Source: Blautia argi (GTDB taxonomy: Bacteria > Bacillota > Clostridia > Lachnospirales > Lachnospiraceae). Taken from it: a stretch of DNA of 64,000 nt. The notes under the pieces were generated by a model, which was not told the DNA's origin, made no database searches, and saw only the letters and a program-made list of their open reading frames with translations. Where the stretch lies: positions 1,309,501 through 1,373,500 of the forward strand of contig NZ_CP030280.1 of NCBI RefSeq assembly GCF_003287895.1. Direction: 5' to 3'. Shown in pieces: positions 1-64,000 of the stretch; positions within the stretch are counted from its first letter, which is position 1; each line of letters opens with the position of its first letter. The translations under genes were made by a program, and so were the position numbers.

Positions 1-83
1 TATTGGAAGCAGAGGATTTCCGGTTTTCCAAGGTTTTCATGGGGCAGCCCTGCTGCAATATACAAAAAAGGTGGAATGTATGA
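1..83 (+). CDS. C-terminal end of an unidentified upstream gene (partial)
   Basis: From base 3 a frame is open and ends in TGA at 81-83 after the residues QPCCNIQKRWNV. The stop overlaps the ATG of the next gene at 80 (ATGA), the usual sign of translational coupling. Only about 26 residues are visible, so I cannot name the family. The frame of the following gene is also open to the left edge, so this call rests on the ATGA overlap alone. Confidence 0.35.
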   Translation, partial: LEAEDFRFSKVFMGQPCCNIQKRWNV

Positions 84-970
84 AAATATTTTTAGCAGAT
101 GCATTGACAGAGCCTCTGGAAATTCAAAGTCTGGAAGCTTTTTTTAAGCAATATCTGACCTGGGATTACTGGGAGAAAAAGCTGCCCCTGATTGGAAACT
201 TTGCAGGGCGGGTACTTTTGGCAATTCTGGTCTATATTATTGCAAGTAAGCTGATTCATAAAATATGCAGGCTGATTGTAGCGTCTATGAACCGTGCCAA
301 TGCGGACACCGGCGTCATACAGTTTGTGTCTTCCTTTGTAAAGGCGGCGTTGTATTTTCTTTTAATTGTCAGTATCGCCACCAGCTTTGGGGTGAAAGAA
401 TCGTCCATTGCCGCACTTTTGGCTTCCAGTGGTGTTGCCATTGGTCTTGCATTGCAGGGCGGTCTTTCCAACCTGGCAGGCGGCGTGATTATTTTGATTC
501 TGCGTCCCTTTACCATTGGAGATTATATTATTGAAAATTCAGGAAATCAGGAAGGTACGGTTGTAAAAATTGACTTGTTTTACACAACGCTGTCCACAGT
601 GGATAACCGGAGAATTACAGTCCCGAACGGAACGCTTACCAATTCCAGTATTGTAAATGTAACAGCAAAGGACAACAGAAAACTGGAAATTAAAGTAGGA
701 ATTTCCTATCAGGCAGATTTGAAGAGGGCAAAGCAGATTTTACAGGATTTGCTCCATGAGGATAAAAGCATTATGTCTGATGAGGAGATGCAGGTATTTG
801 TAGATGAGCTGGCAGCAGACAGCGTGATTCTGGGGTTGCGCGCCTGGGTGAAGACCGAGGAATACTGGGCAACAAAGTGGCGTCTGAACGAAGAAATCAA
901 GCTGGCATTTGATGAGGCGGGCGTGGAAATTCCCTTTCCACAGCTGGACGTGCATATTAAAGAGCAATGA
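80..970 (+). CDS. MscS-family small-conductance mechanosensitive channel
   Basis: Predicted membrane channel that opens under membrane tension to release solutes during hypo-osmotic shock. The 296-residue product has hydrophobic segments at about residues 40-60, 80-105 and 115-145. The third contains the small-residue-rich pore helix pattern (LLASSGVAIGLALQGGLSN), followed by the beta domain (RPFTIGDYI, TVDNRRITVPNG) and a C-terminal alpha/beta domain. This is the normal length and order for compact MscS proteins. The ATG at 80 is preferred over the GTG at 71 because AGGTGG lies 7 bases before it and it overlaps the upstream stop as ATGA. Family call is firm; gating properties cannot be read from sequence. 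Confidence 0.93.
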   Translation: MKIFLADALTEPLEIQSLEAFFKQYLTWDYWEKKLPLIGNFAGRVLLAILVYIIASKLIHKICRLIVASMNRANADTGVIQFVSSFVKAALYFLLIVSIATSFGVKESSIAALLASSGVAIGLALQGGLSNLAGGVIILILRPFTIGDYIIENSGNQEGTVVKIDLFYTTLSTVDNRRITVPNGTLTNSSIVNVTAKDNRKLEIKVGISYQADLKRAKQILQDLLHEDKSIMSDEEMQVFVDELAADSVILGLRAWVKTEEYWATKWRLNEEIKLAFDEAGVEIPFPQLDVHIKEQ

Positions 971-1069
971 TTTTATAGAGTCTTTAGAAAATTTAAGAAT
1001 CAAGAAATATTTTTTCCATTGGTTTAGTGCTACAATAACACTATAACAGAAATGGAAGGACTGATGGAG

Positions 1070-1603
1070 ATGAAAACCCAGGTGTTGTACAAAAGCAGAA
1101 CCGGAAATACGGAAAAGCTGGCAAAAGCGATTTTTGAAGCCATTCCCGGACAGTGTAAGGATATTACCCCTTTAGACGGGCAAACGGACTATGATATGGG
1201 AGATGTTTATTTTATTGGCTTCTGGACAGACAGGGGCAGCGCCAGTGTGGAGGTTCTAGATTATCTGGGAAGTCTGCAGGGAAAGAAAATTGCTCTTTTT
1301 GGAACCTGCGGTATGGGAAATAACCCTGAATATTACAGGAAAATTGAAGAAAATATCAAAGTTTTTATTGAAGATGATAATGAATACCTGGGTGCTTATC
1401 TGTGCCAGGGAAAGATGCCCATATCTGTAAGAGATAAATACAGTCGTATGAAAAATGCAGAGAATGAAAAAATGGTAAATGCCATGATACGAAATTTTGA
1501 TATGGCAATGCTGCACCCGGACAATGAGGATTTGCAGGGAGCCAAAAGCTTTGTGAAAGAAATTTATGAAAGACTGGAGAGGGAAGCGCAAGATGATGAA
1601 TAA
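1070..1603 (+). CDS. flavodoxin-family protein
   Basis: Small FMN-binding electron carrier or flavodoxin-like protein, 177 residues from the chosen start. The N-terminal strand plus phosphate loop is visible (LYKSRTGNTEKLAKAI, with the T/S-x-T-G-N-T signature), followed by the DVYFIGFW and KKIALFGTCGMG segments typical of the flavodoxin fold. Upstream ATGs at 1052 and 1064 are in frame. The ATG at 1070 has AAGGA 9 bases before it and starts directly at the first beta strand. The last codons overlap the start of the zinc-ribbon gene, suggesting cotranscription. Some family members (BilS type) accompany bilirubin reductase, but no such reductase is nearby, so the partner is unknown. Confidence 0.85.
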   Translation: MKTQVLYKSRTGNTEKLAKAIFEAIPGQCKDITPLDGQTDYDMGDVYFIGFWTDRGSASVEVLDYLGSLQGKKIALFGTCGMGNNPEYYRKIEENIKVFIEDDNEYLGAYLCQGKMPISVRDKYSRMKNAENEKMVNAMIRNFDMAMLHPDNEDLQGAKSFVKEIYERLEREAQDDE

Positions 1604-2012
1604 ATTAAGAGAAAAGCTGGCAAAATTTATGTATGGCAGATATGGAAGCGATAAGCTGAATATGTTTTTGCTGGTGATATTGCTGGTATGTGCGGGAATC
1701 AATCTTTTTTTGCGAAACGGCTATTTCAGCATGCTGTTAAGTTCCTGGGAGTTACTTCTGATTATTCTGATTTATTACCGTATGTTTTCCAGAAATATTC
1801 AGAAGCGTTATGCAGAGAATCAGAAATACCTGAATCTGGAAAATAAAGTAAAACGTTTTTTCGGGAAAAGGAAATACATACAGGAGCAGAGAAAAGATTT
1901 TCATATTTATACCTGTCCTCAGTGCAAACAGAAGATTCGAATTCCAAAAGGAAAGGGGAAAATCAGTGTCCGCTGTCCGAAGTGTGGTGCTGAGTTTGTG
2001 AAAAACAGTTAA
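1593..2012 (+). CDS. small membrane protein with C-terminal zinc ribbon
   Basis: Product of about 139 residues (start ATG at 1593, or the adjacent ATG at 1596). It overlaps the end of the flavodoxin gene by 11 bases. Two hydrophobic segments lie at about residues 22-38 and 45-62. A basic linker follows, then a C-terminal four-cysteine zinc ribbon (CPQCKQKIRIPKGKGK, then CPKCGAEF). The topology suggests the ribbon is cytoplasmic. I recognise the general architecture from clostridial genomes but no characterised function. Translational overlap suggests a link with the flavodoxin, but the sequence alone does not show what it is. Confidence 0.75.
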   Translation: MMNKLREKLAKFMYGRYGSDKLNMFLLVILLVCAGINLFLRNGYFSMLLSSWELLLIILIYYRMFSRNIQKRYAENQKYLNLENKVKRFFGKRKYIQEQRKDFHIYTCPQCKQKIRIPKGKGKISVRCPKCGAEFVKNS

Positions 2013-2039
2013 AAAACAAAGGATAAAACAGTCGTGAAA

Positions 2040-2130
2040 AGAAAAGGGCTGTCGCTTAAACCGAAAAATCAGCCGTTGTACAAGCTTTTTGTACAGCAGG
2101 CTTATCGGTGCTGCGGCATGCCCTTTTTTG
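2040..2130. terminator. bidirectional terminator between convergent genes
   Basis: An outer stem pairs AAAAGGGC near 2042 with GCCCTTTTTT at 2119-2129, and an inner stem pairs TTGTACAA with TTGTACAG. A T-run follows on the plus strand and an A-run precedes it, so the structure can act both ways. It lies between the zinc-ribbon gene (plus) and the kinase gene (minus). Confidence 0.6.
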
Positions 2131-2134
2131 ATTT

Positions 2135-3478
2135 TTAAATCTGATGTTGGCAAAAGGAGAAGGTTACAATGCCTCCCAGGTTTCCGTTTCTAAGGAGAAC
2201 GGTTCCGCCGTGATTTTTTGCTGCCTGCGCAGCAAACCAGAGTCCAAGACCATGATGAGAAGCGCTGCTTCTGGAGGAATCCCCCTGCCAGAGCCGTTCC
2301 GTCCCGTGAAGAAGCGCTTCCTGACTGAAGCCCTTTCCCTGGTCATAAATACACAACTCCCAGCCTTCGCCTGTCATGCAGCCTGTCAGGGATACGGTTT
2401 TTCCTCTGGGCGTGTGTTCCACAGCATTTAAAACTGTGTTTAGAAAGGCTCTGAGCAAACGCTCTTTTTGGATTACCGCCTGTCCCTTCAGATTGCTTTC
2501 TGTTTTTAGATAGACACCTTTGGATTCTGCCAGTGTGCGGGCATTTTGGCAAAGCTCCTCAAAAAGGGCGGAAAGCTCTACAGGAGAAAAGGATTCCTCC
2601 GCGCCTTTGGAAAGTTCTAAAAGACTGGTTACATATTGCACAGCGCGGGTATTGGCAGAAAGAATGGTTTCTGCCATGTTGCGTTCTGTCTGAGAAAGAT
2701 TTTCTTCTAATAACAGCTCAGCATTGCCTCCGATAAGGGTAAGAGGGGTTTTTAAATCATGGGCAAGGGCAGCCATTTCTGTTTCCCGTTCCTGTTGAGC
2801 GCTCCACTGGGAGGACAAAGAGGTGTATAAGGCATCTCTCATGTGTTCCATGGCAAGAAGCGCCTGGTCATATTCCCGGATTCCTGCATGAGGAATGGGA
2901 AAGTCCAGTTCTCTGACACTGATTTTACGGCTGACTTGGGCAAAGAGCCTAAGACGGTCGGTCAGATAGCGTTTCAGATGCAGCGTATGGAGAAAAAGAC
3001 ATAAAATCCAGGAAATGCAAAGCGCTGTCCACCAAAGGGCTTCAAAGGAAAAAGGAAGATGGCGCAGAGCAGGATTTATAAATTCTCTTCGGTAATACCA
3101 GTGGAGAATTAGAGTATCGCTGTCAGGATAAACGTAGGAAAGAAAATCTACGTCCTCAGAGCCCTGAGAGAAAACGGTTTTTAACTGTTTTTGTTCTTTC
3201 AAAGAGGCATTGGTTTCCAGTATCTGTCCCTCGGAATCAAAAAGTGCATAAAAAGGGAGGAAATCCTCTCCCGGCGTAAGAAACTCTTGGGGCTTTTCTG
3301 CCAGAAAGGCTTCAGCCTGCTGATTAGACACAGAGCCATGGTAAATCAGACCGGCCCGCTCCAGTCCGGTTTGCAAGGCAAGAAAAGCCACCAGGCACAG
3401 AAGCATACTGCCCAGCAGGACAAAGGCAAAGCGCAGCAGGACAAAGGACAGGCTTATATCAGATTTTCTTTTTGCCAT
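2135..3478 (-). CDS. sensor histidine kinase of the LanFEG-type operon
   Basis: Membrane-bound sensor kinase, 447 residues. There is one transmembrane segment at about 12-32, an extracytoplasmic region of about 110 residues and a second segment at about 145-165. A HAMP-like stretch follows, then the H-box (ALAHDLKTPLT), N-box (NTVLNAVEH) and G-boxes (DQGKGFS, HGLGLWF). The extracytoplasmic domain is long enough to bind a ligand directly, unlike the loopless BceS class. It overlaps the response regulator gene by 25 bases and is the last gene of the minus-strand operon. By analogy with NisK and CprK it probably senses a lantibiotic or other cationic peptide; the ligand is not deducible. Confidence 0.9.
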   Translation of the reverse strand: MAKRKSDISLSFVLLRFAFVLLGSMLLCLVAFLALQTGLERAGLIYHGSVSNQQAEAFLAEKPQEFLTPGEDFLPFYALFDSEGQILETNASLKEQKQLKTVFSQGSEDVDFLSYVYPDSDTLILHWYYRREFINPALRHLPFSFEALWWTALCISWILCLFLHTLHLKRYLTDRLRLFAQVSRKISVRELDFPIPHAGIREYDQALLAMEHMRDALYTSLSSQWSAQQERETEMAALAHDLKTPLTLIGGNAELLLEENLSQTERNMAETILSANTRAVQYVTSLLELSKGAEESFSPVELSALFEELCQNARTLAESKGVYLKTESNLKGQAVIQKERLLRAFLNTVLNAVEHTPRGKTVSLTGCMTGEGWELCIYDQGKGFSQEALLHGTERLWQGDSSRSSASHHGLGLWFAAQAAKNHGGTVLLRNGNLGGIVTFSFCQHQI

Positions 3479-4128
3479 TTATAACCCACCCCCCAGACGG
3501 TTTCAATGGGATTTAAGTCCCTGATTTTTAACTTTGCGCGTATATTTTTTATGTGTTCGGCAATGGCAGAGGCATTTCCTTCTGCATCAAAGCCGAAAAC
3601 AGCTTCGTAAAGCAGTTCTTTGGTAAATACCTGTCCTGCATGAAGCGCCAGGTATTCACAGATGGCATATTCTCCTTTGGTAAAGGACAGGGGCTGGTCT
3701 TTTACAGAAGCTGTTTTTGCCTGTAAGTCAAAGCAGACGCCGCCTCGATGTAAAGTGTGTATCGGCTGCCGCATTTCCCGCCGCAGATGGGCGTTCACCC
3801 TTGCTCGAAGCTCTGCAAGGCTGAAAGGCTTTTTGATATAGTCATCTGCGCCCAGGCCAAACCCCTGTACCAGAGCAGTTTCCTCTGTCTTTGCCGTTAA
3901 AAATAAAATGGGGCAGTCCACTTCCCGGCGAATCCGTCTGCACAGAGAAAAACCGTCTTCCCCGGGCATCATTACGTCCAGCAGAAGCAAATCATACTGG
4001 CGGCAGCAGGCAGGAGAAAGCTGTGTGCTGTTTTCTTCCCGGTCCACCTGGTGTCCGTCCCTTGTTAGGGCTGTATAGACCAGATTTCGCATATCTGCAT
4101 CATCGTCCACCACTAAAATTTTTGCCAT
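3454..4128 (-). CDS. OmpR-family response regulator of the LanFEG-type operon
   Basis: Two-domain transcriptional regulator of 224 residues. The receiver domain has the acidic pocket (VVDDDADM), the phospho-acceptor aspartate in LLLLDVMMPGEDG and the conserved lysine in IKKPFS. A winged-helix DNA-binding domain follows (TKGEYAICEYLA, ending VWGVGYKW). The ATG at 4128 is chosen because AGGAGG sits 9 bases upstream; the frame extends 10 codons further without a better signal. It follows the transporter genes after an 84-base gap and is translationally overlapped with the kinase. The likely target is the promoter of this five-gene operon. Confidence 0.92.
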   Translation of the reverse strand: MAKILVVDDDADMRNLVYTALTRDGHQVDREENSTQLSPACCRQYDLLLLDVMMPGEDGFSLCRRIRREVDCPILFLTAKTEETALVQGFGLGADDYIKKPFSLAELRARVNAHLRREMRQPIHTLHRGGVCFDLQAKTASVKDQPLSFTKGEYAICEYLALHAGQVFTKELLYEAVFGFDAEGNASAIAEHIKNIRAKLKIRDLNPIETVWGVGYKWQKENLI

Positions 4129-4212
4129 TTTAAAGTTCCTCCTGTTTCCTGACAGCATAAAAAACTGCCTGCATATTTTTTAGATAGCTCTCTTTTCATC
4201 ATAGCATATTTT

Positions 4213-4950
4213 TCAAATCCCTGCTCTCTTTTTTGAATCCATGATTTTTAAAACAAAAATGGTTACACAGGCACAGAGAACCAAGATAAAACAGCTTTGC
4301 AGCCGGTTTTGCGGGGTGGTTTCATAGTATCCGGCAATGCCCAGAACTGCAGTTATGGGATAAAAAGAGCGAAGGGTATCCGAGATGCTCATAAATAGGC
4401 CGGCGAAGGAGTACAGTTCTGTAAGCGCCAGAGCCAGCCAATAGTTCTTTTTGCAGCAGGACACCAGAACAATCATAGGAGATACAGCCAGAAACACGCC
4501 GATTCCTTCTAAAAGATAGGTCTTGAGAAATTCTGCCGCCAGTCCTGCCGACAGCTCGGAAGCAGAAAAAAGCTCTAAAAACAGGTTTTGAAGAAATAAA
4601 AGGAGGTAAAGCAGCAGACTCAGTATAAAAGTCAGGAGCATTTTGGCGGAAATCAGTTTTATTTTACGCACAGGAATCAGCAGCAGAGCGTTTAAAGTAC
4701 CCTCTTCCTCTTCCCGGCAAATCAGATAGCTTCCGAAGAGAGCAATCATGGCGGGGAGAACAAAAAGTGTTGCCCAGGGCTGGGCTATATTAAGATACCA
4801 GCAGGAAAGGGGCTGGGAGGAAAGGCTGCTACGGGCAGGGTTTCCTCCCAGGAACACAATGGCTGTGACACCGGTGGTACAAAGCAGAGCAAGGAGGAGA
4901 AAGCGGCAGCGGCGAAGCTTCCTGCATTCTGCCCAAAGTAATGTTTTCAT
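4213..4950 (-). CDS. LanFEG-type ABC transporter permease (second permease)
   Basis: Integral membrane subunit of 245 residues with about six hydrophobic segments, the ABC-2/MutG-EpiG style architecture of lantibiotic immunity transporters. It starts 9 bases after the stop of the first permease gene, with AAGGTGATTCT before the ATG. The N-terminus (MKTLLWAECRKLRRCRF) has the short basic cytoplasmic lead typical of these permeases. With the neighbouring permease and ATPase it would form a heteromeric exporter that removes peptides from the membrane. Primary sequences of these permeases diverge strongly, so the family call leans on gene order and the E-loop ATPase. Confidence 0.82.
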   Translation of the reverse strand: MKTLLWAECRKLRRCRFLLLALLCTTGVTAIVFLGGNPARSSLSSQPLSCWYLNIAQPWATLFVLPAMIALFGSYLICREEEEGTLNALLLIPVRKIKLISAKMLLTFILSLLLYLLLFLQNLFLELFSASELSAGLAAEFLKTYLLEGIGVFLAVSPMIVLVSCCKKNYWLALALTELYSFAGLFMSISDTLRSFYPITAVLGIAGYYETTPQNRLQSCFILVLCACVTIFVLKIMDSKKRAGI

Positions 4951-4959
4951 AGAATCACC

Positions 4960-5700
4960 TTATCCTTTCTTAAGAGAGCGTGCTGCCACAAGGAGAGCCA
5001 GAGTATCCCAGAGGCAAATACACAAAACAGCCGGGAAAACAGAAAATTCCTGCACCGGAAATCCCGGAATCTCTCCATTTCCGGCAAGGAGAACTGAAGC
5101 TGCAGACAAAGGGTGCAGATACGGATTTACCGGTGTAAGAAAAAATCCGAGAAAGAGATAGAGCAGATTCAGGGACACAGGAAACAGATAGCCTTTTTGC
5201 AGTCCGGAAACAGCCAGAATGGGAAGTATGGCAAAAGCAGCAAGGACAGCAAGTTCCATGGATTTCTCCAAGAGAAAGAAAAAACTGTTCCACTGAAAAG
5301 AAATACAGCCAGAGCTGATGCCAAATCCAAAGGTGGCTATGGCTGTAAGCAGCATGAAGCACAGGGAATAGAGCAAAACTATGAAAAATTTTCCCAGAAA
5401 ATAGCTTTTTTTGCTGATTGGTACAAGCCAGAGCTGCAGAAGGATACGGGACTGTCTTTCATCGTGTACCAGTATGGTGCAGAGGAGTCCGAGGATAAAG
5501 GGCAGAAGAAGAAACAGGGTAAATCCAAAGGCTGCCCATCGGTAAAACAGCGGGGGAGAAACAGGAAGGTTTCCCAAAGCACGAAAATAGACAGCAGCAA
5601 AAAAGGGCATGACAAAGGCTGCCAAAAGCATAAGCCAGATAACAGGCTTTCTGCGCAGTTTTTGAAATTCTGTTTGAAGAAGCAAAAGAAAGTTAAACAA
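4960..5700 (-). CDS. LanFEG-type ABC transporter permease (first permease), TTG start
   Basis: Integral membrane protein of about 246 residues with six hydrophobic segments, similar in size to its partner permease. The frame is open to an ATG at 5745, but that start would overlap the ATPase gene by 53 bases and has no ribosome binding site. The TTG at 5700 has GGAGG 8 bases upstream, overlaps the ATPase stop by only 8 bases and gives a product matching the sister permease, so I use it. The gene is cotranscribed with the ATPase and second permease; together they resemble MutE/EpiE-MutG/EpiG pairs and C. difficile CprBC. Confidence 0.82.
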   Translation of the reverse strand: MFNFLLLLQTEFQKLRRKPVIWLMLLAAFVMPFFAAVYFRALGNLPVSPPLFYRWAAFGFTLFLLLPFILGLLCTILVHDERQSRILLQLWLVPISKKSYFLGKFFIVLLYSLCFMLLTAIATFGFGISSGCISFQWNSFFFLLEKSMELAVLAAFAILPILAVSGLQKGYLFPVSLNLLYLFLGFFLTPVNPYLHPLSAASVLLAGNGEIPGFPVQEFSVFPAVLCICLWDTLALLVAARSLKKG

Positions 5701-6442
5701 TTTCAGATCCTCCGGTAAGTGTTTTAAAATATTGTTCCAAAGCATTTTCCTTAAGCCACAGGTCCTTGTGCTTTTCCTTTAAAGCTGCCATAGAGCATTC
5801 TTCTACAAGGTTTCCCTGATGAAGAATCCCGATATGGTCTGCCAGCAGAGAAACTTCAGACAGAATGTGGCTGGACACCAGTATAGTGGTGCGGCAGTCT
5901 GTGCTTAAGGTTTTTAAAAAGGTTCGCAGCTTTGAAATCCCCACAGGGTCAAGCCCATTGGTAGGCTCGTCCAGAATCAGCAGGGCGGGATTGTGCAAAA
6001 GTGCGTTGGCAATTCCAAGGCGCTGTTTCATGCCCAGAGAATAGTTGGCAAAAATTTTTTTGCTTTCATAGGGCAGTTCTGCTTTTTCCAGAGCCTTTTT
6101 TACTGCAGTTTTGTCAGTAAGCCCCCGGAGTTTGGCGAAAATCTCCAGATTTTCCTTTCCGGTGAGATTGGGATAAAAGCCCGGATTCTCAATCATGGCG
6201 CCGATATGGGGATAAAGCAGTTTTTCATTTCCTTTTATAGATTTTCCAAATACACGGACCTCTCCTTTTGTGGCGGGAAGCAGCCCCAAAAGCAATTTCA
6301 TAAGGGTAGTTTTTCCTGCTCCGTTTCTTCCGATTAGTCCATAAATCTGTCTTTCTTTTAAATGGAGATTTACGTTGTTTACGGCAAGCTGATTTGAATA
6401 GGCTTTGGTAAGCCGATTGGTTTCTATGACAAAATCATACAT
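5693..6442 (-). CDS. LanF-type ABC transporter ATPase with E-loop
   Basis: ATP-binding subunit of 249 residues. Walker A is GRNGAGKTT, the signature motif is NYSLGMKQR, Walker B is ALLILDEPTNGLD, and the H-loop histidine is in LVSSHILSE. The position of the usual Q-loop glutamine reads IGAMIENPGFYP, that is, glutamate. This E-loop is a known hallmark of lantibiotic-immunity (LanF) and BcrA-type ATPases. It is the first gene of the minus-strand operon (ATPase, two permeases, regulator, kinase), with AAGAGAGG before the ATG. The same order is known from the cationic-peptide resistance operon cprABC-KR. Role: powering expulsion of cell-wall-active peptides. Confidence 0.9.
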   Translation of the reverse strand: MYDFVIETNRLTKAYSNQLAVNNVNLHLKERQIYGLIGRNGAGKTTLMKLLLGLLPATKGEVRVFGKSIKGNEKLLYPHIGAMIENPGFYPNLTGKENLEIFAKLRGLTDKTAVKKALEKAELPYESKKIFANYSLGMKQRLGIANALLHNPALLILDEPTNGLDPVGISKLRTFLKTLSTDCRTTILVSSHILSEVSLLADHIGILHQGNLVEECSMAALKEKHKDLWLKENALEQYFKTLTGGSEIV

Positions 6443-6525
6443 GAGAAACGCCTCTCTTTCTTTTTGATAAACTTACCGTAGCAGAGATTTTTAAGGAAAT
6501 TATAAGGAAAAGGAAAAGAATTCGG

Positions 6526-6554
6526 TTTTCGTTCCATAGAAACTATGTTAGAAT
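6526..6554 (+). promoter_or_regulatory. weak promoter and small palindrome upstream of fbp
   Basis: A -10-like TAGAAT lies at 6549-6554. The base match 17 bases upstream to a -35 box is poor (TTTTCG). Between them is an inverted repeat CATAG-AAA-CTATG (6535-6547), a possible operator. The divergent LanF operon has a TATAAT on the minus strand at 6504-6499 without a good -35, as expected for an activator-dependent promoter. Confidence 0.35.
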
Positions 6555-6597
6555 AAAATTATAAAAATAAGCGGAAGGTATCAAAGAGGAAAGCCAA

Positions 6598-8551
6598 ATG
6601 GAAAATATGAAACTGAAATACCTGGAAAAAATGGCAGAACTTTATCCCACTATAGCTAAAGCGTCTACCGAGATTATCAATCTTCAGGCAATTTTGAATC
6701 TGCCAAAAGGTACAGAGCATTTTCTCACAGACATACACGGGGAATATGAAGCATTTTCTCATGTGTTAAAGAATGGCTCCGGTTCTGTGAGGAGAAAAAT
6801 CGACACCGTATTTGGGCATACCATGAGCAAAAAGGAAAAGAGAAGCCTTGCTACGCTGATTTATTATCCAAGGGAAAAGATGAATCTGATGAAAATGCAG
6901 GAAAGTGACCAGAGGGAATGGTATAAAATTACCTTGTACCGCCTGATTGAGGTGTGTAAAAAAACAGCGTCCAAATATACCAGATCTAAGGTGCACAAAG
7001 CTCTGCCGGAGGATTTTGCCTATGTGATAGAAGAGCTGATTACAGAGCGTCCTGATATTGTGGACAAGGAGTCCTACTATGAGCAGATTATTCAAACCAT
7101 CATTGAAATTGGGAGAGCAGAGGAGTTTATTGTGGCATTGGCGGAGCTGATTCAAAGACTGGTGGTAGATCATCTGCACATTCTGGGAGATATTTATGAC
7201 CGGGGACCGGGGCCGCACCAGATTATGGACCGTCTGGAACACTATCATTCTCTGGATATCCAGTGGGGAAATCACGATATTCTCTGGCTGGGGGCAGCGG
7301 CAGGACAGGCGTGTTGTGTGGCAACGGTAGTTCGGATTTGTGCCCGTTATGCCAATCTGGATATTTTGGAAGACGGATATGGTATTAATCTTTTGCCCCT
7401 GGCAACCTTTGCCCTTACTTATTACAAAGATGACCCCTGCTCCTGTTTTAAAATTAAGGGACATAATACGTTGAATCCGGTAGAGCAGGATTTAAACATG
7501 AAAATGCATAAAGCGATTTCCATGATTCAGTTCAAACTGGAGGGGCAGCTTCTTATGAAGCGAAGGGAATTTGGCATGGCAGACAGGGCGCTTCTGGACG
7601 ATATTGATTATACGGAAGGAACGATTACGCTAAACCGTAAAACCTATCCGCTTCTGGATTGTTCTTTTCCTACTATTGATCCGGAAAATCCCTATGAACT
7701 TTCCAGAGAAGAAAAGGAAGTGATAGACCGGCTTGTTTTTGCTTTTGTAAACTGTGAAAAGCTGCAAAGGCATATGAAGCTTTTGCTGAAAAAGGGCAGT
7801 ATGTATAAAATATACAATCAAAATCTTTTATACCATGGCTGTATCCCTTTAAATGAGGACGGTACTTTTAAAGAAGTACAGGTATATGACAAGGTATATA
7901 AGGGGAAAGCCTTGTATGATGTGCTGGAAACCTATGTGAGAAAGGCTTTTGTGGCAATGGACGGACAGGAGAGAGAAAGGGGAAAAGATATTTTGTGGTT
8001 TATCTGGAGCAGTCCCTCCTCGCCGTTGTTCGGTAAAAACAAAATGGCAACCTTTGAGCGGTATTTTCTGGCAGAGAAGGAAACCCATGAAGAAACAAAG
8101 AACGCCTATTATAGGTTTTTGGAAAATCAGGAGATTGTAGAGAAAATCTTACAGGAATTTCATGTAACCGGTGAAGAAGCGCATATTGTAAACGGTCATG
8201 TTCCTGTACATCATGGAGAAGGGGAAAGCCCCATAAAATGCAGGGGAAAGCTGTTGATTATTGACGGCGGATTTTCCAGGGCATATCAAAAGGAAACGGG
8301 AATTGCCGGGTATACACTGATTTATAATTCCTGGGGCATGATTCTGGCGGCTCACGAGCCATTTACTTCTGCCACAGACGCCATTACAAAGGAAAGTGAT
8401 ATTCTTTCAGACAGTATTCTGGTAAAACGGGTGGTGAAGCGAAAAACCGTGGGAGAAACCGATATTGGCATGAAATTAAAAAGAAAGGATAGCAGAACTG
8501 GAGGAGCTTTTAGAGGCATACAGGGCAGGTTTGCTGATAGAAAAACTATGA
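6598..8551 (+). CDS. fbp: class III fructose-1,6-bisphosphatase, frameshifted near the 3' end in this sequence
   Basis: Gluconeogenic enzyme hydrolysing fructose-1,6-bisphosphate to fructose-6-phosphate in the cytoplasm. Residues 1-625 match the large clostridial/Bacillus type: metallophosphatase motifs FLTDIHGEYEAF, GDIYDRGPGP and WGNHDILWLG are present. As given, the frame runs on into the next gene (924 codons). In the run of five A at 8478-8482, removing one A restores the expected C-terminus (ERIAELEELLEAYRAGLLIE) and a stop at 8549-8551. This gives 650 residues, the normal family length. The restored stop overlaps the esterase ATG as ATGA. The surplus A is either an assembly error or a real indel; a two-enzyme fusion is unlikely. 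Confidence 0.92.
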
Positions 8552-9372
8552 AACACGAAGAAATAAAAATACAGGTACAGGGTTCTGTGCCGGGTACACA
8601 TCTGACTACCTATATTTTAGGAAATTATCTTGATCAGGCAGAGAATGACAGGCGGCCTTTGGTGCTCATCTGCCCCGGTGGGGCTTATGCCATGACTTCC
8701 AACCGGGAGGCGGAACCTGTGGCGCTGCAGTTTAATGCCATGGGGTATCACGCAGCGATTTTGCGGTATTCCTGTGCTCCGGCCGTGTACCCCGCCGCTC
8801 TTCTGGAGGTGGCAGAAAGTGTAAAACTTATCCGGGAGCATGGGGAAGAATGGGGCGTAGATGTGGATAAAATTCTCATTATGGGATTTTCCGCAGGAGG
8901 ACATCTGGCAGCCAGCTATGGTGTATTTTGGAATAGGAATTTTGTAAAAGAGGCAGTGGGGTGTTCCACGGAGCTTCTTCGTCCAAATGGGTTGATTCTC
9001 TGCTATCCTGTTATCAGTACAGATGAAAAAATTTCCCACATTCCCAGTATCCAAAACCTTTTGGGCGTTTCCTATGATGAAAAAAGAGAACAGGTATCTC
9101 TGGAAAACCAGGTGGGAGAACAGGTACCGCGAACCTTTATGTGGCATACCGTGGAGGACGAAACCGTGCCCTTCTGGAATTCTTTTCGCTTTGCACAGGC
9201 GCTTGGGAAAGCAGGAATTTCGCTGGAATATCATCTTTATCCCAAAGGAATCCACGGCTTATCTCTGGCAACGGAAAGCATAAAAAGAAAAGATGGAAGC
9301 GGCACAGAAAAAAGCTGCAAAAGCTGGTTTTCTCTTTTACGGGACTGGATTCTGGAAAATTATGGCTTATAA
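8548..9372 (+). CDS. alpha/beta-hydrolase esterase (BD-FAE / acetylxylan esterase-like)
   Basis: Predicted cytoplasmic carboxylesterase of 274 residues. It shows the oxyanion-hole strand (PLVLICPGGAYAM), the nucleophile elbow GFSAGGHLA, the acid region (VEDETVPFWNS) and the catalytic histidine in KGIHGLSLA. Homologues de-acetylate sugars or xylo-oligosaccharides. The start ATG at 8548 overlaps the restored stop of fbp (ATGA) and begins with MKHEEIKI. In the sequence as given this gene is joined in frame to fbp because of the extra A upstream; I treat it as a separate gene. No carbohydrate cluster surrounds it, so the natural substrate is open. Confidence 0.85.
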   Translation: MKHEEIKIQVQGSVPGTHLTTYILGNYLDQAENDRRPLVLICPGGAYAMTSNREAEPVALQFNAMGYHAAILRYSCAPAVYPAALLEVAESVKLIREHGEEWGVDVDKILIMGFSAGGHLAASYGVFWNRNFVKEAVGCSTELLRPNGLILCYPVISTDEKISHIPSIQNLLGVSYDEKREQVSLENQVGEQVPRTFMWHTVEDETVPFWNSFRFAQALGKAGISLEYHLYPKGIHGLSLATESIKRKDGSGTEKSCKSWFSLLRDWILENYGL

Positions 9373-9384
9373 GAAAAAAAATCC

Positions 9385-9414
9385 TTGCAATATGCAGAAT
9401 AGATATGCTATAAT
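9385..9414 (+). promoter_or_regulatory. promoter of rpsB-tsf with 120-base leader
   Basis: TTGCAA (9385-9390) and TATAAT (9409-9414) are 18 bases apart. The leader from about 9421 to 9534 is long for a ribosomal protein gene and could hold an autoregulatory structure for S2; I could not assign it to a known leader family. Confidence 0.65.
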
Positions 9415-9534
9415 ACAGGCATTGCCGAGCGCAATGAAGAAAATAACCACGCCTGTGAATACCAATGGACGGTGCTTAAAAAGTCCCGGAGGTGAAGAAG
9501 CAGGTGGAAGTGTAAACCAAAAGGAGAGAAAAAA

Positions 9535-10275
9535 ATGAGCGTTATTTCAATGAAACAGTTACTGGAAGCAGGTGTTCATTTCGGACATCAGACAAGAAGA
9601 TGGAACCCTAAAATGGCTCCGTACATCTACACAGAAAGAAATGGTATCTACATCATCGATTTACAGAAATCTGTAGGTATGGTTGACGATGCTTACAAAG
9701 CAATCGCTGACATCGCTGCTGATGGCGGTACAATTCTGTTCGTAGGTACAAAGAAACAGGCTCAGGACGCTATCCAGACAGAAGCTGAAAGATGCGGTAT
9801 GTTCTATGTAAATGAAAGATGGTTAGGCGGTATGCTGACAAACTTCAAGACAATCCAGAGCAGAATCGCAAGATTAAAAGAAATCGAAGCTATGGAAGCT
9901 GATGGAACATTTGATGTTCTTCCTAAGAAAGAAGTTATCAACCTGAAGAAAGAACTGGCTAAATTACAGAAAAACCTTGGCGGAATCAAAGAAATGAAAA
10001 AACTTCCGGACGCTATCTTTATTGTAGATCCGAAAAAAGAAAGAATTTGCGTACAGGAAGCTCATACATTAGGTATTCCACTTATCGGTATTGCTGATAC
10101 AAACTGTGATCCGGAAGAATTAGATTATGTAATTCCAGGAAACGACGATGCAATCAGAGCCGTAAAATTAATTGTTTCTAAAATGGCAGATGCTGTTATC
10201 GAAGCAAATCAGGGCGAAGCTGCTGACGCTGAAGAAATCTTCACAGAAGAAGCAGAAGAGGCTGTAGAAGAATAA
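9535..10275 (+). CDS. rpsB: 30S ribosomal protein S2
   Basis: Structural protein of the small ribosomal subunit, 246 residues. The N-terminus carries the diagnostic [15 protein letters not shown] segment, followed by [13 protein letters not shown] and [18 protein letters not shown], with an acidic C-terminal tail typical of clostridial S2. AAAGGAGAG precedes the ATG. Codon use is strongly biased, as expected for a highly expressed gene and visibly different from the flanks. It forms an operon with tsf, the standard bacterial arrangement. Confidence 0.98.
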
Positions 10276-10304
10276 TTTTTTCTATTATACAGGAGGAAAT
10301 GAAA

Positions 10305-11243
10305 ATGGCTATTACAGCAGGAATGGTAAAAGAATTAAGAGAAATGACAGGCGCTGGTATGATGGACTGTAAGAAAGCTCTTACAGCTACAGAAGGCGAT
10401 ATGGATAAAGCAGTTGAATTCTTAAGAGAAAAAGGTCTCGCAACTGCTCAGAAAAAAGCTGGACGTATTGCAGCAGAAGGTCTTTGCCAGACTTTAGTAT
10501 CTGCAGATGAAAAATACGCAGTTGTTGTTGAAGTAAATGCAGAAACAGACTTTGTTGCAAAGAACGATACTTTCCAGGGTTATGTTGCTCAGGTTGCTGA
10601 AGCTGCTATGGAAACAGAAGCTGCTACAACAGAAGAATTCCTGGCTTCTACATGGAAATTCGACACAACAAAAACAGTAAACGAAGCACTGGCTGCTCAG
10701 ATTGCTGTTATCGGCGAGAACATGAACATCAGAAGATTCGCTAAAGTGGCAGAAGAAAACGGATTCGTTGCTTCTTACACACATATGGGCGGAAAAATAG
10801 GTGTTCTGGTAGACGTTGAAACAGATGTTGTAAACGATGCTGTAAAAGAAATGGCTAGAAACGTAGCTATGCAGATTGCGGCTTTAAAACCACAGTACAC
10901 AAACAGCTCTGAAGTAAGTGCAGAATATATTGCACATGAAAAAGAAATTCTGCTTGCTCAGATTATGAACGACCCGAAAGAATCTCAGAAACCGGAAAAG
11001 GTTATTCAGGGTATGATTAACGGACGTATCAATAAAGAATTAAAAGAAATCTGTCTGTTGGATCAGGTTTATGTAAAAGCAGAAGACGGAAAACAGAACG
11101 TAGCGAAGTATGTAGAAGAAGTTGCAAAAGCAACCGGCGCTAACATTACAATCAAAGGTTTTGTTCGTTTCGAAACAGGCGAAGGTATCGAAAAGAAAGA
11201 AGAAGACTTCGCTGCTGAAGTTGCAAAACAGATGGGCAATTAA
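10305..11243 (+). CDS. tsf: translation elongation factor Ts
   Basis: Guanine-nucleotide exchange factor for EF-Tu, 312 residues from the chosen start. The N-terminal UBA-like domain contains REMTGAGMMDCKKAL, and the core has VVEVNAETDFVAKND. Two ATGs are in frame. The one at 10299 lies only 2 bases after AGGAGG, while the one at 10305 has an 8-base spacing and gives the expected MAITAGMVKEL start. It lies 29 bases after rpsB and ends before a strong terminator. In related genomes pyrH often follows tsf; here a mobile island follows instead. Confidence 0.97.
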   Translation: MAITAGMVKELREMTGAGMMDCKKALTATEGDMDKAVEFLREKGLATAQKKAGRIAAEGLCQTLVSADEKYAVVVEVNAETDFVAKNDTFQGYVAQVAEAAMETEAATTEEFLASTWKFDTTKTVNEALAAQIAVIGENMNIRRFAKVAEENGFVASYTHMGGKIGVLVDVETDVVNDAVKEMARNVAMQIAALKPQYTNSSEVSAEYIAHEKEILLAQIMNDPKESQKPEKVIQGMINGRINKELKEICLLDQVYVKAEDGKQNVAKYVEEVAKATGANITIKGFVRFETGEGIEKKEEDFAAEVAKQMGN

Positions 11244-11282
11244 GCAAAGTTTTCAATCTGAAATTTAATTAGAGTTTTATAG

Positions 11283-11344
11283 GCTCTGAGAGCCTTGTAA
11301 ACACACTATTTCCAAGTGTTTATAAGGTTTTCAGGGCTTTTTTT
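11283..11344 (+). terminator. strong intrinsic terminator of rpsB-tsf
   Basis: A stem of roughly 25 base pairs with several G-U wobbles: 11284-11310 (from GCTCTGAG to AAACAC) pairs with 11316-11337 (GTGTTTATAAGG to CAGGGC). A run of seven T follows. Confidence 0.9.
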
Positions 11345-11517
11345 ATTGCCAAAGAGAAAAAGGGCAATATATCATTAAAGACCGTCTAAAACCGTCTAAA
11401 ATCACATCAAATTGAGTATTGCACAACATGCAAATCGAGTAAAATATATATCCACAATCTTCAGCGAAGTTTACACAAATTACTGGAATATTTAAAAGCA
11501 CCCTAAAAGTTAAAGCT
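11345..11517. other. left edge of the mobile island, no gene seen
   Basis: A-rich intergenic DNA with a short direct repeat ACCGTCTAAA at about 11386-11407. No integrase gene, tRNA or convincing attachment core is visible, so the exact left boundary of the island is not defined. Confidence 0.35.
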
Positions 11518-11925
11518 ATGGGGGAATATTATGAAAATCTGACATTGGAAGAAGCCGTAGAAAAATACAAAACGATTCCGGCAGACCGCATTCATGGGAT
11601 AAAAGGAATTGGATTTTGCCTGAAAGACGGCAGCATTTATGATGGAGAATACGAATTGATGTCTGGAGGGAAAATTTCCAAAGACTTGATTGACTTAGTC
11701 CCCCATTATAAAGAAAGCCCGTTGGTAAAAAAAGCAATGCAAGATTTAGAAAGAATCTTGGCAGAAAAACAACGGGAAAATACAGCGGAGCAGACAAAAA
11801 CAGAGGGAACAATGGGAAGAAAAGTTTCTGTGCTAAAAGCCTTAAAGGAGCGTAAGGAACTGTTAAAGAAACAGGAGAAAAAAGAAGAAACGTCCCATAC
11901 TCGTAAGAAAGAAGCAGAATTGTAA
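11518..11925 (+). CDS. hypothetical protein of the mobile island
   Basis: Product of 135 residues. The first 80 residues form a folded-looking domain (LTLEEAVEKYKTIPADRI, then GIGFCLKDGSIYDGEYELM); the last 50 are a highly charged helix rich in K and E. Similar sequence blocks occur inside large multi-domain proteins of clostridial conjugative elements, from memory and not verified here. The frame is open upstream to 11443 and no clear ribosome binding site precedes the ATG, so this may be the 3' remnant of a longer gene. Its stop overlaps the next start (TAATG), so the two are probably translated together. Function unknown. Confidence 0.6.
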   Translation: MGEYYENLTLEEAVEKYKTIPADRIHGIKGIGFCLKDGSIYDGEYELMSGGKISKDLIDLVPHYKESPLVKKAMQDLERILAEKQRENTAEQTKTEGTMGRKVSVLKALKERKELLKKQEKKEETSHTRKKEAEL

Positions 11926-12767
11926 TGAAAAAATGGAAATACAGAGAAACGGTTATGGCAGGTAATCAATTTGCAGTGTATCAGCTTAGAGAAATCCCCG
12001 AAAACAGAAAAAAGCGTTTTCGCTCTTATGCAGAATTACAAAAAGAACATATCCAGATACGCTATACAGATTATAAACAAGTATATAGAAGCTGGATGCG
12101 GTACGATGAAATACCGGATAATATCCGAAACCGTTTGGAAAAGCAGTTACCGAAAAAATTTTCCGGACATGCCCTAAGTATTGGGGATGTGCTGATTTTA
12201 GATAAGAATGGGGAAGCGGCAGCCTATTATTTGGAAAAAGAGGGCTTTACTGTTTTAGATGATTTTATTTGGAATGGTTCTTCCAATACGTTGATTTCTC
12301 TTGCCACTACTAATTTTCAGCTTGAAGGGAAAGAAGGAAGATGGCTTGCTTTCGATAATCTGGTGGTGGAAGGAAAAGAATTTTTTCTAATGGAGCATAC
12401 GACATACGGAAAAAATGCTGCTTGGGTAGTGGTAGATGGAACTGGAAAGTTAATCGTGGATCAGGTTACGGCGGGATTTGACGAAACCGTCAAAGAACAG
12501 ATTGTTTCCTATCTGCACCCGCAAGAAACACAGGAAAAAAGAGGGAAACCTGTGTTGGAAAGCTGGCAGAAATCCTATGAAAATGGAGAATATTTAAGAA
12601 GTGCAGAGATTACAGAAGAACAAAATTATAATATGATTGATGGAAGAATGAATAATCTGCCAACAAAGCCCCGTAAGATCGGAACACGAACTTCTGTTAG
12701 ACCGTCTGCATTTAAAACAGGCAGCTTTAAATGCGAAGAACTTGCCACAATCGGTTATGGAGAATGA
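11925..12767 (+). CDS. YodL-domain protein of a conjugative-type island
   Basis: Product of 280 residues. Residues 12-108 match the YodL-type pattern (NQFAVYQLREIPENRKKRF through KKFSGHALSIGDVLILDKNG and AAYYLEKEGF). This domain recurs in accessory genes of integrative conjugative elements. A middle region (about 120-200) has alternating beta-type hydrophobicity, and the C-terminus is basic. It starts in a TAATG overlap with the preceding gene. The biochemical role of YodL domains is not known to me; the context argues for a mobile-element accessory function, perhaps conjugation or host defence evasion. Confidence 0.7.
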   Translation: MKKWKYRETVMAGNQFAVYQLREIPENRKKRFRSYAELQKEHIQIRYTDYKQVYRSWMRYDEIPDNIRNRLEKQLPKKFSGHALSIGDVLILDKNGEAAAYYLEKEGFTVLDDFIWNGSSNTLISLATTNFQLEGKEGRWLAFDNLVVEGKEFFLMEHTTYGKNAAWVVVDGTGKLIVDQVTAGFDETVKEQIVSYLHPQETQEKRGKPVLESWQKSYENGEYLRSAEITEEQNYNMIDGRMNNLPTKPRKIGTRTSVRPSAFKTGSFKCEELATIGYGE

Positions 12768-12836
12768 GAGAGAGCGGAAAAGGAAATAAAAAGAAGGGAA
12801 ACTTGAATTTGTGTATTCAGGCTCCCCTTGTTCTTT

Positions 12837-13782
12837 TTATAGTTCTTTTAATATGGAGGCATATTTTGGGCGCTCTGCTTCTGGAATTTTCAGAGCTGCC
12901 ATAGCCTCTTCGGTAGTCAAGTTTAGTGTTTCCATTAGATTGCGGATACTGTCTAAAGTATTTCGTTCAGTAGTGCTTTCAACAATTCCCTGACTTAAGT
13001 TACACATCAGCGACACCTCCCTTTTCAAATTCTGCGTCATTGCAATATCAAAATCATCATGGAGAATTCTTTCTTTTTTCCTTCGGCGTTGTTTCTGAAG
13101 AAAGCAGAACATTTAATAATTTTAAAACTCCGTGATAATTCTCACTGTCCGGTTTGCCGAGGCAAATTATAACAGCAGACATCAAATCATAATTTTCCAC
13201 TTTTTCGGTAACATGCCCCACAAGCGATTTTTCTGCAATGTAATATTGGGTAATAGTATTTTCTCTGGATTTTGGTGGGTTCATACAAATCCAGATGGAG
13301 TAGACTTTGCGAATTTTATCGTACTGTGCAGATGAAAATACAGTACCATATTGAGCAGAAATCATACGACTGCAATAGTATATGCTGCGTTTAAGCAACG
13401 GATAACCGGGATAAAAATTGTTTTGTGCTTCTACATTGATAATTAAACGGATGAACTCACCAGACTTTGGTGCAGTTGCTGTGAAACGAATATCGTAGGT
13501 AATCGTTCCCTCCGTAATGGTTTTATCTTCTGTGCGTTCTCCCTTGATTAAAGAGGGATTGGTCTGATCAGGCAGAACCGGAACTTCTGCGACTTGCGGT
13601 TCACCTTCAATATATTTTTCAATGATTTCTGAAATGCTGCATTCCCGATATTCTTCTAAACAATTCTTCATAATCCAAGCAAGAATGATTTTTTCAGAAA
13701 GTAGCCGTTTACAAGCAGAGTCATAATCCGAATTGCTTCCTGCAGTACGAATTGTTTGCGATAGCGTTGTTTCCAGTTCCAC
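12837..13782 (-). pseudogene. Rpn/PD-(D/E)XK nuclease-family transposase, frameshifted
   Basis: Recombination-promoting nuclease/transposase family. The N-terminal part uses a GTG start at 13782 with AAGGTGG 7 bases upstream. It has the catalytic-type pattern YDIRF ... IINVEAQNNF and the family landmark YPLLKRSIYYCSRMIS. Its frame stops at about 13057, while the C-terminal part (MTQNLKREVSLMCNLSQGI, then the SIRNLMETLNLTTEEAM regulatory tail) continues in the next frame. Deleting one T from the run of six at 13074-13079 (A on the coding strand) joins both into a 314-residue protein of normal length. It is therefore broken by one surplus base, or intact with a sequence error. Confidence 0.82.
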
Positions 13783-13872
13783 TAAATCACCACCTTTTCT
13801 ATCTTGCCTTTAGTATAAAACAGATAACAAAAGAATACAACAAAAATAGAAAGAAATTTTGGAGCAGAAGGG

Positions 13873-15504
13873 TTAGCGTGGTGGTATATCCTTTTCAGAA
13901 TTCTTTTCAAAATCAGACTTTCCATGAAGAATCATCTCGACATTTTTACATACAGTCTGCAATTCTTTTTCGTATTGTTTTCTTTTTTGATATTCCTGAC
14001 GCTGCATATTTTTTATGGAAAGCAGTTTTTCTTTTTCAGATTTTAATGATTTCATAGAAAGCAATGTTTCATTTTCTGAGTGTTGCTTTAAGAAATTCCG
14101 GGCAGTTTCATAAAGCGTAATTTCTGACAGATGTTCTTGTCGGAATTGTTTCTTATTTTTTGCGTGTAAAAATTCCCTATAAACAGATTTATTTGCAAGA
14201 TATTGTCCGGTGTAATGAATTTGTTCATTGATCCTTTTCAATTCCTGCTGTGTGGAACGGAGGTTCTTTCGGCAGTTGGCAGTTTCCGACTGTGATGTGG
14301 TCAGTGCAGTCATCAAATCTTTTTCCGTAGAATAGCCACGTTCCTGTACATAAGCAATGGTTTTTGCCATTTGCTGTAAATTGGAAAGCTTTACTTTTCT
14401 GGCATAAACCGGATTATTCTGCGCTTTGACACGTTGCTGCAGATCTATGACAAGCCGCAGGTCTGATTTTATAAAACAGAAGTCTGGAGTTTCTTTTTCT
14501 TCCGTAACAGTAGAAGCAGAATGAGTAGTGAAAAGTTCTGAGCCAGTGTGAGATTGCATTTGGGGTTCTTTCCTCTTTTCCCAAATGGAAAGCAGATAAT
14601 CTTCTGTGTAATGGGAACCTAGTGTTCTTCCAGTAATGAACTTGCTTCGTTCCGGGTGCAGATAGCTGAAACGTCCTCTGCTTACTTTTAAAGTAATCTG
14701 ATAGTTTTTCAAAAGCGTCGCTTGAAATTCTTCGATATTGCAGGAAGAAGCAGCGGCGTATTCAATAGCGGTTCTCAGATATTCCTTTTGCGTTTGAAAA
14801 ACAGTTTTGCGTGGGGCAATTCCTTTGGATAACATTTCTTTATTCAGAGCATCCAGTTTTTTCTGTCCGGTGTGCTTTGCACGATACTCTCTGTCTGTGA
14901 TTTTTTTCTCTGCCGGAGAAAGTAAATCCACCTGATGTAAATGTTCTCTATGGCAAATATCCATAAGTGAGCGTTTTAAATAAATAAGATAAGTCGGTGT
15001 TAGATGATGCTTGTATCCGGCACGGGCATCGCAGGGACGTTCCATAAATGTCTGGCGCTCTACATCATATTTTCTTAGGCTGTTGATTACAATATGTACA
15101 TGAATGTTTCCACTTTCATTATTTCCGTCTGTATGGGTACATACAAGAGCCTGATGTCCCGGAAAATTTTTTTGAGCATACTCTAATCCGAGTCGTTGTG
15201 CCTTTTCTCCGGTTAATCCATGATCTTCGGTATCTTTCGGATCAAAGCTTAGAATATAGTGATGAGATTTGATTTCATCAAAATTTTGGTTTTTATGATA
15301 TTGTGCGTTTAACTCTTTACATTCCAAATCAAAAGAGAAGGGATCGCAGTTGATACCGTCAATGTAATATTCCTTTCTTGGAATGAGTTCTCCATTTTCA
15401 TCAAGAATTGGCTTTTTCGTATGTTCATCATGTTGAAACAGAAGATAACGTTGTGCTTCTCCGTAGTCCGTATTTTTAATTGCAATATGCTTAAGAATTG
15501 CCAT
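13873..15504 (-). CDS. relaxase/mobilization nuclease (MobA/VirD2-like)
   Basis: DNA-nicking relaxase of 543 residues that would cleave at oriT and pilot the transferred strand. The N-terminal catalytic region has the histidine triad pattern GNIHVHIVINS, preceded by HHYILSFDPKD and QALVCTHTDGN. A helical C-terminus of about 250 residues contains heptad-like K/E/Q-rich stretches. The ATG at 15504 is chosen because AGAGGT lies 7 bases upstream; ATGs further out would lengthen the overlap with mobC. It overlaps the mobC gene by 14 bases. No coupling protein or type IV secretion genes are present, so the element could at most be mobilised by another plasmid or ICE. Confidence 0.9.
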   Translation of the reverse strand: MAILKHIAIKNTDYGEAQRYLLFQHDEHTKKPILDENGELIPRKEYYIDGINCDPFSFDLECKELNAQYHKNQNFDEIKSHHYILSFDPKDTEDHGLTGEKAQRLGLEYAQKNFPGHQALVCTHTDGNNESGNIHVHIVINSLRKYDVERQTFMERPCDARAGYKHHLTPTYLIYLKRSLMDICHREHLHQVDLLSPAEKKITDREYRAKHTGQKKLDALNKEMLSKGIAPRKTVFQTQKEYLRTAIEYAAASSCNIEEFQATLLKNYQITLKVSRGRFSYLHPERSKFITGRTLGSHYTEDYLLSIWEKRKEPQMQSHTGSELFTTHSASTVTEEKETPDFCFIKSDLRLVIDLQQRVKAQNNPVYARKVKLSNLQQMAKTIAYVQERGYSTEKDLMTALTTSQSETANCRKNLRSTQQELKRINEQIHYTGQYLANKSVYREFLHAKNKKQFRQEHLSEITLYETARNFLKQHSENETLLSMKSLKSEKEKLLSIKNMQRQEYQKRKQYEKELQTVCKNVEMILHGKSDFEKNSEKDIPPR

Positions 15505-15913
15505 ATTCATTACCTCTTGAATGAGTGGGAGCGGATGTATTTTGGGCAGAAAAGTTTCCGGCAAGTTTTAAGACTTCGTATTTCATTTCATAGATTTTAG
15601 AAAGACTCTGCTGGAGTGATTTTTGTACTTCCTGTGAATGAATACCGCCGCTATTGAAGTACCGGGCAATCTGATTTAGATTGCTTCCTATTTTTCCAAA
15701 CTCGGCAATCAATTTTTTTAATTCCGGCAGATCAGCCACCAGTTCATATTTTAGAATTGTTCTTTTGTTCATAATTTGTCTACGGGCAAATTCCGCCAAA
15801 GGCAGATTTGCGGCTTTTGCCTGAGAAGATATAATTTCGTGTTCTGTATCAGTAAGACGCAGCATAATTTGATGTGTATGCCGTAATGATTTTTCTTTTT
15901 TTGGTCTTGCCAT
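15491..15913 (-). CDS. mobC: MobC-like relaxosome accessory protein
   Basis: DNA-binding accessory factor that helps open oriT for the relaxase, 140 residues. It begins with a basic ribbon-helix-helix-like segment (MARPKKEKSLRHTHQIMLRL) and contains the bacterial mobilization-protein pattern LIAEFGKIGSNLNQIARYFN at about residues 67-86. AAAAGGAG precedes the ATG. The gene is upstream of and overlapping with the relaxase, the standard order. A copy of IS1634 family has landed 115 bases upstream. Confidence 0.88.
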   Translation of the reverse strand: MARPKKEKSLRHTHQIMLRLTDTEHEIISSQAKAANLPLAEFARRQIMNKRTILKYELVADLPELKKLIAEFGKIGSNLNQIARYFNSGGIHSQEVQKSLQQSLSKIYEMKYEVLKLAGNFSAQNTSAPTHSRGNEYGNS

Positions 15914-16028
15914 AGTATAAAATCTCCTTTTATAAAAATTCTATTTATATATAAGCCGATAGAGGGAACTGTATTGGAAAATACAAAATCACTGTGAAAA
16001 TAGTTTGAAAACATGATAAACTCCCATC
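15914..16028. other. candidate oriT / mobC promoter region
   Basis: The short gap between mobC and the IS element is AT-rich. It carries inverted repeats GTATT-GGAA-AATAC (15971-15984) and TCAC-T-GTGA nearby. An origin of transfer is commonly found just upstream of mobC, so this is the best candidate; no known nic sequence could be recognised. Confidence 0.25.
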
Positions 16029-16038
16029 TTTGACAGTT
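16029..16038 (+). repeat. IS terminal inverted repeat, left
   Basis: TTTGACAGTT, a perfect inverted match to 17990-17999. It lies 80 bases beyond the transposase stop codon. Confidence 0.75.
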
Positions 16039-16117
16039 ATAAGGTGACAAAATGGCTACAAACCCAGTAAATATGGGCACTGTAGCCGTTTTCCTTTTTG
16101 CAGCGATATGTACTATA

Positions 16118-17866
16118 TTATTTCAGTTTTGATTTTATTTGCTTTGTATCTTTGATAAGAGTTCGCATATCTGTTTTGGTAATGAATTCATAATCCGTTC
16201 TAAAATCAAATGTTTTATGTAATGTATCGGTTAATTCGGTTCTTGTATAAGAGGGGATATATCCACTCGCTGTGTTCAGCAGTGTCATTTGCATTGAGCG
16301 TAATGTTTCCAATATCTGATCTGCTGTATAAATATTTCCAAGTTCCTTTTCCAGTAAACGATAGAGCAGAAGGCTGATATAGCAGGTCATGAAATGGGCT
16401 TTTATCCGGTCTTCTCTTCTGACATATATAGGTCTTGCTTCGAATTCTGTTTTCATGATCCGAAAGTTTTCTTCGATTTCCCAACGTTGTCTGTTGATCC
16501 TTATGATCTCTGAAATATCTCCTTCCAGGTTTGTGATAACTGCATAAAAACCATCATACAATTCTTCTTTTTGGATTTGTTCTTCATCAAGATCATAAAC
16601 TTGTTTTTCGGCAATCTCACCATCAGTAGTAACGGAAGTCTTTTTTACGAAGCGCATAGGATCGTTTTGATTTTTCCCTTTTCTTTTGCGTCCAGGTGCT
16701 GTGATTATCCTTTCAGCCCGTTCAATCTGCCGGGCACGGATTTTTCTCTGGTAGGCTTTGTACTTAGGGGAATAGGTGACAACTAAAGTCTCATCCATGT
16801 CACCTGTAACAACAGGCACTTCCTTGTAGTAGATTGTGTTATAGATCTCTTCATCCGATTCGTCCAGTGTACGGATATCTATAAATTGATCGGATCCAAT
16901 TCTGCGGAACTGAGTCGGGTTCAGAGCAATCTCACGATCTTCCTTTTTCATTTTTTTCAGAGAATGCGTGATGATATAAGCCCCATTTCCTAAAGAATTG
17001 AATCTTCGGTTACTTGAACTGCCAAGTCCGGAATCAGAACAGTATATGAATTCACTGCAGTTAAAATCCTGAAGAATTTTGGATTCTAACGGCTTCAGAG
17101 TTGTCTGTTCATTCTGGTTTCCAGGGAAAATATCAAAGGCAAGGGGAAGACCGTCTGCGTCCATAAATAATCCCATAGTTACGATTGGATTAGGACGGTT
17201 TTCTTTGCTTTTTCCGTAACGCCGGAAATCATCTTCCTCTTCAATTTCAAAGTAATAATTCGTACAGTCATAATAAAGGATTCTATTATTTCGTGGATGA
17301 ATGAAGTTTGAGTTTTTATATAGCTCACTTTGTATGAAATCAGACTCCCCTGCAATCACAGAAAGAGAGCGATAAACGTCCTGGAGACTGTATTTAGGCG
17401 GTTCCAACAAAGACTGGCAGTACTCGTAGCTGGCCAGTTTGCTGGCAGGGGAAAGAATCCTCGCATAGACAAGATCTGTGAGTATTGCATTGAGATCATA
17501 TTTAAATTTATGCCTGCTTTTAATTGTCCGGCAGACTTTATCTAAACGGAGCTGCGTGCATAGTTTCTGAAGGAACAGATAACCTACATTGAAAGAACGG
17601 CGTTCATTCATAGGGATAGCTGCAGCTTTGGAAAACTCTACAGAAACTTTTCCGGTATGCTGCTTATAAAGTTCGGTTTCCTTAGCAGCCTGTTCTTTTG
17701 CCCATGTCATCAGTTTGTCTTCATTTCCATCGAACTGTTCCAAAAGAGCATTGTACTTCCCAAGTTTTTTGTAAATACATGAAGAGGCTTTTCCGTTTTC
17801 TTTGCGGAAGGAACGATAAATATATACATCTTTATTATTTTTGCTGCCTGTGATTGCTATGTACAT
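16118..17866 (-). CDS. IS1634-family (IS4 superfamily) DDE transposase
   Basis: Transposase of 582 residues. Visible landmarks are ILYYDCTNYYFEIEE (first catalytic aspartate region), FDIFPGNQNEQTTL, EFIYCSDSGLGSSSN (second aspartate) and the C1 region NRQRWEIEENFRIMKTEFEARP with the catalytic glutamate and Y-REK-like pattern. The frame extends to 17920, but the ATG at 17866 with AAGGA upstream gives the usual MYIAITGSKN start. The reading frame is uninterrupted, so the element may still be active. Confidence 0.93.
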   Translation of the reverse strand: MYIAITGSKNNKDVYIYRSFRKENGKASSCIYKKLGKYNALLEQFDGNEDKLMTWAKEQAAKETELYKQHTGKVSVEFSKAAAIPMNERRSFNVGYLFLQKLCTQLRLDKVCRTIKSRHKFKYDLNAILTDLVYARILSPASKLASYEYCQSLLEPPKYSLQDVYRSLSVIAGESDFIQSELYKNSNFIHPRNNRILYYDCTNYYFEIEEEDDFRRYGKSKENRPNPIVTMGLFMDADGLPLAFDIFPGNQNEQTTLKPLESKILQDFNCSEFIYCSDSGLGSSSNRRFNSLGNGAYIITHSLKKMKKEDREIALNPTQFRRIGSDQFIDIRTLDESDEEIYNTIYYKEVPVVTGDMDETLVVTYSPKYKAYQRKIRARQIERAERIITAPGRKRKGKNQNDPMRFVKKTSVTTDGEIAEKQVYDLDEEQIQKEELYDGFYAVITNLEGDISEIIRINRQRWEIEENFRIMKTEFEARPIYVRREDRIKAHFMTCYISLLLYRLLEKELGNIYTADQILETLRSMQMTLLNTASGYIPSYTRTELTDTLHKTFDFRTDYEFITKTDMRTLIKDTKQIKSKLK

Positions 17867-17989
17867 GATAAAAAAATCCTTTTTTCTTCTAGTATACCAC
17901 ACTATTACAAACAAGTACATATCAAAACATAAAATTTGACATAAAAAATGCAGGTTTTATAAGGCATGCAAGGTGATTTTTGATTATTC

Positions 17990-17999
17990 AACTGTCAAA
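17990..17999 (-). repeat. IS terminal inverted repeat, right
   Basis: AACTGTCAAA, the inverted match of the left end at 16029-16038. It lies 123 bases upstream of the transposase start. Confidence 0.75.
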
Positions 18000-18007
18000 C
18001 TCCCGGG

Positions 18008-18172
18008 CATTATTCAGCCGATTTTACCCAAGAAATATATGTTAATACGGAAAGAGTTGTATACAATGCCGACTGCGAAATAATCGCCTTTGCTCTAGAA
18101 GTTTTGCCTAAGAATAACGCCGCACAATTGATTCCGCTTGACGAAAGATATTTGCTTGAAGTTCTTCCCTAA
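18008..18172 (+). pseudogene. 3' remnant of an unrecognised gene next to the IS
   Basis: Directly right of the IS a frame without a start encodes about 54 well-formed residues (YSADFTQEIYVNTERVV, then CEIIAFALEVLPKNNAAQLI) and ends in TAA at 18170-18172. Amino-acid composition looks like real protein. The frame is closed by a stop inside the IS end at 17981, and no matching 5' part lies left of the IS. The upstream portion was probably lost by an IS-mediated deletion. Family not recognised. Confidence 0.5.
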
Positions 18173-18450
18173 AATGTATATAATAGTGTAGATTGGATGA
18201 GTCAATCACATAGCAGATGCTTCTGTAATGTTGTATCATGTTGTATAATTATACATGGTGTTTTCCAGTGATAAATAGTAAGGGAAATATGAGAAAAATG
18301 ACCAAACCGGATTTTTGAGCGAAAAACACGTAAAATCAGTAAAATTTACATACGAAAAACAACATAAAAAATATCGATTTTTCACCTTGGAAAGTCAAAA
18401 ACAGGTTCGAAAGAATTTGTGAAATATATACAAAAACAGAAAGGAAATAT
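18173..18450. other. intergenic region before the radical SAM gene
   Basis: No gene seen. It contains a perfect 14-base palindrome TGTATAATTATACA (18242-18255) whose left half includes a TATAAT. A promoter is possible there, but the -35 match is poor. The right edge of the mobile island must lie in or before this stretch; no attachment repeat matching 11345-11517 was found. Confidence 0.4.
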
Positions 18451-20310
18451 ATGAGAAAACTTGCATTAAATGATGAAATATTACTAAAAATCGAGAAACC
18501 CGCCCGGTATATCGGGAATGAAGTCAATAGTGTCATGAAAGACCCGGAAAAAGTGGATATTAGGTTCGCCATGTGCTTTCCCGATGTGTATGAAATCGGT
18601 ATGTCCCATCTGGGAATCCAGATTCTTTATGATATGTTTAACCGCAGAAAGGATACCTGGTGTGAAAGAGTATACTCTCCCTGGCCAGATTTGGACAAGG
18701 TGATGAGGGAGAAAAACCTGCCCCTGTTTGCACTGGAATCTCAGGATCCTATCCGGGATTTTGATTTTCTGGGCATTACCATTCAGTATGAAATGTGCTA
18801 CACCAATATTCTGCAGGTGTTAGATTTAAGCGGAATCCCTTTAAGGGCAGCAGATCGTGGCGAGAGCTTTCCGTTGGTTATGGGCGGCGGTCCATGTACT
18901 TATAATCCAGAGCCTCTGGCACCGTTTTTTGACCTGTTTTACATCGGAGAGGGAGAAACAGTCTTTTATGAGCTTCTGGACGCTTATAAAGAATACAAAA
19001 AAGCCGGAAAGAGTAAAAAAGAATTTTTGGAAAGAGCAGCAGAGATTCCGGGAATTTATGTGCCGTGTTTTTATGATACTGCATATAAAGAAGATGGCAC
19101 CATTGCCTCTTTTAGACCCAATAATCCTCATGCAAAAGAAAAAATTGAAAAGCAGGTTGTCATGGACGTGACAAACACCTATTATCCGGACAAACCGGTG
19201 GTGCCTTTTATTAAGGCGACCCAGGACAGAGTAACCCTGGAAGTACAAAGGGGCTGTATTCGCGGCTGTCGTTTTTGTCAGGCAGGTATGCTGTATCGTC
19301 CAACCAGAGAAAGAGATGTGGAATTTCTGAAGAATACGGCAAAATCCATGCTGGACAGTACAGGATATGAGGAAATTTCTCTCAGTTCTTTAAGCACCAG
19401 TGACTATTCTAAATTAAAGGAACTACTGGAATACCTTATAGAGGACTGTTCGGAAAGAAAAGTAAATATTTCTCTTCCGTCCCTGCGTATTGATTCCTTC
19501 TCTCTGGACGTTATGAGTAAGGTACAGGATATTAAGAAGAGCAGTTTGACCTTTGCTCCGGAGGCAGGTACTCAGAGAATGCGCGATGTTATTAACAAAG
19601 GGCTGACAGAGGAAGTGATTTTAGAGGGAGCAGGAAAGGCCTTTGAAGGAGGCTGGAGCAGAGTCAAGCTGTATTTTATGCTGGGGCTGCCTACAGAAAC
19701 GGAAGAAGATATGAAGGGAATAGCCCATTTGGCAGAGGCTATTGCTAAGAGATATTATGAAATTCCAAAGGATCAAAGACATGGAAAATGTCAGATTGTA
19801 GTCAGCACTTCTTTCTTTGTGCCAAAGCCATTTACTCCTTTCCAGTGGGCAGGAATGTTCAGAAAAGAGGATTATCTGGAAAAGGCAAAAATTGTAAAAG
19901 AAGAGATTAAGGCACAGTTAAACCAGAAGAGTATTAAGTATAATTATCACGAAGCAGATGTAACAGTTCTGGAAGGAATTTTAGCACGAGGCGACAGACG
20001 GGTAGCTGAGGCTTTGGAAACTGTTTACAAAAAAGGTGCCATTTTTGATGCATGGTCAGAATATTTCCGCTATGATTTGTGGCTGGAAGCTTTTGAAGAA
20101 GCGGGACTGGATCCGGAATTTTATACATTGAGAGAACGTCCGCTGGACGAAATTTTTCCATGGGATTTTATTTCCATTGGCGTGAGCAGAAAATTCCTGG
20201 AAAAAGAATGGGAACGTGCGCACAAGGGAGAGATTACGCCAAACTGCAGAATGAAATGCTCCGGCTGTGGAGCAGCAGCTTACAAAGGAGGTGTCTGCAT
20301 TGAAGGTTAG
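18451..20310 (+). CDS. B12-binding-domain radical SAM protein (TIGR03960 type)
   Basis: Iron-sulfur enzyme of 619 residues. The N-terminal half has the B12-binding-like region (FAMCFPDVYEIGMSHLGIQI, VMGGGPCTYNPEPLAPF). The radical SAM core follows with the CxxxCxxC cluster in VQRGCIRGCRFCQAG and the fold pattern LTFAPEAGTQRMR. The C-terminus ends in a second cysteine set, CRMKCSGCGAAAYKGG. Homologues are almost always followed, as here, by the TIGR03936 partner. The reaction is not established; links to RNA or ribosome-related modification have been guessed from its neighbours. AAAGGAAATAT precedes the ATG. Confidence 0.92.
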   Translation: MRKLALNDEILLKIEKPARYIGNEVNSVMKDPEKVDIRFAMCFPDVYEIGMSHLGIQILYDMFNRRKDTWCERVYSPWPDLDKVMREKNLPLFALESQDPIRDFDFLGITIQYEMCYTNILQVLDLSGIPLRAADRGESFPLVMGGGPCTYNPEPLAPFFDLFYIGEGETVFYELLDAYKEYKKAGKSKKEFLERAAEIPGIYVPCFYDTAYKEDGTIASFRPNNPHAKEKIEKQVVMDVTNTYYPDKPVVPFIKATQDRVTLEVQRGCIRGCRFCQAGMLYRPTRERDVEFLKNTAKSMLDSTGYEEISLSSLSTSDYSKLKELLEYLIEDCSERKVNISLPSLRIDSFSLDVMSKVQDIKKSSLTFAPEAGTQRMRDVINKGLTEEVILEGAGKAFEGGWSRVKLYFMLGLPTETEEDMKGIAHLAEAIAKRYYEIPKDQRHGKCQIVVSTSFFVPKPFTPFQWAGMFRKEDYLEKAKIVKEEIKAQLNQKSIKYNYHEADVTVLEGILARGDRRVAEALETVYKKGAIFDAWSEYFRYDLWLEAFEEAGLDPEFYTLRERPLDEIFPWDFISIGVSRKFLEKEWERAHKGEITPNCRMKCSGCGAAAYKGGVCIEG

Positions 20311-21007
20311 AGTAAAATTTGCAAAACAGGGCGCCATGAAATTTATCGGACATCTGGATATTATGCGGTATTTTCAAAAGGCTGTCCGCAGAGCCGGTAT
20401 TGACGTAGCATATTCAGAGGGATTCAGTCCTCATATGATTATGTCCTTTGCAGCGCCTTTAGGCGTAGGTGTTACCAGCACAGCAGAATATTTTGATATG
20501 GAAATTCAGACTCCCATGTCTTCAAAAGAAGCAGTGAAGCGTCTGAATGATACCATGGCAGAGGGCATGGAAGTGCTGAGCTTTCGAAAAATACCGGATG
20601 GAAAGGCAAACGCAGCCATGGCTCTGGTAGCAGCAGCGGATTATCAGGTGACTTTCCGGGAAAATATGGAGCCAGTGGGGAATTGGAAAGAACTTGTACG
20701 GACATTTATGGAACAGCCGGAAATCCGTATTGTAAAAAAGACAAAAAAGAATGAAAAAGAAGTAGATATTAAGCCGTATATTTATGATATGCATGTCAGT
20801 GAAGAGGGGATTTTTCTTCAGCTTGCAGCCGGAAGTGTGAAAAATACCAAGCCGGAACTGGTATTAGAGGCGTTCTATGGGTTCTGCAAAAAGCCTTTTG
20901 ACAGTTTTGCTCTTAAAATCCACCGTCTGGAGGTTTATGCAGATAAAGGGGAGGAAAATACGCGCCATCTGATTTCTCTGGAAAACCTGGGAGAAGAGCT
21001 TGAGTAG
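20300..21007 (+). CDS. radical-SAM-linked DUF2344 protein (TIGR03936), TTG start
   Basis: Partner protein of 235 residues, beginning KVRVKFAKQGAMKFIGHLD. The pattern FIGHLDIMRYFQKAVRRAGI is diagnostic for the family. An in-frame ATG at 20267 would overlap the upstream gene by 44 bases. The TTG at 20300 has AAAGGAGG 8 bases upstream and overlaps by only 11 bases, so I use it. The gene sits between the B12-radical-SAM gene and RNase E/G, the conserved clostridial order, and its product presumably serves as a substrate-binding or RNA-binding subunit. Confidence 0.9.
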   Translation: MKVRVKFAKQGAMKFIGHLDIMRYFQKAVRRAGIDVAYSEGFSPHMIMSFAAPLGVGVTSTAEYFDMEIQTPMSSKEAVKRLNDTMAEGMEVLSFRKIPDGKANAAMALVAAADYQVTFRENMEPVGNWKELVRTFMEQPEIRIVKKTKKNEKEVDIKPYIYDMHVSEEGIFLQLAAGSVKNTKPELVLEAFYGFCKKPFDSFALKIHRLEVYADKGEENTRHLISLENLGEELE

Positions 21008-22208
21008 GCTGATATTGACGTCCATGGAATATAAGGGAGTGTCTATGCTGACTGCTGCGCTGGAAGAAAATGGACGTATTTGCCAGATAAATCCTATGGG
21101 AATGTCTGGAAAGTGTATTCTGGGAAATATCTATATTGGAAAAGTGAAAAATATTGTCAAAAATATCCACGCTGCCTTTGTAGAAATTGCAGACGGTCAG
21201 ATGTGTTATTATTCCATGGACGAAAAAGAACTGCCTGTTTTTGCCAGTCCCGGAAAACATGAGAAAGTAAAACCGGGAGATGAGCTGGTAGTACAGGTTG
21301 CCAGAGAAGGAATGAAGACAAAACTCCCTTATGTTACGGGAAATCTGAATTTTACCGGACATTACCTGGTTTTAACTTCTCACAGAAGGGAACTTGGCTT
21401 TTCCGGTAAGCTGACAAAAGCAGAGAAGCAGCAGTTTCGTCAGCTTCTGGAAGAATATATGCCTTTGAATGCGGGGATTATTGTACGGACAAACTGCAGA
21501 GGAGCAAAAGCGGAAGAGATTTTAAAAGAACTGGAGGAATTGAAGGAGCGCTATGAAATGGTTCTGCAAAAGGGAAGTTCCCGGGTTTGCTTTTCTCTTT
21601 TAGAAGAGAGCATACCGGAATATATGCAGATTCTTCAAAATGTTTATACTCAGAATTTGGAAGAAATTGTTACAGATGACAGAAATCTGTATGAACGGAT
21701 TTCTCAGTACGCCAGAACAGCTTTCCCTGAGAATACAGCCATTCGTCTGTATGAAGATAAGCTGCTCCCGTTGTATAAGCTGTACAGTCTGGAAAGTGTC
21801 CTTGAGCATGCTCTGCATGAGCGGGTCTGGCTGAAATCAGGAGGTTTTCTGGTGATTCAGCAGACAGAGGCTTTTGTGTGCATTGATGTCAATACGGGAA
21901 AATATACCTCCAATAAAGAAATGGAGGAAACTTTCCGGAAGATGAACCAGGAGGCAGCAGCAGAAATTGCAGTGCAGCTAAGACTTCGGAATCTCTCCGG
22001 TATCATACTGATTGATTTTATCAATATGAAAGACCAGAATCATAAAAAGGAACTTCTGGAAAATCTGCAGGCTTATTTAAACCGGGATCCGGTAAAAGGA
22101 ACCGTGGTGGATATGACTTCTTTAAATATTGTAGAAGTAACCAGAAAAAAGGTACGCAGGCCCTTGCAGGAGGAAATGCGGGAACTGATAAAGGAGGCGT
22201 TCCTTTGA
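21000..22208 (+). CDS. rng: ribonuclease E/G family protein, TTG start
   Basis: Endoribonuclease acting on single-stranded A/U-rich RNA. The 402-residue product contains the S1-like N-terminal region (GNIYIGKVKNIVKNIHAAFVEI), the 5'-sensor region and the DNase I-like catalytic centre (VCIDVNTGKYTSNKEME, IILIDFINMKDQNHK). The start is a TTG at 21000 overlapping the previous stop by 8 bases. The protein ends shortly after VTRKKVRRPLQEEMREL. I see no CPxC zinc-link motif and none of the C-terminal dimer region of E. coli RNase G (about 489 residues), so it is a short form. Confidence 0.88.
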   Translation: MSRLILTSMEYKGVSMLTAALEENGRICQINPMGMSGKCILGNIYIGKVKNIVKNIHAAFVEIADGQMCYYSMDEKELPVFASPGKHEKVKPGDELVVQVAREGMKTKLPYVTGNLNFTGHYLVLTSHRRELGFSGKLTKAEKQQFRQLLEEYMPLNAGIIVRTNCRGAKAEEILKELEELKERYEMVLQKGSSRVCFSLLEESIPEYMQILQNVYTQNLEEIVTDDRNLYERISQYARTAFPENTAIRLYEDKLLPLYKLYSLESVLEHALHERVWLKSGGFLVIQQTEAFVCIDVNTGKYTSNKEMEETFRKMNQEAAAEIAVQLRLRNLSGIILIDFINMKDQNHKKELLENLQAYLNRDPVKGTVVDMTSLNIVEVTRKKVRRPLQEEMRELIKEAFL

Positions 22209-22702
22209 GAGAAAAATCACAGCTTACAACTCTGTGTTATATTGAAACCTCGGAAAAATACCTGATGCTGCACAGAGTTTCAAAGAAAAATGATGTAAAC
22301 AAGGATAAGTGGATTGGTGTAGGAGGACATTTTGAAGAAAATGAAAGTCCGGAGGACTGTCTTTTGAGAGAAGTGTGGGAGGAAACGGGGCTGAAGCTTA
22401 TCTCCTACCGCTTCCGAGGGCTTGTAACCTTTCATTTTGAAAAGGCAGACAAAAGTTTTTCGGAAACAGAGTATATGTGCCTGTACACAGCCGATGGCTA
22501 TGAAGGAGAGCTGACGGAGTGTAATGAGGGTGTGCTGGAATGGGTGGATAAAAAAGAACTGTCCAACCTGAAGCTTTGGGAAGGGGATAAAATCTTCTTT
22601 CGCCTTTTAGAGGAGAATCGCCCCTTCTTTTCCTTAAAGCTTTCTTATGTAGAGGACGAACTGAAAGAGGCGGTTTTAGATGGAAGAGCATTGGATTTAT
22701 GA
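22205..22702 (+). CDS. NUDIX hydrolase (MutT/8-oxo-dGTP type), TTG start
   Basis: Pyrophosphohydrolase of 165 residues. The complete Nudix box is present: GGHFEENESPEDCLLREVWEE followed by TG, with all catalytic glutamates. The N-terminal MLHRVSKKNDVNKDKWIGVG pattern is common in the 8-oxo-dGTP diphosphatase group. It starts at TTG 22205 in a 4-base TTGA overlap with rng and overlaps the next gene by 23 bases, so it is coupled in one operon. Substrate is inferred, not shown. Confidence 0.88.
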   Translation: MREKSQLTTLCYIETSEKYLMLHRVSKKNDVNKDKWIGVGGHFEENESPEDCLLREVWEETGLKLISYRFRGLVTFHFEKADKSFSETEYMCLYTADGYEGELTECNEGVLEWVDKKELSNLKLWEGDKIFFRLLEENRPFFSLKLSYVEDELKEAVLDGRALDL

Positions 22703-23633
22703 AGACGGTGAAAAAAGGCGCTTAAAGCCTTTTCATGGAATTTTACTGTTTCTGGCAGTAATGGTATCTTTCTATACCATTATTGCCTGGGCGCAGATGA
22801 AATGGGGCATGTACGGACTGGCGCTGACGGAGTTATACCTTCTGGCGCTGAGTGTTCTGGCGGCAAAGTTTACCGGTTCTTCTTTGCGTGAGATTTTTCC
22901 TGTGAAACGTCCGCAATGGAAGAAAATTTTTGCCGTATTTCTGATGTGGGGTTCTTCTTATGCTTTGCTGATTCCCATTACGATGATGATGGCATGGCTT
23001 TTTCCAAAGCAGATGTTTTCTGTCAGCGGGGATTTAAACAGCTTTATTACCAGTGTGCCGCCTCTTGTGTCTGTATTCATCAGTTGTGTAATGCCGGCAG
23101 TTTGTGAGGAGGCAATGCACAGAGGATTTATTTTGAAGAGTTTCCAGACCAAGTGGAAAAATCCCTGGATTTTATGTGGAGCAATGGGAATTCTTTTTGG
23201 TTTGTTTCACGGCAGTATCTGGAGATTTTTGCCAACAGCGCTGTTGGGCGGTGTGTTGACTTATCTTATGGTAAAAACTGAAAATATGATTTATCCGGCG
23301 CTGTTTCATTTTATTAATAATTTTATGCCTGGTTTGTTGGCAGGTTCTTCCGGAACTTCTGCCCAGACAGAACAAGTAACGGCAGTCCTGATGCAAAATG
23401 GTTTTCCTTTGGTATTTCTGGGAATTTATATTGCCATGGCGTGTGTGGTTCCCTTTGGATTTTATACGGGCGCTTATCTCTTGAGAAAAGGAGAGGAAGG
23501 GAAGATACAGAAGTATCTGACTTCGGATAAAGCGCTGGTGTTTTTGGTGGTCTTGACAGTGCTTCCCATTCTTCTCGGTATGTTTGTGTTTTTTTACGGA
23601 ATCTTTTTTGAGAATTTTTCAATTTTATCTTGA
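22680..23633 (+). CDS. CPBP-family intramembrane glutamic protease
   Basis: Membrane protease-like protein of 317 residues with about eight hydrophobic segments. The CAAX-protease/bacteriocin-processing motifs are present: EExxxR in CEEAMHRGFIL, FxxxH in LFGLFHGSIW and HxxxN in HFINNFMPG. Family members mature or degrade membrane peptides, and some confer bacteriocin self-immunity. It overlaps the NUDIX gene. The stop at 23631-23633 lies inside the -35 box of the rplU promoter. Confidence 0.9.
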   Translation: MEEHWIYEDGEKRRLKPFHGILLFLAVMVSFYTIIAWAQMKWGMYGLALTELYLLALSVLAAKFTGSSLREIFPVKRPQWKKIFAVFLMWGSSYALLIPITMMMAWLFPKQMFSVSGDLNSFITSVPPLVSVFISCVMPAVCEEAMHRGFILKSFQTKWKNPWILCGAMGILFGLFHGSIWRFLPTALLGGVLTYLMVKTENMIYPALFHFINNFMPGLLAGSSGTSAQTEQVTAVLMQNGFPLVFLGIYIAMACVVPFGFYTGAYLLRKGEEGKIQKYLTSDKALVFLVVLTVLPILLGMFVFFYGIFFENFSILS

Positions 23634-23658
23634 CGAATAGAAGGATTGCTGTTAATAT
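23630..23658 (+). promoter_or_regulatory. promoter of the rplU-prp-rpmA operon
   Basis: TTGACG (23630-23635) and TAATAT (23653-23658) are 17 bases apart, overlapping the stop codon of the preceding gene. Confidence 0.65.
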
Positions 23659-23661
23659 ATT

Positions 23662-23741
23662 AGCGTATGCCGCACAAAGAGGTAGAAGTACCGTGGAAAC
23701 GGTCACCATATTTGGCGAGTAATGATAATAGGAGGTGCCAT
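23662..23741 (+). ncRNA. L21 leader RNA (ribosomal protein autoregulation)
   Basis: The leader between the promoter and rplU contains GTATGCCGCACAAAGAGGT, a pairing ACCGTGGAAACGGT hairpin and the terminal TAATGATAATAGGAGGTG segment. This agrees in position and shape with the Firmicutes L21 leader family, which lets L21 or L27 regulate the operon. Assignment is from memory of the motif. Confidence 0.6.
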
Positions 23742-24047
23742 ATGTACGCAATTATTGCAACAGGTGGTAAACAGTACAAAGTAGCCGAAGGCGATGTTAT
23801 CAGAGTAGAAAAGCTTGGAGCAGAAGCTGGTGAAACTGTTACATTTGACCAGGTACTTGCTGTAAGCAACGATGGTTTAAAAGTTGGCGAAGACGTAGCG
23901 AACGCAAGTGTAACTGCATCTGTAGTTGAAAACGGTAAAGCAAAAAAAGTTATCGTTTACAAATATAAGAGAAAAACCGGATACCACAAGAAAAACGGTC
24001 ACAGACAGCAGTTTACAAAAGTTAAAATTGAAAAAATCAATGCTTAA
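23742..24047 (+). CDS. rplU: 50S ribosomal protein L21
   Basis: Large-subunit protein of 101 residues with the typical [18 protein letters not shown] start and the C-terminal [14 protein letters not shown] 23S-binding region. The frame is open further upstream to 23667, but AGGAGGTGCCAT places the true start at 23742. It is first in the conserved rplU-prp-rpmA order. Confidence 0.97.
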
Positions 24048-24053
24048 TTTCAT

Positions 24054-24380
24054 ATGATTAAGGTGACGATTTATCAGAATTCAAAGCAGGAAATTTCGGG
24101 TTTTACCCTACAGGGACATGCAGGTTATGCCGAGAACGGCAGTGATGTTGTATGTGCGGCTGTATCGGTACTGGCACAGAATACAGTAAATTCCATTGAA
24201 CGCTTTACAGAGGACAGTTTTACTGTGGACGTAGACGAAGAGGTGGGAGAACTGAAGCTGAAGTTGGAGCCGGGGTATTCCAAAGAAACGGCTTTGCTGT
24301 TGGATTCGCTTATCCTTGGTTTACAGGGGATAGAAGAAGAATACATGGAATATATCGATGTAATATTCGAGGAGGTGTAA
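24054..24380 (+). CDS. prp: ribosomal-processing cysteine protease Prp
   Basis: Small cysteine protease of 108 residues that removes the N-terminal extension of ribosomal protein L27 in Firmicutes. The catalytic dyad known from S. aureus is conserved at the same positions: His22 in LQGHAGYA and Cys34 in SDVVCAAVS. It lies between rplU and rpmA, as in other species with leadered L27. The adjacent L27 does carry a cleavable leader, so enzyme and substrate match. Confidence 0.95.
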
Positions 24381-24384
24381 AGAC

Positions 24385-24675
24385 ATGTTAAAAATGAACC
24401 TTCAGTTATTTGCTCATAAAAAAGGTGTTGGTTCTACAAAGAACGGTCGTGACTCTGAGTCTAAAAGACTTGGTGCTAAAAGAGCTGACGGACAGTTTGT
24501 AAAAGCTGGAAATATCCTTTACAGACAGCGTGGAACAAAAATTCACCCAGGTGTTAATGTAGGCAGAGGCGGAGATGACACTTTATTCGCATTAGTGGAC
24601 GGTGTTGTTCGTTTCGAAAGAAAAGGCAGGGACAAAAAACAGGTTTCTGTAGTTCCAGTGGCTACTGAAGAGTAA
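24385..24675 (+). CDS. rpmA: 50S ribosomal protein L27 with cleavable N-terminal leader
   Basis: Large-subunit protein of 96 residues, important for the peptidyl-transferase centre. The sequence starts MLKMNLQLF followed by [15 protein letters not shown]. The first nine residues match the conserved Prp cleavage leader, and removal after F exposes the mature AHKKG end. GGAGGTGTAAAGAC precedes the ATG. A strong terminator follows 17 bases after the stop. Confidence 0.97.
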
Positions 24676-24691
24676 TTCACGATAACAAGGC

Positions 24692-24729
24692 GGCTTCAAA
24701 TCTTTCAGGGGTTTGAAGCCACTTTTTTT
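24692..24729 (+). terminator. intrinsic terminator between rpmA and obgE
   Basis: A perfect 9-base stem, GGCTTCAAA (24692-24700) with TTTGAAGCC (24712-24720), is followed by ACTTTTTTT. It ends only 21 bases before the obgE start. Confidence 0.88.
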
Positions 24730-24749
24730 CAATAAAGAAAGAGGTTAAT

Positions 24750-26042
24750 ATGTTCGCAGACAGAGCAAAAATATATATCCGTTCAGGAAAAGGCGGTGAC
24801 GGACATGTCAGCTTCAGAAGAGAACTCTACGTTCCCAACGGCGGCCCTGACGGGGGTGACGGAGGAAAAGGCGGAGATGTGATCTTTGAAGTGGATAAAG
24901 GTCTGAATGCATTGACCGATTACCGTCATAAAAGTAAATATGCCGCAGGAAACGGAGAAGAGGGCGGTAAGAAACGCTGCCATGGCGCCAATGGAAAAGA
25001 TATTGTCTTAAAAGTGCCGGAGGGAACCGTTATTAAGGAAGCGGTAAGTGGAAAGGTGATTGCAGATATGTCCGGCGGCAATACAAGACAGATTGTCTTA
25101 AAAGGCGGCAGAGGCGGAAAAGGAAATCAGCATTATGCAACAGCGACCATGCAGGTACCTAAATACGCACAGCCAGGGCAGCCGGCTCAGGAATTAGAGG
25201 TACAGTTAGAATTAAAGGTGATTGCAGATGTGGGACTTATCGGTTTTCCAAATGTCGGAAAATCAACTCTTCTTTCCAGAGTCAGCAATGCCAGACCTCA
25301 GATTGCCAATTACCATTTTACAACTTTAAATCCTCATTTGGGTGTGGTAGATTTAGATGAATGCAATGGATTTGTCATTGCAGATATTCCGGGACTGATC
25401 GAAGGGGCATCAGAAGGTGTGGGACTTGGACATCAGTTTTTACGTCATATTGAGAGAACCCGCGTTCTGATTCATCTGGTGGACGCTGCTTCTACAGAGG
25501 GGCGAGATCCTATTGAGGATATTTATAAAATCAATAAGGAACTGGAAGCTTATGATCCGGAGCTTATGAAACGACCTCAGGTGATTGCTGCCAATAAAAT
25601 TGATGCAGTATATGAAGGGGACGAGGATCCGGTGCAGAAAATCCGGGAAGAGTTTGAACCTCAGGGCATGAAGGTCTTTGCTATTTCAGCGGTAAGCGGA
25701 AAAGGTTTAAAAGAACTTTTATACTATGTAAAGCAGCTTTTGGACACCATAGATAAAGAGCCTGTGATTTTTGAACAGGAATTTTTCCCGGAAGATGCGT
25801 TGATTACAGAAAACTTGCCATACACAGTTGCACAGGACGAAGAAGACGAGCATATCTTTATGATCGAAGGACCGAAAATCGAGAAAATGCTGGGTTATAC
25901 CAATCTGGATTCCGAAAAGGGTTTCTTGTTCTTCCAGAAATTCTTAAAAGAGAGCGGTATTTTGGAGGATTTAGAAAAAGCAGGTATTCAGGAAGGGGAT
26001 ACGGTTCGCATGTATGGCTTTGATTTTGATTATTATAAGTAA
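24750..26042 (+). CDS. obgE: GTPase Obg/CgtA
   Basis: Ribosome-associated GTPase needed for 50S assembly and stress control, 430 residues. The glycine-rich Obg domain is at 1-158 (GGDGHVSFRRELYVPNGG). The G domain follows with GFPNVGKSTL, DIPGLIEGA, NKID and SAVSGKG. A C-terminal OCT domain (about 350-430, ending VRMYGFDFDYYK) completes the protein. AAAGAGG precedes the ATG. The gene follows the rpmA terminator without room for its own promoter, so expression probably depends on readthrough or an internal promoter. Confidence 0.97.
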   Translation: MFADRAKIYIRSGKGGDGHVSFRRELYVPNGGPDGGDGGKGGDVIFEVDKGLNALTDYRHKSKYAAGNGEEGGKKRCHGANGKDIVLKVPEGTVIKEAVSGKVIADMSGGNTRQIVLKGGRGGKGNQHYATATMQVPKYAQPGQPAQELEVQLELKVIADVGLIGFPNVGKSTLLSRVSNARPQIANYHFTTLNPHLGVVDLDECNGFVIADIPGLIEGASEGVGLGHQFLRHIERTRVLIHLVDAASTEGRDPIEDIYKINKELEAYDPELMKRPQVIAANKIDAVYEGDEDPVQKIREEFEPQGMKVFAISAVSGKGLKELLYYVKQLLDTIDKEPVIFEQEFFPEDALITENLPYTVAQDEEDEHIFMIEGPKIEKMLGYTNLDSEKGFLFFQKFLKESGILEDLEKAGIQEGDTVRMYGFDFDYYK

Positions 26043-26060
26043 AAAAACAGGAGATAAAGC

Positions 26061-26351
26061 ATGACAAGCAAACAGAGAGCTTATTTAAAAGGGCTTGCAA
26101 TGACCATGGAACCGATTTTTCAGATTGGAAAATCCAGCCTGACACCGGAAAATACAGCGGCTGTTGCAGAGGCTCTGGCGGCAAGAGAACTGATAAAAAT
26201 CAGTGTGCTTCAAAATTGCATGGACGACCCAAGAGAGATTGCGGCAGTACTTGCAGAGCGTACACATTCTCAGGTAGTACAGGTTATCGGTAAAAAAATT
26301 GTCCTGTATAAAGAGGGAAAAGAGAATAAAAAGAAAATATTTCTGCCATAA
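26061..26351 (+). CDS. yhbY: YhbY/CRM-domain RNA-binding protein
   Basis: Small RNA-binding protein of 96 residues associated with pre-50S ribosomal particles. The CRM-domain pattern is clear: LKGLAMTMEPIFQIGKSSL near the start, ELIKISVLQNCMDDP in the middle and QVIGKKIVLYK at the end. It follows obgE by 18 bases in an operon devoted to ribosome assembly and NAD synthesis, the usual clostridial order. Confidence 0.93.
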   Translation: MTSKQRAYLKGLAMTMEPIFQIGKSSLTPENTAAVAEALAARELIKISVLQNCMDDPREIAAVLAERTHSQVVQVIGKKIVLYKEGKENKKKIFLP

Positions 26352-26384
26352 AGAAAAATAAAAGCGGTAAAAGAGGAACGTGTT

Positions 26385-27023
26385 ATGCGGGAAAGAAAAA
26401 AAAGAATCGGTATCATGGGAGGTACGTTTGACCCTGTTCATATAGGGCATCTGATTCTGGGAGAAACAGCATATGAACAGTTTCAACTGGATAAGGTATT
26501 GTTTATGCCTGCTGGAAATCCTCCGCATAAGAAAGAGAGAAAAGACCGTGCCAGCGATGAGCAGCGTACAGAAATGGTAAGAAAGGCAATAGCCTCCAAT
26601 CCCCACTTTGAATTATCTATGGAGGAGATGGGACAGCATGGTTATACCTATACTTACAGAACGCTGGAAAATCTGAAAAGTCAGAATCCGGATACGGAAT
26701 ATTTCTTTATTCTGGGTGCAGATTCCCTGTATGATCTTGAAACCTGGAAGGAACCCTCCCGGATTCTGGGTGCATGTACAGTTTTAGTGGCAACCAGAAA
26801 TCACACCAGCAGTCAGCGTTTAGATGAAAAAATCGCTGAATTGGAGGAAAAGTACCAGGGAAAAATAGAAAAGTTGAATTCATTAAATATTGATATTTCT
26901 TCAAAGCAAATCCGCTGCTGGATACAGCAGCAGCGTTCTCTGGCATATTATGTGCCGGAAGAAGTCATTGCTTATATCAGAGAGAATAACATATACAGGG
27001 GTTGTGATAAAGATGAAATATGA
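26385..27023 (+). CDS. nadD: nicotinate-nucleotide adenylyltransferase
   Basis: Converts nicotinate mononucleotide and ATP to deamido-NAD in NAD biosynthesis, 212 residues. Nucleotidyltransferase motifs are GIMGGTFDPVHIGHLIL near the N-terminus, the FFILGADSLYDLETWK substrate region and the ISSKQIRCWI motif at the C-terminus. The final 11 bases overlap the start of yqeK, a common pairing. Confidence 0.96.
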   Translation: MRERKKRIGIMGGTFDPVHIGHLILGETAYEQFQLDKVLFMPAGNPPHKKERKDRASDEQRTEMVRKAIASNPHFELSMEEMGQHGYTYTYRTLENLKSQNPDTEYFFILGADSLYDLETWKEPSRILGACTVLVATRNHTSSQRLDEKIAELEEKYQGKIEKLNSLNIDISSKQIRCWIQQQRSLAYYVPEEVIAYIRENNIYRGCDKDEI

Positions 27024-27621
27024 TTTCTCAGAAATCGAAAAAAAACTGAAAAAATATCTGGATAAAGACCGTTTTGTTCATACACAGGGTGTTATGTATA
27101 CAGCAGCAGCGCTTGCTATGGCACATGACAGTGATGTGGAACAGGCTCGTCTTGCCGGTTTGCTTCATGATTGTGCAAAGTGCATTTCAAACAAGAAGAA
27201 ATTGAAAATCTGCAGAAAACACGGGATTGAACTAAGTACTTTTGAGAAACAGAATCCTTATTTGATTCATGCAAAACTGGGCGTTCATATTGCAAAAGAA
27301 AAATATGATATTCATGACCTGGGAGTTTTGTCTGCTATCCGCTGGCATACAACCGGAAAAGAGAATATGACAAATTTGGAAAAAATTATCTATATTGCAG
27401 ATTATATTGAACCGGGCAGGGATAAAGCACCTAATCTGTCCTGGATAAGAAAAGTGGCTTTCATGGATTTAGATGAAGGTATGTACTATATATTAAAGGA
27501 CAGTCTTTCTTATCTGGATACCAGCGCAAAGCTGATAGACCCTGCTACAGAAAAGGCTTTTCATTATTATGAAGCCCTGCACCAGAAAAAAAGAAAGGAG
27601 AAGATAGACCATGAACAGTAA
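27013..27621 (+). CDS. yqeK: YqeK HD-domain Ap4A hydrolase
   Basis: HD-domain phosphohydrolase of 202 residues. Characterised YqeK proteins hydrolyse diadenosine tetraphosphate symmetrically using an iron-containing site. The ligand set is visible: RFVHTQGVMYTA (His), LLHDCAKC (HD), HAKLGVHIA, IRWHTTG and IADYIEPGRD. The open frame begins at 26890, but the ATG at 27013, overlapping the end of nadD by 11 bases, starts the conserved region. A GTG at 27004 is an alternative. The gene overlaps rsfS by 11 bases. Confidence 0.93.
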   Translation: MKYDFSEIEKKLKKYLDKDRFVHTQGVMYTAAALAMAHDSDVEQARLAGLLHDCAKCISNKKKLKICRKHGIELSTFEKQNPYLIHAKLGVHIAKEKYDIHDLGVLSAIRWHTTGKENMTNLEKIIYIADYIEPGRDKAPNLSWIRKVAFMDLDEGMYYILKDSLSYLDTSAKLIDPATEKAFHYYEALHQKKRKEKIDHEQ

Positions 27622-27964
27622 AGAAATCGCACGTATGGCATGCGAGGCCATGGAAGATAAAAAAGCTCAGGATATTAAAATTATTGAGATTGGAAATATT
27701 TCCACCTTGGCAGATTATTTTATTATTGCCAGCGGTACAAACCGCAGTCAGGTACAGGCTATGGCGGATAATGTAAATGAAACACTGGGAAGAGCCGGTA
27801 TAGAGCCAAAGCAAATGGAAGGATATCAGAATGCAAACTGGATTCTGATGGATTACAGAGATGTGGTAATTCATATTTTTGATGAAGAAAACCGCTTATT
27901 TTATGATTTAGAGCGTATCTGGAGAGATGGAACATTGGTGGAAAGAACCGATTTAGATGTATAA
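27611..27964 (+). CDS. rsfS: ribosome silencing factor RsfS
   Basis: Protein of 117 residues that binds L14 and blocks subunit joining in nutrient limitation. Conserved segments are LADYFIIASGTNRSQVQAMAD, EGYQNANWILMDYRDVVIHIF and a C-terminal LERIWRD. It ends the obgE-yhbY-nadD-yqeK-rsfS operon before a large hairpin. Confidence 0.96.
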   Translation: MNSKEIARMACEAMEDKKAQDIKIIEIGNISTLADYFIIASGTNRSQVQAMADNVNETLGRAGIEPKQMEGYQNANWILMDYRDVVIHIFDEENRLFYDLERIWRDGTLVERTDLDV

Positions 27965-27982
27965 AATTTAGATATATAAAAA

Positions 27983-28050
27983 AGAGCTTCACAGGAAATG
28001 CTGAAGGACAGAAAGTGTCCTTTTACAGACATTTTCTGTGAGGCTTTTTT
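27983..28050. terminator. bidirectional terminator between rsfS and lexA
   Basis: An outer stem pairs GCTTCACAGGAAATG (27986-28000) with CATTTTCTGTGAGGC (28029-28043, including wobbles). An inner hairpin AAGGACA/TGTCCTT lies between. T-run on the plus strand and A-run at the left allow termination of both converging genes. Confidence 0.85.
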
Positions 28051-28069
28051 CTTTTGATAGGGATTGGGC

Positions 28070-28696
28070 TTAACGCATGAGGCGAAAAACACCGATTACC
28101 TTTCCGAGAATCTGAAAAAACTGATCGGCACCTACGAGAATAGGCGCCATGGAATCATTCTCAGGCTGAAGACGAATGTGGTCTTTTTCTTTATAAAAGG
28201 TTTTTACTGTGGCAGAATCGTCTACCAGTGCAACCACCTTCTGTCCATTTTCAGCAGTATTCTGCTGTTCCACGATAACGTAATCCCCATTAAAAATTCC
28301 CGCGTTTATCATGCTGTCCCCTTCCACGACCAGCATAAAAGTTTTGTTATTTGGCATAAATTCAGAAGGAATGGGGAAATAGCCTTCAATGTTTTCTACA
28401 GCGAGAAGAGGTTGACCGGCAGCTACTTTTCCCACAATCGGAACATTTACAGTTTCTCTTCTGACCAGATTAAAATTGTCATCAACAATTTCAATTGCCC
28501 GAGGCTTTGTAGGATCCCTGCGGATATAACCATTTTTCTCCAGGGTTTCCAGGTGAGAGTGGACGGAAGAGGTGGATTTTAAATTTACGGCCTCACAGAT
28601 TTCCCGTACAGAAGGGGGGAATCCTCTGTTTAAAATTTCATTTTTCATATATTCTAAAATCTCAGATTGTTTTTTGCTTATTTTTCCATATGACAT
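28070..28696 (-). CDS. lexA: LexA SOS repressor
   Basis: Transcriptional repressor of the DNA-damage response, 208 residues. The winged-helix N-domain ([32 protein letters not shown]) is followed by the autocleavage site VGKVAAGQP (Ala-Gly bond). The catalytic Ser/Lys pair is in [11 protein letters not shown] and ATVKTFYKE. RecA-stimulated self-cleavage inactivates it. Upstream lie two near-consensus Firmicutes LexA boxes shared with the divergent LysM gene, so it should be autoregulated. Confidence 0.97.
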
Positions 28697-28791
28697 AATC
28701 AGGTACCTCCGAATCGACGAATTCTATGTGTTTATCATACCACAGCTTTGAAAAGAATGCAAACAAATATTCGGAAAATTTGTTCGCAAAA

Positions 28792-28805
28792 CGAAAATAT
28801 GTTCG
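28792..28805. promoter_or_regulatory. LexA box 1
   Basis: CGAAAATATGTTCG matches the Firmicutes LexA consensus (CGAACRNRYGTTYG) at 13 of 14 positions. It lies between lexA and the LysM gene, just upstream of the -35 of the latter. A weaker third candidate is at 28773-28786. Confidence 0.75.
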
Positions 28806-28814
28806 AAAAAGCTA

Positions 28815-28843
28815 TTGACAAACATGTGTTCCTGTAGTATGCT
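28815..28843 (+). promoter_or_regulatory. promoter of the YneA-like gene
   Basis: TTGACA (28815-28820) and TATGCT (28838-28843) are 17 bases apart, flanked by LexA boxes on both sides. Confidence 0.75.
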
Positions 28844-28870
28844 GAATCTAGTTAGACAAACAGATGTTCG

Positions 28871-28884
28871 CGAACATATTTTTG
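28871..28884. promoter_or_regulatory. LexA box 2
   Basis: CGAACATATTTTTG matches the Firmicutes LexA consensus at 13 of 14 positions. It sits in the leader of the LysM gene, inside a larger palindrome ATGTTCGCGAACAT (28864-28877). Confidence 0.72.
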
Positions 28885-28907
28885 CGGATTTATGGAGGAT
28901 ATAAGAG

Positions 28908-29231
28908 ATGAGAACTAAGAAAAAAAGTAATGGAAAGCGTATTTTTTATTTTGTAGCAGTATTGGCTGTTGTACTGATCGGCGTAATCTTTGCCACTTCA
29001 GATATTGCCAGTGCAGGGACAAAAGACTCTGTACGAACGAAATATTTTACCAGTATAGAAATACAGGAAGGAACCAGCCTTTGGGATATTGCCAGAGAAT
29101 ATCAGACAGTGGAATATACGTCTGTTGAGGATTATATCAAAGAGGTGAAAGAAATTAATCATATGACAGGTGATGTGATTTATGCAGGTTCTTATTTATG
29201 CATTCCCTATTATTCTTCAGAGAGTAAATAA
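28908..29231 (+). CDS. YneA-like SOS-induced LysM protein (cell-division suppressor)
   Basis: Small membrane-anchored protein of 107 residues: a basic N-terminus, one transmembrane helix (about 12-33) and an extracytoplasmic LysM domain (about 47-101, from SIEIQEGTSLWDIAREY to YLCIPYY). This matches the architecture of Bacillus YneA, which delays division during DNA damage. It lies divergently next to lexA behind LexA boxes, also as in Bacillus. The sequence similarity outside LysM is limited, so functional equivalence is inferred from architecture and regulation. GGAGGATATAAG precedes the ATG. Confidence 0.82.
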   Translation: MRTKKKSNGKRIFYFVAVLAVVLIGVIFATSDIASAGTKDSVRTKYFTSIEIQEGTSLWDIAREYQTVEYTSVEDYIKEVKEINHMTGDVIYAGSYLCIPYYSSESK

Positions 29232-29244
29232 GCAGGACAGGTTC

Positions 29245-29272
29245 TTGCAAAGCATTTTCTCTGTGCTAAAAT
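29245..29272 (+). promoter_or_regulatory. promoter of the LacI-family gene
   Basis: TTGCAA (29245-29250) and TAAAAT (29267-29272) with a 16-base spacer. Confidence 0.5.
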
Positions 29273-29310
29273 AAGAAAGGACAGTTTTTATTACGAAAGG
29301 AAAAGCTTTC

Positions 29311-30390
29311 ATGAACCGTAAGAAAGTAACATCTACAGATGTAGCAAAAAAAGCAGGAGTATCTCAGTCTGCTGTATCCATGATTTTAAATAAAAAGTAT
29401 AATGTTTCTTTTTCCAGAGAAACCATAGAGCGGGTAGAAGAAGCTGCCCGGATTCTGGGATATACCAATGAGAAGAAAAATACGAAAACAGGAGTATCCA
29501 TGAGGGGAACTATTTTTGTGATGTATCCCAATTTGTCTAATCCCTACTATTGTTCTCTTTTGCAGGGAATTGAAAAAACTGCGCAGAAAAACAAATATGA
29601 TGTATTTTTGTGTAATACAAGAAGAGATGATCACACAGAAGAAAAATATCTGAAAAAAATAGAAAAACTGAATCCTTCCGGTATTATCTGTACATTTACT
29701 CCTGTTTTTACAGAACTTATTCAAAAAATTGCTGAAAAAATACCGGTTGTGCTGATTGGAGAAAAGGATACTTTAAAAGGTTTGGATACTGTGGAATTAA
29801 ATAGTAAAAAAACGGGAGAACTTGTGGCGCAGCATTTACTGGATTTGGGACACAGAAAAGCTGCTTATCTCTCCACTCCCCTGACGCAGCGGCAGTCTGC
29901 CAGAAGAGCCAGAATGAAGGGGTTTTACGAAACCTTTCAAAGGGCAGGATACCAAGACAGTGTATATGTCAGAAGTCTTCCGGAACAGATGGATACTCTT
30001 TTTCAGGAGATAGATATGGAATACAGAACCGGTTATGAATTGGCGTCAGAAGTGATTCGGGAAATTCCTGATTTGACTGCCATGGCAGGAAGCAGCGATA
30101 TGGTAGCGCTGGGCATTCATGATGCACTTATAGATTTTCACTATAAAATCCCGGAGGAAATTTCTGTGGCAGGTTGTGACAATTTATTAATTTCTGGTAT
30201 GAGAGGAATTGATTTGACTACGGTAGAGCATTTTGCACCCAGGAAAGGAGAAGATGCCTGTCTTTTGTTATTAGAAAAGATAGAAGAAAAAAGGGAAAAA
30301 CGGGCGAAAGAGAAAGGGATGATTCATCACATAGAGTATGAACCCTGTCTGATTGTAAGAGGAAGCACATCCTATCCAAAGAAGCTTTGA
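29311..30390 (+). CDS. LacI-family transcriptional regulator
   Basis: Repressor-type regulator of 359 residues. The helix-turn-helix at 5-55 (TSTDVAKKAGVSQSAVSMIL, ARILGYTNEKK) is followed by a periplasmic-binding-protein-like effector domain (FVMYPNLSNPYYCSLLQGIE, IPEEISVAGCDN, DLTTVEH). It precedes a glycerol-1-phosphate dehydrogenase and an aldose-epimerase-like gene, so a sugar or polyol ligand is likely. A 44-base palindrome immediately follows its stop. AAAGGAAAAGC precedes the ATG. Confidence 0.93.
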   Translation: MNRKKVTSTDVAKKAGVSQSAVSMILNKKYNVSFSRETIERVEEAARILGYTNEKKNTKTGVSMRGTIFVMYPNLSNPYYCSLLQGIEKTAQKNKYDVFLCNTRRDDHTEEKYLKKIEKLNPSGIICTFTPVFTELIQKIAEKIPVVLIGEKDTLKGLDTVELNSKKTGELVAQHLLDLGHRKAAYLSTPLTQRQSARRARMKGFYETFQRAGYQDSVYVRSLPEQMDTLFQEIDMEYRTGYELASEVIREIPDLTAMAGSSDMVALGIHDALIDFHYKIPEEISVAGCDNLLISGMRGIDLTTVEHFAPRKGEDACLLLLEKIEEKREKRAKEKGMIHHIEYEPCLIVRGSTSYPKKL

Positions 30391-30434
30391 TTCATGCAAT
30401 TACTAATATTTTAAATTATTAGTAATTGCATGAA
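30391..30434. repeat. 44-base near-perfect palindrome after the LacI gene
   Basis: Arms of 18 bases, 30391-30408 and 30417-30434, are perfectly complementary. The central TTTTAAAT continues the symmetry except for one mismatch. It begins at the first base after the LacI-gene stop and has no T-run typical of a terminator. It could be an operator pair, a weak terminator or a remnant of a small mobile element. Confidence 0.7.
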
Positions 30435-30454
30435 TTAATAGTTTGAAAGTGGGT

Positions 30455-30484
30455 TTGACTGCATTCTTATTCTCGTGTTACTGT
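30455..30484 (+). promoter_or_regulatory. possible promoter of the egsA-epimerase-trpB2 operon
   Basis: TTGACT (30455-30460) and TACTGT (30479-30484) are 18 bases apart. It lies between the palindrome and the first gene. Confidence 0.4.
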
Positions 30485-30538
30485 GATTTCATAAAGGGTT
30501 TTCAAAGTCGAGATTGTAGAGGAAAGGACGGAAGTATT

Positions 30539-31879
30539 ATGGAAAAAACAGATTGGAAGAGGTATCTGCAGAAGGAGAGAGCCTGCTCCTGTGGGAAGAG
30601 TCATTTTTGTGATATTGAGGAAATTGTGCTCGAAGAACATGGAATCAGACGTTTGCCAGAAATTTTAGGACGTCATACATACAAAAAACTTTGTGTTGTG
30701 TGTGATGAGCATACAGAAGTAGCAGCCGGCTTTCAGGTCTATGAAGCGCTTGCCGGACATGGCTATGAGTTTTCAAAGGTACTTTATCATGAGCCGGAGC
30801 TGATTCCAAACGAAGATGCCTTAATCTATCTTTTTACTCAGGTACCTCAGGATTGTGATTTAATTATAGGAGTGGGAAGCGGAACCATTAACGATTTGTG
30901 TCGCTATGTCAGCTATAAGATGAAAATAGATTATTATATTGTGGGAACAGCGCCCTCCATGGATGGTTATGCATCGAATGTATCTCCTTTGATTATACGA
31001 CATTTAAAAACAACGTATACAGCAAAGACGGCAAGAGTGATTATTGGTGATTTAGATGTACTTTGCAAAGCACCCATGCATATGATTGCAGCCGGAGTAG
31101 GAGATATCATCGGGAAATATGTATGTCTGGCTGATTGGCAGTTGGCGCATCAGATAAACGGTGAGTATCTCTGTCCTGAGGTAGTAAAGATGGTGCAGGA
31201 ATCTATACAAAAGGTTACAGAACATGCCCAGGCAGCAGCAGGAAGAGAAAAAGAAGCTATTGCGGCCATTATGGAAGGGCTGGTATTGAGCGGAATTGCG
31301 ATGAGTTATATAGGAAATTCCCGTCCGGCTTCCGGAAGTGAACATCATATGTCCCATTATTGGGAGATGATGTTTCTGTTGAATCAGGAACCGGATCCGT
31401 TGCATGGAACAAAGGTAGGAGTAGCGACCATAGCAGCTCTCCGTTTGTATGAAATGTTGAAGGAAACAGAACTGAAAAGCGAAGCAGTAAAGGCAAAAGC
31501 ATTTTCTTATGATGTGTGGGCAAAAGAAATAGAGGCAGCATATGGATCGGCCGCGTCTGGTGTACTGCAATTGGAACAGGAAGTAGAGAAAAATTCGGAT
31601 AAAGAGGTTTTAAGAAGACAAAAGGCATGGGAAGAAAAGCAGGAAGAAATCGGAAAGATTTTGGAACATCTTCCAAAAACAGATACAGTTGCGGATGTTT
31701 TAAAATCCATGAAAGCACCGGTTTTACCGAAAGAGATAGGTGTTTCACCGGAAATTTTCAAAAAAGGGATATATTACGCCAAGGATTTGAGAAATCGTTT
31801 CGGACTTCTTCAGATACTGTTTGATTTTCAGCTTCAGGAGAAGTTTGGCAAAAAGCTGGAAGAAGAGCTTTACAGATAA
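30539..31879 (+). CDS. egsA: sn-glycerol-1-phosphate dehydrogenase (AraM/EgsA type)
   Basis: NAD(P)H-dependent reduction of dihydroxyacetone phosphate to sn-glycerol-1-phosphate. The 446-residue product has the nucleotide-binding GVGSGTINDLCRYVSYK, the conserved MDGYASNVSPL segment and metal-ligand regions AAGVGDIIGKY, SGSEHHMSHYWE and PLHGTKVGVAT. The frame is open to 30443, but the ATG at 30539, preceded by AAAGGACGGAAG, begins the conserved region. Bacillus AraM is linked to the arabinose operon and to archaeal-type glycerol phosphate chemistry; here it is followed by an aldose epimerase relative and TrpB2. Confidence 0.88.
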   Translation: MEKTDWKRYLQKERACSCGKSHFCDIEEIVLEEHGIRRLPEILGRHTYKKLCVVCDEHTEVAAGFQVYEALAGHGYEFSKVLYHEPELIPNEDALIYLFTQVPQDCDLIIGVGSGTINDLCRYVSYKMKIDYYIVGTAPSMDGYASNVSPLIIRHLKTTYTAKTARVIIGDLDVLCKAPMHMIAAGVGDIIGKYVCLADWQLAHQINGEYLCPEVVKMVQESIQKVTEHAQAAAGREKEAIAAIMEGLVLSGIAMSYIGNSRPASGSEHHMSHYWEMMFLLNQEPDPLHGTKVGVATIAALRLYEMLKETELKSEAVKAKAFSYDVWAKEIEAAYGSAASGVLQLEQEVEKNSDKEVLRRQKAWEEKQEEIGKILEHLPKTDTVADVLKSMKAPVLPKEIGVSPEIFKKGIYYAKDLRNRFGLLQILFDFQLQEKFGKKLEEELYR

Positions 31880-31999
31880 AGCGTCTTTGGTTAAAATAAC
31901 AATATTTTGGAAAGACTTTCTTGTGTCCGATGCTTTGCTGTGATAAACTATAAGAAAATAAAAAGACCGGATACAGGTCGGAAAGGGAGTTTTTACCAA

Positions 32000-32896
32000 A
32001 TGTATACAATAGAAAATCAGTATTTAAAAGTTTGTGTGGATTCTATGGGAGCAGAGTTGCAGAGCATTTATGACAAAGAGATGGATAAAGAGATTTTATG
32101 GTATGGAGATGAAAAATTCTGGGCAAGGCGCTCTCCTCTCTTATTTCCCAACGTAGGACGTCATTACAAAAACCGTTGTTATTATAATGGGAAGTGTTTT
32201 GACACAGATTTACATGGATTTGCCAGAAGTTCTGAATTTGTATGTATCAAACAGGAGGAAAATTTCCTGAGTTTTTGTCTGAAGGATACGGAAGAAACCA
32301 GAGCGTATTTTCCATATACCTTTGTTTTAACGGTTTCTTACAGATTGCAGAGCAGAAGTCTGGAGGTTTTATGGGAAGTAGAAAACAATAATGCAGAAAA
32401 AATGTATTTCACAATAGGAGGACATCCGGGCTTTAATGTTCCCATTCTGGAAGGAACAGAGCAGACAGATTATAAGCTGCTGTTTAATAAACAAGATTCT
32501 TTGGAATATCATTTGGTGCATGAAAATAGCGGAAATACAGATATGGAAAAAAGCTATGAGTTGCCACTTGAACCTTTTGGAACATATAGCGGTTGTGCGA
32601 TTACAGAGCATATGTTTGATCATGACGCTTTGATTTTTGATGGTAGTCAGGTTACCTGCGCGGGGATTGCCTATCCGGACAGTACACCCTATATTACTAT
32701 GGATTGTGAGGGGTTTACAAACTTTGGTATATGGAGTCTTCCGGGAGCACCTTATATCTGCCTGGAGCCATGGCAGGGACGCTGTGATGATTATGGATTT
32801 GAGGGGGATATTTCAGAAAAACCAGATGTTGTTTCTCTGGAAGCAGGAAAAAGCTTTCATCAGAGCTATACAGTAACTGTACATAAAAAGCAATGA
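32000..32896 (+). CDS. aldose 1-epimerase family protein (LacX-like)
   Basis: Galactose-mutarotase-fold protein of 298 residues. Landmarks are SMGAELQSI near the start, FPNVGRHYKNRCYY, DLHGFARSSEF and GGHPGFNVP. The LacX/YphB branch often acts on phosphorylated or unusual sugars rather than free galactose. The frame is open to 31907; the ATG at 32000 with AAGGGAG upstream starts the conserved strand. It is 120 bases after egsA and closely followed by trpB2. Confidence 0.85.
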   Translation: MYTIENQYLKVCVDSMGAELQSIYDKEMDKEILWYGDEKFWARRSPLLFPNVGRHYKNRCYYNGKCFDTDLHGFARSSEFVCIKQEENFLSFCLKDTEETRAYFPYTFVLTVSYRLQSRSLEVLWEVENNNAEKMYFTIGGHPGFNVPILEGTEQTDYKLLFNKQDSLEYHLVHENSGNTDMEKSYELPLEPFGTYSGCAITEHMFDHDALIFDGSQVTCAGIAYPDSTPYITMDCEGFTNFGIWSLPGAPYICLEPWQGRCDDYGFEGDISEKPDVVSLEAGKSFHQSYTVTVHKKQ

Positions 32897-32910
32897 AAGG
32901 AAATAAGCCT

Positions 32911-34302
32911 ATGCCAAGCGTAAAAAAAGAGATACCATATAAAATTTATCTGGAAGAAAGTGAAATGCCAAAGGAATGGTATAATGTCCGGGCAGATATG
33001 AAAAATAAGCCTGCGCCTCTTTTAAACCCTAAAACCTTAAAGCCTATGACAGCAGTAGAGCTTGGAGAGGTTTTTTGCGAAGAACTGGTGCAGCAGGAGC
33101 TGGATACTACAACACCATATATTGAGATTCCAGAGGAAATCAGAAATTTCTATAAAATGTACCGTCCATCTCCTTTGGTAAGAGCTTATTGTTTGGAAGA
33201 AAAACTGCAGACTCCGGCAAAAATTTATTATAAATTTGAGGGGAATAATACCAGCGGAAGCCACAAATTAAATTCTGCTATTGCGCAGGCTTATTATGCA
33301 AAGAAGCAGGGATTAAAAGGTGTAACAACAGAAACAGGAGCAGGACAGTGGGGAACCGCCCTTTCTATGGCATGTGCCTATTTTGACCTGGATTGTCAGG
33401 TATATATGGTGAAATGTTCCTATGAACAGAAGCCCTTTAGAAGAGAGGTTATGAGAACCTATGGAGCAGCGGTGACACCTTCTCCTTCTGATACAACAAG
33501 GGTAGGACGAAAGATTTTAGAGGAACACCCAGGAACATCAGGAAGTCTTGGATGTGCAATTTCGGAAGCCGTGGAGAGAGCCGTAGAGCAGGAAGGATAC
33601 CGCTATGTCCTCGGGAGTGTTTTGAATCAGGTGTTATTGCATCAGACGGTAATCGGTCTGGAAACAAAAACAGCTCTGGATAAATATGGAATTCAAGCAG
33701 ATATGATTATTGGTTGTGCCGGAGGCGGTTCAAATCTGGGGGGATTAATTTCTCCTTTTGTAGGTGAAAAACTGCGTGGTGAGCGGGACTACCAGATTAT
33801 TGCAGTAGAACCGGCTTCCTGTCCAAGCCTTACCAGAGGGAAGTTTGTCTATGACTTCTGTGATACGGGAATGGTGACTCCTTTACAGAAAATGTATACA
33901 TTGGGAAGTAACTTTATACCTTCTGCGAACCATGCAGGAGGATTGCGCTATCATGGAATGAGTTCTATTCTTTCTCAGCTTTACCATGACGGCTATATGG
34001 AAGCGCGTTCTGTAGAACAGACATCTGTTTTTGAAGCAGCAGAGCAGTTTGCAAGAGTGGAAGGTATTCTTCCTGCTCCGGAAAGTGCTCATGCCATTCG
34101 TGTGGCCTTAGATGAAGCTATAAAGTGCAGAGAAACAGGGGAAGAGAAAACGATTGTATTTGGACTTACAGGCACGGGATATTTTGATATGTATGCCTAT
34201 GAGAAATTTAATAATGGTGAAATGACGGATTACATTCCTACAAATGAAGAATTACAACAGGGGTTTGCAGGAATTCCCAGATTCCCCGGTAATGAAATAT
34301 AA
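32911..34302 (+). CDS. trpB: TrpB2-type tryptophan synthase beta-like enzyme
   Basis: PLP enzyme of 463 residues that condenses indole and serine to tryptophan, or a related reaction. Length and the long N-terminus mark the TrpB2 group that does not depend on TrpA. The PLP lysine lies in NTSGSHKLNSAIAQ, the glycine loop in GCAGGGSNLGG, and the catalytic region in TETGAGQWGTAL. An ATG at 32893 overlaps the previous stop, but AAAGGA 9 bases before 32911 supports the inner start. No trpA or other trp gene is adjacent, so it may be an indole-salvage enzyme. Confidence 0.9.
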   Translation: MPSVKKEIPYKIYLEESEMPKEWYNVRADMKNKPAPLLNPKTLKPMTAVELGEVFCEELVQQELDTTTPYIEIPEEIRNFYKMYRPSPLVRAYCLEEKLQTPAKIYYKFEGNNTSGSHKLNSAIAQAYYAKKQGLKGVTTETGAGQWGTALSMACAYFDLDCQVYMVKCSYEQKPFRREVMRTYGAAVTPSPSDTTRVGRKILEEHPGTSGSLGCAISEAVERAVEQEGYRYVLGSVLNQVLLHQTVIGLETKTALDKYGIQADMIIGCAGGGSNLGGLISPFVGEKLRGERDYQIIAVEPASCPSLTRGKFVYDFCDTGMVTPLQKMYTLGSNFIPSANHAGGLRYHGMSSILSQLYHDGYMEARSVEQTSVFEAAEQFARVEGILPAPESAHAIRVALDEAIKCRETGEEKTIVFGLTGTGYFDMYAYEKFNNGEMTDYIPTNEELQQGFAGIPRFPGNEI

Positions 34303-34338
34303 ATAGAAATCAAAAATAAGAACAGGAAAAGGAAGGTG

Positions 34339-34394
34339 GGAAAGAGATTGCTGTACGAATGGCGCGGAGCCTCTTTGTAAGAACAATCTCTTCC
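34339..34394 (+). repeat. hairpin downstream of trpB2
   Basis: GGAAAGAGATTG (34339-34350) pairs with CAATCTCTTCC (34384-34394), with about 33 bases between that contain further G/C-rich pairing. No clean T-run follows, so termination is possible but uncertain. It lies 18 bases before the stop of the convergent gene. Confidence 0.4.
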
Positions 34395-34412
34395 ATAATC
34401 CTTTCTACGGTT

Positions 34413-34773
34413 TTACAGACAAAGCGCTGCTAAAATATGAATGCTGAGAAGAATGCAGAAAACAAAACTGATTCCTCTGTGGAATCTCAGCCATTTTTGA
34501 TTTCTTTTTCTTCCAGGCACTGCAGTTAAAAGAGAAAATCAAAAGGAAAATCCAGGATATCTTTCCGCTGATACTTCCGGTTTCTCTTACTACAGGAATG
34601 CCATGTAAAAGAGAGCATAGGAGAAGCAGAATTGCCCAAAGTTTGTGGTGTGCAAATATTTTTTGAATCAGAATATAGTGGTTTATCCTTTTGCTTTTTC
34701 GCACCATCTGCAGCATACACAGTATGAAGAGGAAGCAGGAAAACACAGCAGTTACTTGACTGAAAAGAATCAT
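34413..34773 (-). pseudogene. small cytochrome-b/ferric-reductase-like membrane protein, frameshifted
   Basis: Four-helix membrane protein. The first part (FLFILCMLQMVRKSKRINHYI, HHKLWAILLLLCSLLHGI, WIFLLIFSFN) is read in one frame. The C-terminal part (WLRFHRGISFVFCILLSIHI) is read in the next. Deleting one T from the run of five at 34494-34498 joins them into 119 residues ending AALCL. The HH, LLHG, FHRG and IHI histidines lie in helices as in the haem-binding membrane domains of ferric reductases, a resemblance only. Function unknown; broken or mis-sequenced. Confidence 0.65.
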
Positions 34774-34979
34774 ATGTCAGATACCTCATTTCTATAATTG
34801 TCTTATTGTTTTGCATTATGTTATTATCACAATATTCCGGAAATTAGCGAAGACTAACTACAGAAACTCAGTATATCAGATTTTTTCCAAAAGTAAAGAA
34901 AAATTTTAAAAATATCTTCTTGTTGAACAGAAAAGCCAGTGGTAGACTGTTATGGAAGTAAAGATTAGGAGTGTGGACG

Positions 34980-35655
34980 ATGAAACGGATATTATTACTG
35001 GAAGATGACAGGGCATTGAACAGAGGTATTTCTTTAAAGCTGGAAAAGGAGGGCTATGAGGTCTTATCTGCTTTTTCCGTAAAAGAAGCCGAAGAACAGT
35101 TCCAGAAGGGAAAACTGGATTTGATTATCAGTGATATTACGCTTCCTGACGGCAATGGTATGGATTTTTGCAGAGAAGTGCGAAAAAGGAGTGATGTATA
35201 CATTATTTTTCTTACTGCTTTAGACCAGGAGGTAGACATTGTGAACGGATATGATTGTGGTGCAGATGATTATATTAACAAAGCCCTTCAGCCTTCTGGT
35301 GCTGATTTCCAAAGTAAATGCATGTATGCGAAGAACAGAGAAGCAGAGTGGACAGATTTTGATTTCCGGAGATTTGGAGGTACATTGTCATACTATGCAG
35401 GTATACAGAAACAGAGATGCCATTGTGTTGAGTAAAAAAGAGATTCAGCTTTTAATCTGTCTTATGGAACACGCGGGAACGGTTTTGACAAAGGAACAGA
35501 TTCTGGAAAGGGTATGGGATAAAGACGGGCAGTTTGTAGATGACAATACTGTGACCGTAAATATCAGCCGGTTAAAAAACAAGTTGGATACCAATGCAAT
35601 CGAAAATATAAGGGGATTGGGATATATATGGACAGGTACGGTAACAAAGAAATAA
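34980..35655 (+). pseudogene. OmpR-family response regulator, frameshifted in the receiver domain
   Basis: The receiver N-terminus (MKRILLLEDDRALNRGI, LIISDITLPDGNGMDF) is in one frame up to GADDYIN. The continuation KPFSLLVLISKVNACMRR and the winged-helix domain (LSKKEIQLLICLMEHAG, VNISRLKNKLD, IRGLGYIW) are in the next frame. Removing one A from AAA at 35280-35282 gives the canonical DDYINKPFSL and a 224-residue protein of normal length. AGGAG 9 bases before 34980 fixes the start. The gene overlaps the downstream kinase by 28 bases. If the extra base is real, the regulator is inactive while its kinase is intact. Confidence 0.85.
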
Positions 35656-36860
35656 AAAGAATTATCATGGCAGTCCTCTGTGTGCTGGCAGGAATGGTTC
35701 TACTGATGGTTTCTTATCTGGGATATGGATACAACAGAAGTAATGAGATGGCAGCAGAGCTGGCTTTGCAGGTACCTTCTGCTGAAAGTATTTGGATAGA
35801 GATTCGGGAAAGGGACAGAACGTTTTTCTCAGAAGAAGAACATGCAAAAGAAAAGGAACTTCGGGAAAAATACGGATATTCTGTTTGGTCTGCAAGAGAG
35901 AGCCGGGAAATCCTTCTTCTTTTGGCAGCAGAACTGTTGTTAAGCGGAGTGATACTGAGTTTATTTTTATATTTTCTCAGAAAAAGGGAAAAGGAAGAAG
36001 AGGAGAAAACAAAAGAACAGATACGAAAGCTGGAGCGCTGTATGGAGTGTTTTATAGAGGGGGATTTTGATACAGACAGATTGCGTAACCTGGAAGCTTT
36101 GGAACTTCAGGGATTGGGAGATAAGGTGCAAAAGTTGGGAAACTTTATAGAGAATATGAAGGAGCGTCTGGAACAGGAGGAAAACAGTACAAAGGCGCTG
36201 ATTACAGATATATCCCATCAGCTAAAAACACCTTTTGCGGCTTTTAAACTGTCTTATGAAATGCTGCAGGAGGATACGCTTACAAAAGAGGAACGAGAGG
36301 AATTTTATGCACAGGGACTTCAGGAGTTGGGCAACCTGGAAAAGCTTATCCAGCTTTTGCTGAATATGTCCAGGTTAGAAGGAAATATGATTCGCTTAAA
36401 GCCTCAGATGCGAAATTTGAAAGAAACTGTTTTAGGGGCTGTAAATACAGTAATTATGAAGGCTGTGGATAAAAATATAGAGATTTCTGCGGATATGAAG
36501 GATTGTATGACAAAGCATGATTTCAGATGGACGCAGGAAGCGGTTATTAATGTGTTGGACAATGCTGTGAAGTATTCTATGCCGGGAAGCAGGATAGAAA
36601 TACATCTGAATCAGTTGACCTCCTATGTCATGCTTGAAATTTCAGACCAGGGAATTGGTATTTCTTCAAAAGAGAAAAATAAAATTTTTCAGAGATTTTA
36701 CCGGGGAGAGCAGGCAAAAGAAATGGAACGGGACGGCGCAGGCGTGGGGCTTTATCTTGCAAGACAGATTTTGGAACAGCAGGGAGGAACCATTTGTGTA
36801 AAAGAGCAAAGCTGCAAAACAGGAAGCTGTTTTTGTATGATGCTACCTCTTTGCCATTGA
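35628..36860 (+). CDS. sensor histidine kinase
   Basis: Membrane sensor kinase of 410 residues. It has transmembrane segments at about 12-30 and 103-122 with a roughly 70-residue extracytoplasmic loop. A coiled region follows, then the H-box ITDISHQLKTPFAAF, N-box VINVLDNAVKYS and G-boxes (DQGIGIS, GAGVGLYLAR). It overlaps the frameshifted response regulator. The nearest plausible output is the ABC/FtsX exporter at 39.8-43.0 kb, as in VncRS-Vex type loci, although HelD and a flavin reductase gene intervene. Confidence 0.9.
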   Translation: MDRYGNKEIKRIIMAVLCVLAGMVLLMVSYLGYGYNRSNEMAAELALQVPSAESIWIEIRERDRTFFSEEEHAKEKELREKYGYSVWSARESREILLLLAAELLLSGVILSLFLYFLRKREKEEEEKTKEQIRKLERCMECFIEGDFDTDRLRNLEALELQGLGDKVQKLGNFIENMKERLEQEENSTKALITDISHQLKTPFAAFKLSYEMLQEDTLTKEEREEFYAQGLQELGNLEKLIQLLLNMSRLEGNMIRLKPQMRNLKETVLGAVNTVIMKAVDKNIEISADMKDCMTKHDFRWTQEAVINVLDNAVKYSMPGSRIEIHLNQLTSYVMLEISDQGIGISSKEKNKIFQRFYRGEQAKEMERDGAGVGLYLARQILEQQGGTICVKEQSCKTGSCFCMMLPLCH

Positions 36861-36870
36861 TGATAAATAA

Positions 36871-36912
36871 AAATATGAGATAAAATATGAGATAAAATAT
36901 GAGATAAAATAT
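36871..36912 (+). repeat. 12-base tandem repeat, about 3.5 copies
   Basis: The unit AAATATGAGATA repeats exactly at 36871, 36883 and 36895, followed by a partial copy. It begins 10 bases after the kinase stop and precedes a TATAAT at 36948-36953, the likely -10 of the helD transcript. Confidence 0.9.
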
Positions 36913-37051
36913 ATCAAAAAATTCTGGTGCTTTTTTCATACTTATGATATAATGATAGACCGCCTAAACTGGAGGGTGCTGTAAAACAAAGAGAAAACAG
37001 TGTCCGAGTCAGATTTTAGAGTGAAATTTGCAAATAGTGAGGGAAAGAAGA

Positions 37052-39094
37052 ATGAAAAAAAATCAGGATATGCTGTCAGAAAGGCAGCATTTGTTGTCGT
37101 GTCTGGAAATTATTCAGAAAAATATCCGGGAATATGAGGAAAAAGAGAAAGCCAGTAAAAAAGAAGTTACGCAGCTTTTTCAGGCTGTAAAAAAGGGAGA
37201 AGGCGATTCCTTTGGTTTGCTGGAAGCAGAGAAAAATATTCTGGAGCATATACAGAATTCCCTGCGGAAAAACAGGGCGGCTTTGAAAAAGGCATATTTC
37301 GGGAGAATTGACTATGAAGACAAATCTTATGGTGTAACAGAAAGCCGTTATATCGGAAAAAACGGAGTTACACGAAATTCCAATGAAGTGGTTATTGTAG
37401 ACTGGAGAGCGCCGGTTTCCAGCGTGTATTATGAAAATGAACTGGGAGAAGGCAGCTATGAGGTGCCGGGAAGCGAGCCGGTGGAAATTTCTCTTTTTAA
37501 AAAGAGAACCTATGATTTGCAGGGAGAAAAGCTGCAGGGATTTTATGACAATGATACGGCAGCGAACGATGACCTTCTGGTAAAGTATCTGTCCCAGCAT
37601 AAAGAAGCGGTCTTAGGCGATATTATCGCTACGATTCAGAAGGAACAGAATGAGATTATTCGTACCACACCCTATAAAAATATGATTGTACAGGGAGTGG
37701 CAGGCAGTGGAAAAACTACGGTGGCGCTGCACAGGATTTCTTATATCCTGTATAATTATGGGGAAGTGTATAAGCCCTCGGAATTTTGTATCATAGGCAG
37801 CAGTGATATGCTTTTAAATTATATCAGCAGCGGACTGCCAGAGTTGGACGTGAATCATGTGCGGCAAATGCGTATGGATATGTTTTTGCCCTATCTTTTA
37901 GAAAAATCCTGGAAAAAGAAATATAAAATCGTGGAAGGAAACCAGGATGCACAGGGGAAAAGCAGATTAGAATTTATCTCTGCCTTGGAAGACTTTCTAA
38001 AAGCGTGGATAGACAGATATTTACAACTCAAGGATATCCGGGATAAAGACCTGGGGCTTATTCTGTCTGAGGATAATATGCAGGATACGAAGATGAGAAA
38101 TCCGGAGCTTTCCCTTTTTCAGTTGGAAAAGCTATTTCATCAGAGAATTCGAAAGAGGATACAGTTTTTATGTACAGAAAGAGAAGAAAGCTTTTGCAGG
38201 GAAAAATTACAGGAATACAAAAACTGGTTCTGTTCTTCTAAAAACAAGTGGACAGAGGCCGGGGTGTATCTGTCCTTTCTGGAAGAGAGAAAGGTGCTGG
38301 GCAACAGTTATGAGGATACCATAATTCGCGTGGGAAAAGGAGAATTTGACCTGTATGATGCAGCAGCCCTGTGTCTGATTCGAAAGAGAATTTTTCTGAA
38401 AAAAGAAACTGACGAATTCAGTCAGATAATTCTGGACGAAGCACAGGACTTTGGAGAGTCTGTATATTATGTGTTAAAGCAGGTACTTCCCAAATGTTAT
38501 TTCACCATTATGGGCGATGTATCCCAGAATATCCGTTATGAAACAGGACTGAATAACTGGGAGATTTTAAAGAAAATTCTTTTAAGAGAGGGGAAGGACA
38601 GTTTCTATCTTCTGGCAAAAAGCTATCGAAATACCATTGAAATTTCCGAGTATGCAGGCCGTGTATTGGAGAAGGCGTCCCTGGGAGGCTATAAGATTCA
38701 ACCTGTTATCCGCCATGGAAGTCCGGTCTGTGTGAAGAGGGGAGAAAAGGAACATCTGGCAGAGCAGCTAACGACCCTTATCAGCAAAATACAGAAGAGG
38801 TTTGAAACCATTGCCGTAATCTGTCGAGATGAGAGAGATACAGAGGAAGTACGAAGAATTCTGGGAATAGAAAAACAGGAGGGCTTTTGCAATGGCATTA
38901 TGGTACTTCCGGTGGCGCTTACCAAAGGACTGGAATTTGATGCCGTAGTGTTGTGGCAGCCGGATAAAGAACGCTACGGAGAGAATATAAAGGAAGCCAA
39001 GCTTTTGTATGTAGCGATTACCAGAGCCTTACATGAACTGTATTTGTTAGGCGAGCATGAACTGACAGGTCTTTTAAACGAAAAAATAAAATAG
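37052..39094 (+). CDS. helD: HelD-family UvrD/Rep-like ATPase
   Basis: Superfamily 1 helicase-like protein that in Firmicutes removes stalled RNA polymerase from DNA. The 680-residue product has an N-terminal coiled-coil region, the HelD segment VDWRAPVSSVYYENE, Walker A VQGVAGSGKTTVALHR, Walker B IILDEAQDFGESVY, SYRN and the C-terminal KGLEFDAVVLW and YVAITRALHEL motifs. The ATG at 37052 follows GAGGGAAAG; a further upstream in-frame ATG has no ribosome site. It lies alone between a kinase gene and a flavin reductase. Confidence 0.9.
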   Translation: MKKNQDMLSERQHLLSCLEIIQKNIREYEEKEKASKKEVTQLFQAVKKGEGDSFGLLEAEKNILEHIQNSLRKNRAALKKAYFGRIDYEDKSYGVTESRYIGKNGVTRNSNEVVIVDWRAPVSSVYYENELGEGSYEVPGSEPVEISLFKKRTYDLQGEKLQGFYDNDTAANDDLLVKYLSQHKEAVLGDIIATIQKEQNEIIRTTPYKNMIVQGVAGSGKTTVALHRISYILYNYGEVYKPSEFCIIGSSDMLLNYISSGLPELDVNHVRQMRMDMFLPYLLEKSWKKKYKIVEGNQDAQGKSRLEFISALEDFLKAWIDRYLQLKDIRDKDLGLILSEDNMQDTKMRNPELSLFQLEKLFHQRIRKRIQFLCTEREESFCREKLQEYKNWFCSSKNKWTEAGVYLSFLEERKVLGNSYEDTIIRVGKGEFDLYDAAALCLIRKRIFLKKETDEFSQIILDEAQDFGESVYYVLKQVLPKCYFTIMGDVSQNIRYETGLNNWEILKKILLREGKDSFYLLAKSYRNTIEISEYAGRVLEKASLGGYKIQPVIRHGSPVCVKRGEKEHLAEQLTTLISKIQKRFETIAVICRDERDTEEVRRILGIEKQEGFCNGIMVLPVALTKGLEFDAVVLWQPDKERYGENIKEAKLLYVAITRALHELYLLGEHELTGLLNEKIK

Positions 39095-39162
39095 AAAAAC
39101 AGAAATTACCGGAGTATAATAAAGAGTGTAAAAATAAATGAAGAGAGAAAGGCAGGAACATC

Positions 39163-39729
39163 ATGAAAGTATTGTTATTAAATGGAAGTCCAAGAAAAGC
39201 AGGTTGTACTTTTACCGCTCTTAGCACAGTAGCCAAAGCGTTGGAAGAAAACGGTATTGAAACAGAGATTTTTCAGGCAGGAAATCCGGAAAAAGAGAGC
39301 ATAAAAGAGGCTGCATTAAAGCTGAAGGAAGCAGACGGCTTAATTGTAGGCTCTCCGGTATATTGGGCATCTCCTACAGGACAGATTATTGAATTTATGG
39401 ATAAGCTCTGTTCCCTTGCAGGAAAAGATATGCTTTATAAGCCGGCAGCAGCAGTTGCTTCTGCAAGAAGAGCGGGAACGACAGCAACCTTGGATGTACT
39501 GACAAAATATTTTGCATTTCATCAGATGCCGGTGATTTCCTCTAATTATTGGAATATGGTACATGGCAATACACCGGAAGAAGTATTGCAGGACGAGGAA
39601 GGGCTGCAGATTATGCGAGTTCTGGGAAAAAACATGGCATGGGTGTTAAAGTGTATGGAAGCCGGAAAAAAGGCAGGGGTACAGATGCCGACACCGGAAG
39701 AAAAGATAAAAACCAACTTTATCCGTTAA
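39163..39729 (+). CDS. NADPH-dependent FMN reductase/flavodoxin-fold protein
   Basis: Flavoprotein of 188 residues. The phosphate-binding loop LLNGSPRKAGCTFTAL and the SPVYWASPTGQIIEFMDKL segment are typical of the iron-sulfur-flavoprotein/FMN-reductase group, here without a cysteine cluster. It may transfer electrons to quinones or azo compounds. AAGGCAGGAAC lies before the ATG. No tightly linked redox partner is visible. Confidence 0.87.
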   Translation: MKVLLLNGSPRKAGCTFTALSTVAKALEENGIETEIFQAGNPEKESIKEAALKLKEADGLIVGSPVYWASPTGQIIEFMDKLCSLAGKDMLYKPAAAVASARRAGTTATLDVLTKYFAFHQMPVISSNYWNMVHGNTPEEVLQDEEGLQIMRVLGKNMAWVLKCMEAGKKAGVQMPTPEEKIKTNFIR

Positions 39730-39829
39730 AATTACAAAACTGTAAGGTTTCTGTCAGGAAATTGCAAGCCTTCTGTTGTATCATGCATAGTAAAGAGCAG
39801 AACATTTAAAACAGAAGGGAGCAGGAGAA

Positions 39830-40505
39830 ATGAAACCAATGGTAGAAGTGAGAAATCTAAAGAAATATTACGGAAAAGGGGAAAATCTGGTAAAAGCGGT
39901 AGACCATACAGACTTGGATATAGAAAGAGGAAAAGTTTACGGCAATTGTGGGGCGTTCCGGTTCCGGAAAAAGTACTCTTCTCCATTTAATCGGCGGTCT
40001 GGACAGACCGGATAAGGGAAGCGTACGCATAGACGGAGAGAATATTTTTAAGCTGAAGGACGAAGCCCTGGCTGTCTTTCGGAGAAAGAAAATCGGATTT
40101 ATTTTTCAGGATTATAATCTGATTCCCTCTCTGAATGTATGGGAAAATATTGTGCTTCCCATAGGGCTGGATAATCAGAGAGTCGACCATGCTTATATTA
40201 TGGAAATTGTAAAAAATATTGGGATTGAAGATAAGCTGAAAAATCTTCCCAATGCTCTGTCAGGAGGTCAGAAGCAGCGGGTAGCCATTGCAAGAGCCTT
40301 GGCTTCCCGGCCTGCTATTATTCTTGCAGATGAGCCGACCGGAAATTTGGATTCCAAGACAGAACTGGAGGTCATTGCCCTTTTAAAAGCCTGTGTCACC
40401 AAATACGGACAGACATTAGTTATGATTACCCATGATGAAACCATTGCCCAGATGGCAGATGAGGTCATTGTCATTGAAGACGGTAAGGTGGTGACAGAAG
40501 GATGA
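39830..40505 (+). pseudogene. MacB/LolD-type ABC transporter ATPase, frameshifted before Walker A
   Basis: ATPase of an FtsX-type exporter. The first strand (MVEVRNLKKYYGKGENLVKAV) is in one frame. Walker A (GRSGSGKSTLLHLIGGLDRP), the Q-loop FIFQDYNLIPSL, signature LSGGQKQRVAIARAL and Walker B ILADEPTGNLD are in the next. Deleting one T of TTT at 39936-39938 yields the canonical GKVTAIVGRSGSGKST and a 224-residue protein, the usual size. It overlaps the permease gene by 4 bases. As written the protein would stop before the nucleotide-binding site. Confidence 0.88.
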
Positions 40506-42964
40506 AAATAGTAACAAGAACTGCCTTTTCCAATATCAGGACAAATAAGAACAGAAATATTCTTATAGGCATTGCTATATTTTTGACCACACTTTTGCTG
40601 TTTGTGATACCGGGGATTGGCTTTGGAATTGTAAATTTGGAATTTGCAGCCGTGAATAAGGCATATCCCACCTTTCATGGATTGTACCGTGATGTAAAGC
40701 CGGAAACCGTACAGGAATTACAGGCCTCTAACCGTCTGGAAACTATAGGGCTTCGCTGTGATCCAGCAGTTATGATGAATGATGAATATTCCATTAGCAT
40801 GCTGTTTGTAGATAAGGTTTGCGCCGATCTGAATAAGTTTGAACTTGCTGAGGGCAATTTCCCGGAGCGGGAAAACGAAATTGTGGTATCTAAAGGCATT
40901 TTAAAGGTCATGGGTCTGGAAGGAAAAATCGGAGATACCATTCATATTCCCTATCAGCGCATGACAAAGGATGGACTGGATTTTGGCAGTGAAAAGGATT
41001 TTGTTATCTGCGGTATGATGGAGGATACCAAAGCGAACGAGGAAAGGAAAAACTACACGGCTCTTGTCTCCAAAGCATTTGCCAAACAGATTCTTCCGGC
41101 CGAGGAGTTGTTTTATCGCGTGTATTTCCGTATTCCGGCACAGACAGCAGGAACCACAGATGGCATGGAAGAAGAGATGAAGGATATTGCGGCAGATTTT
41201 GGCATTGACGAGGATAATTATCGGGAAAATACAGAATATCTGGCTGCAAATTATGTGGATCCCTCTGTCGTTCCCGCTATTGTCATGATTATGCTGGTAG
41301 TGGTGTTGGCAGGTGTTATTACCATATACAGTATTTACTATGTATCTATGATTCACAGGGTACAGGAATATGGAAGATTAAAGGCAATCGGAGCTACCAG
41401 ACATCAGATTCGCCAAATTGTCTTAAAGGAAGGCTTTTTTGTGGCAGTATTTGCCATTCCGGTAGGGCTTTTGGCCGGTACAGGGATTGTAGAGGCTGCT
41501 TTCCCGATAATCTATCATTTTCTGGATATTGATACAGAAAATACCATGAATATGGCAATTAAAGAGTTAGTGGAAGGCCATGAGGTGCAGTATCTGCATA
41601 TCTGGCTGTATCTTCTGGCAGCAGGAGTTGCTTTGCTTACCGTATATCTCTCTCTTTTGAAGCCCATGAGAATTGCTTCCAGAATTTCCCCTATAGAAGC
41701 GCTTCGTTATAACGGAGAAGAAAATCATGGAAAGGGAACGAGAAAGGGCTACGAAAGTCTGAATCTGTTCCGTCTGACCTGTTCAAACCTGGCAAGGAAT
41801 AAAAAGAGAACGGTGATTACCATTGTTTCTATGGCCTTTACTGGAATCCTTTTTGTAACAGTATCTGCCGGGCTGTCCTGTTCCGCACCCAGAGAATCTG
41901 CAAATGCCAGCATAGACGGGCAGTATCTTTTGAGAGTTATTACAGAATCTGGGAATAAGGAGCACCCAGAGTTGGAATGGAATCAGGTACAGCAGCACAA
42001 TCCTCTGACTCCGGAAGTTGTAAAGGAGATAGAAAAGCTGGACGGTGTTGCGAAAGTAGAGGTGAAATCTTCGATTTCCCTTAAGGCAGAGGAATATGAG
42101 GATTTTATGCAGGTAGTAGGATATTCCGAGAACTATGCAGAAATTTTGGAGAAAGGACTGGTAGAGGGGAAAGTAACCTATGAAGAATTGAAAAAAGGCG
42201 ACAAGGTGATATTAAGTAAAACTGCTCTTCACTGGTATCCTGAGTTAAAGGTGGGAGATAAAATTCTGTTTTCCTATAAGGACGGAGATGTTGTGAGGGA
42301 AAAGACCCTGGAAATTGCTGCAATTGGAAACTATTCAGAAGGAATCCAGGATTACAGTACATTTCTGACCGCAGATGAAGCTGTACAGAAGATGAGTCAG
42401 TACAATGTATACGATATCGTAAGTGTTTTTGCAGAAAAGGATTATGATGAAACACTGGAAAAAGCACTGGAAGCAATCTGTCAGAAGGCAGGCGGCATGG
42501 AAGTCAGCGATACCTGGCAGAAGGGTTATGAGGAATATGTGACAGCGATTTCTTTTATGTATATCGCAGTTTATCTCTTTCTGGGAATCTTAGGTATTAT
42601 CTGTATGATGAATATGGTAAATACCATGATAAACAGTATCCATGTGCGAAAAAAGGAGCTTGGTATGATGCAGGCAATCGGTCTGTCAGAACGGCAGCTT
42701 GTAAAAATGCTGAATCTGGAGGGTATGTTTTATACTCTGGGAACTCTGTTTTGCTCCGTCAGCCTGGGAAGTCTGGGAGGATATGCATTCTTCCTTTATG
42801 CAAGGGAAAATCATATTATGGGAATCCAGTATTTTCACTATCCCACACCGGCTGTTCTGGTGTTGATTACAGTTATGGTACTCTTCCAGGTGATTCTCAG
42901 CACAGTTATTGGAAAGTCCATGAAAAAGGAATCTCTGATTGAAAGAATCCGCTTCAGCGAATGA
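40502..42964 (+). CDS. FtsX-family ABC transporter permease
   Basis: Large permease of 820 residues with two FtsX/MacB-core units. TM1 at about 20-40 is followed by an extracytoplasmic domain and three helices near 258-390. A second unit follows (TM near 434, another extracytoplasmic domain, then helices near 690-810), each with the IHRVQEYGRLKAIGATRHQI or VRKKELGMMQAIGLSERQL cytoplasmic signature. Such permeases export peptides or lipids or act in antibiotic resistance. It starts in an ATGA overlap with the ATPase. A terminator follows 32 bases after the stop. Confidence 0.92.
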   Translation: MKIVTRTAFSNIRTNKNRNILIGIAIFLTTLLLFVIPGIGFGIVNLEFAAVNKAYPTFHGLYRDVKPETVQELQASNRLETIGLRCDPAVMMNDEYSISMLFVDKVCADLNKFELAEGNFPERENEIVVSKGILKVMGLEGKIGDTIHIPYQRMTKDGLDFGSEKDFVICGMMEDTKANEERKNYTALVSKAFAKQILPAEELFYRVYFRIPAQTAGTTDGMEEEMKDIAADFGIDEDNYRENTEYLAANYVDPSVVPAIVMIMLVVVLAGVITIYSIYYVSMIHRVQEYGRLKAIGATRHQIRQIVLKEGFFVAVFAIPVGLLAGTGIVEAAFPIIYHFLDIDTENTMNMAIKELVEGHEVQYLHIWLYLLAAGVALLTVYLSLLKPMRIASRISPIEALRYNGEENHGKGTRKGYESLNLFRLTCSNLARNKKRTVITIVSMAFTGILFVTVSAGLSCSAPRESANASIDGQYLLRVITESGNKEHPELEWNQVQQHNPLTPEVVKEIEKLDGVAKVEVKSSISLKAEEYEDFMQVVGYSENYAEILEKGLVEGKVTYEELKKGDKVILSKTALHWYPELKVGDKILFSYKDGDVVREKTLEIAAIGNYSEGIQDYSTFLTADEAVQKMSQYNVYDIVSVFAEKDYDETLEKALEAICQKAGGMEVSDTWQKGYEEYVTAISFMYIAVYLFLGILGIICMMNMVNTMINSIHVRKKELGMMQAIGLSERQLVKMLNLEGMFYTLGTLFCSVSLGSLGGYAFFLYARENHIMGIQYFHYPTPAVLVLITVMVLFQVILSTVIGKSMKKESLIERIRFSE

Positions 42965-42995
42965 CGAATAAAACAGAACTGCAGACTTTGCAGGG

Positions 42996-43042
42996 AAAAC
43001 CGCTGTACAGACAGGAAGCTGTCTTGCAGCGGTTTTCTTTTT
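42996..43042 (+). terminator. intrinsic terminator of the ABC/FtsX operon
   Basis: AAAACCGCTG and ACAGACAG pair with CTGTCTTG and CAGCGGTTTT across a GAAG loop, followed by CTTTTT. Confidence 0.9.
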
Positions 43043-43054
43043 AGGTTGTTGAAA

Positions 43055-43113
43055 AAACAGTATATAACAGCATAAAACAGTTGACAACAGTTTTATGCTG
43101 TTATATACTGTTT
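43055..43113. promoter_or_regulatory. 59-base palindromic operator of the GntR-ABC operon
   Basis: Two perfectly complementary 24-base arms, 43055-43078 and 43090-43113, flank an 11-base centre containing GTTGACAAC. The half-sites carry AACAGTATATAACAG and its mirror. This is the expected place for autoregulation by the GntR/YtrA-type regulator encoded 18 bases downstream. The promoter is embedded within it. Confidence 0.8.
43081..43109 (+). promoter_or_regulatory. consensus promoter inside the palindrome
   Basis: TTGACA (43081-43086) and TATACT (43104-43109), 17 bases apart. By symmetry the minus strand carries TTGTCA and TATACT with matching spacing, pointing leftwards. Confidence 0.8.
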
Positions 43114-43130
43114 GCAAGAGGAGGAAAACC

Positions 43131-43502
43131 ATGCAGATTATAATCAACCACTCATCTATGGTTCCCATTTATGAGCAGCTCGTGGACCAGATAAAAACAA
43201 TGATTTTAAATGAAGAGTTAAAACCGGGAGAAGGACTTCCCTCTGTACGCGTTCTGGCAAAGGAATTGAAAATCAGCGCACTGACTGTAAAAAAAGCATA
43301 CGATGCTCTGGAAGCAGAAGGTTTCACCATTACTGTACATGGAAAAGGCACATATGTGGCAGAAGCCAATCGTGACGCCAAGCTGCAGGAACAGCAAAAG
43401 GAGATAGAAGCAGAGTTTGAGCGTGTCATTGGCAAAGCAAGGAGATACGGTATGGCAGAGGAAGATATCCGGGTTGTTTTTGACTTGATTATGGAGGAAT
43501 AA
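43131..43502 (+). CDS. GntR-family regulator (YtrA subfamily)
   Basis: Short GntR repressor of 123 residues with only the winged helix (PIYEQLVDQIKTMILNEELK, LPSVRVLAKELKISALTVKK, TVHGKGTYVAE) and a roughly 35-residue C-terminal helix. This is the YtrA type that controls adjacent ABC transporters, often in response to cell-wall antibiotics. AGAGGAGGAAAACC sets the start at 43131. The next gene begins 3 bases after its stop. Confidence 0.93.
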   Translation: MQIIINHSSMVPIYEQLVDQIKTMILNEELKPGEGLPSVRVLAKELKISALTVKKAYDALEAEGFTITVHGKGTYVAEANRDAKLQEQQKEIEAEFERVIGKARRYGMAEEDIRVVFDLIMEE

Positions 43503-43505
43503 TAC

Positions 43506-44357
43506 ATGCTGAAAATCAAAGATTTAAGAAAATCCTATGGCAATTTTGAACTGAATCTGTCCCTGGAAGTTCCGGCAGGCTGTATTACCGGCCTGGTTGG
43601 TTCCAATGGAGCAGGGAAAAGCACGACCTTTAAAGCCATTTTAGGTCTGATTACCACAGAGAAAGGCTCTGTAGAAGTCTGTGGAAAGGACATTTGCACA
43701 TGGGAGGCAAAAGACAGGGAGAAGCTGGGAGTTGTTCTGGCAAATGCAGGCTTTAACACTTATTTGACCCTCCGGGATATGGAAGGGGTCCTTTCCCGTA
43801 TGTATACCCGGTTTGACAGAGAGATGTTCCGGGAATACTGCAGCCGCTATCATCTGCCTTTGGATAAAAAACTGAAGGAATTTTCCACAGGTATGCTGGC
43901 AAAGACAAAGATTCTGGCTGCCATTACTCATAAAGCGGATTTGCTGCTTTTGGACGAACCGACCACAGGGCTTGATGTGCTTGCCAGAGAGGAACTTCTG
44001 GATATGCTTCGCTCCTATATGGAAGAAAACGAGGAGAGAAGTATTTTAATCAGTTCTCATATTTCTACAGATTTAGAAGGACTGTGTGACGATTTATATA
44101 TGATAGAAAAAGGGCACATTGTGCTGCATGAAGAAATGGATATCCTGCTTGGACAGTATGGAATTTTAAAGGTGACAAAAAGCCAGTTTGATGCCATGGA
44201 AAAGCAGTATCTTTTGGGGAAAATAGAGGAAAACTACGGATATCGCTGCCTGACAAAGGAAAAGCAGTTTTATCTGGAAAATTATCCGGAACTGACTCTG
44301 GAAAAAGGCAGTGTAGACGAGGTGATTACCATGCTTGTGAAAGGAGAAAAAATATGA
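43506..44357 (+). CDS. ABC transporter ATPase (YtrB-like)
   Basis: ATPase of 283 residues: Walker A GSNGAGKST, signature region EFSTGMLAKTKI, Walker B LLLLDEPTTGLD and H-loop ILISSHISTD. A C-terminal extension of about 75 residues is typical for ATPases paired with ABC-2 permeases. It follows the GntR gene and overlaps the permease gene by 4 bases. The likely substrate class is unknown; related Ytr systems respond to glycopeptides and bacitracin-like drugs. Confidence 0.92.
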   Translation: MLKIKDLRKSYGNFELNLSLEVPAGCITGLVGSNGAGKSTTFKAILGLITTEKGSVEVCGKDICTWEAKDREKLGVVLANAGFNTYLTLRDMEGVLSRMYTRFDREMFREYCSRYHLPLDKKLKEFSTGMLAKTKILAAITHKADLLLLDEPTTGLDVLAREELLDMLRSYMEENEERSILISSHISTDLEGLCDDLYMIEKGHIVLHEEMDILLGQYGILKVTKSQFDAMEKQYLLGKIEENYGYRCLTKEKQFYLENYPELTLEKGSVDEVITMLVKGEKI

Positions 44358-45013
44358 GAGGATTGTTATTAAAGGATTTGGCGCTTATGAAGGGTCAGAA
44401 GAAATTTTTGCTGCTGGTGATTCTGATTGCGGCAGTTCCTGTTTTGACTTCAGGAAACATTGGGTTTTTAACTACCTACCTGCCTTTTGTTATCTGCTTT
44501 TTTACCATTTCTACCGTAAGCTACGATGAAATTGACAACAGTATTTCTTTTTTAATGACATTGCCGGTTAGCAGAAAAGACTATGCCAAAGAAAAATATG
44601 TCTGCGGTTTGCTTTTGGGACTGGGAACTCTGGTGCTTTGTCAGCTTTTGGGTCTGGCAGCAGGATTTTTTATGTCAGATTTTATAGCGGAAGTCTATTT
44701 TTTACAGGGAGCGGCCATTGCCGGGGTGATTGTTTTGTTTCTTTCTGTCATTCTTCCCATACAACTGAAATTTGGAACCGAAAAAGGCAGGATTTTTACT
44801 TTTGTGGTGTTTATAGCGATTATGGGGCTGGCAGTTCTGGTCAGCCGTTTGACCGGACTTTCGGTAGATTCCAAAATAATCAAAAGTATTTTGGGCATAT
44901 TGGCGCAAATTCCTCTTTGGGGCTATATTCTGGGCGGTGTCCTGGTTTCTTTGCTGCTTCTCGGAATCTCCTATGGCATCAGCGTAAAAATTATGGAGAA
45001 AAAAGAATTTTAA
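44354..45013 (+). CDS. ABC-2 type permease of the GntR-controlled transporter
   Basis: Membrane subunit of 219 residues with six hydrophobic segments and the conserved cytoplasmic stretch STVSYDEIDNSISFLMTLPV typical of the ABC2_membrane_5 family. It starts with MRGLLLKDLALMKGQKK, in a 4-base overlap with the ATPase gene. Third and last gene of the operon. Confidence 0.88.
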   Translation: MRGLLLKDLALMKGQKKFLLLVILIAAVPVLTSGNIGFLTTYLPFVICFFTISTVSYDEIDNSISFLMTLPVSRKDYAKEKYVCGLLLGLGTLVLCQLLGLAAGFFMSDFIAEVYFLQGAAIAGVIVLFLSVILPIQLKFGTEKGRIFTFVVFIAIMGLAVLVSRLTGLSVDSKIIKSILGILAQIPLWGYILGGVLVSLLLLGISYGISVKIMEKKEF

Positions 45014-45036
45014 AAGAGAAAAAATGTAAGAAGTGC

Positions 45037-45064
45037 TTGACTTTTGAAAAATCATGATTATAAT
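45037..45064 (+). promoter_or_regulatory. promoter of the T-box leader
   Basis: TTGACT (45037-45042) and TATAAT (45059-45064) with a 16-base spacer. Confidence 0.75.
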
Positions 45065-45069
45065 ATTAA

Positions 45070-45361
45070 TTAAATCAATTACAACAAATTAATGTGATAA
45101 AACACCAAAATCCAATGAAGGGAACAAGGTCATATTTCAGAACGGTATTTCAGAGAGTCTGCGTTTGGTGAAAGCAGATATAGCGGGAAATGTGAATATC
45201 CTCCCAAAGGAGCTGACTGAAACAACAGTAAGTCCAGCCGGAATCCTCCGTTAAAGGGAAAACATATGAAGTATGTGAGCGCTGCAGAGAGATTTGCAGA
45301 ATCAGGGTGGTACCGCGGATTTTATTCGTCCCTTTCGGCAAGAGCCGGAAGGGGCTTTTTG
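45070..45361 (+). ncRNA. T-box riboswitch leader
   Basis: tRNA-sensing leader. The invariant T-box AGGGTGGTACCGCG is at 45304-45317. Stem I elements AGAGAG...GGTG and a specifier-side segment GTGAATATCCTCC are present (about 45150-45205). The terminator GTCCCTTTCGGC / GCCGGAAGGGGC with T5 lies at 45328-45360. The specifier can be read as UAU (Tyr, 45197-45199) directly after GAA, or as AUC (Ile, 45198-45200), and I cannot decide between them. Uncharged tRNA would allow expression of the downstream transporter. Confidence 0.93.
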
Positions 45362-45410
45362 TCGTAGAACAGACTTTTTCAGGTGTTTGCACAGAAGAAG
45401 GAGGAGCTTT

Positions 45411-46442
45411 ATGAAAGCATTACAAAAAGCCAGCAAATTTTTGTCAGATTACACCTCGGCAGTAGTCATTGCCATTGCAGTGGTCACCTTTCTTTTGCCC
45501 GGACTTATGGGCTGGGTGAATTACCAGCTGTTCACGGACATGGTGGGAAATAAGTTTACCAGTCAGTCTATGATTATCGGAATCATTATGTTCAGCATGG
45601 GACTGACCCTTACCACTCAGGATTTTAAAATCCTGGCGCAGCGTCCACTGGATATCTGCATTGGTGCGGTTGCACAGTATCTGATTATGCCGTTTTTGGC
45701 ATTTGGAATCAGCCGGGTTTTAAATCTGCCGGATGCCATTGCCCTTGGCTTGATTTTAGTAGGCTGCTGCCCGGGAGGAGTTTCCTCAAATATTATGTCC
45801 TACCTGTGCGGAGGTGATGTGGCATTTTCCGTGGGAATGACCACAGTATCTACCCTGCTTTCTCCGATTATGACCCCGCTTCTGGTTTCTTTTTTAGCAA
45901 GTGGAACAAAAATCAGCATCAAAGGGTTGCCTATGTTTGTATCCATTATCGAAACAGTGATTCTGCCCATTGCAGTGGGATTTTTCCTTAATTATCTCTG
46001 GGGAAAGAAAAAGACCTTTCAGAATATACAGAAGATTATGCCGGGCGTGGCGGTTTTAGGTCTGGCCTGTGTAGTTGGCGGTGTGATTTCTTCTCAGGGT
46101 GCAAATTTCTTTACTTCAGGCGTTGTGATTTTTGCAGCAGTACTCCTTCATAACGGATTGGGCTATCTGTTGGGATATGGTGCAGGAAAGCTGACCGGTA
46201 TGAACACTGCCAAGAAGAGAACCATTTCGATTGAAGTAGGTATGCAGAATGCAGGTCTTGCCACAAACCTTGCAACTACAACCGCCCAGTTTGCCAGTGC
46301 GCCGCAGTCTGCAGTTATTTGTGCAGTGTCCTGTGTATGGCATTCTATTTCAGGAACCTTAATTGCCGGATTTTTTGCAAGCCTTGATAAAAAGAGAGAA
46401 AAAGCAGGGGAAGCACAGGAGGCTGTGCTTCCGGAAAATTAA
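45411..46442 (+). CDS. bile acid:sodium symporter (BASS)-family transporter under T-box control
   Basis: Membrane transporter of 343 residues with about ten helices. The BASS signatures are visible: LVGCCPGGVSSNIMSYLCGGDVA (shortened core GCCPGGVSSN) and EVGMQNAGLATNLA. Bacterial homologues carry pantoate/ketopantoate or other organic acids rather than bile acids. Control by a T-box points to an amino acid or its keto acid as substrate. GGAGGAGCTTT precedes the ATG at 45411; the open frame continues into the T-box and is not coding there. Confidence 0.88.
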   Translation: MKALQKASKFLSDYTSAVVIAIAVVTFLLPGLMGWVNYQLFTDMVGNKFTSQSMIIGIIMFSMGLTLTTQDFKILAQRPLDICIGAVAQYLIMPFLAFGISRVLNLPDAIALGLILVGCCPGGVSSNIMSYLCGGDVAFSVGMTTVSTLLSPIMTPLLVSFLASGTKISIKGLPMFVSIIETVILPIAVGFFLNYLWGKKKTFQNIQKIMPGVAVLGLACVVGGVISSQGANFFTSGVVIFAAVLLHNGLGYLLGYGAGKLTGMNTAKKRTISIEVGMQNAGLATNLATTTAQFASAPQSAVICAVSCVWHSISGTLIAGFFASLDKKREKAGEAQEAVLPEN

Positions 46443-46474
46443 AGCGAAAAATAAAAACAGAAGATATGATATAA

Positions 46475-46522
46475 AAAACACACAGGAAATGCAAAAAACA
46501 GGGCTGCTTCCTGTGTGTTTTT
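46475..46522 (+). terminator. intrinsic terminator after the BASS gene
   Basis: AAAACACACAGGAA (46475-46488) pairs with TTCCTGTGTGTTTT (46508-46521) across a 19-base loop. Confidence 0.85.
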
Positions 46523-46602
46523 GGATTCCGGCAGGAAAAAGACGCTTCAATTTTCCGGGACATAATGATAAAATAAAAATCAGAATTTAAAGGAGAAGAA
46601 GC

Positions 46603-47271
46603 ATGAAGTATAAAATTTTAATTGTGGAAGACGACGCTGTGATACAAAAGGAATTAAAGGCGCTTTTAACAGGGCACGGCTATGAGGTGCAGGCAGTGGA
46701 AGACTTTGGACACACTCTGGATTTGGTAAAGGATTTTTCGCCTCATTTAATCCTTCTGGATATTAAATTGCCGACAGAAGGAGGATTTTCCATTTGTGCA
46801 AAAATCCGCAGTTTTTCATCGGTTCCTATTGTGTTTGTCACAAGCTGCAGTACGGATATGGACGAGCTCAACAGTATTCTTCTGGGTGGGGATGCTTTTC
46901 TTACAAAGCCGTATAATACAGCCATATTGCTGGCAAAGATAGATTCTCTTTTAAAAAGGTCGTACGCAGGAGAGAAGGAAACCTGCTTTACCCATAAGGG
47001 AGTTACACTTCATCTGGAGGACAGCAGTATTTCCTGGCAGGGAGAAAAGACAGAACTTACAAAAAATGAACTGAAAATTCTATACTATCTGTTTCAGCAT
47101 GCAGGGGCAATCTGTTCCAGAGCAGATATTGTGGAATATCTTTGGGATAACCGTTTGTATGTGGACGACAATGCCTTAAGCGTCAATATTAACCGTATCC
47201 GGGAAAAACTCTCCGGGCTTGGACTCCGGGATTTTATCGTTACCAGACACAGGCAGGGATATAAGATATGA
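46603..47271 (+). CDS. BceR-like response regulator
   Basis: OmpR-family regulator of 222 residues: IVEDDAVIQKEL, phospho-acceptor in LILLDIKLPTEGG, lysine in LTKPYNTAIL, and a winged helix (TKNELKILYYLFQHAG, VNINRIREKL, TRHRQGYKI). It overlaps the kinase by 4 bases and the pair precedes a BceAB-type exporter, the conserved gene order of peptide-antibiotic sensing modules. AAAGGAGAAG precedes the ATG. Confidence 0.93.
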   Translation: MKYKILIVEDDAVIQKELKALLTGHGYEVQAVEDFGHTLDLVKDFSPHLILLDIKLPTEGGFSICAKIRSFSSVPIVFVTSCSTDMDELNSILLGGDAFLTKPYNTAILLAKIDSLLKRSYAGEKETCFTHKGVTLHLEDSSISWQGEKTELTKNELKILYYLFQHAGAICSRADIVEYLWDNRLYVDDNALSVNINRIREKLSGLGLRDFIVTRHRQGYKI

Positions 47272-48305
47272 ATACCATACAATACTGGAAAAACAGAATT
47301 CCTTTTTTTCTTGTAAATGCAGTGGGCATGACGGCTTTGGCACTCTTTTTGAAGATCAATCGAAATACAGATGATACCATCTTTTTCATTCTTTTTGTCT
47401 GGAGTTTTATGCTTTTGGGAGGCAGTCTTCTTACCTTTTGTCAGAAAAAGAGAAGGGCAGACCGACTTCTTTCCATGGCGGAAAAGATGAAAGAGCGGTA
47501 TTTGCTTCCGGAGATAATGGACAGACCCCAGAAGGCAGAGGAGGCTGTCTATTACCGGATTTTAAAGCTGGCGGAAAAGTCTATGTTGGAAGAGATTGGG
47601 CTGGTAAAAAGAGAGAGAAGGGAATACAGGGAGTATATTGAACAGTGGATTCATGAGGTGAAAACTCCCATTACTGCCATGAAGCTTCTCTGTGAAAACA
47701 ATCGTTCCAGGGTAGAACGGGAGCTTCTAAAGGAGTTGGAGAGGGTACAGGGCTATACGGAGGAGGCGCTTTATTATGCCAGAAGCGAGTATACACAGCA
47801 GGATTATTCCATACGGGAAATCAATGTGTTTGATGTGGTACATAAGGCTGTGGGGGACAACAAATATCTGCTATTGGAAAATCGTGTACAGATACAGGTA
47901 GAGGGAGAATCTTGTCTTGTCTTTTCTGATGAGAAGTGGCTCTGTTTTATGCTAAGCCAACTGCTTATCAATGCCGTAAAATATAAAAGCAGGGAGAGAA
48001 CCTGTATCATTTCTTTTTATACCATACCGGAAAAGGACGGAGTCAGTTTGCACATCAGGGATAACGGAATCGGAATTTTGCCGGAGGATTTGCCCAGGAT
48101 TTTTCAAAAAGGTTTTACAGGAAAAAACGGGCGGGAGCGGCAAAACGCCACCGGAATCGGATTGTATTTGTGCAAAAGACTGTGTGAAAAGCTGGATATT
48201 TCCCTGTCTGTGGCTTCCAATAAGGAGGGGACAGACATCAGTTTCGGATTTCATAAAAACGATTATATTCCTCAGAATTCTTACAATTCTGTTAGAACTT
48301 TGTAA
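47268..48305 (+). CDS. BceS-like intramembrane-sensing histidine kinase
   Basis: Kinase of 345 residues with two transmembrane helices (about 12-29 and 38-57) joined by a loop of under ten residues, so it has no room for a ligand-binding domain. This is typical of BceS kinases, which read the activity of their transporter. The H-box is WIHEVKTPITAMKLL, the N-box LLINAVKYK, and the G-boxes DNGIGIL and GIGLYLCKR. It starts in an ATGA overlap with the regulator. Confidence 0.93.
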   Translation: MNTIQYWKNRIPFFLVNAVGMTALALFLKINRNTDDTIFFILFVWSFMLLGGSLLTFCQKKRRADRLLSMAEKMKERYLLPEIMDRPQKAEEAVYYRILKLAEKSMLEEIGLVKRERREYREYIEQWIHEVKTPITAMKLLCENNRSRVERELLKELERVQGYTEEALYYARSEYTQQDYSIREINVFDVVHKAVGDNKYLLLENRVQIQVEGESCLVFSDEKWLCFMLSQLLINAVKYKSRERTCIISFYTIPEKDGVSLHIRDNGIGILPEDLPRIFQKGFTGKNGRERQNATGIGLYLCKRLCEKLDISLSVASNKEGTDISFGFHKNDYIPQNSYNSVRTL

Positions 48306-48306
48306 G
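48280..48306. promoter_or_regulatory. candidate BceR-type operator
   Basis: Inverted repeat CTTACAA (48280-48286) and TTGTAAG (48300-48306) overlaps the kinase stop. A TACAAT (48339-48344) without a good -35 lies 33 bases on, as expected for a promoter activated by a response regulator, ahead of the ABC genes. Confidence 0.5.
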
Positions 48307-48371
48307 AGAAGTACATACAAAAAAGAAGGACTTTTCTCTACAATAAGGAAAGAATACAGGAGAGGTGATGA

Positions 48372-49142
48372 ATGATGAGAGAATTGTTAAAATTGGATCA
48401 TATCCAGAAATACTACGGAAATCAGGGAAATCTGACAAAGGCAATCCGGGATATCAGTTTTACCGTGGAGGTGGGAGAGTTTGTAGGAATTATGGGTGCC
48501 AGCGGTTCCGGGAAAACCACACTTTTAAACTGCATTTCTACAGTAGATACCGTCAGTGCAGGGCATATTTATCTGGACAAAACAGATGTGACAGAGCTTA
48601 AGGAAAAGGAAATTGCCCGTTTCAGAAGGGAAAATCTGGGCTTTATTTTTCAGGATTTTAACCTGTTAGATACCTTAACCATTGGGGAAAATATTGCCCT
48701 TGCCCTTACCATTAATCGGATTCCTGCCTTAAAGGTAGACGGGAAGGTACAACAGATTGCAGAAGCTTTGAACATTCAGGATATCCTGACAAAGTATCCC
48801 TATGAGGTATCGGGAGGACAGCAGCAGCGCTGTGCCTGTGCCAGAGCCATTGTCAATAATCCCAAGTTGCTTCTTGCCGATGAGCCTACGGGGAGCCTTG
48901 ACAGTCACTCCGCGCAGATGCTTCTGGCAACCATAGAAAGAATTCATACACAGCTTCAGACTACCGTGCTTATGGTAACTCATGACGCTTTTTCTGCCAG
49001 CTATGCACAGAGGATTTTATTTTTGCGGGACGGAGAAATCTTTACAGAAATCCGCAGAGGAGAGGTGGGCAGACAGAACTTTTTTGAGAAGATTTTAAGT
49101 GTACTTACCATGATGGGAGGCGGTCACCATGATGTATATTAA
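48372..49142 (+). CDS. BceA-like ABC transporter ATPase
   Basis: ATPase of 256 residues with Walker A GASGSGKTT, Q-loop FIFQDFNLLDTL, signature VSGGQQQRCACARA, Walker B LLADEPTGSLD and H-loop MVTHDAFSASYA, all close to the BceA group. AGAGGTGATGA precedes the start (ATG at 48372 or the adjacent 48375). It overlaps the permease gene by 14 bases. With it, it would detach peptide antibiotics from lipid II-cycle intermediates and signal to the kinase. Confidence 0.93.
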   Translation: MMRELLKLDHIQKYYGNQGNLTKAIRDISFTVEVGEFVGIMGASGSGKTTLLNCISTVDTVSAGHIYLDKTDVTELKEKEIARFRRENLGFIFQDFNLLDTLTIGENIALALTINRIPALKVDGKVQQIAEALNIQDILTKYPYEVSGGQQQRCACARAIVNNPKLLLADEPTGSLDSHSAQMLLATIERIHTQLQTTVLMVTHDAFSASYAQRILFLRDGEIFTEIRRGEVGRQNFFEKILSVLTMMGGGHHDVY

Positions 49143-51342
49143 GCTGATTTGGAGAAACGCCAGACGATCTTTTAAGGACTATCTTATCTATATGGTAACC
49201 CTGACCTTATGTGTCACTATGTTTTACTCTTTTCTTTCCATAAGTAGTCAGTATTATCAACCGGATATAGGTGTAGAATATAATCTGGATATTGTCAGCG
49301 ACGGAATGAAGCTGGCAGTTTTTACCCTCACCTTGTTGCTTTTGGTACTGATACAGTATGTAAATCGTTTTATGATACGCCGCAGGCAGAAGGAATTTGC
49401 AGTACAGACCATTATGGGCATGGAGCAGAGGGTGACTGCATGGTTATTTTTCGGAGAAACGTTGATTATGGGACTGTGTTCTCTGGTACTTGGAATTTTG
49501 GCAGGCGCAGTGTGTTCCCAGTTTATCACCGCCATGTTGATGAATGCTTTTGGGAAAGAATATCGGTTCACATGGCTTTTGTTTCCCGATACCATTGGAA
49601 TTACGGTGGTTTTTTTCCTTCTCTGTTTTGTCTTAACCGGTTTTTTTCAAGTGCGGATTATACGGAAAATTAAGATTATTGATATGTTGAAAGCGCAGCG
49701 GAAAAACGAGGAGAAGGTGACGAAAAGCAGATGGATTTACGTTTTGGCAGGAATCAATTTTGCGGTGCAGACAGGGCTTACCACACATGGAATCCGACAG
49801 ATGTATTATTATTTTGACCGTCGGTATTCCTGGGTTTTGCATGTGGTTTACTGGAGCGGTATCCTTGTTCCGGGAGCCTGTGTCCTTTTGTGGATGGTGT
49901 GGTTTTTCCAAAGGAAGAAAAGGAATTTCCTGAAGACTCTTGGGCTGCAGATGTTTCTGACTTTTTTAAGCGTAGTTTTGTATGCCAGTCTACCTGTGAT
50001 GAAGATGAAATTTTTGATGCCCATAGCTGCAGAAGCCTTTAATTTTTATATGCTTTCTCTGATTTGGGATTTGATTTTCTTTATCGGTAGCTTTTTTTAT
50101 CTTATAGGCAGAGCCATTGCAGCTTTGAAAGAAAAATCTATGAAACTTCGTTATAAGGGAGAAAATCTTTTTTATTTTGGGCAGGTATTATCCAGATTAA
50201 AAAGCACAACGGCTACATTGACCCTGATTTCTATTACCTTGATGGCGTCTGTAATTTTGTTTTTGCTGGTTCCGTTTCTGGTGGGCTGGGCAGAAGGATA
50301 TTTACACATGCGTTCTGTCTATGATATTGAAATTTCAAGTACCTACCATGACATCGCAGAGGTTTCGGAACTCCAGATAGAAGAGTATGATTGTGTGGAC
50401 TCTTTTCTTAAGGAACATGACGTTTTCGTGAAAGATGACTGCATCTTCTCCACCTATTTGCCGAGAAGAGGAGATTTTTCCAATCGAAATAAATATGGGT
50501 TTCCGGAAACGGCGATTTCTCTTTCCGATTACAATCATTTGTGTAGGATTCTGGGAGCAGAGGAAATTTCTTTAAAAGAGGGAGAGTTTGCCGTGCAGTA
50601 TCAGGAAAATTCCAGAGAAGAAAATCTGCCGGAAGTTTTGAAAAACCAGACCCGTCTTGAAACAGATGGAGGTACTCTTTCCTTAAAACCAGGAGGAATT
50701 TATCATCGTTCCATGGGGGAAGCTGTCTATAATCTCTATACAGATTATCTTTATGTTTTGCCGGATAAAATCTGCGGGCAATTATTAGAAGTCAGTGGAT
50801 TTCGGGTCATACAGACAGAAAAGCCTCTGCCCTTTGATGTGGCGGTGGAGCTGGAAAAGATGTTTTATCACCAGTATCCGGAAGCAGAGGAGAGCATGCA
50901 TTTTGACCTGGATTCCAATACAAAAGAGGCGGGTGTTATCACAGGCTATAATTTCGTACTGCAGGCAGGTATGACTTATGGAGCCGTGGTGCTGTTGGTT
51001 ATTTGTTTTACCATACTCTCTCTTTTACAGCTTTCCGATGCAGGACAGTATGCTTTTCGCTTTCAGGTGCTGCGGAATCTGGGAGTGGAAAGGAAGCGTA
51101 TACACAGCCTGATTTTAAAGCAGTTGGGCCTTTGGTTTGGACTGCCGGTAGGGATGGCTGTTTTGGTATCCGGGATTTTTTCCGCTTATCTTTTTCTGGC
51201 ATATCAGACAGAAATCCGGGCTTATATCGGTTTTTTGACTTTGTTTGGACAAGTGGCAGCCGTTTTTGCGGTTATGGCATTGATTTTTCTGTGCTATTTT
51301 GTGGCTACATGGATTTTATTTAAACGTACTGTAAAAGAATAA
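49129..51342 (+). CDS. BceB-like FtsX permease with large extracellular domain
   Basis: Permease of 737 residues: ten hydrophobic segments with four before residue 180, further pairs near 200-330, and a long hydrophilic region of about 210 residues (about 395-610) between the seventh and eighth helices. That arrangement is the BceB hallmark and forms the peptide-sensing domain. Start ATG at 49129 or 49132 overlaps the ATPase. Completes a BceRSAB-type module. Confidence 0.92.
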   Translation: MMYIKLIWRNARRSFKDYLIYMVTLTLCVTMFYSFLSISSQYYQPDIGVEYNLDIVSDGMKLAVFTLTLLLLVLIQYVNRFMIRRRQKEFAVQTIMGMEQRVTAWLFFGETLIMGLCSLVLGILAGAVCSQFITAMLMNAFGKEYRFTWLLFPDTIGITVVFFLLCFVLTGFFQVRIIRKIKIIDMLKAQRKNEEKVTKSRWIYVLAGINFAVQTGLTTHGIRQMYYYFDRRYSWVLHVVYWSGILVPGACVLLWMVWFFQRKKRNFLKTLGLQMFLTFLSVVLYASLPVMKMKFLMPIAAEAFNFYMLSLIWDLIFFIGSFFYLIGRAIAALKEKSMKLRYKGENLFYFGQVLSRLKSTTATLTLISITLMASVILFLLVPFLVGWAEGYLHMRSVYDIEISSTYHDIAEVSELQIEEYDCVDSFLKEHDVFVKDDCIFSTYLPRRGDFSNRNKYGFPETAISLSDYNHLCRILGAEEISLKEGEFAVQYQENSREENLPEVLKNQTRLETDGGTLSLKPGGIYHRSMGEAVYNLYTDYLYVLPDKICGQLLEVSGFRVIQTEKPLPFDVAVELEKMFYHQYPEAEESMHFDLDSNTKEAGVITGYNFVLQAGMTYGAVVLLVICFTILSLLQLSDAGQYAFRFQVLRNLGVERKRIHSLILKQLGLWFGLPVGMAVLVSGIFSAYLFLAYQTEIRAYIGFLTLFGQVAAVFAVMALIFLCYFVATWILFKRTVKE

Positions 51343-51352
51343 AAATTATTGA

Positions 51353-51388
51353 AAGAGGGGGGCTGTTGTATGTGACGGTCCCCCTCTT
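51353..51388. repeat. hairpin between bceB and marR
   Basis: AAGAGGGGG (51353-51361) pairs with CCCCCTCTT (51380-51388). The right arm overlaps the -35 of the marR promoter. No T-run follows, so it may be a weak terminator for the upstream operon. Confidence 0.55.
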
Positions 51389-51414
51389 GACAAAGGAGGA
51401 AAATTGCCTATAAT
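51387..51414 (+). promoter_or_regulatory. promoter of marR-matE
   Basis: TTGACA (51387-51392) and TATAAT (51409-51414) with a 16-base spacer; both boxes are perfect consensus. Confidence 0.85.
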
Positions 51415-51415
51415 G

Positions 51416-51429
51416 GTTCTTTGGAGAAC
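51416..51429. promoter_or_regulatory. candidate MarR operator
   Basis: Inverted repeat GTTCTTTGGAGAAC lies across the expected transcription start, directly after the -10 box. A second AGAAC half-site follows near 51441. Confidence 0.5.
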
Positions 51430-51471
51430 AGTTTTTTTTAGAACTATTAAAATGAGAAAGGAGATGAAAAA

Positions 51472-51921
51472 ATGGAATTGGAAGCGACGGATATGCGTCT
51501 GCTTATGCGCGGTATCACAAAGCTGTATGAGCAGTATCTGGAGCGTATTCGGGGAAAATACGGACTGTCCCAGATAGAGATTACGATTATCGGGTTTCTG
51601 TACAACAATCCGGGAAAAGACACAGCGGCTGAGATTGTAGAACTTCGTATGCTCCCAAAGGGAAATGTATCCCAGGGAGTAGAGCTTCTGGTGAAAAAGG
51701 GATTTCTGAGGCGAAATACGGACAGGACAGACCGCAGGAAGGTTCATTTATCCCTGGAGGAAACAGCAATTCCTCTCTGCAATGAGATTGAAAAAGTAAA
51801 TCAAAGTTTTAAAGAACAGCTTTTGCAGGGTCTTACCCAACAGGAAAAAGAAACTTACGAAAAAATCAACAGACAGCTTATGAAGAACATAGAGAAAGGA
51901 ATGAATTTTGATGAAAAATGA
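51472..51921 (+). CDS. MarR-family transcriptional regulator
   Basis: Winged-helix repressor of 149 residues with LSQIEITIIGFLYNNPG, the recognition helix region LPKGNVSQGVELLVKKGFL and the wing RRNTDRTDRRKVHLSL. It is cotranscribed with and overlaps the MATE gene and has a candidate operator over its own promoter, the common MarR-efflux pump arrangement. AAAGGAGATG precedes the ATG. Confidence 0.92.
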   Translation: MELEATDMRLLMRGITKLYEQYLERIRGKYGLSQIEITIIGFLYNNPGKDTAAEIVELRMLPKGNVSQGVELLVKKGFLRRNTDRTDRRKVHLSLEETAIPLCNEIEKVNQSFKEQLLQGLTQQEKETYEKINRQLMKNIEKGMNFDEK

Positions 51922-53275
51922 TAAGGATTTTCTGGGAACGCAGCCGGTGGGAAAGCTGCTTTTGAATCTGGCGCTTCCTACCGTTACCGCACAGCTTATT
52001 AACATGCTGTATAATATTGTAGACCGTATTTACATCGGACACATTCCAAAAGCAGGGGCCATGGCGCTGACCGGGGTGGGTGTGTGTATGCCCCTGATTA
52101 TGATTGTGGCGGCTTTTGCAGCCCTTGTGGGAAACGGCGGTTCTCCAAGAGCTTCTATTGCTATGGGAAAAGGAGATAATGAATCTGCAGAAAAAATTCT
52201 GGGCAACTGTTTTACTTTGCAAATTGTTATTTCTGTAATTCTGACAGCCGTGCTGCTGATTTGGAACCGGGATTTTCTCATGGCCTTTGGTGCGAGTGAG
52301 GATACCATTGAGTACGGAGTCAGCTATATGAATATTTACGCAGTGGGTACGATTTTCGTACAGCTGACCCTTGGGATGAATGCCTTTATTACCGCACAGG
52401 GGTTTGCGAAAACCGGTATGCTTTCTGTTCTGATTGGTGCAGTTGCAAATATTGTATTAGACCCGATTTTTATTTTTGGCATGAACATGGGAGTAAGAGG
52501 CGCAGCTCTTGCAACCATTATTTCTCAGAGTTTATCCTGTGTTTGGGTTTTACATTTCCTTTTTGGGAAAAAAACCTTTCTGCGGATTCAGACAAAGAAT
52601 CTGAAGCTGAAGGGCAGCATTATTTTCCCATGTATTGCCCTGGGTTCTTCTGTTTTTGTTATGCAGGCAAGTGAAAGTATTATTTCTATCTGCTTTAACT
52701 CTTCCTTGCAGGGTTACGGAGGAGATATTGCCGTAGGCGCTATGACCATTCTCACCAGTGTTATGCAGTTTGCCATGTTGCCGTTGCAGGGACTTGGCCA
52801 GGGAGCGCAACCCATTATTAGCTACAACTATGGCGCCCGGAATAAAAAACGTGTGAAGTCTGCATATGGATTGCTTTTGAAGGTCAGCCTGCTCTATTCT
52901 GTGCTTTTGTGGGCAATGGTTATGCTATTTCCGCGAGCCTTTGCCGGTTTGTTTACCTCTGATACAGCGCTTATGGATTTCACAGAGAGCGCACTGCGGA
53001 TTTATGTAGCTGCTCTGTTTATCTTCGGTATCCAAATGGCATGTCAGATGACTTTTATGTCCATTGGAAATGCCAAAGCTTCTATCATTGTAGCTGTTAT
53101 GAGAAAATTTGTCCTTCTTATCCCTCTGATTTATCTGATGCCTCAGATTTTTACCGCAGATAAGACAAAAGCTGTGTACATGGCAGAGCCGGTTGCTGAT
53201 ATTCTTGCCGTGACCTTTACTGTGATTTTGTTTGCCCATCAGTTTAAAAAGGCACTTGCTGAAATATCCCGTTGA
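51911..53275 (+). CDS. MATE-family multidrug efflux transporter
   Basis: Cation-coupled drug exporter of 454 residues with twelve helices in two related halves. Landmarks are the N-terminal LPTVTAQLINMLYNIVDRIY and, in the second half, PLQGLGQGAQPIISYNYGA. The start overlaps marR by 11 bases; a TTG at 51908 is an alternative with slightly better spacing to AAAGGA. Control by MarR suggests induction by its substrates. Confidence 0.92.
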   Translation: MKNDKDFLGTQPVGKLLLNLALPTVTAQLINMLYNIVDRIYIGHIPKAGAMALTGVGVCMPLIMIVAAFAALVGNGGSPRASIAMGKGDNESAEKILGNCFTLQIVISVILTAVLLIWNRDFLMAFGASEDTIEYGVSYMNIYAVGTIFVQLTLGMNAFITAQGFAKTGMLSVLIGAVANIVLDPIFIFGMNMGVRGAALATIISQSLSCVWVLHFLFGKKTFLRIQTKNLKLKGSIIFPCIALGSSVFVMQASESIISICFNSSLQGYGGDIAVGAMTILTSVMQFAMLPLQGLGQGAQPIISYNYGARNKKRVKSAYGLLLKVSLLYSVLLWAMVMLFPRAFAGLFTSDTALMDFTESALRIYVAALFIFGIQMACQMTFMSIGNAKASIIVAVMRKFVLLIPLIYLMPQIFTADKTKAVYMAEPVADILAVTFTVILFAHQFKKALAEISR

Positions 53276-53300
53276 GATATGGGGAAAAAAGAGATATAAT
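53272..53300 (+). promoter_or_regulatory. promoter of the folate operon
   Basis: TTGAGA (53272-53277) and TATAAT (53295-53300), 17 bases apart. The -35 overlaps the MATE stop codon. Confidence 0.8.
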
Positions 53301-53350
53301 AGGGAATGTAATAGAGTAAGAGGTGGGAAACCTTCTCGGATAGGAGTAAT

Positions 53351-54649
53351 ATGAATTACGAAGAAGCAAGAGTATATTTGGACGAGATTTCCAAATACGG
53401 AAGTGTACTTGGCTTGGAGAATATGAGAGAGCTGCTGGTCAGACTCGGCAATCCCCAGGAGGATTTAAAGTTTATTCACATTTCCGGAACAAATGGGAAA
53501 GGGTCTGTGCTGGCATATCTTTCAACAATACTGTCCGGCGCGGGATATCGCACAGGAAGATACATATCCCCTACACTGTTTTCTTATCGAGAGAGGATTC
53601 AGGTCGATGAGAAAGAAATTGAAAAAGATGCGCTTGCCCGTCATGTTACAGCAATTTCACAGGCTGTAAAGGACATGGAAGAGCGCCATGCAGGAACCCC
53701 TACGCTTTTTGAAGTGGAAACTGCGTTGGCTTTTCTCTATTTTAGAGAGAAAAATTGTGATGTGGTAGTGTTGGAAACCGGGCTTGGAGGAGCCTTAGAT
53801 GCAACCAATGTGATTACCACCACGCTTTTGGAGGTCATTGCTTCCATTAGTATGGATCATATGGAATTTCTGGGAAATACACTGGGAGAAATTGCTGTCC
53901 AGAAAGCCGGTATTATCAAACCTCATACCCAGGTGGTCAGTGCCTGTCAGAAGGAAGAGGCAGCAAGAGTGATTGAAGAAGCCTGCAAGGCACGGGAATG
54001 TTCTTTGCGAACCGTCAGGGAAAATCGAATTACAGAGGTTTCCTACGGACTGGGAGAACAGCGATTTACCTATGGAAAATGGAAAGAGGTGGTAATTTCG
54101 CTTTCCGGAAGCTATCAGGTGAAAAACGCAGCGCTGGCTCTTGAGGCAGTGGAGGCTTTACGGAAACTGGGCTTTTCCCTTTCTGATGCGCAGGTCTATG
54201 CGGGAATGAAAAAGGCCTGCTGGAGAGGCAGATTTACGTGGGTTGCAAAGGAACCGGACGTGATTATTGACGGCGCCCATAATCCTGCGGCAGCCCTGGA
54301 ATTGCAGCGTTCCATAGAGTTATATTTTAAAGGGAAAAATTTGTATTATGTTTTTGGTGTGTTTAGGGATAAGGATTATCAGAAGATTATTGAACTGACA
54401 GCGCCTTATGCAAAACACATTATAACCGTGGAAACACCGGGAAATCCAAGAGCGTTGCCGGCAAAGGAGCTGTGTGCAGCCGTGAAAAAAGTCAATCCGT
54501 CAGCAGAGGCGGCAGACAGTGTTACAGCAGCGGTAAAAAAGAGTCTGGAGTATGCAGGGAAAGACGATGCAGTGATTATTTTTGGTTCTCTGTCCTTCTT
54601 AAAGGACGCAGTAAATGCAATTTCAGGTGAGGGTAAAGAAAATGAATAA
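53351..54649 (+). CDS. folC: folylpolyglutamate/dihydrofolate synthase
   Basis: Adds glutamate to dihydropteroate and extends folate polyglutamate tails, 432 residues. The ATP-binding P-loop is [15 protein letters not shown]; further landmarks are [28 protein letters not shown] and the C-terminal domain with [21 protein letters not shown] precedes the ATG. First gene of the folate operon; its end overlaps folE by 8 bases. Confidence 0.95.
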
Positions 54650-55214
54650 GAATAAAATGGATAAAGAAAAAATTGAACAGGGTGTAAGACTGATTCTGGA
54701 GGGAATCGGAGAGGATATTAACAGGGAGGGGCTTCTGGAAACTCCGGATCGGATTGCCAGAATGTATAAAGAACTGGCAGCAGGCTATACCGATGATGCG
54801 GCAAAGCATCTGAAAAAAAGGTTTCATGTAGATAATAATGATATGGTTCTGGAAAAGGATATTCACTTTTATTCCTTCTGTGAACATCATATGCTGCCTT
54901 TCTATGGTACAGCAGCCATTGCCTATATTCCAAACGGTGAGGTTGTGGGATTGAGTAAAATGGCGAGAACGGTAGAGGTTTTTGCAAAGCGTTTTCAGCT
55001 TCAGGAGCGTCTGACTGCTCAGGTGGCAGATGCTTTTATGGAGGAGTTAAATCCCCAGGGTGTTATGGTGCTGATTGAGGCAGAACATATGTGTATGACC
55101 ATGCGTGGCATTAAAAAGCCGGGGACAAAGACGGTAACTGTTGTGACAAGAGGTGTGTTTGATGACAACGAGAGCTTGCAGAACACCTTTTATCGTATGC
55201 TGGAAAGACGGTAA
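54642..55214 (+). CDS. folE: GTP cyclohydrolase I
   Basis: Converts GTP to 7,8-dihydroneopterin triphosphate, the first step of pterin synthesis; 190 residues. The zinc and active-site motifs [11 protein letters not shown] and [12 protein letters not shown] are intact, as is the [20 protein letters not shown] core. The frame is open to 54615; the ATG at 54642 with GGTGAGGG upstream is the family start. The next gene starts 2 bases after the stop. Confidence 0.96.
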
Positions 55215-55216
55215 GT

Positions 55217-55699
55217 ATGGAACGGGTCAATAAAATCTGCGAACATAAGCTTTGGAAACAGGCTGTAGAAGAGATTTCTCAGTTAGAGGAAAAGCGGGTG
55301 TTCTGCAGACACAATACAGAGCATTTTCTGGACGTGGCGCGACTTGCCTATATTGAAAATCTGGAAAAAGGGCTGGGAATAGAGAAAGAACTTCTCTATG
55401 CAGCAGCGCTTTTGCATGATATTGGCAGAGTTTTGGAATATACCGAGCAGATTCCACATGATAAGGGCAGTGTGCTTCTGGCTGAAAAAATTTTGCCGGA
55501 ATGCGGCTTTACCAAGGAAGAGGAGAGAGAAATTCTGGCAGCGATTTCCAGCCACAGAAAAGCCGATATTCTGTCAGAAAATTCTTTATCCGGGCTTTTA
55601 TATCGTGCAGATAAAAAGTCCAGAGCCTGTCTTTTTTGCAAAGCGCAGGGAACGTGCAAGTGGAGTACAGAAAAGAAAAATCTTACCTTAGAGGTGTAA
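55217..55699 (+). CDS. HD-domain hydrolase embedded in the folate operon
   Basis: Product of 160 residues. HD-domain metal ligands are visible: FCRHNTEHFLDVAR (His), ALLHDIGRVLEY (HD), ISSHRKAD and YRADKKSR (Asp). A cysteine-containing tail CLFCKAQGTCKW follows. It sits exactly between folE and folP with 2- and 18-base gaps, so it is almost certainly cotranslated with the pathway. The pathway needs a phosphatase for dihydroneopterin triphosphate and no folQ/Nudix gene is in the operon. The archaeal HD enzyme MptB acts on a pterin phosphate. A role in this step is therefore an attractive inference, not shown. Confidence 0.8.
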   Translation: MERVNKICEHKLWKQAVEEISQLEEKRVFCRHNTEHFLDVARLAYIENLEKGLGIEKELLYAAALLHDIGRVLEYTEQIPHDKGSVLLAEKILPECGFTKEEEREILAAISSHRKADILSENSLSGLLYRADKKSRACLFCKAQGTCKWSTEKKNLTLEV

Positions 55700-55717
55700 G
55701 CACAGGAGGAAGTTTGT

Positions 55718-56533
55718 ATGATGAAAATCGGAAACCGTATGTTTGACGTGGAGCATGACTGTTCTGTTATGGGGATTCTCAATGTAACCCCGGATTCTTT
55801 CTCAGACGGCGGAAAATGGAATGATATAGAAAAGGCAAAAAAACATACAGCAGATATGATTGCAGAGGGCGCGTCTATTATTGATATCGGCGGAGAATCT
55901 ACCCGTCCCGGACATGTCCAGATTTCCATTCAGGAGGAAATCGACCGGGTTGTTCCAATGATTGAAATGGTGAAAAGGGAGTTTGATATTCCGGTGTCCA
56001 TTGACAGCTACAAGGGCGATGTGGTAGAGGCAGCCCTGAAAGCGGGAGCAGACCTTGTAAATGATATCTGGGGGCTGAAATATGACGAGAGAGTGGCAGA
56101 ACTGATTGCCCGGTATCAGGTGCCTTGTTGTCTGATGCACAATAGGGAAAAAGCCGAATACGATAATTTCTTAGATGATTTGTGTCAGGATATGCGGGAT
56201 TCTCTTGCCATTGCAAAAAAAGCAGGGATTGCAGATGACAAAATTATTTTAGACCCGGGTGTGGGCTTTGGAAAAACTTACGAGCATAATCTCATAATCA
56301 TTCATCATCTGGAGCGCCTGGCAGAACTGGGATATCCTGTTTTACTGGCTACTTCCAGAAAATCTGTAATTGGAACCGCACTGGATTTGCCTTCTGATGA
56401 GAGAGTGGAAGGAACAATAGTGACTACGGTTTTGGGTGTTCAGAAAAAGGCGGCGTTTGTCCGTGTACATGATGTAAAAGAAAATCTGAGAGCCATTCGC
56501 ATGACGCAGGCCATTTTAAGAGAAGGGAAGTAA
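55718..56533 (+). CDS. folP: dihydropteroate synthase
   Basis: Condenses 6-hydroxymethyl-dihydropterin pyrophosphate with p-aminobenzoate; target of sulfonamides. The 271-residue TIM barrel shows GILNVTPDSFSDGG, DIGGESTRPG, VSIDSYKGDV and DPGVGFGKTYEHNL. AGGAGGAAGTTTGT before the ATG at 55718 gives good spacing. It is followed by folBK after 3 bases. Confidence 0.96.
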   Translation: MMKIGNRMFDVEHDCSVMGILNVTPDSFSDGGKWNDIEKAKKHTADMIAEGASIIDIGGESTRPGHVQISIQEEIDRVVPMIEMVKREFDIPVSIDSYKGDVVEAALKAGADLVNDIWGLKYDERVAELIARYQVPCCLMHNREKAEYDNFLDDLCQDMRDSLAIAKKAGIADDKIILDPGVGFGKTYEHNLIIIHHLERLAELGYPVLLATSRKSVIGTALDLPSDERVEGTIVTTVLGVQKKAAFVRVHDVKENLRAIRMTQAILREGK

Positions 56534-56536
56534 GCC

Positions 56537-57382
56537 ATGAGAAATCTGCCATACGATGAAATTCACGTTGAAAATCTGGAGGTCTTCGCCAATCATGGCG
56601 TATTTCCGGAAGAAACCAGTCTGGGACAGAAATTTGTGATTTCCCTTACCATGTATACCAATACCAGAAAAGCAGGAAAAAGCGACTGCCTGGAAGAATC
56701 CGTACATTACGGAGAAGTCAGCAGTTTTATGACTGCCTATACAAAGGAACACCCCCGTAAGTTGATTGAGGCGGCAGCAGAGGATTTGGCGGAAGAGGTT
56801 TTGCTTCATTATCCCCTTTTAAAAGGCGTGACTCTGGAACTGAAAAAGCCGTGGGCGCCGGTGGGACTTCCTCTGGAAACGGTTTCCGTAAAGGTAACCC
56901 GCTTCTGGCACACAGCTTACTTGGGACTTGGATCCAATCTGGGAGATAAAGAGGGCTATCTGAATCAGGCAATCAAAGAATTGGATAACGGAAGGGACTG
57001 TCAGGTGGAAAAAGTTTCTCCTTATCTGGTGACAGAGCCATACGGCGGCGTAGAGCAGGACGATTTCTTAAATGCTTGTCTGCGGCTGAAAACCCTGCTT
57101 TCTCCCCATGAACTGCTGGACAGACTTCATGAGATTGAGCAGCATGCACACAGAGAACGGTTGATTCACTGGGGTCCCAGAACTCTGGATCTGGATATTC
57201 TTCTGTATGATGATGAAATTCTGGAAACAGAGGATTTGGTTATTCCTCATGTAGAGATGCCTCTTCGGGATTTTGTTTTAAAACCTATGTGTGACATTGC
57301 TCCTTATAAGAGGCACCCGCTGCTTGGAAAAACTATGATGCAGCTTTTAAAGGAACTGGAACAAAAGGATTGCTATGAATGA
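56537..57382 (+). CDS. folK: bifunctional dihydroneopterin aldolase / HPPK (FolB-FolK fusion)
   Basis: Two folate enzymes in one chain of 281 residues. The FolB domain covers about 1-120 (ENLEVFANHGVFPEE, VHYGEVSSF, aldolase lysine region LELKKPWAP). FolK covers about 125-281 (AYLGLGSNLGDK, TEPYGGVEQDDFLN, RTLDLDILLYDDE, IPHVEMPLRDFVL). It cleaves dihydroneopterin and pyrophosphorylates the product for FolP. The fusion is common in Firmicutes. Its last 8 bases overlap the following response regulator gene. Confidence 0.95.
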   Translation: MRNLPYDEIHVENLEVFANHGVFPEETSLGQKFVISLTMYTNTRKAGKSDCLEESVHYGEVSSFMTAYTKEHPRKLIEAAAEDLAEEVLLHYPLLKGVTLELKKPWAPVGLPLETVSVKVTRFWHTAYLGLGSNLGDKEGYLNQAIKELDNGRDCQVEKVSPYLVTEPYGGVEQDDFLNACLRLKTLLSPHELLDRLHEIEQHAHRERLIHWGPRTLDLDILLYDDEILETEDLVIPHVEMPLRDFVLKPMCDIAPYKRHPLLGKTMMQLLKELEQKDCYE

Positions 57383-58073
57383 CAGAATATTAATTGCAGA
57401 TGATGAACAGGAAATTGCAGATTTAATAGAGGTATATTTACAGAATGAGGGCTTTCGGGTGCTGAAATTTTATGATGCTCAGGAAGCTCTTTCCTGTATT
57501 GAAAAAGAGCCTGTGGACTTGGCAGTTCTGGACATTATGATGCCGGGAATCAGCGGTCTGACTCTGTGCCGGAAAATACGGGAAAAGTACCATTATCCCA
57601 TTATTATGCTTACAGCAAAGGGAGAGGAAATGGATAAAATCAATGGGCTGGCGTTGGGGGCTGATGATTATATGACAAAGCCCTTTCTGCCGCTGGAACT
57701 GGTGGCGAGGATTAAAGCGCAGCTTCGCAGATACAAGCGCTATAACAGCCCGTCCGTTCAGGAAACTGAGGAGGTGCTGACCCACAAGGGACTGGTACTG
57801 AATAAGAAAACCAGGGAATGCATTTTAAATGAACGTCCCTTATCGCTAACACCTACAGAATTTGAAATTCTGGCGTTTCTCTGCGAGAAAAAAGGGGAAG
57901 TTGTCAGTTCTGAGGAATTGTTTCATCATATCTGGAAGGACGAATATTACAGTAAAAATAATAATACCATTACGGTTCATATTCGGCATTTGAGAGAAAA
58001 GATGCAGGATTCCTTTGAAAAACCCAAGTATATCAAAACAGTCTGGGGGTGTGGATATAAGCTTGAAAGCTAA
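57375..58073 (+). CDS. VanR-like response regulator
   Basis: OmpR-family regulator of 232 residues: ILIADDEQEIADLIEVYLQN, phospho-acceptor in LAVLDIMMPGISG, lysine in DDYMTKPFLPLE, and a winged helix (LTPTEFEILAFLCEKKG, TVHIRHLREKMQD, TVWGCGYKL). It closely follows the VanR consensus. It overlaps folBK by 8 bases and so appears to be cotranscribed with folate genes. No vanHAX-type genes follow; the output candidate is the carboxypeptidase at 59.3 kb. Confidence 0.9.
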   Translation: MNDRILIADDEQEIADLIEVYLQNEGFRVLKFYDAQEALSCIEKEPVDLAVLDIMMPGISGLTLCRKIREKYHYPIIMLTAKGEEMDKINGLALGADDYMTKPFLPLELVARIKAQLRRYKRYNSPSVQETEEVLTHKGLVLNKKTRECILNERPLSLTPTEFEILAFLCEKKGEVVSSEELFHHIWKDEYYSKNNNTITVHIRHLREKMQDSFEKPKYIKTVWGCGYKLES

Positions 58074-59205
58074 ACGTGTTTTCTATCTGAAGTTGTTGTT
58101 GGCAGGTATTTTGGTGCCTTTGGTTTGTTATGCTTTGAACTATTTTGCAGATGTATTTTTAAATGGCGTTTTTGTAGACTGGTTTTCTCATCAGTTTGTT
58201 TATGAACAGACGATTTACAATGAAGAGGGAGGACTGGCCTATGTGGAACAGTCTATTGACTGGAAGGCTTTGAAGGCGTTTCTCGGAAAGGCCAGTCTGC
58301 TTTTCGCGTGGATTTTTGTATTTTCTCTGATAGGAGCTTTTCATTTGGGCGGAAAAAGAAGGGCGCAGAAGGTTATTAAAGAGGCAGGAGAAAAGTTGCA
58401 TCAGTATATGCACAGCGAGCTTGAGGCAGAAGAGATTTTTCCGCCGGAGTATGCACAAATCAGTACCAGAATGGTGCAGATAAAGGCAGATATCGAAAAA
58501 AAAGAGCAAAGCCTGAAAGACGAAGCACGGAAGAAAAGTGATTTGATCGCCTATCTGGCTCATGATTTGAAGACGCCGCTGACCTCTGTGCTTGGATATC
58601 TGACCCTTCTGAAGGAAGCGCCGGATATGTCTGCGGTACAAAGAGAGAAGTATGTTCACATTGCCTGTGATAAGGCAGAGCGTCTGGACAGTCTGATTGA
58701 AGAATTTTTTGAAATTACCCGCTATAATCTGCAGGAAATGATACTGGAAAAGGAGGAGCTGGACGTATCCTATATGATGATGCAGATGACAGAAGAATTT
58801 TATCCCCTTTTGTCAGCGAAAAACAATACGGTTCGTCTGGAACTCCCTCAGGAGCTTACCGTGTATGCAGACCCTCAAAAGCTGGCGCGTGTGTTTAATA
58901 ACCTGTTAAAAAATGCCATTGCCTACAGTTATCCAGATACAGAGATTGTAGTAAGGGGAGAACAGCAGGAAAATCAGGTGGTGATCTCCTTTGAAGATTA
59001 CGGAAAAACCATTCCCAGACAAAAGTTGGATTTGATTTTTCAGAAGTTTTTCCGCATGGACGAGGCGCGGAAAAGCAATACCGGGGGAGCAGGTCTTGGT
59101 CTTGCCATTGCAAAGGAAATTGCCGAGCTTCATGGAGGAACGATTACAGCAGAAAGCCAACAGGAGAAAACGGTTTTTCAGGTTATACTTCCGGGAAAAT
59201 CTTAA
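58063..59205 (+). CDS. VanS-like sensor histidine kinase
   Basis: Kinase of about 380 residues with two transmembrane helices (about 10-30 and 82-102) and a roughly 50-residue extracytoplasmic loop. A HAMP-like linker, H-box LAHDLKTPLTSVLGYL, N-box NNLLKNAIAYS and G-box GGAGLGLAIAK follow. Start choice is uncertain: TTG at 58063 follows GGGGGTG at reasonable spacing, while GTG 58051 and ATG 58015 are also in frame. It overlaps the regulator. The ligand is unknown; VanS relatives sense cell-wall antibiotics or precursors. Confidence 0.88.
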   Translation: MKAKRVFYLKLLLAGILVPLVCYALNYFADVFLNGVFVDWFSHQFVYEQTIYNEEGGLAYVEQSIDWKALKAFLGKASLLFAWIFVFSLIGAFHLGGKRRAQKVIKEAGEKLHQYMHSELEAEEIFPPEYAQISTRMVQIKADIEKKEQSLKDEARKKSDLIAYLAHDLKTPLTSVLGYLTLLKEAPDMSAVQREKYVHIACDKAERLDSLIEEFFEITRYNLQEMILEKEELDVSYMMMQMTEEFYPLLSAKNNTVRLELPQELTVYADPQKLARVFNNLLKNAIAYSYPDTEIVVRGEQQENQVVISFEDYGKTIPRQKLDLIFQKFFRMDEARKSNTGGAGLGLAIAKEIAELHGGTITAESQQEKTVFQVILPGKS

Positions 59206-59314
59206 GATAAAATTAGGAAATAAAAAAGAGAATTTTAAAAGACCTTTCTTTTTGATTTGCTATATTTAAGTACACATAAAAGCTGTACAGGCAAAAGAAA
59301 AGGAAGGTATTTTT

Positions 59315-60265
59315 ATGCAGAAAAAACGAAGAAGAAAAAGAAGAAAACATATTTTATGGGGATTTCTCCTATTTTTGACCATTGCTTATGGGCTGCTTGC
59401 AGGAGTTACCTGGGTAGGCGGATATTTTGGAAAGAAATTTAGCAGTCTGGAAACTTCCATAGGAAAACCGGAAATAGAGCTAAATAAGCTGAACAGCAAA
59501 GCAGCAATTTTGAGGGAACTGGACAGCGGAAAAGTTTTGGGAAGAAAAGAAGAAGACAAAAGGATTTATCCCGCATCTCTCACGAAAATAATGACTGTTG
59601 TTCTGGCTATGGAAAAGCTGGGAAATCTGGAACATACAACAGTTCTTGAGAGTGATATATTTCCTGAATTATATGCAGAGGGCGCTTCTATGGCAGGGTT
59701 TGCCCCTGGGGACCAGGTGTCCTACAGGGATTTGTTTTATGGTGCAATGCTGCCCTCAGGAGCAGAGTGCTGTGAAGCTCTGGCAAGGGTTTGCGAAGGA
59801 ACTGAGGCAGCATTTGCAGAAAGCATGAATGAGAAGGCAGAGGAATTGGAAATGAAGCACACGCATTTTACCAATGCCACAGGGTTGCATAATAAAAATC
59901 ATTATACAACAGCAGAGGATTTGTCCCGGCTCTTATCTTATGCACTGAAAAATCCGGAGTTTTACGAAATTTTCACCTCAAAGAGCCATACCATGGCGCC
60001 AACAACCTCACAGCCGGGAGGATTCACTGTGTACAGTACCATGGGACAGGAAATGGAAAGAAATCAGATAACAGAGGAGGGGATTTTGGGAGGTAAAACA
60101 GGATATACCTCACAGGCAGGTCTTTGTCTTGGAAGTCTTATAAGTATAAATGGAAAGAAGTATATCCTGATAACAGCAGGGGCGTCGGGCACTCATGACA
60201 CAGAGCCAAAACATATTCTGGATGCAGCAGAAGTCTGCGAACAGTTAAGAAATACCTGTTTATAA
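59315..60265 (+). CDS. D-alanyl-D-alanine carboxypeptidase (S11/DacA family)
   Basis: Penicillin-binding-type serine peptidase that trims the terminal D-Ala of peptidoglycan stems, 316 residues. An N-terminal membrane anchor (about 12-35) follows a very basic start. The active-site motifs are SLTK (PASLTKIMTVV), SGA in MLPSGAECCEAL in place of SGN, and KTG in ILGGKTGYTS. It lacks the C-terminal domain of classical DacA. Its position after VanRS-like genes suggests induced remodelling that lowers D-Ala-D-Ala targets. AAAAGGAAGG precedes the ATG. Confidence 0.9.
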   Translation: MQKKRRRKRRKHILWGFLLFLTIAYGLLAGVTWVGGYFGKKFSSLETSIGKPEIELNKLNSKAAILRELDSGKVLGRKEEDKRIYPASLTKIMTVVLAMEKLGNLEHTTVLESDIFPELYAEGASMAGFAPGDQVSYRDLFYGAMLPSGAECCEALARVCEGTEAAFAESMNEKAEELEMKHTHFTNATGLHNKNHYTTAEDLSRLLSYALKNPEFYEIFTSKSHTMAPTTSQPGGFTVYSTMGQEMERNQITEEGILGGKTGYTSQAGLCLGSLISINGKKYILITAGASGTHDTEPKHILDAAEVCEQLRNTCL

Positions 60266-60296
60266 AAACCCAGAGTTACAGACCAGCAGGTTTACA

Positions 60297-60325
60297 TTGA
60301 CAGGAAATACAGGTTCCAGTACAAT
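60297..60325 (+). promoter_or_regulatory. promoter of larB-larC
   Basis: TTGACA (60297-60302) and TACAAT (60320-60325), 17 bases apart, in the gap after the carboxypeptidase gene. Confidence 0.75.
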
Positions 60326-60341
60326 AGAAGACAGTGTAGAA

Positions 60342-60404
60342 CTCAAACGTTTGACGCAAACCTTTGAGCAAAAAATGCTTGCCCTGGGGTAGGGGGTTGG
60401 GAGT
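60342..60404 (+). promoter_or_regulatory. structured leader of larB
   Basis: A 12-base-pair hairpin, CTCAAACGTTTG / CAAACCTTTGAG with one mismatch and an ACG loop (60342-60368), starts about 10 bases into the transcript. It is followed by a G-rich stretch CTGGGGTAGGGGGTTGGG (60384-60401). It does not match a riboswitch I can name; a metal- or protein-binding leader is possible. Confidence 0.45.
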
Positions 60405-60443
60405 ATGATAAGAGTAAGCAAACAGAAAAGGAGCCTGAATTAC

Positions 60444-61205
60444 ATGGACAAAAAAGAGTTGCAAAATTTGCTGGAGCAGGTAGCTGAGGGACAGGTAAAA
60501 CCAGAGGCTGCCCTGCTGCAGATAAAGACAGAACCTTATAAAGATATGGGATTTGCCAAGCTGGACACACACCGGGGTATCCGTCAGGGTATGGCAGAGG
60601 TTATTTATGGTGCAGGAAAGACCAAGGAACAGATTGTAAAAATTGCCCAGGCTATGGTAGAAGAAAAAGAAAAGACCGTGTTGATTACCAGAATGAGCAA
60701 AGAGGCGGCAGACTATGTAGGGGAATTTTTGGACTTGCATTATGATGAAATTTCCAGAACCGGTATGGTAGGGCAGATTCCCAAGCCGGACGGCGTGGGA
60801 AAAATCGTCGTGGCAACCGGAGGAACCAGCGACATGGCTGTAGCAGAGGAAGCAGCCCTGACTGCAGAGGTGTACGGTAATGAAGTGGTACGCCTCTATG
60901 ATGTAGGTGTTGCAGGCATGCACAGGCTTATGGATCATATTGAAGAGATTATGAGCGCCAGAGTCATTGTGGCTATTGCAGGTATGGAAGGGGCGCTTGC
61001 CAGTGTGATTGGCGGCATGGCAGACTGTCCAGTGATTGCAGTACCAACCAGCGTGGGATACGGGGCAAACTTTGGGGGTCTGTCTGCACTTCTGTCTATG
61101 CTCAATTCCTGTGCCAGCGGCGTCAGTGTAGTAAATATTGACAATGGTTTTGGAGCAGGATATCTGGCGAGTATGATTAACCATCTGGAGGGCAGGAAGG
61201 AATGA
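60444..61205 (+). CDS. larB: LarB, nickel pincer cofactor biosynthesis
   Basis: Carboxylates and hydrolyses nicotinic acid adenine dinucleotide, the first step to the nickel-pincer nucleotide of lactate racemase-type enzymes. The 253-residue product has the PurE-like segment VVATGGTSDMAVAEEAALTA, DVGVAGMHRLMDH and PTSVGYGANFGG. The ATG at 60444 follows AAAGGAG; the frame is open to 60405. It overlaps larC by 4 bases. larA and larE are not in the window. Confidence 0.94.
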   Translation: MDKKELQNLLEQVAEGQVKPEAALLQIKTEPYKDMGFAKLDTHRGIRQGMAEVIYGAGKTKEQIVKIAQAMVEEKEKTVLITRMSKEAADYVGEFLDLHYDEISRTGMVGQIPKPDGVGKIVVATGGTSDMAVAEEAALTAEVYGNEVVRLYDVGVAGMHRLMDHIEEIMSARVIVAIAGMEGALASVIGGMADCPVIAVPTSVGYGANFGGLSALLSMLNSCASGVSVVNIDNGFGAGYLASMINHLEGRKE

Positions 61206-62095
61206 AGACCTTATATTTAGAATGTAATATGGGAGCAGCCGGAGATATGCTTATGGGTGCGCTTCTGGAATTGCTTTCCCCAAAAGAAAAAGAAGAATTT
61301 TTAGAAGAATTGAATCATGCCGGGATTCCCCATCTAAAGGTAACGGCAGAGCCGTCAGTAAAGTGTGGTATTACAGGAACCCATATGCGTGTGAGCATTC
61401 ATGGGGAAGAAGAGGAAAGTCTGGATATAGAAAAAGAAGTAGAAGCTTTTCACAGTTATGAGCAGGAGAAGGAGAGAGAAAGAGGTGAGCATGCTCACAC
61501 GCAAGCGCACATTCACTCCCATGAGCCGCATGCACATGGGGATTCGCTTTTTCATTCTCATGTCCACCATACGCATCACCATGCAGGTATGAAGGATATT
61601 GCGGAACAGATAGAAGCATTGAACCTGAACCCGGCGGTGAAGGCGGATATCAGAAATATTTATCATATCATAGCCCAGGCAGAAGGTCAGGTGCACGGCT
61701 GTGAGATTAAAGACATACATTTTCATGAGGTTGGGACTGCGGACGCATTGGCTGATATTACAGGCTGCGCCATGCTGTTTCACAAGCTGGGAGCAACTCA
61801 GGTTTTGGTATCGCCTGTGACTACGGGCTTTGGACAGGTTCGCTGCGCCCATGGAATTCTTCCTGTGCCTGCGCCAGCTACTGCCAGAATTCTGGAAGGT
61901 ATTCCATGCAGCGCAGGCAGAATCGAGGGAGAATTGTGTACGCCTACCGGTGCGGCGATTCTCAGATACTATGCTTCTGCTTATGGAAGAATGCAGGAAA
62001 TGAAGATGGAAAAAATCGGATATGGAATGGGAAAAAAGGATTTTCCGGCAGCCAACTGTGTCCGGGCAGTTTTCGGTGACGCACCTGCTGTTTGA
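61202..62095 (+). CDS. larC: LarC, nickel insertion protein, N-terminal part only
   Basis: Installs nickel in the pincer cofactor using CTP. The 297 residues correspond to the LarC1 half: YLECNMGAAGDMLMGAL, a histidine-rich metal-binding linker (about 95-128, with HIHSHEPHAH and HVHHTHHHAG), IHFHEVGTADALADI, CAHGILPVPAPATARIL and CTPTGAAIL. It stops right after GYGMGKKDFPAANCVRAVFG. The LarC2 region that binds CTP in characterised proteins (full length about 400) is absent, and no frame downstream encodes it before the next promoter. Either LarC2 is encoded elsewhere or the protein is truncated. Confidence 0.88.
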   Translation: MKTLYLECNMGAAGDMLMGALLELLSPKEKEEFLEELNHAGIPHLKVTAEPSVKCGITGTHMRVSIHGEEEESLDIEKEVEAFHSYEQEKERERGEHAHTQAHIHSHEPHAHGDSLFHSHVHHTHHHAGMKDIAEQIEALNLNPAVKADIRNIYHIIAQAEGQVHGCEIKDIHFHEVGTADALADITGCAMLFHKLGATQVLVSPVTTGFGQVRCAHGILPVPAPATARILEGIPCSAGRIEGELCTPTGAAILRYYASAYGRMQEMKMEKIGYGMGKKDFPAANCVRAVFGDAPAV

Positions 62096-62120
62096 CAATT
62101 AGATACAGTTCTGGTATGAT
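62092..62120 (+). promoter_or_regulatory. promoter of the DEAD-box helicase gene
   Basis: TTGACA (62092-62097) and TATGAT (62115-62120), 17 bases apart. The -35 box contains the larC stop codon. Confidence 0.85.
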
Positions 62121-62142
62121 AAAAAACGATTGCTTATTTATG

Positions 62143-62197
62143 GAGTTGTTGCATTGATTGCATGTCGAAAATGTGCGGTGCAACAGCTCTCTTTTTT
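62143..62197 (+). terminator. premature terminator (attenuator) in the DEAD-box helicase leader
   Basis: GAGTTGTTGCA (62143-62153) pairs with TGCAACAGCTC (62179-62189) and TCTTTTTTT follows, a complete intrinsic terminator. It lies downstream of the 62092 promoter, starting about 16 bases after the expected transcript start and ending 34 bases before the helicase ATG, so it must act within the leader. Confidence 0.8.
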
Positions 62198-62230
62198 TGA
62201 GCAGCCAGAAAGAAGAGGTAAATATAAAAT

Positions 62231-63817
62231 ATGGAAAATGTAAAATTTGAAAATCTGCAGCTATATCCGGAAATTTTAAAGGCTGTGAAATATATGGGTT
62301 TTGAAGAGGCTTCTCCCATTCAGGCGCAGGCCATTCCTATTATTATAGAAGGGAAAGATATTATCGGGCAGGCGCAGACCGGTACAGGAAAGACCGCTGC
62401 ATTCGGAATTCCCCTTCTGCAGAAAATCAATCCAAAAGAAAAGAAACCCCAGAGCATTGTGTTGTGTCCAACAAGAGAACTGGCTATTCAGGTTGCAGAG
62501 GAAATCCGCAGTCTGGCGAAATATATGCATGGAATCAAGGTGCTTCCGGTATATGGAGGGCAGGAGATTGTAAAGCAGATTCGCTCCCTGAAAAGCGGAG
62601 TGCAGATTATCGTAGGAACACCCGGGCGTGTGATGGATCATATGCGGAGAAAAACAGTAAAAATGGATCAGATTCACACCGTTGTTCTGGACGAGGCAGA
62701 TGAAATGTTGAATATGGGATTCCGGGACGATATTGAAACCATTTTAAAGGGAGTACCGGAAGAAAGGCAGACCATTTTATTTTCTGCCACCATGCCAAAA
62801 GCTATTATGGAAATCACGAAAAAATTCCAGAAAAACGCAAAGGTTATCAAGGTGACAAAAAAAGAACTCACTGTTCCCAATATTGAGCAGTTTTACTATG
62901 AAGTAAAGCCCAAAAACAAGGAAGAGGTACTGACCCGTCTTCTGGATATTTATACACCAAAACTTTCCGTTATTTTCTGCAATACAAAAAAACAGGTGGA
63001 TTTGCTGGTAACCGCCCTTCTGGGAAGAGGTTATTTTGCCGCGGGACTTCACGGTGATATGAAGCAGGAGCAGAGAGATCGGGTAATGCAGGGCTTCCGA
63101 AGCGGAAAGACAGACATTCTGGTGGCAACCGATGTGGCAGCCAGGGGAATTGATGTAGACGAGGTGGAGGCGGTCTTTAACTATGATTTGCCTCAGGACG
63201 ATGAATACTATGTACATCGTATTGGCAGAACCGGACGTGCAGGACGGATTGGACGTTCCTTTTCCTTTGTTTCCGGAAAAGAAGTTTATAAGTTAAAGGA
63301 GATTCAGCGTTACTGCAAGACTAAGATTTATGCCCAGAAAGTGCCATCTTTAAATGATGTGGCAAACACTAAAATCGAAAATATTCTGGATCATGTGGAA
63401 ACCATGATTGCAGAGGAGGATCTGACTTCCATGATTGATGCTATACAGGATAAGCTGAATTATTCCGATTATACTGCCATGGATATGGCGGCAGCGTTTT
63501 TAAAGATGCAGGCAGGAATGGCAGACAGTGCAGAAGAGGAAGGAGAGGATTTCGGGGATACCGGAGCAGAAGAACCGGGCATGGTGCGCCTGTTCATTAA
63601 TATCGGAAAAAAACATAAAGCAAAGCCGGGAGATATTCTGGGAGCTTTGGCCGGAGAGAGCGGTATGCCGGGAAAACTTATTGGAACTATTGATATGTTT
63701 GATAAATATACCTTTGTGGAAGTACCCACAGAATATGCAAGATCTGTACTCCATGCTATGAAAAATGTAAAAATTAAAGGGAAATCCATTGCTGTGGAGC
63801 CGGCCAATCAGAAATAG
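62231..63817 (+). CDS. DEAD-box RNA helicase with DbpA-type RNA-binding domain
   Basis: ATP-dependent RNA helicase of 528 residues, CshA/DeaD type. The Q motif (GFEEASPIQAQAIP), motif I AQTGTGKT, DEAD box VLDEADEM, SAT and HRIGRTGRAGR are intact. The C-terminal domain at about 450-528 (MVRLFINIGKKHKAKPGDIL, KYTFVEVPTEYA) is the DbpA RNA-binding fold. An acidic linker (EEEGEDFGDTGAEE) precedes it. Such enzymes act in ribosome assembly, cold adaptation and RNA decay. AAAGAAGAGG precedes the ATG. The leader holds a premature terminator. Confidence 0.95.
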   Translation: MENVKFENLQLYPEILKAVKYMGFEEASPIQAQAIPIIIEGKDIIGQAQTGTGKTAAFGIPLLQKINPKEKKPQSIVLCPTRELAIQVAEEIRSLAKYMHGIKVLPVYGGQEIVKQIRSLKSGVQIIVGTPGRVMDHMRRKTVKMDQIHTVVLDEADEMLNMGFRDDIETILKGVPEERQTILFSATMPKAIMEITKKFQKNAKVIKVTKKELTVPNIEQFYYEVKPKNKEEVLTRLLDIYTPKLSVIFCNTKKQVDLLVTALLGRGYFAAGLHGDMKQEQRDRVMQGFRSGKTDILVATDVAARGIDVDEVEAVFNYDLPQDDEYYVHRIGRTGRAGRIGRSFSFVSGKEVYKLKEIQRYCKTKIYAQKVPSLNDVANTKIENILDHVETMIAEEDLTSMIDAIQDKLNYSDYTAMDMAAAFLKMQAGMADSAEEEGEDFGDTGAEEPGMVRLFINIGKKHKAKPGDILGALAGESGMPGKLIGTIDMFDKYTFVEVPTEYARSVLHAMKNVKIKGKSIAVEPANQK

Positions 63818-63827
63818 AAAGAATCCA

Positions 63828-63856
63828 TTGCTTTTCCTATGGAGAGATTTTATAAT
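63828..63856 (+). promoter_or_regulatory. promoter of nth
   Basis: TTGCTT (63828-63833) and TATAAT (63851-63856), 17 bases apart. Confidence 0.6.
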
Positions 63857-63885
63857 AGGCTGTATAGAAAGAAGAGGAATGGATT

Positions 63886-64000
63886 ATGACAACTTATACA
63901 GAAGAAAAGAAACAGGAACTGGCGCTGGAGATTATTCAGCGGTTAAAGGAAGAATATCCAGACGCAGGGTGTACCCTGGATTATGACCAGGCATGGAAAT
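63886..64000 (+). CDS. nth: endonuclease III, N-terminal fragment cut by the window end
   Basis: The first 38 codons read MTTYTEEKKQELALEIIQRL, then KEEYPDAGCTLDYDQAWK. This matches the N-terminal helix region of Firmicutes Nth, a base-excision-repair DNA glycosylase/AP lyase. The catalytic lysine, aspartate and iron-sulfur cluster lie beyond the window. AGAGGAATGGATT precedes the ATG. Confidence 0.75.
   Translation, partial: MTTYTEEKKQELALEIIQRLKEEYPDAGCTLDYDQAWK

Follow-up and report, generated by a model that had tools for sequence, protein, structure and literature searches.

Folate synthesis, as textbooks present it, includes a 'non-specific phosphatase' step, and MptB, a pterin enzyme of archaea, is an HD protein. 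In a 2007 survey, most bacterial genomes still had no gene assigned to the second pterin step; the survey proposed HDIG proteins encoded in folate clusters, such as CPE1020 of Clostridium perfringens, as alternatives to FolQ under the name FolQ2 (de Crecy-Lagard et al. 2007, PMC1971073). Table 2 of that paper flags FolQ2 'Prediction not experimentally verified' (PMC1971073), and FolQ, FolQ1 and FolQ2 were used in a 2019 vitamin reconstruction of gut genomes (PMC6593275). We found no experimental test of FolQ2 in the open-access literature, a scope with subscription papers mostly outside it, and the accessible part of PMC5041015 has nothing on the removal of phosphate from 7,8-dihydroneopterin triphosphate (DHNTP).

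YpgQ is an HD nucleotide pyrophosphohydrolase, described as having mononuclear Mn, in which H25, four residues before H29, contacts phosphate (PMC8177086). A review takes the six-ligand set H..HD..H..H..D as diagnostic of a dinuclear HD site; YqeK and other HD enzymes of the iron type have this set (PMC8177086). MptB is an archaeal dihydroneopterin cyclic phosphodiesterase that acts on the product of MptA and, according to the title of a cited reference, depends on Fe2+ (PMC3087415).

The HD gene and its folate operon

We analysed a 64,000-nucleotide stretch (the window) of the Blautia argi genome, which consists of a single 3.3-Mb contig. The open reading frame (ORF) listing places an HD gene of 160 amino acids at 55217-55699 (+), in a tight run that ORFs and Pfam matches resolve as folC-folE-HD-folP-folBK. 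Upstream lie folC (53351-54649, +; Mur_ligase_C and Mur_ligase_M) and folE, encoding GTP cyclohydrolase I (54639-55214, +; PF01227, 254 bits), which ends 2 nt before the HD gene. The HD stop is followed after 18 nt by folP, encoding dihydropteroate synthase (55718-56533, +; Pterin_bind PF00809, 266.9 bits), with an AGGAGG (55704-55709) 8 nt upstream of its start codon, and then by a folBK fusion of FolB and HPPK (56537-57382, +; PF02152 and PF01288, with TIGR00525 and TIGR01498 above cut-off). These results bear out a first-pass annotation, made from the letters alone, that had described an HD ORF between folE and folP in an operon encoding FolC, FolE, FolP and FolBK. Its statement that nothing in the operon dephosphorylates DHNTP also agrees with the Pfam matches, in which neither a Nudix gene nor any other recognisable DHNTP phosphohydrolase gene appears among the operon genes. 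The HD ORF is a real gene and not a chance frame, because 3459 of the 3565 candidates from a first protein search are relatives at E<=0.001.

Directly after folBK, window positions 57375-60265 hold a response regulator gene (PF00072/PF00486) and a D-alanyl-D-alanine carboxypeptidase gene (PF00768), with an ORF between them that resembles a sensor kinase by eye. Further on, at 60405-62095, an AIR-carboxylase-like gene (PF00731) precedes a nickel insertion protein gene (PF01969), a pair that we take to resemble larB/larC. Between window positions 50000 and 60500, no match to an Rfam family attained the gathering score.

Conserved residues of the HD protein

The protein contains a single HD domain (PF01966, 44.4 bits, cut-off 22, E 2.3e-11) and also passes the HDIG model TIGR00277 of NCBIfam (28.1 bits, cut-off 27.6). 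Its matches in Pfam and NCBIfam (E<=0.1) include no Nudix family, and no named NCBIfam equivalog scored above its cut-off. A CRISPR Cas3 reading was rejected, the matches being confined to the HD region, below cut-off in NCBIfam and weak in PADLOC. An AF2 model built from 54 sequences predicts the HD fold with a pLDDT of 96.0 and a pTM of 0.91. We compared these 54 sequences in one alignment, comprising the window protein, 3 named genome loci, 11 proteins drawn among 120 matches listed out of the 3459 relatives, and 39 loci of a phylum sample, with locus L147 excluded. The closest of the three named relatives is that of Blautia hansenii (73% identity), in a set from which records very near the source's own may be absent.

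Fifteen residues are invariant in all 54 sequences: E24, C30, H32, H36, R42, Y61, H67, D68, H81, H113, D132, R136, C138, C141 and C147. Among these, H36 (55322-55324, +), the predicted first metal His, the HD doublet H67-D68 (55415-55420, +), the extra His residues H81 (55457-55459, +) and H113 (55553-55555, +), and D132 (55610-55612, +), the predicted last ligand, together make up the six-ligand set of the dinuclear type, a motif shared with YqeK-type enzymes. H32 (55310-55312, +) stands four residues before H36, the spacing of H25 and H29 in YpgQ. Two features of other HD families are absent. The conserved Arg of HD phosphatases, which typically precedes the first metal His by three residues, is missing, position 33 being D, N, G, T or E in 53 of the 54 sequences, and an Arg is found instead nine residues before that His (R27, 49/54). 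The adjacent extra His of polynuclear HD phosphodiesterases, including HD-GYP proteins (H..HD..H..HH..D), is likewise missing, as the residue after H113 is Arg in 52 sequences, His in one and Ser in one. The genus is strictly anaerobic, and on that ground we set aside an oxygenase reading of the six-ligand site as a diiron centre like that of PhnZ.

The remaining invariant group consists of cysteines. The CxxC...C tail noted on first reading is C138-x2-C141-x5-C147 (55628-55657, +), each cysteine conserved in 54/54, and it is joined by an equally invariant C30 (55304-55306, +) just before the metal-site helix. This pattern suggests that C30, C138, C141 and C147 bind a metal or Fe-S centre (Zn or Fe-S). 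In an earlier 41-row alignment that included L147, C147 was present in 40 of 41 rows, with Ala at this position in L147, and an alignment with PDB 2pq7, an uncharacterised HD protein of an uncultured Thermotogales bacterium, places Pro at the position of C30. Of the separate phylum matches that score under 56 bits, only two continue past profile position 137, and the others stop short of the tail cysteines; so few low-scoring matches reach the tail that it marks the folate-linked HD group. Relatives from C. paraputrificum, C. vincentii, C. carnis, C. tertium and C. sartagoforme share the HD and four-cysteine pattern, and CPE1020 is known here by description. In one sequence, P0007 (217 aa), an internal segment of about 60 residues that spans the HD doublet is repeated almost exactly, through either an assembly error or a duplication.

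Distribution and linkage to folate genes

To define presence of the gene, we required a match of at least 80 bits, the next separate gene scoring 55.6 bits. By this measure 63 of 249 phylum genomes were HD-positive, and all 63 carried folK. As folK was present in 191 of the 249 genomes, none of the 58 folK-less genomes was HD-positive (p 5e-9, common descent ignored). In a family sample the HD gene was found in 70 of 150 genomes, 69 of which have folK; the sole exception, G273, has its HD match at a contig end. Physical linkage was equally consistent: in 39 of 40 fetched phylum loci the HD gene belongs to a group of fol genes, with folP almost always its neighbour. At L110 the gene stands past folE at a distance of about 3 kb. 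L147 is on a 15.2-kb contig, and the 7.7 kb of it that was fetched contains the HD match but no fol gene. Coordinates for folK covered 55 of the 63 HD-positive phylum genomes, and the pairing of HD and folK coordinates, like the folE counts, was done by hand. A gene for formate-tetrahydrofolate ligase (fhs), recognised by eye, was near the cluster at 19 of 40 HD loci versus 4 of 80 HD-negative loci; fhs is also named in the legend of the FolQ2 cluster figure (PMC1971073).

Two loci encode FolC and the HD domain in a single open frame (L183:7156-9000, -, 615 aa; L184:3801-5582, +, 594 aa), and P0081, a protein on a short contig, provides a partial third case in which a FolC C-terminus is joined to HD. 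These frames are possibly natural fusions. Linkage, co-occurrence and the FolC fusions together give good support for placing the HD protein in the pterin branch of folate synthesis.

The gene is absent from 27 of the 96 folK-positive family genomes. At 18 of these 27 loci folE adjoins folP with nothing in between, 3 have folC and folP without folE, and in the remaining 6, several of which lie at contig ends, that strand carries folBK or folK alone. Two insertions in the fol run, a GNAT acetyltransferase gene between folP and folBK (L155) and, separating folC from folE, a gene for a protein with a tRNA-editing domain (L165), were considered as substitutes and rejected, as neither product resembles a phosphohydrolase. 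Either these relatives have an unrecognised substitute enzyme or the step does not strictly depend on the HD gene. The initial proposal that the HD protein is the missing DHNTP phosphohydrolase therefore stands in part: the assignment to the pterin branch is strengthened, but the argument from a gap in the operon is weakened by folK-positive relatives that do without the gene, most of them with folE directly next to folP.

Proposed reaction and competing explanations

On balance, the HD gene probably encodes a FolQ2-type pterin-phosphate hydrolase, a small metal-dependent enzyme acting on the intermediate made by FolE, a reading we hold with slightly more than even confidence. Its most likely reaction would be the conversion of 7,8-dihydroneopterin triphosphate to the monophosphate and pyrophosphate, at a pair of metals coordinated by H36, H67, D68, H81, H113 and D132; H32 would hold the phosphates in the way H25 of YpgQ does. 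The suggestion of a non-Nudix FolQ analogue thus coincides with the FolQ2 prediction, and the protein has the HD/HDIG domain (PF01966, TIGR00277), the folate-cluster setting and the lack of a Nudix domain to match; the idea itself is not new, and repeats what was already in print in 2007 (PMC1971073). FolQ/NudB, the Nudix pyrophosphohydrolases of DHNTP, would share the proposed step but have an unrelated fold. The four-cysteine site and the FolC fusions go unmentioned in the accessible parts of PMC1971073 and PMC6593275, and both offer testable handles. If the HD family is the enzyme, it would fill the pterin-step gap for many folate-making clostridia, back the FolQ2 calls of gut vitamin models (PMC6593275) and present a non-Nudix target within a pathway already exploited by drugs.

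For the chemistry of the FolQ step, YpgQ is a better precedent than MptB. Its structures (5dqv, 5dqw) resemble the window protein in the H32/H36 spacing and in the H..HD..D set (H36, H67, D68 and D132, which with H32 are conserved in 54/54), the likeness otherwise being one of fold, from a fold search; they differ in that YpgQ binds a single Mn, whereas the window family has an invariant dinuclear set and four invariant cysteines. YqeK and MptB were not among the fold-search matches listed. MptB, compared by description, had been put forward as the HD precedent; it does act on a dihydroneopterin phosphate, but its substrate comes from MptA and is not a FolE product (PMC3087415).

A less probable explanation, though the strongest of the competitors, is that the protein hydrolyses another pterin phosphate in the folate pathway, either at the monophosphate step otherwise left to an unnamed phosphatase or in the clean-up of a side product such as cyclic dihydroneopterin phosphate. 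Such a function would explain why many genomes do without the gene, and it is consistent with the action of MptB on a cyclic phosphate (PMC3087415) and with a six-ligand site of the kind found in iron-type enzymes such as YqeK (PMC8177086). The missing adjacent His of polynuclear phosphodiesterases, replaced by Arg in nearly every sequence, argues against it, as does an H32 spacing that is that of the diphosphatase YpgQ.

We consider it improbable that the protein is accessory or regulatory, its four-cysteine site sensing metal or redox state and tuning FolE, FolC or FolP. The cysteines conserved beside the HD site, the fusion to FolC, a late-pathway enzyme, and the absence of the gene from over a quarter of folK-positive relatives would fit this role, but six catalytic metal ligands invariant in 54 sequences point to an active enzyme. 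Similarly doubtful is a more far-reaching version of the hydrolase, in which a dinuclear HD enzyme would strip DHNTP fully to dihydroneopterin, replacing both FolQ and the 'non-specific phosphatase', and a four-cysteine Fe-S or Zn centre would make folate synthesis in anaerobes depend on redox or metal state. OxsA, an HD enzyme, dephosphorylates its nucleoside triphosphate stepwise (PMC8177086).

Least probable is that a Nudix enzyme elsewhere in the genome performs the step, as in Lactococcus, and that the HD protein acts outside the pterin branch: HD-negative relatives retain the pathway and the source genome has four Nudix genes, but the HD gene occurs almost exclusively in genomes with folK and is linked to folP and folK, and the fetched loci, to which this evidence applies, lack the strict Nudix motif. 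One of the four Nudix genes lies in the window (G000:C1:1331723-1332106, about window 22223-22606) and none in the fol operon; one passes the NAD diphosphatase model and the other three fall below every named cut-off. A strict Nudix-box pattern, which recovered these four genes as a positive control, matched none of 120 folK or HD loci (about 1.65 Mb, from 80 of 128 HD-negative folK genomes and 40 of 63 HD-positive phylum genomes) and none of 40 further family loci (27 HD-negative and 13 HD-positive); the pattern could miss diverged Nudix proteins, and the scan covers the fetched loci. Replacement by a Nudix gene within the operon was rejected on these counts. A looser pattern, applied to the 120 loci, gave two matches that we left uncounted, the FolP-scoring ORF of L142 and a 126-aa ORF. 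Nudix counts per genome did not differ: 187 Nudix matches in the 27 HD-negative genomes compared with 203 in 27 HD-positive genomes, all Nudix types pooled (Mann-Whitney p 0.60), the latter being the first 27 listed after the source genome, with G273 omitted as it has no folK.

A bypass through PTPS/QueD was also set aside. QueD-like PTPS genes lie beside fol genes at 10 of 80 HD-negative phylum loci (L029, L033, L034, L042, L046, L051, L052, L055, L060 and L086) and at 0 of 40 HD loci. All ten read GKCxxLHGH, presumably the cysteine form of queuosine-type enzymes, and HD-negative family genomes show no enrichment of PTPS (7 of 27, versus 11 of 27 HD-positive). As a separate observation, the FolP frame at L029 (5408-6580) begins with about 140 residues that no Pfam match covers, Pterin_bind beginning at residue 140 of 391, and the FolP frame at L141 (5330-6571), a 414-aa ORF, likewise has an N-terminal stretch of about that length.
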